Below the pieces are notes generated by a model, which worked only from the letters and a program-made list of their open reading frames with translations, searched no databases and was not told where the DNA came from. The translations under genes were made by a program, and so were the position numbers. This document shows positions 1 to 37,128 of a stretch of 37,128 nt of DNA, in pieces. Source of the stretch: Bacteroidia bacterium (lineage in GTDB: Bacteria > Bacteroidota > Bacteroidia > SpSt-205); NCBI GenBank assembly GCA_025059535.1, contig JANXCX010000010.1, forward strand, positions 1 to 37,128, read 5' to 3'. Numbering within the stretch: position 1 is the stretch's first letter; the number at the start of each line of letters is the position of its first letter.

Positions 1-1
1 C

Positions 2-205
2 CAACCCAGCCTCCTCCTCCTTACCACCTACGGCCTCCTCCTCCTTACTCTGGGCTTCCAACTCTACGTCGACGCCGCCATACCCCCCTGGGCCCTGCGC
101 CTCAAATGCCCCACCTGCTACCAAAAAGACGCTCTCCTCCAAGAGATTCCTCTCCAGCGCTACGGCGCCCTCTGGCTCTACCTCCCCTGGATAGGCCACT
201 GGTAG
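2..205 (+). CDS. 3' end of an unidentified membrane ORF (partial)
   Basis: An open frame enters from the window edge and ends at TAG 203-205. The visible 67 residues hold a strongly hydrophobic Leu-rich segment, then a stretch with a CPTC pair of cysteines, and end in an aromatic tail (LPWIGHW). I do not recognise the family. The same frame stays open immediately after the TAG and encodes another hydrophobic helix that runs into the next ORF, so this may be the first part of one gene split by a nonsense change rather than a separate gene. Third positions are very C-rich. Function unknown. Confidence 0.35.
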   Translation, partial: QPSLLLLTTYGLLLLTLGFQLYVDAAIPPWALRLKCPTCYQKDALLQEIPLQRYGALWLYLPWIGHW

Positions 206-319
206 GGCCTAGTAGCCCTGCACGCCGCCGCCAGCCTCCTCCTCCTTGCCGGTCTCTGGCGCCTCGCCTACCGAATCATCGGCGACACCGAATGGGCCTG
301 GTTAGCCCTCTGGCTCGTA

Positions 320-1471
320 TTGCCCGGGCTCTACTACCACCACTGGGGCGCTAATGAGGTGTATTACCCCTATGTACACCCCTCCCTTTTTGCAAAAGCC
401 TGCGCCAGTTGGGTATGGGTACTTCTGCTGGAAGGCCAAACCGCCGCCGCCAGTCTGCCCCTCCTAGTTACCACTTGGATTCACCCCTCCGTAGGCTGGC
501 AAGTCTGGTTTTTCTCGCTGCCTCTCTTCCTTATGGGACGCCCCGCCCAACGCCGGCTATATGGTCTGGCCAGCCTCGCCGTCCTAAGCTATGTAGGGGT
601 CGTGCTTCAGAAAAGCGCGCCGGCCCCACCCCAGCAGGAACTTTGGGAAAAGGTCTTCATTCATTTCAACGCTCACATGCACTTCAATCCGGCCTACTTC
701 CGCCTCTCCGGGCATATTCTCTTTACCTTGCTTCTTTTGGGTGGTCTGTATGTAGCCTGGCGCCAGCATTCCCCCTTAGGCTGGAGCTTAGGGCTCTATG
801 GGCTGGCTATGATAGGGTATGTGCTGAACTTTTATTTCATCCATTTCAAGCCAGCCATTTATGCCCAACTCCCACGGGCTACGGTGTGGCTAAAGCCCCT
901 TGGCGTTTTCCTGATTATGGCAGGGCTGCGCCCCTACCTCCCTTCTTTCACGCTTTCCTTTGGGTTGCGCCTTCTGCTTTTTGGGCTAGTCGGATGGACC
1001 GTATTTCGGCTAGCGCGCAGCGAGGCGGTAGGCTCCACACACCTCCAGCTTCTGCGGTGGAAGGATAGCGAACCCTTCCAACTAGGCAAGTGGGTATCCA
1101 CCCACCTGCCAGATACGGTCCTCCTGGCCGCTCCGCCTTCCCCAGCTGGCGAGACTGCCCTTATCTTTAGCCAGCGCAGTAGCTACATATGGGTAGCACC
1201 GATTTTCCAGCATTCTCAGCCGCAGCTTTACCGCCAACGCATCCAGCAGCTGTATGGGGTAGACCCCTTGGAAGGCGCAGCAAACTGGAAGCGCCTTTTT
1301 GGCGGCCTAGGCGAGGCCTACTATGAAGCCCTTCTCCAAAACACCCCCGATACCTTGGCTAAGTGGGGCATTACGCATGTGATTAGCCGATCAAATCTAT
1401 GCCTGCCTTATCGCAAGCTCTGGTCTGGCCCTACACTGGCGGTTTGGGAGGTACCGCCGGTATGCCGATAG
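320..1471 (+). CDS. Polytopic membrane protein, GT-C-like, unidentified
   Basis: A protein of at least 383 residues counted from a TTG at 320; the frame is open back to 206 and no ATG or GTG lies between. Several transmembrane helices alternate with short loops, followed by a soluble C-terminal domain of about 110 residues (from roughly residue 265) containing LYGVDP and WGITHVISRS. This shape, a multi-helix membrane part with a small C-terminal extracytoplasmic domain, resembles GT-C-type glycosyltransferase-like proteins, but no catalytic motif could be assigned. The TTG start would remove a hydrophobic helix encoded at about 210-290, so the true N-terminus is doubtful and the gene may be interrupted at 203-205. 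It ends only 28 bases before the tRNA cluster, whose promoter lies in that gap. Confidence 0.5.
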   Translation: MPGLYYHHWGANEVYYPYVHPSLFAKACASWVWVLLLEGQTAAASLPLLVTTWIHPSVGWQVWFFSLPLFLMGRPAQRRLYGLASLAVLSYVGVVLQKSAPAPPQQELWEKVFIHFNAHMHFNPAYFRLSGHILFTLLLLGGLYVAWRQHSPLGWSLGLYGLAMIGYVLNFYFIHFKPAIYAQLPRATVWLKPLGVFLIMAGLRPYLPSFTLSFGLRLLLFGLVGWTVFRLARSEAVGSTHLQLLRWKDSEPFQLGKWVSTHLPDTVLLAAPPSPAGETALIFSQRSSYIWVAPIFQHSQPQLYRQRIQQLYGVDPLEGAANWKRLFGGLGEAYYEALLQNTPDTLAKWGITHVISRSNLCLPYRKLWSGPTLAVWEVPPVCR

Positions 1472-1482
1472 GGGAAACTTCG

Positions 1483-1490
1483 TATTTTTG
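1483..1490 (+). promoter_or_regulatory. -7 promoter box of the tRNA-Ala/Ala/Ser cluster
   Basis: TATTTTTG matches the Bacteroidota -7 consensus TAnnTTTG. It ends 8 bases before the mature 5' end of the first tRNA, a normal distance for a short trimmed leader. No convincing -33 TTTG was seen at the usual spacing. Confidence 0.6.
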
Positions 1491-1498
1491 CCTTTGTT

Positions 1499-1571
1499 GG
1501 GGGGTTAGCTCAGTTGGTAGAGCGCCAGCATGGCATGCTGGAGGTCAGCGGTTCGACTCCGCTACCCTCCA
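1499..1571 (+). tRNA. tRNA-Ala(GGC)
   Basis: A full cloverleaf can be folded. The acceptor stem GGGGGGT pairs with ACCCTCC, the anticodon stem CCAGC/GCTGG closes a loop ATGGCAT with anticodon GGC, and the T-loop is TTCGACT. The G3-U70 pair that marks alanine tRNAs is present. CCA is not encoded; the discriminator A is followed by a single base before the next tRNA. Confidence 0.95.
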
Positions 1572-1572
1572 C

Positions 1573-1645
1573 GGGGAGTTAGCTCAGTTGGTAGAGCGCC
1601 AGAATCGCACTCTGGAGGTCAGCGGTTCGAGTCCGCTACTCTCCA
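1573..1645 (+). tRNA. tRNA-Ala(CGC)
   Basis: The cloverleaf has acceptor GGGGAGT/ACTCTCC, including the alanine G3-U70 pair. The anticodon stem CCAGA/TCTGG closes loop ATCGCAC with anticodon CGC, reading GCG. D and T arms are nearly identical to the preceding tRNA-Ala, so the two probably arose by duplication with anticodon divergence. No encoded CCA; one base separates it from the upstream tRNA. Confidence 0.95.
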
Positions 1646-1647
1646 CG

Positions 1648-1737
1648 GGAGAGGTGCCGGAGTGGTCGAACGGGCACGACTGGAAATCGTGTACTCCGAC
1701 AAAATCGGAGTCGGGGGTTCGAATCCCCCCCTCTCCG
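1648..1737 (+). tRNA. tRNA-Ser(GGA)
   Basis: A 90-base class II tRNA with acceptor GGAGAGG/CCTCTCC and discriminator G. The anticodon stem CACGA/TCGTG closes loop CTGGAAA with anticodon GGA. A long variable arm (ACTCCGAC/ATCGGAGT) is diagnostic of serine. It lies two bases after tRNA-Ala(CGC) and must be released from the same transcript. The minus-strand peptidase gene ends four bases downstream. Confidence 0.95.
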
Positions 1738-1740
1738 CCC

Positions 1741-2742
1741 TTACAGATTAGCCAGCGTCCAACTGAGCGCCGCTAAAAGTACCGCTACACGCCGCAACCG
1801 TTCCGGCTCAAGTTTCTCCACATCATCGGCCGGGGTGTGGTAATCTGCATGCAAACCGCCAAAAAAGAAGCTCACTGGCACCCCCACCTTAGCAAAAGCG
1901 TAGTGATCGCTTCGGTAAAAAAGGCGCAGACGATCGCTCGGATCCTCGTAGCGATAATCCAGCGTCCACTGGCAGCAAAGCGCGTTTATGGCTTCTTGAA
2001 TCCCGCGCAAGAGGGGGGAGGTCCGCTGCGCGCCTATGCTATAGAGGTAAATCTCGCCAGGTTTGTGGAGCGTGTCGGTCCGCCCTACCATATCTACATT
2101 CAAAACTGCTACAAGGGACTCGGGCGGTATAACTCGCTGCGCCACAAACCATAAGGCGCCCAAGAGGCCTTTCTCTTCGCCGCTAGTGTGCAGGAAGGCG
2201 ATGGTGCGACGAGGCGCCGGCAAATAGCTAAGGACTCGGGCTACCTCCAGAAGGACGGCCGTACCCGAGCCATTATCATCAGCGCCATTGTAAGGCTCGC
2301 CTTGCTTTGACAAGCCCAAATGATCATAATGCGCCGTAAGCAAAACCACCTGACTGGGCGACTCTTTCCCTAAGCGTAAGGCTAGTACATTCCAACCTTC
2401 GGGCGCCTTTTTTACCTCCACCCTTAGGTCCCTTGGGGGCGGTACGAGGGAAAAAGGTAAAATGTAGCTCGTGGCCAAGGGAACATTTCCTATTCGCTGA
2501 TGATGGGCTACAAGGTAACGAGCGGCTATTTTTTCGTGTGGGCTGCCAGCTTCGCGTCCGCCTAATTCATCGCTGGCAAGGAAATACACATGCGCCAGCA
2601 GCTCCCTTACCTGTACGGCTTCTTGGATTTTCCGAAGGACGTTGGTATCCAGCCCTGCCTGCCTTAGAAAAAGCCGATCCAACAGGGTAGAGCCCCCGGT
2701 AAGGCTTTGAAGCCACAGGCTTCCTAAGTAGAGGAGGCTCAT
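1741..2742 (-). CDS. M28 family zinc aminopeptidase-like protein, exported
   Basis: A 333-residue M28 metallopeptidase. The two-zinc site is readable: H138 in TAHYDHLG, bridging D155 in GADDNGSG, catalytic E189 with metal E190 in TSGEEKG, D217 in NVDMVGR, and H302 in HADYHTP. A hydrophobic N-terminus (about residues 1-16) suggests export. Family members release N-terminal amino acids from peptides in the periplasm or outside the cell; the exact substrate cannot be told. The start codon overlaps the rpiB stop as ATGA, so the two genes form an operon with rpiB first. The length suits a peptidase domain without accessory domains. Confidence 0.88.
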   Translation of the reverse strand: MSLLYLGSLWLQSLTGGSTLLDRLFLRQAGLDTNVLRKIQEAVQVRELLAHVYFLASDELGGREAGSPHEKIAARYLVAHHQRIGNVPLATSYILPFSLVPPPRDLRVEVKKAPEGWNVLALRLGKESPSQVVLLTAHYDHLGLSKQGEPYNGADDNGSGTAVLLEVARVLSYLPAPRRTIAFLHTSGEEKGLLGALWFVAQRVIPPESLVAVLNVDMVGRTDTLHKPGEIYLYSIGAQRTSPLLRGIQEAINALCCQWTLDYRYEDPSDRLRLFYRSDHYAFAKVGVPVSFFFGGLHADYHTPADDVEKLEPERLRRVAVLLAALSWTLANL

Positions 2743-3161
2743 GGATTGATGAGCGCTACTCGGCGCGCATGGCGTCCCCCTTCAAAAGGCGTGTTAAGAA
2801 AAGCCGCCACCGCCGCTTGAGCCTCCTCCAGCGAAATAAAACGCGCTGGCAGGCATAGCACATTCGCATCGTTATGCGCTCGGGCTAGCCGAGCTATCTC
2901 GCTATTCCAGGCTACCGCGGCTCGGATATGCCCATACCGATTGGCCGTGATGCATACGCCATTACCCGAACCGCACAGCAAAATAGCCCGCCCCTCAGGC
3001 GGAAACTCCCTCGCCAGCTGATGCACCCACAGCGGGTAATCCGTAGGATCGGCCGTAGGCGAGCCAACATCCCGCACCTCATAGCCCTTTGCCTGCAACC
3101 ACTGCCTTAAAGCGCACTTAAGCCCATAGCCTGCATGGTCACTGGCTAGCCAAACCCGCAC
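2739..3161 (-). CDS. rpiB: Ribose-5-phosphate isomerase B
   Basis: RpiB/LacAB-type sugar isomerase, interconverting ribose 5-phosphate and ribulose 5-phosphate in the non-oxidative pentose phosphate path. Family signatures include ASDHAGYGLK near the N-terminus, CGSGNGVCITAN with the active-site cysteine, RAHNDANVLCLP, and FEGGRHARR at the end. The frame is open back to 3191, but I chose GTG at 3161: family proteins begin right at the first beta strand before SDHAG, and the -7 box TACTTTTG lies at 3167-3174, so an upstream ATG would precede the promoter. This gives 140 residues, near the usual 145-150, and leaves a gap of only 5 bases between box and start. First gene of an operon with the M28 peptidase. 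Confidence 0.93.
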   Translation of the reverse strand: MRVWLASDHAGYGLKCALRQWLQAKGYEVRDVGSPTADPTDYPLWVHQLAREFPPEGRAILLCGSGNGVCITANRYGHIRAAVAWNSEIARLARAHNDANVLCLPARFISLEEAQAAVAAFLNTPFEGGRHARRVALINP

Positions 3162-3166
3162 GAAAT

Positions 3167-3174
3167 CAAAAGTA
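3167..3174 (-). promoter_or_regulatory. -7 promoter box of rpiB
   Basis: TACTTTTG on the minus strand, a full match to TAnnTTTG, ending 5 bases before the GTG start. It lies divergent to the box of the T9SS protein gene at 3227-3234. Confidence 0.6.
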
Positions 3175-3226
3175 TGGAAAAACCCCAACATTTTTTTGGA
3201 TTCAGACGGGTATTCCCAGAAGCTAT

Positions 3227-3234
3227 TACCTTTG
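3227..3234 (+). promoter_or_regulatory. -7 promoter box of the T9SS type A protein gene
   Basis: TACCTTTG matches TAnnTTTG and ends 4 bases before ATG 3239, leaving no room for a ribosome binding site. Confidence 0.6.
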
Positions 3235-3238
3235 CCTC

Positions 3239-4663
3239 ATGCGTTACATCCCGCTACTCTGGCTTGTGGTCGTGGGTGGGCTACTCGCTCCTACTTATGC
3301 TCAGTGCCCCCCAAATCGCCCTAATCCTAACTTGGGCGGTAATAGAACCGTATGCGTAAATCAGGTCGTCTCGTTATCCTCGGGCGACAACGACGCCCAA
3401 CATTTATGGACGGTAAATGGAGAGATAGTTCGCCAAGATCCAAACGACCCTAACTCCCCTCCCTACAATCAGCCCACCTACAACTTTAGCCCTCCTGGAC
3501 CTGGTAGCTATCGCATCACAGTGGCTACCTATTACGCTGGCTGCCCTGATACCCTGCAAGATGCCATAAATATCATCGTGGACCCCCTTCCTCAAGCGCC
3601 CAATTTAGGCCCAGATCAGGAGGTGTGCGCAAGTACGGGTTCTATCACGCTCAACGCTACCGTTCCAGGTGCTACTACATACATCTGGCTAGCAAACGGC
3701 GTGCAGGTGGGTACTCAATCCCAGTACACCCACAACCTTCGGCCCGGACGCGATACGATAGTAGCTCGAGCCGTATTCAATAACGCCTGCACGGGCGGTC
3801 GGAACGATACCCTATCGGACACCCTCCACCTCACCATCGCCCCGGTGCCTCAGGCCCCTAACTTAGGCCCTGACCGTGAGCTATGCGCCAGAGTAGGCTC
3901 TATCACACTTGAAGCCCCAGCGGGAGCTACCCGCTATATCTGGATAGTGAATCGGAATGAGCTGTCTAATCAGACCGGACGGCGCTATACCCACACTTTA
4001 CGCGCTGGGCGAGATACTATAGTTGCACGCGCCGTGTTCAATAACGCCTGCACGGGCGGTCAGAACGATACCCTATCGGACACCCTCCACCTCACCATCT
4101 CCCCCCTTCCAGCAGCTGAAATTACCCGGCGCGGCGAGCCTATACCAAACGGCGAAACCATTCAAATCGGCAGCAATACCGTAACCACCGTGCGCGATAC
4201 TTTCCGCGCCGCCTCGCAAGTCCAAGGTAATACCTACCGCTGGGAACTTTACAATCCGCAAGCGACCCAACCTAGCCGCACCGCCGTAGGAGAAGAATTC
4301 ATCCATACCTTCTTCGTACGCGGCGAGCACATGCTAGTCCTGAAGTCTATAAATGGTGCTTGCGTGGAGCAGGATACGATATACATCAATGTTAATCTCC
4401 GGCAGGGTGGTACGGGTCTGGCGGACGTTGGATCCGCCTTCTTCTCAGTGTATCCAAATCCTTCTACGGGTACCTTTACCCTCCAAGCCCCGGCTGGCAC
4501 CTATAAGCTCTCCCTACAGGATATGACCGGCCGCCTGCTCTACACCGAAACCTTCCAAGGCGAACAGCGAGAAGTTCGTCTATCGCTACCCGCTGGTATA
4601 TACCTTCTGACACTGGAAGGGCCTACTCAGCGCGGCACCCTACCTCTTTGGATTACCGAATAG
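3239..4663 (+). CDS. Secreted protein with T9SS type A sorting domain and tandem Ig/PKD-like modules
   Basis: A 474-residue exported protein. Residues 1-21 are a signal peptide (cleavage after TYA). An Ig/PKD-like module follows, then two closely similar modules each opening with NLGPD and a cysteine, and each containing ARAVFNNACTGG. A further beta domain precedes the C-terminal sorting domain (about residues 400-474), with VYPNPSTG at its start and LPAGIYLL near its end, typical of T9SS type A cargo. The protein should cross the outer membrane through the T9SS and be released or surface-anchored. The NLGPD module also occurs in the giant gene at the other end of the window. No catalytic domain is visible; an adhesive or structural role is inferred. 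A strong terminator follows. Confidence 0.88.
   Translation: MRYIPLLWLVVVGGLLAPTYAQCPPNRPNPNLGGNRTVCVNQVVSLSSGDNDAQHLWTVNGEIVRQDPNDPNSPPYNQPTYNFSPPGPGSYRITVATYYAGCPDTLQDAINIIVDPLPQAPNLGPDQEVCASTGSITLNATVPGATTYIWLANGVQVGTQSQYTHNLRPGRDTIVARAVFNNACTGGRNDTLSDTLHLTIAPVPQAPNLGPDRELCARVGSITLEAPAGATRYIWIVNRNELSNQTGRRYTHTLRAGRDTIVARAVFNNACTGGQNDTLSDTLHLTISPLPAAEITRRGEPIPNGETIQIGSNTVTTVRDTFRAASQVQGNTYRWELYNPQATQPSRTAVGEEFIHTFFVRGEHMLVLKSINGACVEQDTIYINVNLRQGGTGLADVGSAFFSVYPNPSTGTFTLQAPAGTYKLSLQDMTGRLLYTETFQGEQREVRLSLPAGIYLLTLEGPTQRGTLPLWITE
3776..3838 (+). repeat. Copy 1 of a 63-bp near-identical internal duplication
   Basis: This segment differs by one base from 4037-4099 (CGG versus CAG after GGGCGGT). 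It encodes the conserved core of two tandem modules, whereas the surrounding module sequence has diverged much further. Confidence 0.9.
4037..4099 (+). repeat. Copy 2 of a 63-bp near-identical internal duplication
   Basis: Matches 3776-3838 at 62 of 63 bases. The sharp edge between near-identity and divergence suggests recent gene conversion between modules rather than an old duplication alone. Confidence 0.9.
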
Positions 4664-4683
4664 CTGAGGTTACCCAACTTTCT

Positions 4684-4717
4684 CCCCCGCCTGCCTAAGG
4701 TAGGCGGGGGTTTTTCT
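4684..4717 (+). terminator. Intrinsic terminator after the T9SS type A protein gene
   Basis: A 12-base stem, CCCCCGCCTGCC pairing with GGTAGGCGGGGG (one G-U pair), has a 3-base loop TAA and is followed by TTTTTCTTT. It separates this gene from the E2 gene promoter. Confidence 0.88.
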
Positions 4718-4736
4718 TTAATGCCTTAGCCTCCTG

Positions 4737-4744
4737 TATCTTTG
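4737..4744 (+). promoter_or_regulatory. -7 promoter box of the E2 acyltransferase gene
   Basis: TATCTTTG matches TAnnTTTG and ends 4 bases before ATG 4749. The protein start is secure because the lipoyl domain begins at residue 1, so a leaderless transcript is likely. Confidence 0.62.
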
Positions 4745-4748
4745 ACCT

Positions 4749-6083
4749 ATGATAGAAGTTACACTGCCCAAGCTCGGGGAAAGCGTAACCGAAGCTCGCA
4801 TCATCCGCTGGCTCAAAAAGGTGGGCGAAACCGTAGAAGCGGAAGAGCCTCTCTTGGAAATTGCCACCGACAAGGTAGACTCTGAAGTGCCAGCGCCGGC
4901 TAAGGGCGTGCTAGCCGAGATCTGTGTAGAGGAAGGGCAGACGGTGCCGGTGGGGACCGTGCTTGCGCGCATGCAGCCCGTTGGAATGAAGGGCGGTACC
5001 CCTTCGGAAGCCCCCTCCCCCGCCCCTCCTGCCGTTACAGAGGCCCCTGTACCTGCCTCGCCTACGAATGGCAAAGGGAGCCCCCGGATTCCCGCCCGCC
5101 ATGGCGACCGCTTTTATTCGCCCCTCGTGCGCACCATCGCCGCCCAAGAAGGCCTCACCCTAATGGAACTGGAGAAAATCCCCGGCACAGGTGCTGGCGG
5201 ACGCGTCACTAAGAATGACCTGCTGGCCTATTTAGCCCAGCGCCAAGCTACTCCAGCGCCTGCCCCTACAGCTCCCTCCCGGCCCTCCTCTATCCCCGCC
5301 GTATCGCTTGAAGACATCCTGGCCTACCTGCAAGAGCACTTTATCCTCATCCCACGCAAGAAATTCATTCATGAAAATGCCGAAATCCTTGAAATGGATC
5401 GCATGCGCCGCATTATAGCGGAAAATATGCTCTACTCTAAGCATGCTTCCCCCCATGTAACTTCCTTCGTAGAGGCAGATGTTACGAATTTAGTTCATTG
5501 GCGCGCTCGGGTCAAAGAAGAATTTGAACGCAAATACGGCGAAAAACTCACTTTTACACATGTATTTGTCCTGCTTTTGGCAAAGGTTCTGCGGGAATAT
5601 CCGCAGCTCAATGCCTCCGTAGAAGGAGACAAGATTTACCTCAAAAAGGACATTCATCTCGGGGTGGCCGTAGCTTTACCGGATAACAATCTGATTGTGC
5701 CGGTGGTCCGCCACGCCGATCGGCTGAACTTAGCCGGGATAGCCGCAGTAGTAAATGACCTTTCACGACGGGCACGCGCCGGCCAGCTCAAGCCCGATGA
5801 AATCACCGGCGGCACCTATACTCTTTCTAACGTAGGTACCTTCGGAAGTATTATGGGCACGCCTATTCTCCTTCAGCCGCAGGTAGGCATTATAGCCACA
5901 GGCGCCATCCGAAAAGTACCAGCCGTAGTAGAAACCCCTACCGGTGATCTCATCGGCATCCGCTACAAAATGTTCCTCTCGCACTCCTACGACCATCGGG
6001 TAATTGATGGGGCCTTAGGGAGTGCCTTTGCCCGTCGCCTAGCGGATTATCTGGAAAGTTGGGACCCAAACCTTCCAGTCTAA
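4749..6083 (+). CDS. 2-oxo acid dehydrogenase E2 (dihydrolipoyl acyltransferase)
   Basis: A 444-residue E2 component. The N-terminal lipoyl domain (about 1-78) carries the lipoylated lysine K42 in ATDKVDSE. A Pro/Ala-rich linker leads to a peripheral-subunit-binding domain (about 121-165, with GTGAGGRVTKNDLL), a second linker, and the catalytic domain (about 205-440) ending in HRVIDG, with catalytic H416 and D420. It transfers acyl groups from lipoyl to CoA in a pyruvate, 2-oxoglutarate or branched-chain dehydrogenase complex; the sequence does not settle which, though one lipoyl domain and the SHSYDHRVIDG motif fit the branched-chain or oxoglutarate types. No E1 or E3 gene is nearby, and the gene has its own promoter. 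Confidence 0.92.
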   Translation: MIEVTLPKLGESVTEARIIRWLKKVGETVEAEEPLLEIATDKVDSEVPAPAKGVLAEICVEEGQTVPVGTVLARMQPVGMKGGTPSEAPSPAPPAVTEAPVPASPTNGKGSPRIPARHGDRFYSPLVRTIAAQEGLTLMELEKIPGTGAGGRVTKNDLLAYLAQRQATPAPAPTAPSRPSSIPAVSLEDILAYLQEHFILIPRKKFIHENAEILEMDRMRRIIAENMLYSKHASPHVTSFVEADVTNLVHWRARVKEEFERKYGEKLTFTHVFVLLLAKVLREYPQLNASVEGDKIYLKKDIHLGVAVALPDNNLIVPVVRHADRLNLAGIAAVVNDLSRRARAGQLKPDEITGGTYTLSNVGTFGSIMGTPILLQPQVGIIATGAIRKVPAVVETPTGDLIGIRYKMFLSHSYDHRVIDGALGSAFARRLADYLESWDPNLPV

Positions 6084-6161
6084 AACGCCCCAAATTCCCC
6101 GCTCAGCTAGCTAAAGCCCAGAATTGCTAAGGGCCAGCCTATCGTGCCACGGTATTTGTGG

Positions 6162-6662
6162 CTAAGGGATATTTGGCAAAACCTCTCAGCGGCGAGAGGC
6201 GCTTCAGCGTCAGAAGTAGCGGAGGAAGCCTTCAATCAGCCAGCACGCCTGAAGGCAGAGGAGGAGCAGGTTATATGGTAGAACTCGAGTCGCCCTATAA
6301 AACGCCTATGCGCCTGCGCTATCGTTTTCCCCGCCCTGTGTGTGCGCAGAAGGTGCTAGAGCCTTTGGCGGAAAACTGCCCCTACTGGAATGACCTCTTT
6401 TATTTCCGCAAGGAAGAAAAGGCCCGGGTAATTGCCGCCTACGCCTTCTCTGACCGCTTGGGCTGCGGAGTAGAGAAACGGCTTTTTATAGTATCCCTGC
6501 GGACGCAAGCCGTCCTATCTCGTCCATCCTCTGTCGCCGAGCCTTACTTTCATCCTGGCCCGCCACCTAACTCCACGCTAATGGCGTTACAGAGGAACTA
6601 GAAGCCTTAGTAAAGCCTCTCCCAAACCCCTGCTTGAATCCGAAAAGCTTCAATAAGGCCTG
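6162..6662 (+). pseudogene. Decayed partial copy of the membrane/GAF-like sensor at 6988-8160
   Basis: Translated pieces in three frames match the downstream gene in order. At 6162 on, DIWQNLS and AEEAFNQPARLKAEEEQ match NIWQSLE and AQEALGQLERLRAKDQ, followed by an in-frame stop. From about 6273 another frame gives LAENCPYWNDLFYF and AAYAFSDRLG, matching LAEELPVLGGLFYL and ATYAFSDRLG. From about 6544 a third frame gives TEELEALVKPLP, matching PEGLERLALLLP. About 35 residues are missing before the third piece, and the six-helix N-terminus is absent. An uninterrupted 147-codon ORF at 6158-6601 spans part of it but joins two frames, so I read this as a frameshifted remnant. The rest of the 6084-6828 interval shows no other gene. 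Confidence 0.82.
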
Positions 6663-6814
6663 AAGCTTCCTTTGCCCCGCATCGGTACCTGCGGCGCGCC
6701 GCTTGTAGGCTATCCCCTCTAAGGATTTTTCAGTACCCCAAAGCCTATACCAAGCTTCCCTCAAGCAGGCTAGTTGGAGAGCCCGGAGCAAAACCAGCCT
6801 GTCTAAAAAATTCG

Positions 6815-6822
6815 TATCTTTG
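6815..6822 (+). promoter_or_regulatory. -7 promoter box of the tRNA-Ile/Ala pair
   Basis: TATCTTTG matches TAnnTTTG and ends 6 bases before the mature tRNA-Ile. An A-rich tract lies just upstream. Confidence 0.62.
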
Positions 6823-6828
6823 CGGCCT

Positions 6829-6902
6829 GGGCCTGTAGCTCAGTTGGTTAGAGCGCGACACTGATAATGTCGAGGTCCGTGGTTCGACTCCACGCAGGCC
6901 CA
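6829..6902 (+). tRNA. tRNA-Ile(GAT)
   Basis: The cloverleaf has acceptor GGGCCTG/CAGGCCC, anticodon stem CGACA/TGTCG, loop CTGATAA with anticodon GAT, and discriminator A. CCA is not encoded. Two bases separate it from tRNA-Ala(TGC). This pair usually sits in the 16S-23S spacer, but no rRNA flanks it here. Confidence 0.95.
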
Positions 6903-6904
6903 CG

Positions 6905-6977
6905 GGGGAGTTAGCTCAGTAGGCAGAGCGTCGGCTTTGCAAGCCGAAGGTCAGCGGTTCGAATCCGCTACTCTCCA
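6905..6977 (+). tRNA. tRNA-Ala(TGC)
   Basis: The cloverleaf has acceptor GGGGAGT/ACTCTCC with the alanine G3-U70 pair, anticodon stem TCGGC/GCCGA, loop TTTGCAA with anticodon TGC, and discriminator A. CCA is not encoded. The ATG of the sensor gene begins 10 bases after its 3' end, so tRNA 3' processing would create the 5' end of that mRNA. Confidence 0.95.
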
Positions 6978-6987
6978 CAATCCCCCA

Positions 6988-8160
6988 ATGAAAAAGGAAC
7001 ATACAGCCTCCCTCTTCCGAGTCGCCCGCTACCTCGTTTGGACAGTAGCTGCAGCCTATGTGGCTAATCTTGCCCTTGCTCTGAACCTACCCCCTAGCTG
7101 CGAGTCGCGCACCTTTCACCTCCTCGTAGAGGGCATAGGGCTAGGACTTACCTTAGGTCTAGCCTATTTTATTCATCACTCGTCCAGGGTAATTTGGCGT
7201 ATTCTCTTAGTTTTTTTGGCTCTAGCCCCTCTTATGCTAGAGACCGCCCTTTTCTATCCCTTCAATGGCGGTACTCTGTGGTGGAGCTGCTCTGCTGCAG
7301 GCTATGCAGGCATACTCCTCCTAGAGTACTGGCGCTGGCGTACCTCCCTATTCCTTGCCCTCAGCGTGGGCGGAGTAGGCCTCCTCATAACCCTTTTTCA
7401 TGATAAGATGGCTATTTTTCCTGCTGACCCGCTGACGCACGGCCGGCTCCGTCATGGTATTCTCCAATTCGCCATGATAATCGTAGTGATCTTGGCGCTT
7501 AGAATGAATAGAAACATTTGGCAAAGCCTTGAAGATCGGGAAGCTCGGCTGCAAGAGGCGCTTCAGCTCCAGCGGGAGACTATGACGAGTCTTTTAGAGC
7601 AGCAGAGGCTAGCGCAGGAAGCGTTGGGTCAGCTGGAACGCCTGCGGGCAAAGGACCAGGCGCGCACTAAAGCGGTGGAGTTCGTCTCACACTACGAGAC
7701 GCTTATGCGCACCAGCTACCACCTCACGCTCCCCGAGTTTGCGCGGAAGATACTGGAGCATTTGGCCGAAGAGCTGCCTGTACTGGGTGGCCTTTTTTAC
7801 CTACGGGAAGGGGAAAAAGGGCAGGTTATTGCTACCTATGCTTTCTCAGACCGCTTAGGCCATGAGGTAGAAGGGGGGCTTTTTCGGAGTGCCCTGCTGA
7901 CTAAAAAGCCTTATGTCGTACATCCCTTGCCCTCAGGTATTGCTCTACCGCTTAGCTCGTTACCCAGCCCCAGGCCGGAAGCGCTGCTTTATCTGCCTTT
8001 CTTCAACGATGCTACGGGGGAGTCGGTGGCGCTGGCCGAGCTTCTCCTGAGTCAGCCGCCTGCTCCTGAGGGGTTAGAGCGGCTAGCCCTTCTTTTACCG
8101 CGCATCGGCACTTATATCTGGGCGCGCCGCACGCAAGCTACCGCTCCTGCCACCGCCTAA
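6988..8160 (+). CDS. Six-helix membrane sensor with coiled coil and GAF-like domain
   Basis: A 390-residue protein with about six transmembrane helices in the first 180 residues, a charged Gln/Arg-rich coiled coil (about 185-230), and a GAF-like cytoplasmic domain (about 235-375, with GLFYLREGEKG and ATYAFSDRLG). No kinase, cyclase or other output domain follows; the end is a short Ala/Thr-rich tail. A signal-sensing or scaffolding role is inferred. The frame is open further upstream through the tRNA, so I chose ATG 6988, the first start after tRNA-Ala. No ribosome binding site is visible and the gene probably depends on the tRNA promoter. Its stop overlaps the end of the convergent GldB-like gene by 3 bases. 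A decayed partial copy lies at 6162-6662. Confidence 0.75.
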   Translation: MKKEHTASLFRVARYLVWTVAAAYVANLALALNLPPSCESRTFHLLVEGIGLGLTLGLAYFIHHSSRVIWRILLVFLALAPLMLETALFYPFNGGTLWWSCSAAGYAGILLLEYWRWRTSLFLALSVGGVGLLITLFHDKMAIFPADPLTHGRLRHGILQFAMIIVVILALRMNRNIWQSLEDREARLQEALQLQRETMTSLLEQQRLAQEALGQLERLRAKDQARTKAVEFVSHYETLMRTSYHLTLPEFARKILEHLAEELPVLGGLFYLREGEKGQVIATYAFSDRLGHEVEGGLFRSALLTKKPYVVHPLPSGIALPLSSLPSPRPEALLYLPFFNDATGESVALAELLLSQPPAPEGLERLALLLPRIGTYIWARRTQATAPATA

Positions 8161-9203
8161 GGCCTATACTGCGCTTCAGCTAAGAGGCGTGGATAGTCTT
8201 TCCATTCAAGCCGCAGAAGCTCCGGTAGGGAAATCTTCTTGCGCGCCACATAGCGGCGCACTATCTGCCAGCCAAAGTACCACCCCAGTCGCGGCGGCGA
8301 GTCCCGCCCAAAAAGTTTAGTGAAAGGCTCCTCCTCCACAAAGGGTTGAAAGAGGGAAAATTTAGTCTCTTGGAAGTATGGCAGAAGCTCTTTATAAGCA
8401 TAGCGCGCATTCTGGGCTAGCCATTCTAAATGCGCCGGCGTATAAAAGAGCCTCAGCGTATCATGAAGCTCTGGTAGAAGTTGCTCTAGCGCATAGAGCC
8501 GAATCCCATGCCAAATCATATGATGTATCAAAGTAGGTACAAAAACCTCCTTGCCCATGCAGGGCTGGGGCTTTGGAGGCATTTTACTCTGGATAAGTTC
8601 CAAAGCCACAAACACCGGCAGGTGGGGTTCAGTGAGTCGCCGCCGAATGTAATACGGCAAATCGGGCTGATAATAGGGAAAGGTGTCGGACAAAAAGTAA
8701 TTCAGCCCTATCATGAGATGCTTCTCGCAGAGGTGGCATACCTCATACTCTAAGGCTAAGATGGGATTGGGATCGTAGCCGGTTACGAAGGTAACTATCT
8801 GAGGAAGAGTATCCTCAGGGAAAAAGTACTTCCATCGTTGAAAGAGCGGCTTGAGTACGGCTGCAAAGTCGTAGGTTGGGGGATAGCGGCGTAGGACGGT
8901 ATCCGTCAGCCAGCGTATGTGCCAGTCGCTAGAGTACTTCACATAACTCTGGTAGGCGCTATCGGTCTGGTTGGTATCACCGCCGTATAGGCAGTCATAT
9001 AGGAAGGCCCATTGGCGCAGGGAGTCTTCTGGCCGGCTGTAGCCGTAGCGAAGCGCAACCTCGGCTCGCCATACGCTGAAGGAAATTTCGGGTAGGGCCG
9101 CTTCGGTCGGTGCGGAGTCGGAAGCACAGGCAATTAGTACAAGCCCACATAGCGTCGTAAAAGCCACTCGGCGCAGAGAAGAAAGAGGATTAGCCCGAGC
9201 CAT
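8157..9203 (-). CDS. gldB: GldB-like gliding motility lipoprotein
   Basis: A 348-residue lipoprotein. A signal peptide with lipobox (LVLIAC) begins at ATG 9203; the frame is open back to 9308 without a better start. The core matches the GldB family as I know it: a conserved segment around FQRWKYFFPEDTLPQIVTFV, another around LMIGLNYFLSD, and the closing PPRLGWYFGWQIVRRYV. In Flavobacterium johnsoniae GldB is needed for gliding and works with the Gld/T9SS machinery in the envelope. The N-terminal 70 bases overlap the end of the VWA gene. It is the last gene of the four-gene envelope operon, and its presence agrees with the T9SS cargo genes in the window. The assignment rests on recalled family motifs, without an alignment. 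Confidence 0.78.
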   Translation of the reverse strand: MARANPLSSLRRVAFTTLCGLVLIACASDSAPTEAALPEISFSVWRAEVALRYGYSRPEDSLRQWAFLYDCLYGGDTNQTDSAYQSYVKYSSDWHIRWLTDTVLRRYPPTYDFAAVLKPLFQRWKYFFPEDTLPQIVTFVTGYDPNPILALEYEVCHLCEKHLMIGLNYFLSDTFPYYQPDLPYYIRRRLTEPHLPVFVALELIQSKMPPKPQPCMGKEVFVPTLIHHMIWHGIRLYALEQLLPELHDTLRLFYTPAHLEWLAQNARYAYKELLPYFQETKFSLFQPFVEEEPFTKLFGRDSPPRLGWYFGWQIVRRYVARKKISLPELLRLEWKDYPRLLAEAQYRP

Positions 9204-11008
9204 AGCCCCCACTCGTGGAAAGGTATTGTTTCGTGCTGCAAAGATAGGAGGCGCTGGGCAGGCACAGCTTCTAGGAGGGCGGCTGGTAGCGTGTGGCGCG
9301 CTTCCCACAAAAGCATTTTACCCCCTGTGGTACGGGCTAGGTAGGCTAGGTAGGTCGTATCCCTACCCAGCCGGCGCAGTTCGCGGCTGAAGGCCGAAAC
9401 CACCACATAGCCGGCGGCTACTACGGAGTCCCCGCGCCGAAGAGCATAGGTATAGGTACCCGCCGAATCTACTACGGCTACGGCTTCGGTAAGGCCGTCA
9501 GGCGCCGTTTGTACGGGCCATTGCCTACCCTGAAAGTAAAACGCCGTACCAGGCGGTAGATAGCCCCGCCAAGTGATGGCTTCCCCAGGGGCAAAGACAA
9601 GACGGCGTGGGGCAAAAGCTAGCTGACTCCGCTGAAAGAGAAGCCCCTCTTGCACTAAAGCGCTGATGAGAGAGTCCCACTGGGCTAGAAGCGTGGGGTA
9701 AGCCCGCAGCTGCCACCATCCCTCCCCCGTAATCGCCGTAAGTAGCTTATTTCCCCTATAGTACTTATACCCTATGGGAAAAGGCCAGCCGATCTCAATA
9801 GGCCGGACGGTAGCGGCGAAATGGCCCGTATGGGCATATACCGTGGGCCCACCAAACAGCGTATAGGGTAGAAGGGGGCCAATCTCCTCCCAACCCAGCT
9901 CCCGAAGCTGCTCTGGATGAAGGGTCACCGCACCCCAAATCGCCAGCAGAAATCTATTTTCCCTAAAAAGCCTATTTAGCCACACCTCATCCTCTGGACG
10001 CGCCGGAAAGTTGTAGAGTACATGAACACTGTGGGGTGTGGTTATTAAGGTTTCAGGATTGAGGGTGTAGCCGCTAGGCTTACGGGCCGCTATCAAACGC
10101 ACCGGCCCTATTTTTTCCAGAAGGCGCCGAAGAAACGCAATATCGGGGGTAATCTCCCCCGCCCATAAGTAGAAGGTAGGCTGGTCTGAAGCTACCGAAA
10201 GGATAAGGGTATGGACATTATTGGCTGGGTTAGGATCGCCGGCTACCTCTAGCTGGAGCTGGACCTTATGGAGGCCAGCGGGAAGCGGTGAAAGGTTTAG
10301 AAGGACGGTTCTTTCTGAGGCGAGCAGGGGTAGGCGCTGCCGCCCCCCAGGAAAGGTTACTGTTAGGACGGCTGGGCTGCCAGCAGTATGCAACCGAACC
10401 CTGAGTTGGATGGGCTGTTTTTCACGCAGCCAAGGGGGGACTTCTACGCTTTCTAGGACGGCATCCGGCGGCGGTGTCGGCCCTACCGCTAAGGTCCATA
10501 CAGGCACGGCCGAAGAGAGAGGGAGGGGCTCGCCTGTTTCCCTACCGTCTGAAATAAGGAGGACGGCGGCGGCTTGCGGCTCCTGCTGAAGCACCGTAGC
10601 GAGACCCTCGGCTAGTGGACTAGCTTGACCTTGCCCCGTAAGCGAGTCGCCTCGCCGCACCCGCTCCTCCAGAAGGTATTCTATGACTTCCACGCCGCGC
10701 TGGCGCAGAGCTTGCACTAACGCCCTAACCCCTTGTTGATAGGCGGCTACCGTGAGGCAATCGCCCCATACCACGCTTTGGCTATTATCCGCCACTACCA
10801 CTACGCGGGGAGGGAGGGTGCGAGCCACCTTGCGAGACCACGCCGGCTCCCCCAGTAGAAATACCAAAGCGGCTATGGCTAGTGCCCTTAGCGCCCCTAA
10901 ACCGTAGCGCCAGGCGCGCGGGAGCTGTACCGCCAAACGACTATAGCTCCACCAGGCCGCTGCTGCGCCTACCCCCACCGCCACCACACCCCACCCCCAC
11001 ACATTCAT
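9134..11008 (-). CDS. VWA-like membrane protein
   Basis: A 624-residue protein with two N-terminal transmembrane helices (about 5-20 and 36-53), a von Willebrand A-like domain, a long extracytoplasmic beta-rich region, and one C-terminal helix (about 600-617). The MIDAS-type motif is D74-N-S-Q-S78 and a later ISDGRETG supplies the Asp; the usual Thr position reads Ser in ASPLAEGL. Such Bacteroidota proteins resemble BatA-type membrane VWA proteins but their role is not settled. The start codon overlaps the GT2 stop as ATGA. Being placed between a GT2 enzyme and GldB suggests an envelope-assembly role, which is inference. Confidence 0.72.
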   Translation of the reverse strand: MNVWGWGVVAVGVGAAAAWWSYSRLAVQLPRAWRYGLGALRALAIAALVFLLGEPAWSRKVARTLPPRVVVVADNSQSVVWGDCLTVAAYQQGVRALVQALRQRGVEVIEYLLEERVRRGDSLTGQGQASPLAEGLATVLQQEPQAAAVLLISDGRETGEPLPLSSAVPVWTLAVGPTPPPDAVLESVEVPPWLREKQPIQLRVRLHTAGSPAVLTVTFPGGRQRLPLLASERTVLLNLSPLPAGLHKVQLQLEVAGDPNPANNVHTLILSVASDQPTFYLWAGEITPDIAFLRRLLEKIGPVRLIAARKPSGYTLNPETLITTPHSVHVLYNFPARPEDEVWLNRLFRENRFLLAIWGAVTLHPEQLRELGWEEIGPLLPYTLFGGPTVYAHTGHFAATVRPIEIGWPFPIGYKYYRGNKLLTAITGEGWWQLRAYPTLLAQWDSLISALVQEGLLFQRSQLAFAPRRLVFAPGEAITWRGYLPPGTAFYFQGRQWPVQTAPDGLTEAVAVVDSAGTYTYALRRGDSVVAAGYVVVSAFSRELRRLGRDTTYLAYLARTTGGKMLLWEARHTLPAALLEAVPAQRLLSLQHETIPFHEWGLWLGLILFLLCAEWLLRRYVGLY

Positions 11009-11958
11009 AGTTCCTCCAGGATAAGGTAGTTATGCCGCTGGGGAGATTGGCGCAAAAGCAGCTCGCCCAAAAAGCCAGCCAGAAAAAGCTGCACTCCCAC
11101 TACCACCGCCACTAATCCTAAGTAAAATAACGGCTGCTGAACTACCTCACGCCGCACCGCCCCATATACGCGGAGTTGGTACAGTTTATCCGCTACAAGC
11201 CATCCTACGAGGATCAGCCCTACTACAAACGCAAGTATTCCCATTCCCCCGAAGAAGTGCATAGGGCGCCGTCCAAAGCGCACCAGAAAGCTTACGGTGA
11301 GAAGGTCTAAAAATCCATACAAAAAGCGTTCCCAGCCGAATTTCGTACGTCCATACTTGCGTGGATAGTGCATTACTACCTTCTCGCCAATGCGCCTAAA
11401 GCCAGAAGCCTTAACTAAATAGGGTATATAGCGGTGCATCTCTCCGTACAGGTCCAGCGACTTAGCCACAAGGCTGCGGTAGGCCTTTATGCCGCTATTG
11501 AAGTCATGCAACGGAATCCCCGTAAAAAGGCGTACTACAAAATTGAAGATACGACTGGGTATAGTTTTAGAGGGCGGGTCGCGGCGGTGCTTTTTCCAAC
11601 CGCTTACCAGGTCATAGCCTTCCTGGACGATCATGCGGTAAAGGGCAGGAATTTCATCGGGTGAATCTTGAAGGTCCGCATCCAAGGTGATTATGACTTT
11701 ACCCTTAGCTTTTTGAAAGCCCGTGTAGAGGGCAGCGGACTTCCCGTAGTTTTGAGCAAAGCGCACGGCATGCAAATAAGGGGCATGAGCCGCTTTCAGG
11801 GTCTGCAATACTTCCCAGGTCCCATCGGAGCTACCGTCATCTACTACCCATATTTCGTAGGGAAGATTTAGGGGATCGGTAACCCGCCGAATCCATTGAA
11901 TAAGCTCCGTTAGAGACTCGGCTTCGTTATAGGCAGGGATGACGATGGAAAGCTCCAC
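11005..11958 (-). CDS. GT2 glycosyltransferase, polyprenyl-phosphate sugar transferase-like
   Basis: A 317-residue GT-A fold enzyme with two C-terminal transmembrane helices. The nucleotide-sugar site shows VVDDGSSDGT (D40, D41), DADLQDSPDEI (from D93), and the downstream HDFNSG and MHRYIPYL segments typical of DPM1/GtrB/ArnC-like transferases. These move a sugar from a nucleotide to undecaprenyl or dolichyl phosphate at the inner membrane; the sugar here is unknown. GTG 11958 follows the stop of the OmpA-type gene with no gap, and its stop overlaps the VWA start, so it is the second gene of the operon. Confidence 0.88.
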   Translation of the reverse strand: MELSIVIPAYNEAESLTELIQWIRRVTDPLNLPYEIWVVDDGSSDGTWEVLQTLKAAHAPYLHAVRFAQNYGKSAALYTGFQKAKGKVIITLDADLQDSPDEIPALYRMIVQEGYDLVSGWKKHRRDPPSKTIPSRIFNFVVRLFTGIPLHDFNSGIKAYRSLVAKSLDLYGEMHRYIPYLVKASGFRRIGEKVVMHYPRKYGRTKFGWERFLYGFLDLLTVSFLVRFGRRPMHFFGGMGILAFVVGLILVGWLVADKLYQLRVYGAVRREVVQQPLFYLGLVAVVVGVQLFLAGFLGELLLRQSPQRHNYLILEEL

Positions 11959-14289
11959 TCAGAGACCGAGGATTTTCAGCTCGGTGCGCCGGTTCTTTTG
12001 CTTATTTTCGGGGGTGTCGTTAGGTGCTACGGGGCGGCTCTCGCCATAGCCGCGCGCTACAAGGCGCCCCGCCTCAATGCCCCGCCCTACCAGATAATCC
12101 ACAACCGCCTGTGCCCTCGCCTGCGATAAACGCAGGTTGTAAATATCCGACCCATCACTATCCGTATGGCCAGAGATCTCCACACGCAATGAAGGATTCT
12201 CCTGAAGGAATCGCACTACCCGCTCCAGTTCTTCTATGGATTCAGGGCGCAGGGTGGCTTTATCAAAGTCAAAGTAGATATTGCGCAGCACGATAGCTTT
12301 TTCCGCTTCCACAGGATTGAGGAAAAAATCTCGCTTGAGGCCGCCTTGAGGAATCGTTACCGAGTCGCGCAGCGGAAAGAATCCGCGCTGAATGATTTCA
12401 ACATAATAGTGGCCTGGGGGGAAGCACTCTTTGAAAGTCCCATCGGATTTAGCGCTAAGGCGGCGACGCACGCCCGCCTGGTCTATAAAGACCAGGGCGG
12501 CATTGGGGACAGGAGCTTGGGAGGCTTGGCTACGTACCACCCCTTCTATGCAGCTTTGACGGGGTACGGCGGGCTGAAGCGCTAAATCTATCCGTAATCC
12601 TCGGGGATAGTGCTCGCGACCAGCGGAAAAGATCTGCCACGCGGGCTCATAGCCATTAGCCTCGGCCTGTATGCGATGGTTAGCCCCAAGCGGTACCGAT
12701 ACCTCATAATACCCCTGCGGGCTGGTGGTTATTTCACCCAAAACTTCGCCCGCTTGGGTGGAGAGGCGCACGAAGGCCTGCGAAATAGGCTGCTGTTTAG
12801 CCGCATCGGTTATATAGCCCCATACCTTGATGCGTTGAATGCGGCGCAGCACTAGGTCAAGTCGGATACCGTTTTTGAGGATGGAGTCGGGAATGTCTCG
12901 GAGGGCTGGCAGCTTTATGTGCGCCTCCGCAGAGGGATAGCCGGGCGCGCCCCCTTGGAGCGTAAGGCTGTGCCGGCCCCCCACTACCTCAAACCGAAAA
13001 GGCCGCCCAGGCTGAAAACGCTGCACCTGCAAGGCCTCCGCCTCCCGACCCACCCGCATCATCACTGTGCTGTCTATAAGAAGCACATTACCCGCTACCT
13101 CTTCTCCCGTATCCCCATCTATAAGTCGCCCTGAGATAGTGATAATCACAGGCTTTGGCGGCCGAACCGGAATATTGCGATGCACATTGATAGCGTTATC
13201 CTGCAGAGAGGTGGTGATAAAGTCTACATTGTCATCTCCATTTACATCAGCGAGCGTAAGGGCTATCGGCCATTTACCTGTAGCTATCAGGTGGCGATCC
13301 GACAGGTTTCCTTTGCCATCGTTGAGGTGCACATTGATTACATTGTCGCGCGCAGAGACGGTAACGGCATCCAGATCGCCGTCCTTATCAAAATCGCCTA
13401 GGTAAAGACTAAAGTTGTAGTGGCCAGAAGGTTGTACGCGCGGCTCCTCCCAACGGCCATAGCCCGCATTGAAAAAGGTAGCCAGCGAGGAGCCGCTGTA
13501 GGTGGCTACTACGAGGTCAGGACGCCCATCTTTGTTGAGATCGCCCGCATCCATAGCCCATACGGAAGGTGGAGCACTAAGGCGCTGAGGAGCCGCCACA
13601 TAATCCGTCTTCCCATAAAAAATAAGTAGAAAAGGCTCTTCGCCGCCTACTACGATATCTACTTTTTTGTCGCGGTCTAGGTCAGCGGCTATGGCTACGC
13701 GCGGCCGGATTGGCGCCGAAAGCACCTTATAGGGTCTCAAACTCCCACTCGGCTGAACCTGAAAAAGATGCACGGAATTCTCCTCATAACACACTACGCC
13801 TAGGTCTATTTTGCCATCGTTGTCCCAATCGCCCGTAAAAAGGTGATTAGGCCCTTTCCCGGTGCCTATAAAGCCGCTGAGGGGAAGCTGGCCGCGTCCA
13901 TTTCCCAAATGCCAACCTAGCTTAGCCTCCATATACGAGGCTACCACTACATCTAAATGCCCATCCCGATTGAGGTCTATCGCCAGCGGTTTCCAGACGT
14001 CTTTGAGGGAGGTAAATGCTAAAACTTTACGGAATTCGGCGCTACCGCCGTTGATATAGAGTTGGATTTTGCCCTCAGCGCGACAGCCTACTACGATATC
14101 TTCCCATTGGTCGCCCGTAAAGTCGGCTACGGCTGTACCCCACGGATTGGAACAGGTCGGAATAGGATAGTTGGGCAAAAATACTTGTCCTGAAATGAAA
14201 ATGGTACTATCCTTGCCTTGCCAATCTATGAGTTGCCCGCGAAGGCTTAGGCTGAGCAAGCCAAGGCCGAGGCAGCCCCACTTGCGCAC
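11959..14289 (-). CDS. VCBS/FG-GAP propeller, carboxypeptidase-regulatory-like and OmpA protein (PorE-like layout)
   Basis: A 776-residue exported protein. A signal-like N-terminus is followed by seven FG-GAP/VCBS repeats, each with an Asp-rich calcium loop (for example DLNRDGHLD, DWDNDGKID, DFDKDGDLD), predicting a seven-bladed propeller. About three carboxypeptidase-regulatory/CnaB-like beta domains come next, then an OmpA-type peptidoglycan-binding domain (about 660-776, with FDFDKATLRP, HTDSDG and NRRTELKIL). The frame is open back to 14511, but I chose GTG 14289: a TATTTTTG box lies at 14294-14301 and this start gives a signal peptide. The order propeller, regulatory-like fold, OmpA resembles the T9SS anchor PorE, without the TPR part. 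It heads the operon with GT2, VWA and GldB. Confidence 0.86.
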   Translation of the reverse strand: MRKWGCLGLGLLSLSLRGQLIDWQGKDSTIFISGQVFLPNYPIPTCSNPWGTAVADFTGDQWEDIVVGCRAEGKIQLYINGGSAEFRKVLAFTSLKDVWKPLAIDLNRDGHLDVVVASYMEAKLGWHLGNGRGQLPLSGFIGTGKGPNHLFTGDWDNDGKIDLGVVCYEENSVHLFQVQPSGSLRPYKVLSAPIRPRVAIAADLDRDKKVDIVVGGEEPFLLIFYGKTDYVAAPQRLSAPPSVWAMDAGDLNKDGRPDLVVATYSGSSLATFFNAGYGRWEEPRVQPSGHYNFSLYLGDFDKDGDLDAVTVSARDNVINVHLNDGKGNLSDRHLIATGKWPIALTLADVNGDDNVDFITTSLQDNAINVHRNIPVRPPKPVIITISGRLIDGDTGEEVAGNVLLIDSTVMMRVGREAEALQVQRFQPGRPFRFEVVGGRHSLTLQGGAPGYPSAEAHIKLPALRDIPDSILKNGIRLDLVLRRIQRIKVWGYITDAAKQQPISQAFVRLSTQAGEVLGEITTSPQGYYEVSVPLGANHRIQAEANGYEPAWQIFSAGREHYPRGLRIDLALQPAVPRQSCIEGVVRSQASQAPVPNAALVFIDQAGVRRRLSAKSDGTFKECFPPGHYYVEIIQRGFFPLRDSVTIPQGGLKRDFFLNPVEAEKAIVLRNIYFDFDKATLRPESIEELERVVRFLQENPSLRVEISGHTDSDGSDIYNLRLSQARAQAVVDYLVGRGIEAGRLVARGYGESRPVAPNDTPENKQKNRRTELKILGL

Positions 14290-14293
14290 ACCC

Positions 14294-14301
14294 CAAAAAT
14301 A
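14294..14301 (-). promoter_or_regulatory. -7 promoter box of the propeller-OmpA/GT2/VWA/gldB operon
   Basis: TATTTTTG on the minus strand matches TAnnTTTG and ends 4 bases before GTG 14289. It is divergent from the box at 14342-14349, with 40 bases between them. Confidence 0.6.
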
Positions 14302-14341
14302 CGCACTAGGCCTACTTCTTAAGGTATTCTCCAAAAATTTG

Positions 14342-14349
14342 TACTTTTG
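14342..14349 (+). promoter_or_regulatory. -7 promoter box of the DUF3276/PUR gene
   Basis: TACTTTTG matches TAnnTTTG. Here 15 bases separate the box from ATG 14365 and include the purine run GAGAGGGGG, so this gene, unlike the six with short gaps, could have a short leader. Confidence 0.6.
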
Positions 14350-14364
14350 TGCTGAGAGGGGGCT

Positions 14365-14646
14365 ATGGAATCCAGGGAGGTATATTCCGTCAAAGTGAGA
14401 GCGGGCAAAAGGACCTATATCTTTGATGTACGCTCTACGCGAAATAGGGACTATTATATCACTATCACCGAAACCAAGCGGGACTTTACGGGAGAGATAA
14501 GCCAAAAGCAAAAGATTTTCCTTTACAAGGAGGATTTTCTCAAGTTTCAGCGGGCGCTGGACCAGGTAATTTCACATGTGCGGACGGACTTGCTGCCGGA
14601 TTTTGACTACGATCGCCCGGACCGCGATGAGGCAGACAAATCCTAA
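14365..14646 (+). CDS. DUF3276/PUR-domain nucleic-acid-binding protein
   Basis: A 93-residue protein whose sequence (ESREVYSVKVRAGKRTY, DYYITITETK, KIFLYKEDFLKF) matches the short DUF3276 family common in Bacteroidota. This family is related to PUR-alpha proteins, which bind single-stranded DNA and RNA as dimers; the cellular role in bacteria is unclear. The acidic tail (DYDRPDRDEAD) is usual for the family. It is transcribed from its own promoter, divergently from the propeller-OmpA operon, and its last 107 bases are antisense to the 3' end of the LytS-type kinase gene. Confidence 0.88.
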   Translation: MESREVYSVKVRAGKRTYIFDVRSTRNRDYYITITETKRDFTGEISQKQKIFLYKEDFLKFQRALDQVISHVRTDLLPDFDYDRPDRDEADKS

Positions 14647-16585
14647 TGCGCGTACCTGGATTTAGGCGTTCGGCTTCAAAGGCGGCCTCAGGCCCGTAAA
14701 GCTGCTCCAAGCGCAGAATAAGATTAGAGAGTCCCACACCGTCTCGGAGGCGAGCGGGGTCTATTCCGGGCCCGTCGTCGGTTACTTCAATCCATACCTT
14801 GTCGGGCTGAACGCTCACCGCAAGCCTCAAGCGCACGGGCCGGGTGAGGCGACTTACGGCATGCTTGATTACATTCTCTGCAAGAAGCTGAAGCGTAAAG
14901 GGCGGAATCTCCACCTCTGGTAGGGGCACAGGGAGCGACCACTCTACCCGAAGCCTTTCCCCGAAACGCTGCCGCTCAATTTCCAAGTAATCTTCCACCA
15001 ACCTCAGCTCTTCCTGTAAAGGGATTGTGAGGCGCTCCGCTAAGGCTAAACTGCGCCGCAAAAGGGCCCCCAAGCGCGCAATAAGCTCCTCGGCTAAAGG
15101 GGGATTTTCGCTGATCAGTGCCTGGAGGGTGTTGAGAGCGTTGAAAAGAAAATGAGGGCTAAGCTGGCCGCGCAGCGCCGCTAGGCGCGCCCGATGCGCC
15201 GTTTCCAGTAGCTCTAAATGCCGAAGGACCATGCTAAGACCCGCTGCAAAAGGAATAAGGCGCTCTAAATCTTGGATTTGGAGCTTGCGGCCGCCTTCCT
15301 GCATAAGCAGCCAACCATAGGCGGGTAGTGGCAGGGCGGCATCTGCGCGGAAAGTAGGCTCTACGGAGGGAAAAGGCGCCGATTCACCGCTGCGTCGCAG
15401 CCACCCCCGACGCTGAAGGGGAGGGGAAGCCTCTACCAGGCGCACCTGCGCCACCTGCGCATATGCCTGAAGGGTATCCCGCACAAAGGCTTCCAAAGCC
15501 GCCCTATCCACAATTTCCCATAGTCTAGCTAATCGCTCTTCTAAAAGGCGCACGCGCCGCTGCGCCGCCGTAAGGCGCCGCCATCCTATTTCCCCTAGAC
15601 CAATCCAGCCTAAGCTGCCGCCCAAGCCCCACAAAAGGGCCTTACCGAGGCCTTTAGGCCTATGCCACAGACCTAAACCCAGTCCTACCACTAATCCCGT
15701 AAGGCGCAGCAGAAGAAGCTCCCTAGGCACAAGCGCCCAAAGGGTTCTAATATCCCGCACGTGCCACGCCCATAGGAGTCCGCCTAAAATGGCTAAACTC
15801 CAGGGCCCTACGCCTATTACCCACCCCGCCCACACTACCCCATATACCCCCTGCCACAGCCCACTTAGTCTAAATAGAGGTAGGGCCAGCCCAATTTCTA
15901 CGGCTAAGCGCTGCACTAAAGCCTTGGGAATAAATACCCCCCCTGCGAGGCCCAGCGCCACCAGCAGGAAGATCCGTCTCCGGGTAGGATTGGGCTCGCC
16001 CAGCGCAAAGCCTACTATCCAGCCTATCCCCATACCCAGCGCTAGGTTATGCCGAAAAAACAAGGCTTCTTTGGACCATAGGGAGGCGAATCCTATCATG
16101 CAGGCCCCTACTGCCCCGCCGAATACCGCCTGACTCCAAAACTTAGTTTGATCCACTCGCCGCCACTCTATCCCTATCAGAAAGCTGCCAAGGCCCAGCA
16201 CGGCTACCATTAGGGCTAAACCAACGGTTAGCGTATAGCTTAGCCAGCCTTCTGGCCAGCCGAAAAGAAAGGGAGCAGCGCTTTCTACGAAAACGAGGCG
16301 GCGCTGCCCCTGCCGCAGAATCTCATATAGGTAAAGGCGACCATAGGCGGGCTCTGGAGGAATCCGCTCAAAGGGGCAAACGGGTAGATAATCTATGCGG
16401 AGTAGCCTATCCCCTGCCTCAATCTCAGCTACCCCGAAGAAGGGTAGTACTTCCACCACTTGCCAGGTGCAGGAGTCCACGCGGGCCCACTTATAGCCAT
16501 CGGTGGGAGGTAGGTGCCATTTATGATACGCGTGCCAGCTGATCCAAAGGAGACCCGCCAGGGCCACTATCCCCCACCGCCTCAC
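14540..16585 (-). CDS. LytS/YehU-type sensor histidine kinase, orphan
   Basis: A 681-residue membrane kinase. TM1 (about 5-20) is followed by a periplasmic segment (about 28-105) with a PDZ-like pattern (EAGDRLLRIDYLPV), then some seven to eight more helices up to about residue 345. A coiled coil and a weak GAF-like region precede the His_kinase domain, with H478 in SPHFLFN, and the HATPase with N box LAENVIKHAV, DDGPGI and GVGLSNL. It autophosphorylates and should pass phosphate to a LytTR-type regulator, but none is in the window. The last 29 residues lie beyond the ATPase fold and are read antisense to the DUF3276 gene. The GTG start overlaps the pyk stop (GTGA), so it is the last gene of the yqgE operon. 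Confidence 0.9.
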   Translation of the reverse strand: MRRWGIVALAGLLWISWHAYHKWHLPPTDGYKWARVDSCTWQVVEVLPFFGVAEIEAGDRLLRIDYLPVCPFERIPPEPAYGRLYLYEILRQGQRRLVFVESAAPFLFGWPEGWLSYTLTVGLALMVAVLGLGSFLIGIEWRRVDQTKFWSQAVFGGAVGACMIGFASLWSKEALFFRHNLALGMGIGWIVGFALGEPNPTRRRIFLLVALGLAGGVFIPKALVQRLAVEIGLALPLFRLSGLWQGVYGVVWAGWVIGVGPWSLAILGGLLWAWHVRDIRTLWALVPRELLLLRLTGLVVGLGLGLWHRPKGLGKALLWGLGGSLGWIGLGEIGWRRLTAAQRRVRLLEERLARLWEIVDRAALEAFVRDTLQAYAQVAQVRLVEASPPLQRRGWLRRSGESAPFPSVEPTFRADAALPLPAYGWLLMQEGGRKLQIQDLERLIPFAAGLSMVLRHLELLETAHRARLAALRGQLSPHFLFNALNTLQALISENPPLAEELIARLGALLRRSLALAERLTIPLQEELRLVEDYLEIERQRFGERLRVEWSLPVPLPEVEIPPFTLQLLAENVIKHAVSRLTRPVRLRLAVSVQPDKVWIEVTDDGPGIDPARLRDGVGLSNLILRLEQLYGPEAAFEAERLNPGTRIRICLPHRGPGDRSQNPAASPSAHVKLPGPAPAET

Positions 16586-18006
16586 GGAACTTGGGTAATG
16601 TAAAGCGTATTCGTGCGCAGACGCGCCCGCAGGGGCATAGACACCGCAAATATGACCGTATCGCCGCTCCGCACGTGGCCCAGCGCCTTCAGAATAGCCA
16701 CCACATCGCGAATGGTGTCATAGGTACCCTCATGCCGATGATAGTAGTAAGCCCGCACGCCCCAAAGCAAATTGAGGCCAGCGAGAATGCGCGGGTTAGG
16801 AGTAAATATAAAGATATCCGTTTGAGGGCGCCAGCGAGCTAGCTGGAAGGCCGTATAGCCCGAATAGGTAAGTCCTACCAGCGCTTTAGCCCCGACTTCG
16901 GAAGCCAAAGTGCAGGCTGTCCAGCAAATAGCATCAGAAGAGTAAGTGGGCGAGGTGGGGTCAGGCTGACCCGGCAGGCGATAAATCTGCGGCGCCCGCT
17001 CCGCTTCCCGAAGAATCCGTTGCATCTGCCGTACCGCTTCTACCGGAAAGGCCCCCACCGAGGTCTCCCCGCTCAGCATAACCGCATCCGCCCCATCTAA
17101 TACCGCATTGGCCACGTCAGTAACCTCCGCCCGCGTCGGCGTGGGCTGATGAATCATACTCTCCAGCATTTGCGTCGCCACTACCACTGGCTTACCTAGC
17201 CGGTTAGCTAGGCGAATAATCCGCTTCTGCCAAATCGGGACCTCCTCCAACGGAATTTCCACGCCCAAATCGCCGCGCGCTACCATTACCCCATCGCTGA
17301 TTTGGATGATAGCCTCTAGCTGCGCTAGCGCCTCAGGGCGCTCTATTTTGGCCATTACCCGGATAGGCGAGCCCAGCCGCTGAAGAAAAGCGCGCACCTG
17401 CTGGATATCACTGGGCGAACGCACAAAAGATACGGCCACCCAATCCACCTGCTGACGAACTGCCTCCTTGAGATCACTCCAATCTTTATCTGAGAGCGTG
17501 GGTAGCGAAATGGGCCGCCCCGGTAAATTGATACCCTTGCGACTCCCTATTTGATCGCCGCTTAGCACGCGCAGACGTACCCGGCCTTTCCCATCCGTGT
17601 GAAGCACTTCTAATTGGACTCGCCCATCCTCCACCAGTACAAGATCCCCTGGCTGCACATCGCGCGCTAAGGTCTCATACTCAACGGGGATATCGCCTTC
17701 CTTCTCGGGCTTTAGCGCAAAGGTAACCTCCTGGCCCGCCGCCACCGGGATACTTTTCTCCAGCTTTCCCACCCGCATCTTGGGCCCTTGCAGATCAACT
17801 AAAATCCCTACACGCACCCCCAAGGCAATATTCAAGCGGCGAATGTGTTCTATGAAACGCCGGTGGCTATCCCAGTCCCCATGGCTGAGATTAAGGCGAA
17901 TGATATCTACCCCCGCCTGAATAAGTCGCCGAAGAAGCTCGGGCGAAGCACACGCTGGCCCCGCCGTAGCGATGATCTTTACCCGATTATAGCTGATTTC
18001 GTTCAT
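16582..18006 (-). CDS. pyk: Pyruvate kinase
   Basis: A 474-residue glycolytic pyruvate kinase, converting phosphoenolpyruvate and ADP to pyruvate and ATP. Visible signatures include the N-terminal KIIATAGPA, LNLSHGDWDSH, DLQGPKMRVG, the active-site VMAKIERPEAL, the metal/substrate loop MVARGDLGVEIP, and MLSGETSVGAFP. The C-terminal regulatory domain is full length. GP-A is followed by Cys where most enzymes have Ser (usual IGPAS), a mild variation. The start overlaps the engB reading frame by 20 bases. Its place between engB and a sensor kinase is unusual for a glycolytic gene. Confidence 0.96.
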   Translation of the reverse strand: MNEISYNRVKIIATAGPACASPELLRRLIQAGVDIIRLNLSHGDWDSHRRFIEHIRRLNIALGVRVGILVDLQGPKMRVGKLEKSIPVAAGQEVTFALKPEKEGDIPVEYETLARDVQPGDLVLVEDGRVQLEVLHTDGKGRVRLRVLSGDQIGSRKGINLPGRPISLPTLSDKDWSDLKEAVRQQVDWVAVSFVRSPSDIQQVRAFLQRLGSPIRVMAKIERPEALAQLEAIIQISDGVMVARGDLGVEIPLEEVPIWQKRIIRLANRLGKPVVVATQMLESMIHQPTPTRAEVTDVANAVLDGADAVMLSGETSVGAFPVEAVRQMQRILREAERAPQIYRLPGQPDPTSPTYSSDAICWTACTLASEVGAKALVGLTYSGYTAFQLARWRPQTDIFIFTPNPRILAGLNLLWGVRAYYYHRHEGTYDTIRDVVAILKALGHVRSGDTVIFAVSMPLRARLRTNTLYITQVP

Positions 18007-18553
18007 GAAACTCCGTTAGCCTTTCCTTTAGCCAGGCTAGGAAAGGGGTTAGGCCTTCGCCGCTGCGGGCTGAGAGGAAAAAGAAGCTTTGGGCTTTTGG
18101 AAAGGTTTCCGCTAGCTGTTTCTGCCGGAGGTGTCGGTACTTTTGGGTCAGTTTATCTACTTTGGTAGCCAGTATGAGGTAGGCAAGCCCCAAGTAGTCC
18201 AGCTGCTGGCACCAGCGTATATCCAGCGGTTGAGGGGGTAAGCGGCTGTCTACTAGCACCGCTACGAGCGGCCTATAAGTGCGGAGAAAGGTTTGGATTT
18301 GCGTCTGCCACCGCTGGCGTAGGGTCTGGGGTATCGCGGCATACCCATAGCCCGGTAAATCAGCCCAAAGCCATCCTTCCCTTAGCCCATATAGCCTAAT
18401 TCGGCGCGTGCAGCCTGGCTGGCGACTTACCTGCGCCACCTTTCGGCCCAAAATTCGGTTGAGCAGGGTAGATTTACCCACATTGGAGCGCCCAGAAAGG
18501 GCTATAAGAGGTCTATTCGGAAGCGGAGCACCTACTTCGTATTCCTCTACCAT
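17987..18553 (-). CDS. engB: Ribosome biogenesis GTPase EngB/YsxC
   Basis: A 188-residue TRAFAC-class GTPase acting in 50S ribosomal subunit assembly. G1 is GRSNVGKST, G3 DLPGYGYA, G4 TKVDK, and G5 SAR; the G2 region reads PGCTRRIRLY where relatives have PGRTQ. I chose ATG 18553, which overlaps the stop of the DUF1684 gene in ATGGTAG and gives an N-terminus of usual length; the frame is open to 18610, but that would overlap more and add an unlikely extension. The pyk start lies within its last codons. Confidence 0.94.
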   Translation of the reverse strand: MVEEYEVGAPLPNRPLIALSGRSNVGKSTLLNRILGRKVAQVSRQPGCTRRIRLYGLREGWLWADLPGYGYAAIPQTLRQRWQTQIQTFLRTYRPLVAVLVDSRLPPQPLDIRWCQQLDYLGLAYLILATKVDKLTQKYRHLRQKQLAETFPKAQSFFFLSARSGEGLTPFLAWLKERLTEFHERNQL

Positions 18554-19158
18554 CGTTCGCCGGCTGAGATGCGCACACATAGCCGATTTTCTGGGGGGTA
18601 AGGCAGGCAAAGGTAAGCCGGATCATAGGCGCAATACGGAAAGTAGGCGCAGTTGAAGTCTACACAGGCTTGGCCTTCGGCGGTATCTATGGGCACATAG
18701 CGCCCGCCCTCGTAGGTCTGGCCCAGGGCTGCTGTGGAGTCCCAGAAAGCTAAGAAAGGCCTACCTTCCCGGCTTCCATATACAAGCAGGCGCGTAGGGG
18801 CACGACAGTGCTCCATCCCAGGAAGATTAAGCCATACTTGGCCAATTATAGGAGGGAGGGCTTTGGGCAAAGGTTCAAAGCGTCCGAAAAGTCGCCAACT
18901 CGTATCTAAAGGAAAATAGCGAAGACCTAAGAAGTGGGCACGCGCCGAGGGCGGAATCGGTGAATTCGGATCATAACGAAAGAGGCTATCTTTGGCGCGC
19001 CGCAGGCTATCCAGCACCCTTGCGTAAGTAGGGCCATTGAGCGCACACCGCAGAAAGAGGACGGACCGCTTCGGCGGACGGCGCGGCCACAGAAGAAGAA
19101 GCAAGAGCCCTCCCACGAACAGAGCCAGCAAAAACGGCCATCGCCTCTGCACGCCCAT
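18547..19158 (-). CDS. DUF1684 domain protein, membrane anchored
   Basis: A 203-residue protein with an N-terminal transmembrane helix (about 8-24) and a periplasmic or surface DUF1684 domain. Family hallmarks are FLGLRYFPLDTSW, the YEGGRYVPID segment, DFNCAYFPYCAY, and the closing PPENRLCVRISAGE. The function of DUF1684 is not known to me. ATG follows the metF stop TAG directly, and its end overlaps engB. The Cys pairs in the C-terminal part could form disulfides outside the cytoplasm. Confidence 0.83.
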   Translation of the reverse strand: MGVQRRWPFLLALFVGGLLLLLLWPRRPPKRSVLFLRCALNGPTYARVLDSLRRAKDSLFRYDPNSPIPPSARAHFLGLRYFPLDTSWRLFGRFEPLPKALPPIIGQVWLNLPGMEHCRAPTRLLVYGSREGRPFLAFWDSTAALGQTYEGGRYVPIDTAEGQACVDFNCAYFPYCAYDPAYLCLPYPPENRLCVRISAGERW

Positions 19159-20112
19159 CTAATCCAGCTTTAACCGCTCCATAAGCCGCCGCAAAGGTTT
19201 CGTATAAAGCATAGTGTAAAAATGCAGATTCCGCACCCCGTTGCTAAGAAGGTCCACAGCCTGCTGGTAGGCCCATTCTAACCCAATCTCTTGCACCTCC
19301 CTATCGTCGCAGGCCGCTAAGATAGCCGCCGTAAGGCTTTCTGGTATAGTTACATGAAAAGCGCGCGGGAGAGAATACAAATGTTCGCGCCGGGTGATAA
19401 TCTTGAGCCCTGGAATAATCGGAATATGAACCCCCATAGCCCGAGCCTGCTGCAGAAAAGCGTAGTAGTACTGATTGTCAAAAAACATCTGGGTGATGGC
19501 ATAGCTGGCTCCTATGTCCTGCTTGCGCTTGAGGTTTTGAATATCAAAGGTTAGGTTAGGCGCCTGGTAGTGCTTCTCTGGGTAAGCCGCCACCCCTATG
19601 CAGAAGTTTGTCGGCTGGGCGTCGGTCAGCTCATCCAGAAAGCGGCCTTGATTCATCGCTATGATCTGCTCTACCAGCTGGTAGGCGTATTGATTGACCG
19701 TACGGTCGGGATTAGGCGGACGGGCATACTTCTCTTCGCCTTGAAGGGCCATTACGTTCTCCACGCCAAGATAATGTAGCTCTATGAGGGCATCTTCCGT
19801 CTCCTCGCGCGTGAAGCCATGGCAGAGGAGGTGAGGGACAGGCTCTATGCCGTACTTATACTTTATCACGGCGCAGAGGCCGAAGGTACCCGGGCTGCGG
19901 CGCTTGACGCGCCGGCGATAGGTACCGTCGGGCTGCTGCTGCCAGATTACCTCAGCGGCATGACTGGTGATATTGATGTAGCGCGGGCGGTAGGGAAGAA
20001 GGCTCTCCACGGCGTCATACACCTGCTGGATGCTTCCGCCGCGCCGTGGCGGGATAATCTCCACGCTAATAAAGGGACTTGTCTCTCGGGCTAAAATCTC
20101 CGCCACCCACAT
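19159..20112 (-). CDS. metF: Methylenetetrahydrofolate reductase
   Basis: A 317-residue FAD-dependent TIM-barrel enzyme reducing 5,10-methylenetetrahydrofolate to 5-methyltetrahydrofolate for methionine synthesis. Seen in order are FISVEIIPPRRG with the catalytic Glu, YINITSHA, HLLCHGFTREETEDAL, VMALQGE, FCIGVAAYPEKH, and the FAD/substrate segment QMFFDNQYYYAF, then IPIIPGLKII. Length is normal for the bacterial enzyme. It starts three bases after the small upstream ORF and abuts the DUF1684 gene, so it belongs to the yqgE operon. Confidence 0.95.
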   Translation of the reverse strand: MWVAEILARETSPFISVEIIPPRRGGSIQQVYDAVESLLPYRPRYINITSHAAEVIWQQQPDGTYRRRVKRRSPGTFGLCAVIKYKYGIEPVPHLLCHGFTREETEDALIELHYLGVENVMALQGEEKYARPPNPDRTVNQYAYQLVEQIIAMNQGRFLDELTDAQPTNFCIGVAAYPEKHYQAPNLTFDIQNLKRKQDIGASYAITQMFFDNQYYYAFLQQARAMGVHIPIIPGLKIITRREHLYSLPRAFHVTIPESLTAAILAACDDREVQEIGLEWAYQQAVDLLSNGVRNLHFYTMLYTKPLRRLMERLKLD

Positions 20113-20115
20113 ACG

Positions 20116-20436
20116 TCAAAATTCCCAAAGCTGAGCAAAGTAAGCGCAGAGAGCTTCCCGCAGGAAAGCCGCTTCGTCCGATGGGTTCCAGCGGGGCGGG
20201 TCTTGCGCCCATACCCAGGTAGGCCAACCCTCCGCATCCACACTCTGACGACGCACATAACCAGCCCGCTCTAAAAGCGTCAGAAAACCGAGGTGAATGA
20301 GGTCATATTTGACCTGTTTATCCTCACCAGCTGGCCAATAGCCTAGTTCGTTTAGCCCTACAAGGAAGAGCAGTTCCTCCAGAGTAGGTACCTTACCAAA
20401 GCGACGCTGAAGTGCCTGAGCGAGCCGGTCCCACAT
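20116..20436 (-). CDS. Small conserved protein next to yqgE, function unknown
   Basis: A 106-residue soluble protein, predicted mostly helical, with LEELLFLVGLNELGYW, YDLIHLGFLTLLERAGYV and a WPTWVW segment. The pattern (a FLxGxxELG segment, a DLxHL segment, then GWPxxx) resembles a short uncharacterised Bacteroidota protein family as I recall it, but I cannot name a function. It lies two bases after yqgE and three before metF, so translation is probably coupled. Codon use matches its neighbours and the frame is intact. Confidence 0.62.
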   Translation of the reverse strand: MWDRLAQALQRRFGKVPTLEELLFLVGLNELGYWPAGEDKQVKYDLIHLGFLTLLERAGYVRRQSVDAEGWPTWVWAQDPPRWNPSDEAAFLREALCAYFAQLWEF

Positions 20437-20438
20437 GG

Positions 20439-20987
20439 CTAATTCACACGCGGGTCTTCGGGAAAAGTAGCTATGAAGGCGTATTGGCCTCCCATGCGCT
20501 TAAGTACTTTACGCCAAAGCTGAGGGGGCTCTGGATCAAAGACATCTTCGGATTGCGCAGGGGCCAAAATCCAAGATTTGAGTAAGAGCTCGCGGTCTAG
20601 CTGGCCTACGCGCCATCCTGCGTACCCCGCATAGAATCGGAGGGCACTGGATGGGATATCGCGCATAGCCAGAATACTGCGCAAAGCCCGCATATCGGGA
20701 GTCCAAAACAGGCCAGGGAGCACCTCTTGACTGCGCTCCCGAAGCGCAGGAAGGGTATGGAGGGCGTGGAGCATCTCTGGCTGGACAGGCCCGCCTATGA
20801 AAAGGGGATAATCCACCGCCCCAAAGAAATCCGTAGCCTCCTGGAGCCTTACGGCCGCCGGCCGATTGAGCACTACCCCTAAGGTACCTTCCTGATTGTG
20901 CTCAATCAGAAGCACAACCGTGCGAAAGAAATTAGGATCTGGTAGGAAAGGCTCCGCTACCAGAAGTACACCACGCCCCGGTTGCAT
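20439..20987 (-). CDS. yqgE: YqgE/AlgH family protein
   Basis: A 182-residue UPF0301 protein. Signatures are the N-terminal PGRGVLLVAEPFLPDPNFF with VVLLIEHN, GTLGVVLNRP, LFIGGPV, and the later FYAGYAGWRVGQLDREL. The family is widespread and cytoplasmic; the biochemical role is not established. First gene of the seven-gene minus-strand operon that also carries metF, engB and pyk. A near-match -7 box lies just upstream. Confidence 0.95.
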   Translation of the reverse strand: MQPGRGVLLVAEPFLPDPNFFRTVVLLIEHNQEGTLGVVLNRPAAVRLQEATDFFGAVDYPLFIGGPVQPEMLHALHTLPALRERSQEVLPGLFWTPDMRALRSILAMRDIPSSALRFYAGYAGWRVGQLDRELLLKSWILAPAQSEDVFDPEPPQLWRKVLKRMGGQYAFIATFPEDPRVN

Positions 20988-20993
20988 CCAGGC

Positions 20994-21001
20994 TAAATAT
21001 A
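20994..21001 (-). promoter_or_regulatory. Probable -7 box of the yqgE operon
   Basis: TATATTTA on the minus strand matches TAnnTTTG except for the last base and ends 6 bases before ATG 20987. It is back to back with the tRNA-Gly box at 21034-21041. Confidence 0.4.
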
Positions 21002-21033
21002 AACAAATCGCCGTGTTGTGGCGGATTTTTACT

Positions 21034-21041
21034 TATATTTG
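21034..21041 (+). promoter_or_regulatory. -7 promoter box of tRNA-Gly
   Basis: TATATTTG matches TAnnTTTG and ends 7 bases before the mature tRNA. A TTG at 21016-21018 is closer than the usual -33 spacing. Confidence 0.62.
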
Positions 21042-21048
21042 CCCAGGT

Positions 21049-21121
21049 GCGGGAGTAGCTCAGCTGGCAGAGCGTCAGCTTCCCAAGCTGAAGGTCGCGG
21101 GTTCGAGGCCCGTCTCCCGCT
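21049..21121 (+). tRNA. tRNA-Gly(CCC)
   Basis: The cloverleaf has acceptor GCGGGAG/CTCCCGC, anticodon stem TCAGC/GCTGA, loop TTCCCAA with anticodon CCC, and discriminator U, which is usual for glycine. CCA is not encoded. The downstream propeller-OmpA gene has no box of its own, so it may be transcribed with this tRNA. Confidence 0.94.
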
Positions 21122-21141
21122 CATATTCACCTTGCTCAAAG

Positions 21142-23124
21142 GTGTTCGTCAGGGGTGCCCTAAAAGTGTGGCTACGGAGTATGGGGCTGAGCGCCATCCT
21201 CCTTGCTCAGCCAAGTGAGGTACTCTACCGGGTAGAGGTTACTACCATAGCAGGCAGTGGACGCGTAGGATACAGAGGCGGCGCTGCTTTAGAAGCAGCC
21301 CTCAATCGTCCCAATGGTATCGTAGCCGACCAAATGGGAAATGTTTACTTTTCGGATGACCAAAACCACTGCGTTCGAAAGGTTACTCCTGCTGGGCAAA
21401 TAGTCCTCGTAGCCGGTCGGCCCCAAACCGCTGGATACGCCGACGGCCCCTCGGACCAAGCCCTCCTAAATAGCCCCCACGGCCTCACCTTAGACCCCCA
21501 GGGCAACCTCTACGTATGCGACTACCTCAACCACGCTATCCGGAAGATCACCCCCCAAGGCAACGTCAGTACGCTGGCAGGAGGTAGCGGACGCGGCTTT
21601 AAGGATGGGGTGGGTAAAGCGGCGCAATTCTCCCTTCCCATCGCTATTGTGCGAGACAGTAAGGGAAACCTCTGGGTGTTAGATGGAGGCAATCATGCCC
21701 TGCGTAAAGTCTCCCCTCAAGGCAAAGTGGAAACTATCGCTGGCACAGGCATGCCCGGCTATGAGGACGGCCCAGGCCGATCCGCCCAGTTCAATACCGC
21801 CGTAGGTCTTACGATAGATAAGCAGGATAATCTGTATGTGGTAGATGCGGGAAATCGATGCATCCGAAAAGTTACGCCCAGCGGCGAAGTAAGCACCTTC
21901 ATAGACCTTTCTTTCCAGGGATGGACTATACGCGGAACGGCAGGGAGAAGCCTCAGCTTCAGTACCTCAGGCGGAGGTTATGGGGGGGGTATAACCGTCG
22001 ACCCCGATGGCAACCTCTACATCGCAGACGGAGGCCGCCACCTCATCTACCAGATAAACCCTAAAGAGAAAACCGTAGAAATCCTCGCGGGTACAGGCCG
22101 TCCAGGTTGGATAGACGGTAATGGCCGCTATGCCCAGTTCTACGAACCCGTAGAAATATGCCTGGGCGAAAAACCTAACATCTTCTATGTGTGCGATTAT
22201 CGCAATGCCGCTATCCGCAGGATTATCATAGAGAAGGTAACCCCCGCCGCAGCCGATACGAGTCGCCCTTCTGTGCCTCTTCTTCTCATTGTGCGCGTAC
22301 GGGAGGAGAGTAGTCGCCAACCTGTGGCGAAAGCTGAAATTACAGCTTCTCCCAACCTTCCTGGCTTTCCCCTTACGACCAATTCCCAAGGCGAAGCCCA
22401 ACTACAACTAACCCCGGGTGACTACGCCCTCACGCTCACAGTGGAAAAGGAGGGCTACCTCCAAGCTACCAAAGAAATACGCCTGCGTGAGGGCCGCCAA
22501 GAAGTGCAGATTCTCTTGCGTCGAAAGGCGCTGCCCTTTACGTTTCGGGTAGTGGAGTCGAGTAAGGGTACAGCGTTAGGCGAAGTCCAAATAGAACTCC
22601 GCCGGGGTGATACGCTCCTTCAAACGGGGGTTACCTCGCCGATGGGTACCTTCCCGACTACGCTCACGGGTATGGCTGAAGTCGTGGCCCAGAAGAAAGG
22701 CTATTTCCCCTTCGTAGGTAAGGTAGAACTTCGGCCGGGAGACTCCCTCATGATAGCTTTAGTAGCGGCAGAGGCGGGGGCTTTTCTCCGCGAGAGCCGT
22801 ATCCACTTCAAGCCCAGTAGCCCTCAGCTAGAGCCTACTTCCTACAGCCTCTTAGATAGGATTGCGGAGTTTCTCAAGAATCATCCCGAGATACGCCTGC
22901 GCATTCATGGCCATACGGACATAGGGGATAGAGACCCTAATTACAATCAGCGCCTTTCAGAGGAGCGAGCTAAGGCCGTACGCCAGTACCTCATCCAGAA
23001 AGGTGTAGAGCCAGAGCGGCTTGAAGCGGTGGGACACGGGAATAAACGCCCCATAGCAGATAACTCTACCCCCGAAGGTCGCGCGCAAAATCGGCGCGTG
23101 GAGTTTGAAGTTATCAGCCCTTGA
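21142..23124 (+). CDS. NHL propeller, regulatory-like and OmpA protein (PorE-like layout)
   Basis: An exported protein of about 660 residues. Six NHL-type repeats (about 25-360), each with a GNLYV/GNVYF and HAIRKI/HCVRKV pattern, predict a six-bladed propeller. Two PEGA/carboxypeptidase-regulatory-like beta domains follow, then an OmpA-type domain (about 545-660, with IHFKPSSP, HGHTDIGD and NRRVEFEV). The frame is open through the tRNA; I chose GTG 21142 because it gives a signal peptide with a basic start (FVRGALKVWLRSMG), but GTG 21166 or ATG 21181 are possible. The stop overlaps the ATG of rnr (TGATG). It parallels the gene at 11959-14289, with a different propeller family. Confidence 0.82.
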   Translation: MFVRGALKVWLRSMGLSAILLAQPSEVLYRVEVTTIAGSGRVGYRGGAALEAALNRPNGIVADQMGNVYFSDDQNHCVRKVTPAGQIVLVAGRPQTAGYADGPSDQALLNSPHGLTLDPQGNLYVCDYLNHAIRKITPQGNVSTLAGGSGRGFKDGVGKAAQFSLPIAIVRDSKGNLWVLDGGNHALRKVSPQGKVETIAGTGMPGYEDGPGRSAQFNTAVGLTIDKQDNLYVVDAGNRCIRKVTPSGEVSTFIDLSFQGWTIRGTAGRSLSFSTSGGGYGGGITVDPDGNLYIADGGRHLIYQINPKEKTVEILAGTGRPGWIDGNGRYAQFYEPVEICLGEKPNIFYVCDYRNAAIRRIIIEKVTPAAADTSRPSVPLLLIVRVREESSRQPVAKAEITASPNLPGFPLTTNSQGEAQLQLTPGDYALTLTVEKEGYLQATKEIRLREGRQEVQILLRRKALPFTFRVVESSKGTALGEVQIELRRGDTLLQTGVTSPMGTFPTTLTGMAEVVAQKKGYFPFVGKVELRPGDSLMIALVAAEAGAFLRESRIHFKPSSPQLEPTSYSLLDRIAEFLKNHPEIRLRIHGHTDIGDRDPNYNQRLSEERAKAVRQYLIQKGVEPERLEAVGHGNKRPIADNSTPEGRAQNRRVEFEVISP

Positions 23125-25220
23125 TGCGCACTACCACTAGCGCCCTCCTCAAGCTTTTCCTCGAGAAAGGATCAAAGAAGTGGCGCCCCAGTCAGTTGCT
23201 GGAAAAGCTCCATCCCCTTCTGGATGAGGCGCTCTTAGAGATAGAGCTAGAGGCCCTGGTCCGAGAAGGTTGGCTCATTCGGGACGAGCGCGGACGCTAC
23301 ACCTTCAATTTATTAGGCCGCACTTTCACGGGCGAGGTACAGGTAAAACACGAGGAGGCTTTCCTCCTTTTGGCCCCCTTTGAGCTGCGGGTAGTGCTGG
23401 GGGATTTTCGCCGGCTGCGCCTTCTGCCGGGCGAAATCGTAGAGGTAGAAATCACGGCGCTTTACCCCGAGCAGGTTATTGGGCGCGTGATACGCCGTAT
23501 AGCGCCTTCACGGCGCACCTTTATAGGTGTAGTGGAGGAGGGGCGCAATCGCCGTCTTTATGTAACCCCTCAGCAGCCCTCGCTGGAAGTAGACTTTCAA
23601 CTGTCCAAGGATACCCCAGCCTATCTCGTAGGCCAAAAGGTAGCGGTGCGCTTCTTAGACTGGGGCTTGCGCTACCCTATAGGCGAGGTGATTCAAGTAC
23701 TAGGGCCGCCGCGCCACCATCATACCGAAATGCACGCCATTCTGATGGAGTTTGACCTGCCAGAAGGATTCTCCGAGGCTGCCTTAGCAGAAGCCGCCGC
23801 CCTACCCGAAGGAATTCCTACCGCCGAACTTCACCGACGCCACGATTTTCGGGGCCTTCCTACTTTCACTATAGACCCCGAGGATGCGAAGGACTTTGAC
23901 GACGCCTTATCTCTGCGCCTTCTATCCTCTGGGCTTTATGAGGTAGGCGTGCATATCGCCGATGTAAGCTTCTACGTCCAGCCCAACTCCGCCCTAGACC
24001 ACGAGGCGGCTCAGCGCGGCACAAGCGTCTATCTCGTGGATCGGACCCTGCCCATGCTGCCTGAAAGACTGAGCAGCTTCCTCTGTTCCTTACTTCCCAA
24101 TCAAGACCGATTGAGCTTTTCAATTATTTTTCAGCTGGATGCCGCAGCCCGCATACATGCGGTCTGGATGGGCCGAGGGATCATCCGTAGCCAGTATCGC
24201 TTTACCTATGAGGAGGCACAGCAAGTGCTGGAGACCGGCAAGGGCCCCTTTGCCGAAGAGCTACGCCATCTTCATAACCTCGCCCAAAAACTTCATAACC
24301 GCCGCCTACGGGAAGGAGGAGTTCGATTTGAAACCGACGAGGTCAAATTCCTCTTAGACGAGCAGTTCACTCCTATCAAGCTTTTTCTAAAAACGCGCAA
24401 GGCCACCCACAGGTTGATTGAGGAATTCATGCTGCTGGCTAATCGCCAGGTGGCTACTTTTCTATCCCAACTAAAGTCTTCTCCGGCTATCTACCGCGTC
24501 CATGAGGTGCCGAAGCTGGATAAATTGCGTGCGCTTCAGATATTTTTAGAAGGCTTCGGCTATGCCATAGACATTAGTAATCCGCGCGCCCTTACTCGCT
24601 CGCTAAATGCCCTGGTAGAGGCGATTGCAGAGAGGCCCGAAGCCCATATTATTCAGGCTGTGGCTATTCGGAGTATGCCCAAGGCCCTCTATACTACTAG
24701 CAACATTGGGCATTATGGACTGGGCTTTACGCATTACACCCATTTTACAAGCCCCATTCGGCGCTATCCTGACCTTCTTACGCATAGGATTTTGGCGGCG
24801 GCCTTAGAGGGAAAGCCTACCCCTTATCCAGATGTGAGCCAGCTTGAGGCTTTGTGTCGGCAGGCCTCGGAGCGAGAGCGGATAGCCGAGCAGGCCGAGC
24901 GCGCCTCCGTACGCTATAAGCAGCTAGAGTATTTAGCCCGCTGCCAAGGCCAACCCCTAGCCGGCATTATCGTGGGGATAGAAAATTGGGGACTCTACGT
25001 AGAGCTTTCAGAAAGCCGCATTGAGGGATTTGTACCCTTGCGTAACCTACCTTCGGATATCTACGAGCGGGATTCTTATGGGCATCTTCTCAAGGGCCGT
25101 TATACCCGCCGGCGCTACCGGCTGGGAGACCCCGTGGAAGTAGAGATAGAACGAATTGATTTTGATAAGCGACAGATGGACTTACGCCTGCTTCGGCATC
25201 AGGGAGAGCACATGGTATAA
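23124..25220 (+). CDS. rnr: Ribonuclease R
   Basis: A 698-residue RNase II/RNB exoribonuclease, degrading RNA 3' to 5'. An N-terminal winged-helix-like segment and cold-shock/OB domains precede the RNB domain, whose metal site is TIDPEDAKDFDDAL; the SPIRRYPDLLTHR motif follows. A C-terminal S1 domain starts with AGIIVGIENWGLYVEL. I take ATG 23124, overlapping the stop of the upstream gene; a TTG three bases earlier is in frame. The length is near that of typical RNase R, but the basic C-terminal tail is short. Confidence 0.95.
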   Translation: MRTTTSALLKLFLEKGSKKWRPSQLLEKLHPLLDEALLEIELEALVREGWLIRDERGRYTFNLLGRTFTGEVQVKHEEAFLLLAPFELRVVLGDFRRLRLLPGEIVEVEITALYPEQVIGRVIRRIAPSRRTFIGVVEEGRNRRLYVTPQQPSLEVDFQLSKDTPAYLVGQKVAVRFLDWGLRYPIGEVIQVLGPPRHHHTEMHAILMEFDLPEGFSEAALAEAAALPEGIPTAELHRRHDFRGLPTFTIDPEDAKDFDDALSLRLLSSGLYEVGVHIADVSFYVQPNSALDHEAAQRGTSVYLVDRTLPMLPERLSSFLCSLLPNQDRLSFSIIFQLDAAARIHAVWMGRGIIRSQYRFTYEEAQQVLETGKGPFAEELRHLHNLAQKLHNRRLREGGVRFETDEVKFLLDEQFTPIKLFLKTRKATHRLIEEFMLLANRQVATFLSQLKSSPAIYRVHEVPKLDKLRALQIFLEGFGYAIDISNPRALTRSLNALVEAIAERPEAHIIQAVAIRSMPKALYTTSNIGHYGLGFTHYTHFTSPIRRYPDLLTHRILAAALEGKPTPYPDVSQLEALCRQASERERIAEQAERASVRYKQLEYLARCQGQPLAGIIVGIENWGLYVELSESRIEGFVPLRNLPSDIYERDSYGHLLKGRYTRRRYRLGDPVEVEIERIDFDKRQMDLRLLRHQGEHMV

Positions 25221-25222
25221 GT

Positions 25223-25230
25223 TACTTTTG
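25223..25230 (+). promoter_or_regulatory. -7 promoter box of the prenyl synthase gene
   Basis: TACTTTTG matches TAnnTTTG, directly after the rnr stop, and ends 3 bases before GTG 25234. Confidence 0.58.
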
Positions 25231-25233
25231 TAG

Positions 25234-26178
25234 GTGTGGCCTCTGGAGGAGTATGAGCGGGCCCTTAGGTCCCTTCGCTGGGAAGCCTTAGGCGAATGGG
25301 AGCCATGGATGCATTACGCCCTCCAAAGCGGAGGTAAACGGTTGAGGCCCTGGCTGGCCTGGTGCAGCTACACCTTTTATGCAGGCCCGAAGGCCAGCTG
25401 GGCTACCTGCCTACCCCTGCTCCAGGCGATTGAACTCCTTCACACCTTCACCTTGGTCCACGATGATGTGATGGATAATGCCGACCTGCGGCGCGGCCAG
25501 CCTGCTCTCCACCGACAGACTTCTTCCAATGTGGCGATTCTGGTTGGCGATGCCCTATTGCTAGCGGTATATGAGCGCCTTTCGCATTTGCCGGCGCCGT
25601 GGAACGCCCAGCTTACGCGGCTTCTTTCCCAAGCTGCCCTCCGTGTATGCCATGGCCAGCTTTTGGACTTAGCGCTAGCGGAGCGCCCTACCAGCCAAGT
25701 AAGCCTACAGGACTATGAGCTAATGATTACAGAGAAAACGGGCACACTTTTGGGGGTAGCCCTGCAGGCTGGGGCCCTGCTCGGCGGCGCCGATTTTAGC
25801 GAAGCCCAAACCCTTCAAAAAGCCGGCGAGCTCTTAGGCCGGTTCTTTCAGATCCAAGATGACTACTTAGATGCCTTTGAGGAGGAAACAGGAAAAGTGC
25901 GGGGGGGAGATATTGCCGAAGGCAAGAAGACCTTCTTGTGGTTGTGGGCCTATGCGCAGGCCGATCCAGTAGAGCGCCAATGGATGGAAGACCCCCAGCT
26001 TTCCCCAGCGCAGCGTCGGACCTACGGCCTCGCCCTCTATGAAAAGCTTGAGCTACGCACCCAGGCTAATGCCTACTTAGAGGAGGCCTTTGAAGGTTTC
26101 AGGCGCTTTGTGCGCGGTCATGCCATGGAAAAAACACTAATTGAGGTAGCCACGCTTCTGCGGCATCGTAAGCGCTAA
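25234..26178 (+). CDS. Short-chain polyprenyl diphosphate synthase
   Basis: A 314-residue all-alpha isoprenyl diphosphate synthase, condensing isopentenyl diphosphate with allylic diphosphates to make C15 or C20 products. Seen are GGKRLRP (33-39), the first Asp-rich motif DDVMD (D77, D78, D81) without the two-residue insertion of bacterial FPP synthases, the lysine motif near TEKTGTLL, and the second Asp-rich motif QDDYLD. The Phe five residues before the first motif would restrict chain length, which favours GGPP or FPP over long chains. The GTG start is supported by the box just upstream and by the usual distance to GGKRLRP. It ends overlapping the convergent TPR gene by 4 bases. Confidence 0.9.
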   Translation: MWPLEEYERALRSLRWEALGEWEPWMHYALQSGGKRLRPWLAWCSYTFYAGPKASWATCLPLLQAIELLHTFTLVHDDVMDNADLRRGQPALHRQTSSNVAILVGDALLLAVYERLSHLPAPWNAQLTRLLSQAALRVCHGQLLDLALAERPTSQVSLQDYELMITEKTGTLLGVALQAGALLGGADFSEAQTLQKAGELLGRFFQIQDDYLDAFEEETGKVRGGDIAEGKKTFLWLWAYAQADPVERQWMEDPQLSPAQRRTYGLALYEKLELRTQANAYLEEAFEGFRRFVRGHAMEKTLIEVATLLRHRKR

Positions 26179-27887
26179 TGGCTCCAGGCCCGCAGCTTCT
26201 CCTGGGCTAAACGGGCATACAGCGTGCCCGGCGTCTCACGCAAAAGGCGCTCATAATAGCGGAGCGCTTCGTGGGGTGTGCGACTGAATTGGGCTAAGAG
26301 ATACAGCGCATCGTCCCGATAAAGACTCTCTGAATCGGGATAATCGGCTAAAAGCTGGAGGTAAGTGCGTGCCTGAAGAGTGTCCTTTTGACCGAGGTAA
26401 TGCTGAGCACGCAACCAGAGCACATCATCGGTAATCGGATGCCCCCTATACGCTCGTTCTAAAGAATCTAAATAACGCAGGGCCTCCGCTGAGCGTCCCT
26501 GGCGAAAACTCAATTCGGCGCGCGCATAAAGCTGGAGAGGAGCCGGCAGTGTATCCGGCTTTAGATTATCTTCAATATGCCAGAAAAGCTGAATGGCATC
26601 GTTGGATAGGTCGTCTTGCGTGTTATTCTTGAGCAGGCGGAGGCGGGTTTTTGCCAGCTCAAACTCCCCCTGGAAGTAGGCCAAACGCGCCAAATGGAAG
26701 TACACCTCACTAAGCCAGGTGGATTGGGGAAAGCGGCTTTCTATCTCCAGTAGGTAGAGACGGGCTTGAATGAAGTCGTTTTCGGCTAAAGCGGCTTCGG
26801 AGAGGAGAAGGTTCTTCTGCACGATATGAGCGGGCGCAGTAGGCTGGAGAGGGCGTAAAAGCGCGGCGGCCTGAGGGGCGCGCGCAGTTTGAAGGAGCCA
26901 GCGAGCTTTCTCTAAGAGAAGAAGGGTAGAGTCGCCGGCCGAGCGTAGGAGAGAGTCTATAGCAGTTAGGGCGCGCTCCGGCTGCTGCAACAGGGCTTCT
27001 ACCTGAAGGTAGCGTTGGAGTGCTAAGGGATAGTAGGGGCAGGCTTCCCCTATTTGAATGAGGTAGCGGAAGGCTTCGGCCGCCACGGAGAAAAGCCCCT
27101 TCTCATGGGCTAGCCAGCCTACTTCGTAGAGTGAGCGGCAGTCTCGGTCCAGACGGAAAGCGGCCCGGGCAAAGCGGAGAGCCTCGCGAAGGTTTTCAGC
27201 CCGCAGGTAGAGATGGGCTAAAAGGTAGGCCACGCTGGCCGTGGGTACCTCCTGCCACACCCGCAAAAGAGGAATTTCCGCCTCCTCGGGCGAAAGACCG
27301 CTGGCGAAATAGCGGGCCAATACCTGCAGAAGGGTATCTACGGGTAAGCTGCGCACTTTCCAGAGGTAGACCCATTCCTCCCAAGCCTGGCCTAACTTGC
27401 GTTCGTTTTCGTAGTAGAGAATAATCGCTTCAGCGTAAGCCGCTGGAAGGGGGTGCTGCTGACGCGCCGTAATAAGGGCCGCCCACTGCCAACTTGGGCT
27501 TTCCCACACCGTCGCCGCTACCTCCGCCAAATCTTCTAAGAGCTGAATAGTGAGGTCAGAGCGACGCAGAAAATTCTGCCATTCGCGAAAGGCTAAGGTG
27601 TCGCCCCGCCAGCTGCGCTGGCGAAGCTCCCAAGCGCTGGCCCAGGGGGAGGTCCGATAGCGACTGCGCTCCGCTTGTAGCCATCGCTGATATTCGCCCC
27701 AGCGCTCTAAACGCAAGAGGCACTCCACCGCATAACTGCCCCAGAGATAATCGCGGTTTTTATCAAAAAGCCGCTTGAAAACTGGATAGGCTTCTTCGTA
27801 TTTTCCCTCTCGGAAGAGAGCTACAGCGGCGCGTGGGTCTTGAGCCGCAAGGCTCAACACTATACCGAAGAGCCATCCCCTTCTCAT
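26175..27887 (-). CDS. Exported TPR-repeat protein
   Basis: A 570-residue protein of helix-turn-helix repeats rich in Ala, Leu, Arg and Tyr, consistent with many TPR motifs (for example AVALFREGKYEEAYPVFKR and EALRYYERLLRETPG). A short signal peptide (MRRGWLFGIVLSLAAQ) starts at ATG 27887, which overlaps the rseP stop as ATGA; the frame is open seven codons further back. TPR proteins bind other proteins; the partner is unknown. Translational coupling to rseP suggests a periplasmic scaffold in envelope quality control, which is inference. Confidence 0.75.
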   Translation of the reverse strand: MRRGWLFGIVLSLAAQDPRAAVALFREGKYEEAYPVFKRLFDKNRDYLWGSYAVECLLRLERWGEYQRWLQAERSRYRTSPWASAWELRQRSWRGDTLAFREWQNFLRRSDLTIQLLEDLAEVAATVWESPSWQWAALITARQQHPLPAAYAEAIILYYENERKLGQAWEEWVYLWKVRSLPVDTLLQVLARYFASGLSPEEAEIPLLRVWQEVPTASVAYLLAHLYLRAENLREALRFARAAFRLDRDCRSLYEVGWLAHEKGLFSVAAEAFRYLIQIGEACPYYPLALQRYLQVEALLQQPERALTAIDSLLRSAGDSTLLLLEKARWLLQTARAPQAAALLRPLQPTAPAHIVQKNLLLSEAALAENDFIQARLYLLEIESRFPQSTWLSEVYFHLARLAYFQGEFELAKTRLRLLKNNTQDDLSNDAIQLFWHIEDNLKPDTLPAPLQLYARAELSFRQGRSAEALRYLDSLERAYRGHPITDDVLWLRAQHYLGQKDTLQARTYLQLLADYPDSESLYRDDALYLLAQFSRTPHEALRYYERLLRETPGTLYARLAQEKLRAWSH

Positions 27888-29173
27888 AGCTTCCGTATAT
27901 CGTTCCAAAAGGCCACTATCATGAGGGTCAAGATGAGTGCCAGGCCGATGTATTGGGCCACTAGGCGTAGATGGTAAGAAGGCTCGCGCCGCAGCACGGC
28001 TTCAAGACCCAGAAAGACTAAATGCCCCCCGTCCAGAAGCGGCACAGGTAAAAGATTCATAATCGCCAGGATCAGGCTAAGGCCAGCGGTGAAGGCTAAA
28101 AAGCCGCGCCAACCCCCTGTGGTGTAGGTTTGACCCGCCGCTCGGGCAATCCCTATAGGCCCCGACAGATTTTCAGAAAGCCGCATCTTACCCGTAACAA
28201 GATAGTAGAGGGCGCGCAGGTTGTTTCCCGTGATGCGATAGGCATTCCGGAGGCTTTCCACGAAGGCCTCCTCTAGGCTAAGCTGGCGTCGCTCAATAGG
28301 CAGCTCTACCTGAGGTAAAACTTGAAGGCGTCGCTGACTATCTAAACGGGCTGAAAGGAAAAACTCCTTACCTTGCCTTCGCACCCCTAAGACCACAGAG
28401 TCAGCAGGGAATTTCTGCAAAGCTTGACGCAGCTCTTGGAAGCTGTGGACGAGCTGATGATTTACAGAGAAAATTTCATCGCCTTTGCGTAGCCCTGCCC
28501 GCCAGCCAGGCCCTTCCGGAAGCGGATCAATTCGGGCAGGTAAGCGCAGGAGAAATATTTCTCCTCCTCGTCCGTATAGGTAAAGCAAGGAGTCTCTGAC
28601 AGTGGGGGAGATATACTGTTTCAGCGTATCTCGGCCCCTTATGAGCGTGAGGGAGGGTGTCTCTACCAATAGCCACTCGGGGGAAGCAACCCTATCTAAA
28701 TAAGCCAAAGCCTCATTTACGGCTAAGAGCCTATCGCCAGTGTGAATATTCAGGAGCGGCTGAGATTCTAAGCCATATTCCCAACGATAAATAGCCACGC
28801 GATGAATGCCTTCCAGATAGAAAAGACCAAAGAGCACTACAATAGCATAGAGGACATTCATTAGGGGGCCGCCAGCTACCACCAGCATACGTTGCAAAAG
28901 GGGTTTAGAGCGAAATTCATCAGGCGCCATAGGCCCAGAGGACCCGCCTTCTTCCGCCATGCCAGCAATCTTTACGTACCCGCCCAGAGGTAAAACTCCT
29001 ATACCGTATTCCGTTTTACCTGAGCGCCATCGGAGAAGGGCGAAGGGCCAATCAAAGAAAAGGTAAAATTTTTCTACCCGCATGCCGAAAAGACGCGCCG
29101 GCAAAAAGTGGCCTAACTCATGAACGAGAATGAGCAAGCTCAGCGCTATGAGGAAAAGCCCTACGGTGAGCAC
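27884..29173 (-). CDS. rseP: RseP/M50 site-2 membrane metalloprotease
   Basis: A 429-residue site-2 protease of the inner membrane. The zinc motif HELGH (18-22) lies in the first helix and the third ligand Asp in LLPVPLLDGGH near the C-terminal side. Between them are one clear PDZ domain (about 205-265, with WRAGLRKGDEIFSV) and a degenerate first PDZ (TGDRLLAVNEAL). It cleaves transmembrane anti-sigma factors or leftover signal peptides. GTG 29173 lies 4 bases after a TATCTTTG box and gives the usual N-terminus directly before the HELGH helix. The TPR gene is coupled to its stop. Confidence 0.94.
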   Translation of the reverse strand: MLTVGLFLIALSLLILVHELGHFLPARLFGMRVEKFYLFFDWPFALLRWRSGKTEYGIGVLPLGGYVKIAGMAEEGGSSGPMAPDEFRSKPLLQRMLVVAGGPLMNVLYAIVVLFGLFYLEGIHRVAIYRWEYGLESQPLLNIHTGDRLLAVNEALAYLDRVASPEWLLVETPSLTLIRGRDTLKQYISPTVRDSLLYLYGRGGEIFLLRLPARIDPLPEGPGWRAGLRKGDEIFSVNHQLVHSFQELRQALQKFPADSVVLGVRRQGKEFFLSARLDSQRRLQVLPQVELPIERRQLSLEEAFVESLRNAYRITGNNLRALYYLVTGKMRLSENLSGPIGIARAAGQTYTTGGWRGFLAFTAGLSLILAIMNLLPVPLLDGGHLVFLGLEAVLRREPSYHLRLVAQYIGLALILTLMIVAFWNDIRKL

Positions 29174-29177
29174 ATTT

Positions 29178-29185
29178 CAAAGATA
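29178..29185 (-). promoter_or_regulatory. -7 promoter box of rseP
   Basis: TATCTTTG on the minus strand matches TAnnTTTG and ends 4 bases before GTG 29173. It sits at the T-rich end of the terminator of the upstream giant gene. Confidence 0.62.
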
Positions 29186-29219
29186 AAATAAAAGGGGGCT
29201 TCCCTCTTAGGAAGCCCCC
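29186..29219 (-). terminator. Intrinsic terminator of the giant T9SS type B gene
   Basis: A perfect 10-base stem GGGGGCTTCC/GGAAGCCCCC with a 6-base loop is followed on the minus strand by TTTTATTTT. It ends where the rseP promoter begins. Confidence 0.88.
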
Positions 29220-29235
29220 TTAGAGGGCTGCTGGC

Positions 29236-32200
29236 TTAGCGTACGACGGTGACGGTGCCAGTCAGCTGTTCCTCCTCACCGTTATGCTTTATGCCAGTAA
29301 AGAACCAGACGTATACGCCTTCGGGTACCGGCTTGCGTAGGCCGCCCACTTGGGCTTCCCCATCCCAGTACTTGGTTTCGCCGCGACGCTTATGAAAGAC
29401 TAGCTGCCCCCACCGGTCATAGATGCGAAGCTCATAGTCGGCATAACCTAAGGCGGGGAAGTAGAAGAAGTCATTTATTCCGTCTCCATTAGGGGAGAAG
29501 CTGGTAGGGATGAAAGACTCATCCACAGGGGCTACGATAATCGGTCCTTTGCGGATTGAGTCTACGCAGTCGCCGGTGTACATATAGAGCGTCACATAGA
29601 AGGTACCTGCAGGTGGAAAACGATGGGTAGGGGCGCGGTCGGTGGAGGTAGTGCCATCGCCGAAATCCCAGCGGAAGGTAGTGGTAGGCGTCACGTTACG
29701 GGAGGTATTTATGAAGCGGACCACAGGGTTACTGGAAGCTAAGCGAGCGGGTATGGGTGGCTCGGATTCAAAGTCGGGCACGGGGGCGGGTACCATCTCA
29801 GCTATCGTTGTGCCCGAGCCCGAACACCCGCTGGCGGTAGTGATGGAGACACGCCAGACGCCCGGCCGCGTATCGGTAATCCGGTAGAGATTTACCCCTT
29901 GAGCAACCGTAGCGCCATTCAGGGTCCACAGGTAGGTAGCCCCAGGGTAATAAGGCGCCTCTAAGCGTACCAGCGGATTAGCCGGGCAGAAGCGTATGGT
30001 ATCGGGCAGGCGCACCTGTACGCTGGGGGTGATTGTAACCTGCACCGTATCAGAGCCCATGCAAGAGCCTGCCAGCACTACCACCACATAGACACCTGAA
30101 CCCGTCGGCGTTATGGAAGGTCCATTGGCGCCAGGGATAGCGAGGTTGTCCTTATACCACACATACGTAGCGCCTGCGACCGTAGGCGCCGTGAGCGGCT
30201 GGATGGGGTCCGTGCTGCAGTAAAAGACATCTGGCCCTAAGTTGACGGTGATTTGATTGTCAAATCGCACTACGACGAAATCCTGACCGATGCAGGAGGA
30301 GCCTTGGGGCTGTACGGTAACCCCATAAACGCCGGGTTGCGTTACGACTAAGGTATCCGCCGTGGCGCCGGGGATCACCTGGCCGTCCTTAGTCCAGGTA
30401 TGCGTCGCACCTGGATAGCCGCTGCGCAGCACATAAGACATGCCACCACTGGCACAGAGCGAAATATCAGGGCCCAAATCAACAGGGATTTGGTCCGAGA
30501 CCTGAATTTGGACGGCGTCTTGGCCTACGCAGCCTGTAGGGGTTGTGACGCGCACGGCGTAAATCCCGCTTTGGGTGACTTGAAGGGTTGGGCTATTGCC
30601 GCCGATGGGTTGCCCGTCTCGGGTCCATTCATAGGTCAGCCCACCAGGCCCTGCATCTAAAGTAATGGGCAGATCCGATCGGCAGAGAACCCGATCCGGA
30701 CCCAAATCTACTTGGAGTCGGTCATCCACTTGGAAGGTAACCTCGGCGGTATCGCGACAGCCATCCACTACGACGACAAGACGCGCCGTCTTAGGACCTG
30801 GCCCGGCGAAAGTGACCCCTGTCGGATTAGGCTCCGTGGAGGTGCGTGGCGTGCCATCCGGGAGAAATTCCCAAAGGAATATGGCTTGCGGATCTGTGGT
30901 ACCAACTTGGGTAAAGCTGTAGGGTAATCCGATGCACCTGTCTTCCACGGGAGCGATAGCCGCTGTGGGCTGAGGCTTTACATATACCGTGCGGGTCACG
31001 CGATGCGAGCAACCTGTGGCCGGATCGGTAATAGTAAGGGTTACGGATTTCGGCCCAGGTGTACTGAAGCGAATGCCCGTAGGGTTTTCCTGATTGGAGG
31101 TTTGCGGGGTGGCGGAAGTACCGAAATCCCAGAGATACTGGAGATTAGCCCCCGTAGAGCCGCTGTTGCGGAAATCAAAAGTTTCATAGACGCACTTAGG
31201 CTGAGGCGGCGTGAAATCCGCCACTGGTCCATTCACTACGGAGGCAGTGATAGAGGCTAAATTAGAAGCGCAGCCACGCGGCGAGGTAGCCACAACCGCC
31301 ACCACATCCCCATTGCGAAGGCTGTCCGTGATGTAGGTATTAGTAGTTACGCCAGGAAGGAGGTTACCATTTAGGGTCCAGCGGAAGGAAGAGCCGTTTG
31401 GTGCACCCTGAGCGGTGAAGGTAACTACACTGCCTCGGCACACGACACCCGCTGGCGTCTGGGTGAGGGTGATAGTAGGTACAGGATGCACCGTCATAAG
31501 AATTTGATTGGAAGGCTGACCGCCAGCAGGGCAGCCGTTTGTAGAGGTAACCACCAGGCGCACTACATCGCCATGGTTGAGCGTAGAAGTGATGAAGCTG
31601 GGACCATTAGCCCCGGGTACATTCTGCCCATTTACTTGCCATTGATAGGTAGGATTAGGGCCCGCATCTTGGACATTAGCTGTGAAGATTACCTGATCGC
31701 CCGCGCAGATAGGATTGGCTGAAGCTTGAATCTCCACAGTAGGATTCGGCCGCACGGTTACAATCACAGGCGCCGAGAGGGAACTGGCCCCCGAACACCC
31801 ACCCGAAGAAGTAACCCGCACCGTAACCACATCCCCATCCCGCAAATTATTAGATGAAAAGACGGGGCTATTTGCGCCAACCGCCAGGTTATTGACATAC
31901 CACTGGAAGGTAGGGTTGGGCCCAGCCCCCGCAGCCGTAGCGGTAAATACAATCATCTGACCTTGGCATATAACAGGGGGATTAGGCGTAGTAGTGACGG
32001 TTACAGTAGGCTGACCTAATACGGTGATAGCTATCGGATTAGAGTTGGCCGTGCAGCCACCGGGCGTCGTAACCTGTACATGAATGACATCCCCGTCATT
32101 GAGAGTGCTCGTAGTAAGGGTGTTAGCCGTGGCCCCAGGAATAGGAGCATTATTTCGGTACCACTGGTAGGTAACCGGGGCAGAAGCCGTAGCAATAAAC

Positions 32201-35200
32201 TGTACAGATTGCCCACTACAGATCGTCGTGCTAGAAGCGGTGATAGAGACGGTAGGCGTTACTTCTACCAGAACATTTACGGTGTTTGACTGGGAAGCTG
32301 GCCCTGTACAGCCATCCGTAGAGACAATCACTACATGCACGGCGTTATTGCCCGGCTGGAGGGTGGTAGTGGTGTAGGTGTTGGAAGTAGTGGTGGCTAC
32401 AAGGAGGTTATTTACATACCAGCGGTAGGTGGGGTTGGGGCCAGCATTAGCTGGGGTAGCGGTAAAGGTAACGGCCGCACCTTGACATATACTATTGGCC
32501 GAGGCCGTCAGGCTAACCGTAGGGATGGGGGAGACCGTTATAGTTATGGTATTAGAAGGGGCACTAGCGCAGCCTTGGGAAGAGACGACCGTAGCGTAAA
32601 TCTGATCCCCATTGTTGAGGTTATTGGTGGTATAAGTAGGAGAATTGCTGCTAGCCACAAGGATAGGCCCCGCACCGCTATTGCGATACCAGTTGTAGGT
32701 AGCACCCGCGCCGGCGTTATTAGCCAGTGCGGTGAAGGTTACCGATTGCCCAGGGCATATGGGATTTTGGGATACCGTGATGCTGACGGTAGGTATAGGA
32801 TAAACTACCGCCGTGTAGATATTGGAGATGCCACCTCGGCAGCCGGCCGCTGAGGTAGCTTGAACCCATACCCGATCCCCATCGTTGAGGTTGTTACGCA
32901 CGAATGTCGTGGCGGCTCCCACTTGCTGAGACTGGCCATTTACAAACCATTCGTATGTAGCGCCGGGTATAGGGGTAGCCGAGAAAGTTACGGTTTGGCC
33001 GGCGCAAATAGCCCCAGGTGGTGCAGCGGTAAGGGTTACGCTAGGCGCCGGGTTTACGGTAAGGGTAAGCGGTGCGCTTACCGAGCCTGGCCCTGTACAG
33101 CCAGCCGTGGAGGTGACACGCACCCGCACTACGCTTCCATTCTGCGGATTGGCCAGGGTAAATACCGGTGCATTAGGCCCTACGGGTTGATTGTCCACAA
33201 ACCACTGATAGCTTGGATTAGGCCCCCCGTCGGTTACAGAGGCCGTAAAGGTGATAGGGGTGCCTTCACATACGGTTGTACCAGGATTAGCCGTGACGGT
33301 TACAGTAGGTATGGGATTCACCGTAAGGGTAATAGCATTAGAAGGCGCGCTTTGGCATCCCAAATCGGTAGTTACGATACACCGGACCACATCGCCATTC
33401 TGAGGTGTGTAGGTAAAGACGGGCTGATTTACGCCCTGGGAGGCGTTGTTTACCTGCCAGTCGTACTGAGAGTTCGGACTGCCATTCAAAACATTAGCCG
33501 TGAGGGTTACCTGCTCGCCCGCACAGACCGTAGTAGCGGAAGCCGTAATAGTTACAATTGGAAGAGGCACGGCATTCACCGTACTAGGAGCGGAGCGGCC
33601 ACTGCTGCACCCCCCTGCCGTAGTTACCTCACAGGTTACCTGCGCGCCGTCTGGAAGGACTACCGGACCGAAAACCGGCGCATTCACGTTCTGATCCACC
33701 CCATTCACCCGCCAGACATAAGTAAGAGGAGCGGGCGTGCCATTCGTTATCAGCGCATTGAAGGTTACAGGCTGACCTGCACATACCACAGGGTCTATAG
33801 GGGAGACCTGCACCGTAGGAATAGGATGTACCGTTATGGTGATGGGATTAGAACGCGAAAGCGTTGCATCCGAGCACCCCTCAGTAGAAGTTATAACGCA
33901 GCTCACTACCGCCCCATCCGGCAATTGATTAGTTACAAAGACAGGGCTATTAGTGCCGACAGGAGCGTTATTCACATACCACTGATAGGTCGGATTAGGT
34001 CCTGCGTTGGTAGGTGTAGCCGTAAAGGTTACCGTCTGACCCTCACAGATAGTCGTAGCACTGGCCGTAATAGAGACCGTAGGCATAGGGTGTACGACAA
34101 CGGTGATGGGATTGGAATACACAGGGCTTGAGCAGCCAACGCCATTAGGGGTGACTACACACCGCACTACATTCCCTGTACTCAAAGAGTTTGTAGTAAA
34201 GACGCTTCCCGTAGCGCCTGGGATATTAGTCCAACCTGCCCCTTGATCAACCTGCCACTGATAGGAGGGGAAAGCACCTGCATTAGTAGTAGTGGCCTCA
34301 AAGGTAAAGTACTCACCCTGGCAGATCTGCGTGCGATTAGCCGAAATAACTACCAGCGGCGCAGGGTCCGCATCTATGCGGATCACATTGGAAGGTGCGC
34401 TGGTACAACTGCCCTGCACAGCTATGGCATACACCTCATCACCATCATTGAGCGTATTAGTGCTAAAGGTAGTGCCTGTGAAGCCTGTGAAGTTCCCATT
34501 TACGTACCACCGCACTATAGCAGTATTCGGATTCGGGGTAGCCGTGAAGGTAACATTAGAACCCTCGCAAATAGGCCCCAACGGTCCGGTAATCGTTACG
34601 GTAGGGGTAGGATTAATGGTCATTCTAATTCTATTGGATACAAAGGTGCCTGCCCCGCACACGGTATTCACCTGCATTTCTACATATACCTCATCGCCAT
34701 CCTCCAGATCGGTGGCCGTATAGGTATTGCCTGCACCCACTACAGGCGTAGTTGTGGCGCCACGCACGCGGTAGAACTGATAGACCGGTGCCGGAGGCCC
34801 ACCTACAGGAACAGCCGTGAAGGTTACCGCTTCACCCGCACAGGCTGGATTGCGGGAGACCGCCAGATTTACGCCAAAGTTGGTACCCGGTACCAGGTTT
34901 ATCGTGGCCACGGGCGTCACTACAGGGCCGCAGCCTTGATTATACACCAGCGCACGCAGGAAAGTGGTAGAGTTGACCGGGCCAAATACCCAGCTCTCCG
35001 AATTAGGGCCAATATTCACCCAGTTTCCGCCCACCAATCGCTGCCACTGAATCTGATCACCCGTATAGTTAGAGAGGGTAACCAGCACATTAGAGCCGCT
35101 GCAGGCGGGATTGGGGTCTACCAAAATCGTACCGGCAACCGGCGCTGGGCGTACGGTGACGCTGACGATATTTGAGAAGGCCTCGGAACACGGACCACCC

Positions 35201-37095
35201 CCAGGTATGAAGGCCCTTACGCGGAAGTAGGTAGTTTGAGTGACATTAGGAAAGGTTACATTAGCAGTGGTGTAAGAGGTATTCACCCAGGAAGCCGCAT
35301 TCCAGGGCGTATGGGTATACTGCCATACAATACTACCTGTAAAGCCAGCCACGGAAAGGTTCACGCTCTGGCCGGCGCAGATAGAGGTGGGATTGACTGA
35401 GGCTACGCCAGGGTTAGCGCCCGCATTCAGATTGAAGACTACGACCGTAGAGAAGGCCGGCTGGCATGAGCCATTAGTGATGCGCACACGGTAGCGCGTG
35501 CCATTGACTACGATGGGTTCCGTGAGTATGGTAGGAGTTACACCGCTTACCACATCGGTCCAAGTGGCGCCCCCGTCTATGCTACGCTGCCATTGGTATT
35601 GCACATTCGGACCCTGAGAGTGACCTACTACACCTACCGTATGCTGCTCACCTGGGCATACATTTAGGACAGTTATACCCGGGGTGTTGATGTAGGCAAA
35701 GCCGCCCTGCGAGGGCGCGCTCACGGTAATGCGCCGACGGGTGAAGGAAACCGCCGGGTCAAAGCAGTTAAGTGGGGTAGTAGAGCGTACTTCTACCTTG
35801 ATTTCATCGCCGTCGCTAAGAGTGGGATTACCGTTCGGCGCGGTATTCGCATTAGGGAAACGGTTACCGTTTTGGGAAAGTCGGACCCATCCCAGCGTCT
35901 GGGGGATGCCATTTATAGACCAGCGAAACTCTGGATCCGGGTCGGCCGGGGGGCCAGGGAAAGGATTAGCCGTGAAGGTATTGGTAGCCAAGGGACCCGA
36001 ACCGCAAATTTCGCTCGGCCCCGTAAGGGTTACCAGAGGGTTCGGCAGCACATTTATCTGCTGCTCAATCGGACGGGACCAGCCACAGCAATTATGACGT
36101 ACCCGCAAACGTACGGTATAGACACCGGGGTTAAGGAAATAGATAGCCCCGGGGTTGCGCTGAGCCCTTACGTTATCAGGTACGGGGTCGCCGTTGGGGT
36201 TAATAAAGCCGCCTGGGAAGGTCCATTCCCAATCAGTCGTATTAGCATCGCCGAAGCGCCCTGGAGCCGGTACTCGTTCAAAGACTAAGGCACGACCCGC
36301 ACATACGCTGGTGCTGGGCTGCCCCTGATAGTAAGTAGCAATGCCGGGAAGGAGGCGATCCGTAAAGATATTGATGAATTCGGTGTAGGTTACATCTTGA
36401 CCCCCTGGGCCAGCTGGCGGGCCATCCCGCGTAATAGTATGCCATCCTTGATTAGAATACCATACCACTGCGGTGGAACCACCCCCAGCGGTTTGAAGAA
36501 CGTTAGCCCCCGGCGTTACCCACTGCGCCCCTGGACCTACACTCTGAGCGATAGTGATTTCGGAGTTAGTGCAGCCTTCCAAAAGCTCTACATTGAAGAC
36601 ATAGGGCGGATTAGGCACATTACCGCAAGTTTGAACTCCATTCACCCCACAGCCTGGGACAGATATGGTAGGGGCGTTTGTTGGGGAAAAACTGCCACCC
36701 CATACATTAGCGATGGCGTAAGAAGGCCCATCTAGTCCACGACCTCCATTACCTCCCCGGGCACCCGGTCCCCCAGAAGCTCCAGCGGCGCCGCGTCCAC
36801 CGTTCTGAATTGCGCCTCCACCGCCCCCACCACCGCCACCATTTCCACCGCTGCCACCGATACCTCCATTTCCACCTACCCCTCCTCCGCTGCTAGCAAA
36901 TCTACAGTCTATTACGAAGCCGCCCGCACCATTGTTTATGGTAAATAAACCAAAGGAGCCACCCCCTCCATAGCCGCCGCCGCCGCCACCACCGCCGCCG
37001 CCACCACCCCCCCCCCCCCCAACACCACAACCAGCAAAGCCCAAGCAAAAAAAAAAATGAAAAAATGTATAATTAAATTTTGTTTTAACCCCCAC
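29236..37095 (-). CDS. Giant repeat surface protein with T9SS type B (CHU_C) sorting domain; 5' end uncertain
   Basis: The frame encodes about 2,619 residues. A Gly-rich start (to about residue 130) is followed by a PKD-like part, about 17-18 Ig-like modules of roughly 85 residues (each with an ICxGxxVTFTA-type strand and a YQWYVNN-type strand, about 31250-36050), two PKD-like modules, four LGPD/LPD modules with a conserved Cys, one PKD module with WDFGDGTTSTDRAPTH, and the C-terminal gliding-associated domain with SFSPNGDGINDFF, YDRWGQLVF and PEGVYVWFF. Such proteins are exported by the T9SS and kept on the surface. No enzyme domain was seen; an adhesin or filament role is inferred. The listed GTG lies in homopolymer-rich sequence at the window edge, so the true start is unknown. 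A terminator follows. Confidence 0.85.
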   Translation of the reverse strand: MGVKTKFNYTFFHFFFCLGFAGCGVGGGGGGGGGGGGGGGGYGGGGSFGLFTINNGAGGFVIDCRFASSGGGVGGNGGIGGSGGNGGGGGGGGGAIQNGGRGAAGASGGPGARGGNGGRGLDGPSYAIANVWGGSFSPTNAPTISVPGCGVNGVQTCGNVPNPPYVFNVELLEGCTNSEITIAQSVGPGAQWVTPGANVLQTAGGGSTAVVWYSNQGWHTITRDGPPAGPGGQDVTYTEFINIFTDRLLPGIATYYQGQPSTSVCAGRALVFERVPAPGRFGDANTTDWEWTFPGGFINPNGDPVPDNVRAQRNPGAIYFLNPGVYTVRLRVRHNCCGWSRPIEQQINVLPNPLVTLTGPSEICGSGPLATNTFTANPFPGPPADPDPEFRWSINGIPQTLGWVRLSQNGNRFPNANTAPNGNPTLSDGDEIKVEVRSTTPLNCFDPAVSFTRRRITVSAPSQGGFAYINTPGITVLNVCPGEQHTVGVVGHSQGPNVQYQWQRSIDGGATWTDVVSGVTPTILTEPIVVNGTRYRVRITNGSCQPAFSTVVVFNLNAGANPGVASVNPTSICAGQSVNLSVAGFTGSIVWQYTHTPWNAASWVNTSYTTANVTFPNVTQTTYFRVRAFIPGGGPCSEAFSNIVSVTVRPAPVAGTILVDPNPACSGSNVLVTLSNYTGDQIQWQRLVGGNWVNIGPNSESWVFGPVNSTTFLRALVYNQGCGPVVTPVATINLVPGTNFGVNLAVSRNPACAGEAVTFTAVPVGGPPAPVYQFYRVRGATTTPVVGAGNTYTATDLEDGDEVYVEMQVNTVCGAGTFVSNRIRMTINPTPTVTITGPLGPICEGSNVTFTATPNPNTAIVRWYVNGNFTGFTGTTFSTNTLNDGDEVYAIAVQGSCTSAPSNVIRIDADPAPLVVISANRTQICQGEYFTFEATTTNAGAFPSYQWQVDQGAGWTNIPGATGSVFTTNSLSTGNVVRCVVTPNGVGCSSPVYSNPITVVVHPMPTVSITASATTICEGQTVTFTATPTNAGPNPTYQWYVNNAPVGTNSPVFVTNQLPDGAVVSCVITSTEGCSDATLSRSNPITITVHPIPTVQVSPIDPVVCAGQPVTFNALITNGTPAPLTYVWRVNGVDQNVNAPVFGPVVLPDGAQVTCEVTTAGGCSSGRSAPSTVNAVPLPIVTITASATTVCAGEQVTLTANVLNGSPNSQYDWQVNNASQGVNQPVFTYTPQNGDVVRCIVTTDLGCQSAPSNAITLTVNPIPTVTVTANPGTTVCEGTPITFTASVTDGGPNPSYQWFVDNQPVGPNAPVFTLANPQNGSVVRVRVTSTAGCTGPGSVSAPLTLTVNPAPSVTLTAAPPGAICAGQTVTFSATPIPGATYEWFVNGQSQQVGAATTFVRNNLNDGDRVWVQATSAAGCRGGISNIYTAVVYPIPTVSITVSQNPICPGQSVTFTALANNAGAGATYNWYRNSGAGPILVASSNSPTYTTNNLNNGDQIYATVVSSQGCASAPSNTITITVSPIPTVSLTASANSICQGAAVTFTATPANAGPNPTYRWYVNNLLVATTTSNTYTTTTLQPGNNAVHVVIVSTDGCTGPASQSNTVNVLVEVTPTVSITASSTTICSGQSVQFIATASAPVTYQWYRNNAPIPGATANTLTTSTLNDGDVIHVQVTTPGGCTANSNPIAITVLGQPTVTVTTTPNPPVICQGQMIVFTATAAGAGPNPTFQWYVNNLAVGANSPVFSSNNLRDGDVVTVRVTSSGGCSGASSLSAPVIVTVRPNPTVEIQASANPICAGDQVIFTANVQDAGPNPTYQWQVNGQNVPGANGPSFITSTLNHGDVVRLVVTSTNGCPAGGQPSNQILMTVHPVPTITLTQTPAGVVCRGSVVTFTAQGAPNGSSFRWTLNGNLLPGVTTNTYITDSLRNGDVVAVVATSPRGCASNLASITASVVNGPVADFTPPQPKCVYETFDFRNSGSTGANLQYLWDFGTSATPQTSNQENPTGIRFSTPGPKSVTLTITDPATGCSHRVTRTVYVKPQPTAAIAPVEDRCIGLPYSFTQVGTTDPQAIFLWEFLPDGTPRTSTEPNPTGVTFAGPGPKTARLVVVVDGCRDTAEVTFQVDDRLQVDLGPDRVLCRSDLPITLDAGPGGLTYEWTRDGQPIGGNSPTLQVTQSGIYAVRVTTPTGCVGQDAVQIQVSDQIPVDLGPDISLCASGGMSYVLRSGYPGATHTWTKDGQVIPGATADTLVVTQPGVYGVTVQPQGSSCIGQDFVVVRFDNQITVNLGPDVFYCSTDPIQPLTAPTVAGATYVWYKDNLAIPGANGPSITPTGSGVYVVVVLAGSCMGSDTVQVTITPSVQVRLPDTIRFCPANPLVRLEAPYYPGATYLWTLNGATVAQGVNLYRITDTRPGVWRVSITTASGCSGSGTTIAEMVPAPVPDFESEPPIPARLASSNPVVRFINTSRNVTPTTTFRWDFGDGTTSTDRAPTHRFPPAGTFYVTLYMYTGDCVDSIRKGPIIVAPVDESFIPTSFSPNGDGINDFFYFPALGYADYELRIYDRWGQLVFHKRRGETKYWDGEAQVGGLRKPVPEGVYVWFFTGIKHNGEEEQLTGTVTVVR

Positions 37096-37128
37096 CCCCC
37101 CCCCAACCCCGCCACCAACCCCCCCCCC
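37007..37128. other. Low-complexity homopolymer edge, possibly an assembly artefact
   Basis: A run of 14 C at 37007-37020, 11 A at 37047-37057, then several C runs to the end. The composition is unlike the rest of the window. The A/T-rich middle could be a real promoter and signal-peptide region, but the flanking C runs (G on the coding strand) look like failed base calls or a collapsed Gly-rich repeat. Confidence 0.6.

Follow-up and report, generated by a model that had tools for sequence, protein, structure and literature searches.

A membrane sensor gene that probably moved past a tRNA-Ile/tRNA-Ala pair by duplication and decay in a Bacteroidia genome

The window analysed here (the whole stretch of 37,128 nucleotides) is contig 17 of the 1.92 Mb draft genome of a member of the Bacteroidia (GCA_025059535.1, 25 contigs; hereafter the source genome). 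A tRNA-Ile/tRNA-Ala pair was found in it between an intact gene predicted to encode a membrane sensor and a decayed copy of the same gene, an arrangement that a preliminary description of the window had proposed (Table 1). The gldB gene to the right is convergent with the intact sensor gene, and the stop codons of the two overlap.

Table 1. Position and description of the features at the sensor and tRNA locus, from left to right in the window.
Feature	Position	Strand	Description	Evidence
E2 acyltransferase of 2-oxoacid dehydrogenase complex	4749..6083	+	Left neighbour, outside the duplication	Pfam PF00198, E=3e-72
Decayed sensor copy	6171..6719	+	Matches residues 177-386 of the intact protein, without the membrane half	tblastn, blastn, colinear DNA alignment
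TATCTTTG, TAnnTTTG -7 box	6815..6822	+	Starts 14 nt ahead of tRNA-Ile; probably drives the tRNA pair and, by inference, the sensor gene too	
tRNA-Ile(GAT)	6829..6903	+		ARAGORN; Rfam RF00005, 74.2 bits
tRNA-Ala(TGC)	6905..6978	+		ARAGORN; Rfam RF00005, 74.5 bits
Intact sensor gene, 390 aa	6988..8160	+	Predicted membrane helices, coiled coil and GAF-fold domain	Full-length relatives, predicted structure
gldB	8157..9308	-	Right neighbour, outside the duplication	Pfam PF25594, E=3e-51

The product of the intact gene was searched against the window using tblastn, a check suggested with the preliminary description, and one significant second place was identified (6278-6580, 47% identity, E=3e-17); blastn gave 68% over 252 columns (E=5e-18). 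In a gapped local DNA alignment positions 6171-6719 were colinear with 7516-8146 (sensor residues 177-386) at a score of 244, whereas 100 dinucleotide shuffles scored 32.4 on average and 46.5 at most. The homology originally placed at 6162-6662 is real, but it begins at 6171 and ends at about 6719. The decayed copy was found to contain 22 indels, of which 15 are deletions (98 nt or approximately 33 codons, in good agreement with the "about 35" residues previously counted as missing) and 7 are insertions (16 nt), and three reading frames are needed to follow the sensor protein through it, as had been noted earlier along with the stops and frameshifts. No counterpart of the first 176 sensor codons, which encode the membrane helices, was detected in the decayed copy, and the similarity of positions 6084-6170 to this half was not significant, 16 of 200 shuffles scoring as high, which upholds the earlier remark that the membrane part is absent.

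The open reading frame at 6158-6601 had no match to any Pfam family, and when open reading frames were clustered its relatives were sensor genes; it does not form a separate conserved family. Homology to a working gene, disruptions and relaxed constraint, the three marks by which a pseudogene is recognised, were all found in the decayed copy. A search of the source genome with the sensor protein gave matches at two places only, the intact gene and the decayed copy, while a family profile added a single weak match (E=2e-5), which falls in the GAF domain of a 1329-aa protein encoded on contig 1. The latter protein (L130:2217-6206) combines one GAF domain with several PAS domains and lacks an output domain, and similar frames are present in relatives of the same genus.

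The structure of the sensor protein was predicted from a nine-sequence alignment (mean pLDDT 82.7, pTM 0.47), which was used instead of a single-sequence prediction that was too poor (mean pLDDT 54.4). The predicted structure consists of helices fitting six membrane spans, a long helix (residues 153-242) and a GAF-like alpha/beta domain (residues 248-385). The solved structures which best matched the predicted domain are GAF domains (first among them 3ci6_A, Z 16.8, rmsd 2.6, 147 aligned), and the best Foldseek match was 4g3v_A (E=3e-6). By sequence, Pfam GAF_2 (PF13185) scored 25.5 bits, below the curated cut-off of 28.6, and matched at E up to 1 in 4 of 10 family members; the family profile gave only weak matches to the sequences of solved structures (best E=0.12). 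From the model, the C-terminal domain is predicted to have a GAF fold, a feature shared with the GAF-domain sensors of PF13185, although the sensor described here falls below the Pfam cut-off. No output domain, such as a kinase, cyclase or phosphatase, was recognised, and GAF_2 was the sole match in Pfam and NCBIfam. A sensor histidine kinase was considered and rejected, as no kinase domains were found and nothing follows the GAF-fold domain in the protein.

The membrane part was matched to the adenylyl cyclase Rv1625c (7yzk) with Z 15.7 and rmsd 4.0 over 191 aligned residues at 7% identity, a score barely above that of unrelated helical models. In both proteins the membrane helices run into a long coiled-coil helix, a helical-bundle likeness that is suggestive only, and the two differ in what follows, a cyclase in Rv1625c and a GAF-fold domain in the sensor. 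Because no output domain is recognisable, signalling may proceed by protein contact through the coiled coil and the GAF-fold domain, and it is tentatively suggested that the protein probably detects a small ligand or the state of the membrane and signals by contact with a partner protein.

The kinship of the two copies was assessed against ten sensor copies from nine relatives. The core of the decayed copy (77 aligned residues, the first six of which were put across a gap by the aligner and left in) is 50% identical to the intact copy, compared to 19-35% to the ten others. The decayed and intact copies were recovered as sisters with UFBoot values of 99 (core region) and 98 (full alignment), and in the region tree they share a stem of 0.63, from which the decayed copy departs on a branch of 1.04 and the intact copy on one of 0.16. 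Relative-rate counts ran in the same direction with all ten outgroups, with 10-17 changes seen only in the decayed copy compared to 1-5 (P=0.0005 to 0.077, and below 0.05 in 9 of the 10 outgroups, which are not independent of each other). As the copies are sisters and the decayed branch is several-fold longer, these comparisons support the earlier proposal of a duplication followed by decay of one copy, and place the duplication in this lineage.

Mismatch at the first, second and third codon positions was 0.23, 0.29 and 0.38 between the two copies, which is not flat (P=0.014), and 0.46-0.52, 0.31-0.43 and 0.65-0.74 between the intact gene and its counterparts in the nine relatives, which is less flat than between the copies. 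The lower third-position mismatch between the copies indicates that the gene was duplicated after this lineage had separated from each of the nine relatives. Since the mismatches between the copies still vary by codon position, the decayed copy may have stayed functional for a while before it decayed. Eight core positions are invariant in ten intact proteins; three are changed in the decayed copy and five are kept.

Homologues of the sensor protein were sought in 40 genomes, the source genome included. Matches were obtained in 11 of these, namely the source genome and all ten relatives of the same genus, while the remaining 29 gave none, and the family was therefore found only in one genus of the Bacteroidia among the genomes searched. 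The sensor was full-length in nine of the ten relatives, the exception being G001, in which a C-terminal fragment lies at a contig end. Searching 13 genomes of the order with a profile brought up one extra match in another family, a weak one (E=5e-4) that falls mainly on the coiled-coil part. When contigs were scanned with a single sensor protein no relative was detected, and with the family alignment ten loci were. Two diverged sensor genes were identified in G010: the one on contig 74 (L027:8795-10156) is intact and groups with G002 (UFBoot 100), and the other, at the end of contig 12 (L028:14-1230), groups with G004 (UFBoot 84) and is split by a frameshift, which may reflect a sequencing error given how near it is to the contig end. 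As the two group with different species, an older duplication is likely, and the sequences suggest that one or other copy was lost in different species.

The tRNA locus was also compared among the relatives, the second check suggested at the outset. The pair was present in eight of the ten (it was not found in G003 and G006), and because the contig of G001 ends 26 nt before the pair, seven relatives have sequence upstream of it. An intact sensor gene lies directly upstream of the pair and on the same strand in three of these (G005, G007 and G009), and no sensor gene or remnant was found there in the other four (G002, G004, G008 and G010). A sensor gene downstream of the pair was seen in none of the eight. 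What follows the pair in all eight is a PQQ-repeat gene, then hflX where the stretch reaches that far; only the first residues of the PQQ-repeat gene are present in G004, at a contig end, and it is approximately 780 nt from the pair in G007. In the source genome the PQQ-repeat gene is found on contig 5 next to a relative of the hflX group, and there are no tRNAs there. The order of pair, PQQ-repeat gene and hflX is kept in the genus (L026, L029, L030, L067-L071) and broken in the source genome (L115).

In a midpoint-rooted five-protein tree with several weak nodes the lineage of the window and G007 branch early, which makes the upstream site the likelier ancestral one. As four of the seven informative relatives have neither a sensor gene nor a remnant upstream, three species and this tree are the basis for the ancestral placement. 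On that footing we consider it probable that the position upstream of the pair is ancestral. Since three of the seven relatives carry an intact sensor gene upstream, the decayed copy appears to stand at the old site and the living copy to be displaced, which the preliminary description had not proposed.

The surroundings of the sensor gene differ in most relatives. As a control the surroundings of the E2 gene were compared and these vary too, the gene after E2 being common to three relatives at most, so that the scatter is not peculiar to the sensor. The outer flank of gldB also differs among relatives. On contig 6 of G007 (L082:6426-12503) gldB and the adjoining VCBS/OmpA gene are each broken over several frames, probably through indel errors in the assembly, or else through decay. 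In G002 and G004 (L069 and L067) the 78 bases right after tRNA-Ala are identical, though the proteins are approximately 78% identical; the G004 part stops at the contig end, and either recent exchange or a mixed assembly could be responsible. A search for 16S rRNA gave nothing in the source genome and 11 relatives, one of them a single-contig genome; the genes may have been withheld or missed, and this absence is uninformative as to whether the pair is linked to an rRNA operon.

Taken together, the sensor gene was probably duplicated around the tRNA pair, with decay of the upstream copy and survival of the downstream one, and so moved past the pair. A genus-specific membrane sensor gene would first have stood directly upstream of the tRNA pair, and a duplication in this lineage would have placed copies on both sides of it. 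The upstream copy would have lost its membrane half and then decayed by deletions and frameshifts, while the downstream copy would have stayed intact as what is now the sole working copy, the net effect being a shift of the gene from before the pair to after it. The simplest account of the duplication itself, and the one we moderately favour, is that the sensor gene and the tRNA pair were duplicated together in tandem, that the second pair was lost and that the first sensor gene decayed. As no second pair or remnant remains in the source genome, which has one pair only, the tandem step is one that we infer. The result resembles tandem duplication-random loss in that the copies flank a tRNA unit, one of them is decaying and the gene order is changed, and the duplication is the lineage's own (UFBoot 98-99); that process, in the accounts consulted, is mostly described for animal mitochondria, whereas the present case is on a bacterial chromosome and the second tRNA pair is gone.

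The main alternative to tandem duplication is that the second copy arose elsewhere, beside gldB, and that a later rearrangement, breaking between tRNA-Ala and the PQQ-repeat gene, left the pair flanked by both copies. The separation of the PQQ-repeat gene from the tRNAs in this genome alone would be accounted for, the outer flank of gldB and the surroundings of the sensor gene vary among relatives, and that flank and the junction after the pair are both sites of gene-order change in the genus. The two sisters would, however, have to be brought back together by chance, both facing the same way and flanking the very pair beside which three relatives carry the gene, and we regard this route as possible but unlikely. 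Tandem duplication of pair and sensor could also have started from a sensor gene standing after the pair, the first pair then being lost and the upstream copy decaying; the present order is explained equally well and the downstream copy would be the original, but with the sensor gene after the pair in none of eight relatives and before it in three of seven, there is little to recommend this starting point.

It is highly improbable that the reading frame at 6158-6601 functions as a short gene for a sensor lacking the membrane part: the frame is open over 147 codons and retains the five invariant core positions mentioned above, but its first third is out of the sensor frame, the conserved C-terminus has been lost through frameshifts, no Pfam family corresponds to it, and the copy evolves several-fold faster than its sister. 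The least credible reading, for which the draft state of the genome could be cited, is an error of assembly or a second copy of foreign origin: the copies are approximately 30% apart in DNA, making a repeat misjoin unlikely, and are each other's closest relatives, so that neither looks foreign.

With relocation by duplication and decay as the preferred reading, the locus presents a bacterial change of gene order in a readable state, in which both duplicates are visible and relatives point to the probable old site, and a genus-specific sensor family turning over through duplication and decay. Overall this is ordinary gene birth and death, unusually well preserved.

The motif TAnnTTTG is described as the -7 box of flavobacterial sigma-A promoters (PMC9723704). 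It was found to start 14-16 nt before tRNA-Ile in all nine tRNA pairs examined. The intact sensor gene starts 9 nt after tRNA-Ala with no TAnnTTTG in the 9-nt spacer, and the 250 nt before the gene contain the motif once only, 173 nt upstream, where it belongs to the tRNA pair. A TAnnTTTG is present between the pair and the PQQ-repeat gene in seven of eight relatives (the exception being G007). Among the ten sensor copies of the relatives the motif lies 12-16 nt before the assumed start in four (G002, G005, G007 and the second copy of G010, G010b), only further up in two, and is absent in four. As only four of the ten have it, its absence here is weak evidence for the loss of a promoter. Given the start just past tRNA-Ala and the lack of a motif between, the sensor gene probably depends on the tRNA promoter, and it is likely that the living copy is transcribed from that promoter together with the tRNAs, a second point that adds to the preliminary description.

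More doubtful is the further step, that the move behind the pair cost the sensor gene its own promoter and that the tRNA promoter captured it, giving tRNA punctuation of an mRNA. Were this so, cleavage of the transcript at the tRNA-Ala 3' end would yield a nearly leaderless sensor mRNA beginning 9 nt before the ATG, the level of the sensor would track stable-RNA synthesis and growth rate, and regulation would have been rewired in one step by gene relocation. Punctuation of mRNAs by tRNAs is known from mitochondria, and in E. coli thrU-tyrU-glyT-thrT-tufB constitutes a tRNA-mRNA operon. The present locus is like the latter in that a protein gene directly follows tRNA genes, probably in one transcript, and differs in that co-transcription is here deduced from the layout and would have been acquired through the relocation of a gene.

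Two other genes of the window were noted. A 2619-aa open reading frame (29236-37095, minus strand) has a glycine-rich start and many Ig/PKD-like repeats and probably encodes a giant surface protein. A short DUF3276 gene (14365-14646, plus strand) overlaps opposite-strand open reading frames at both ends and is kept with its neighbours across the genus.
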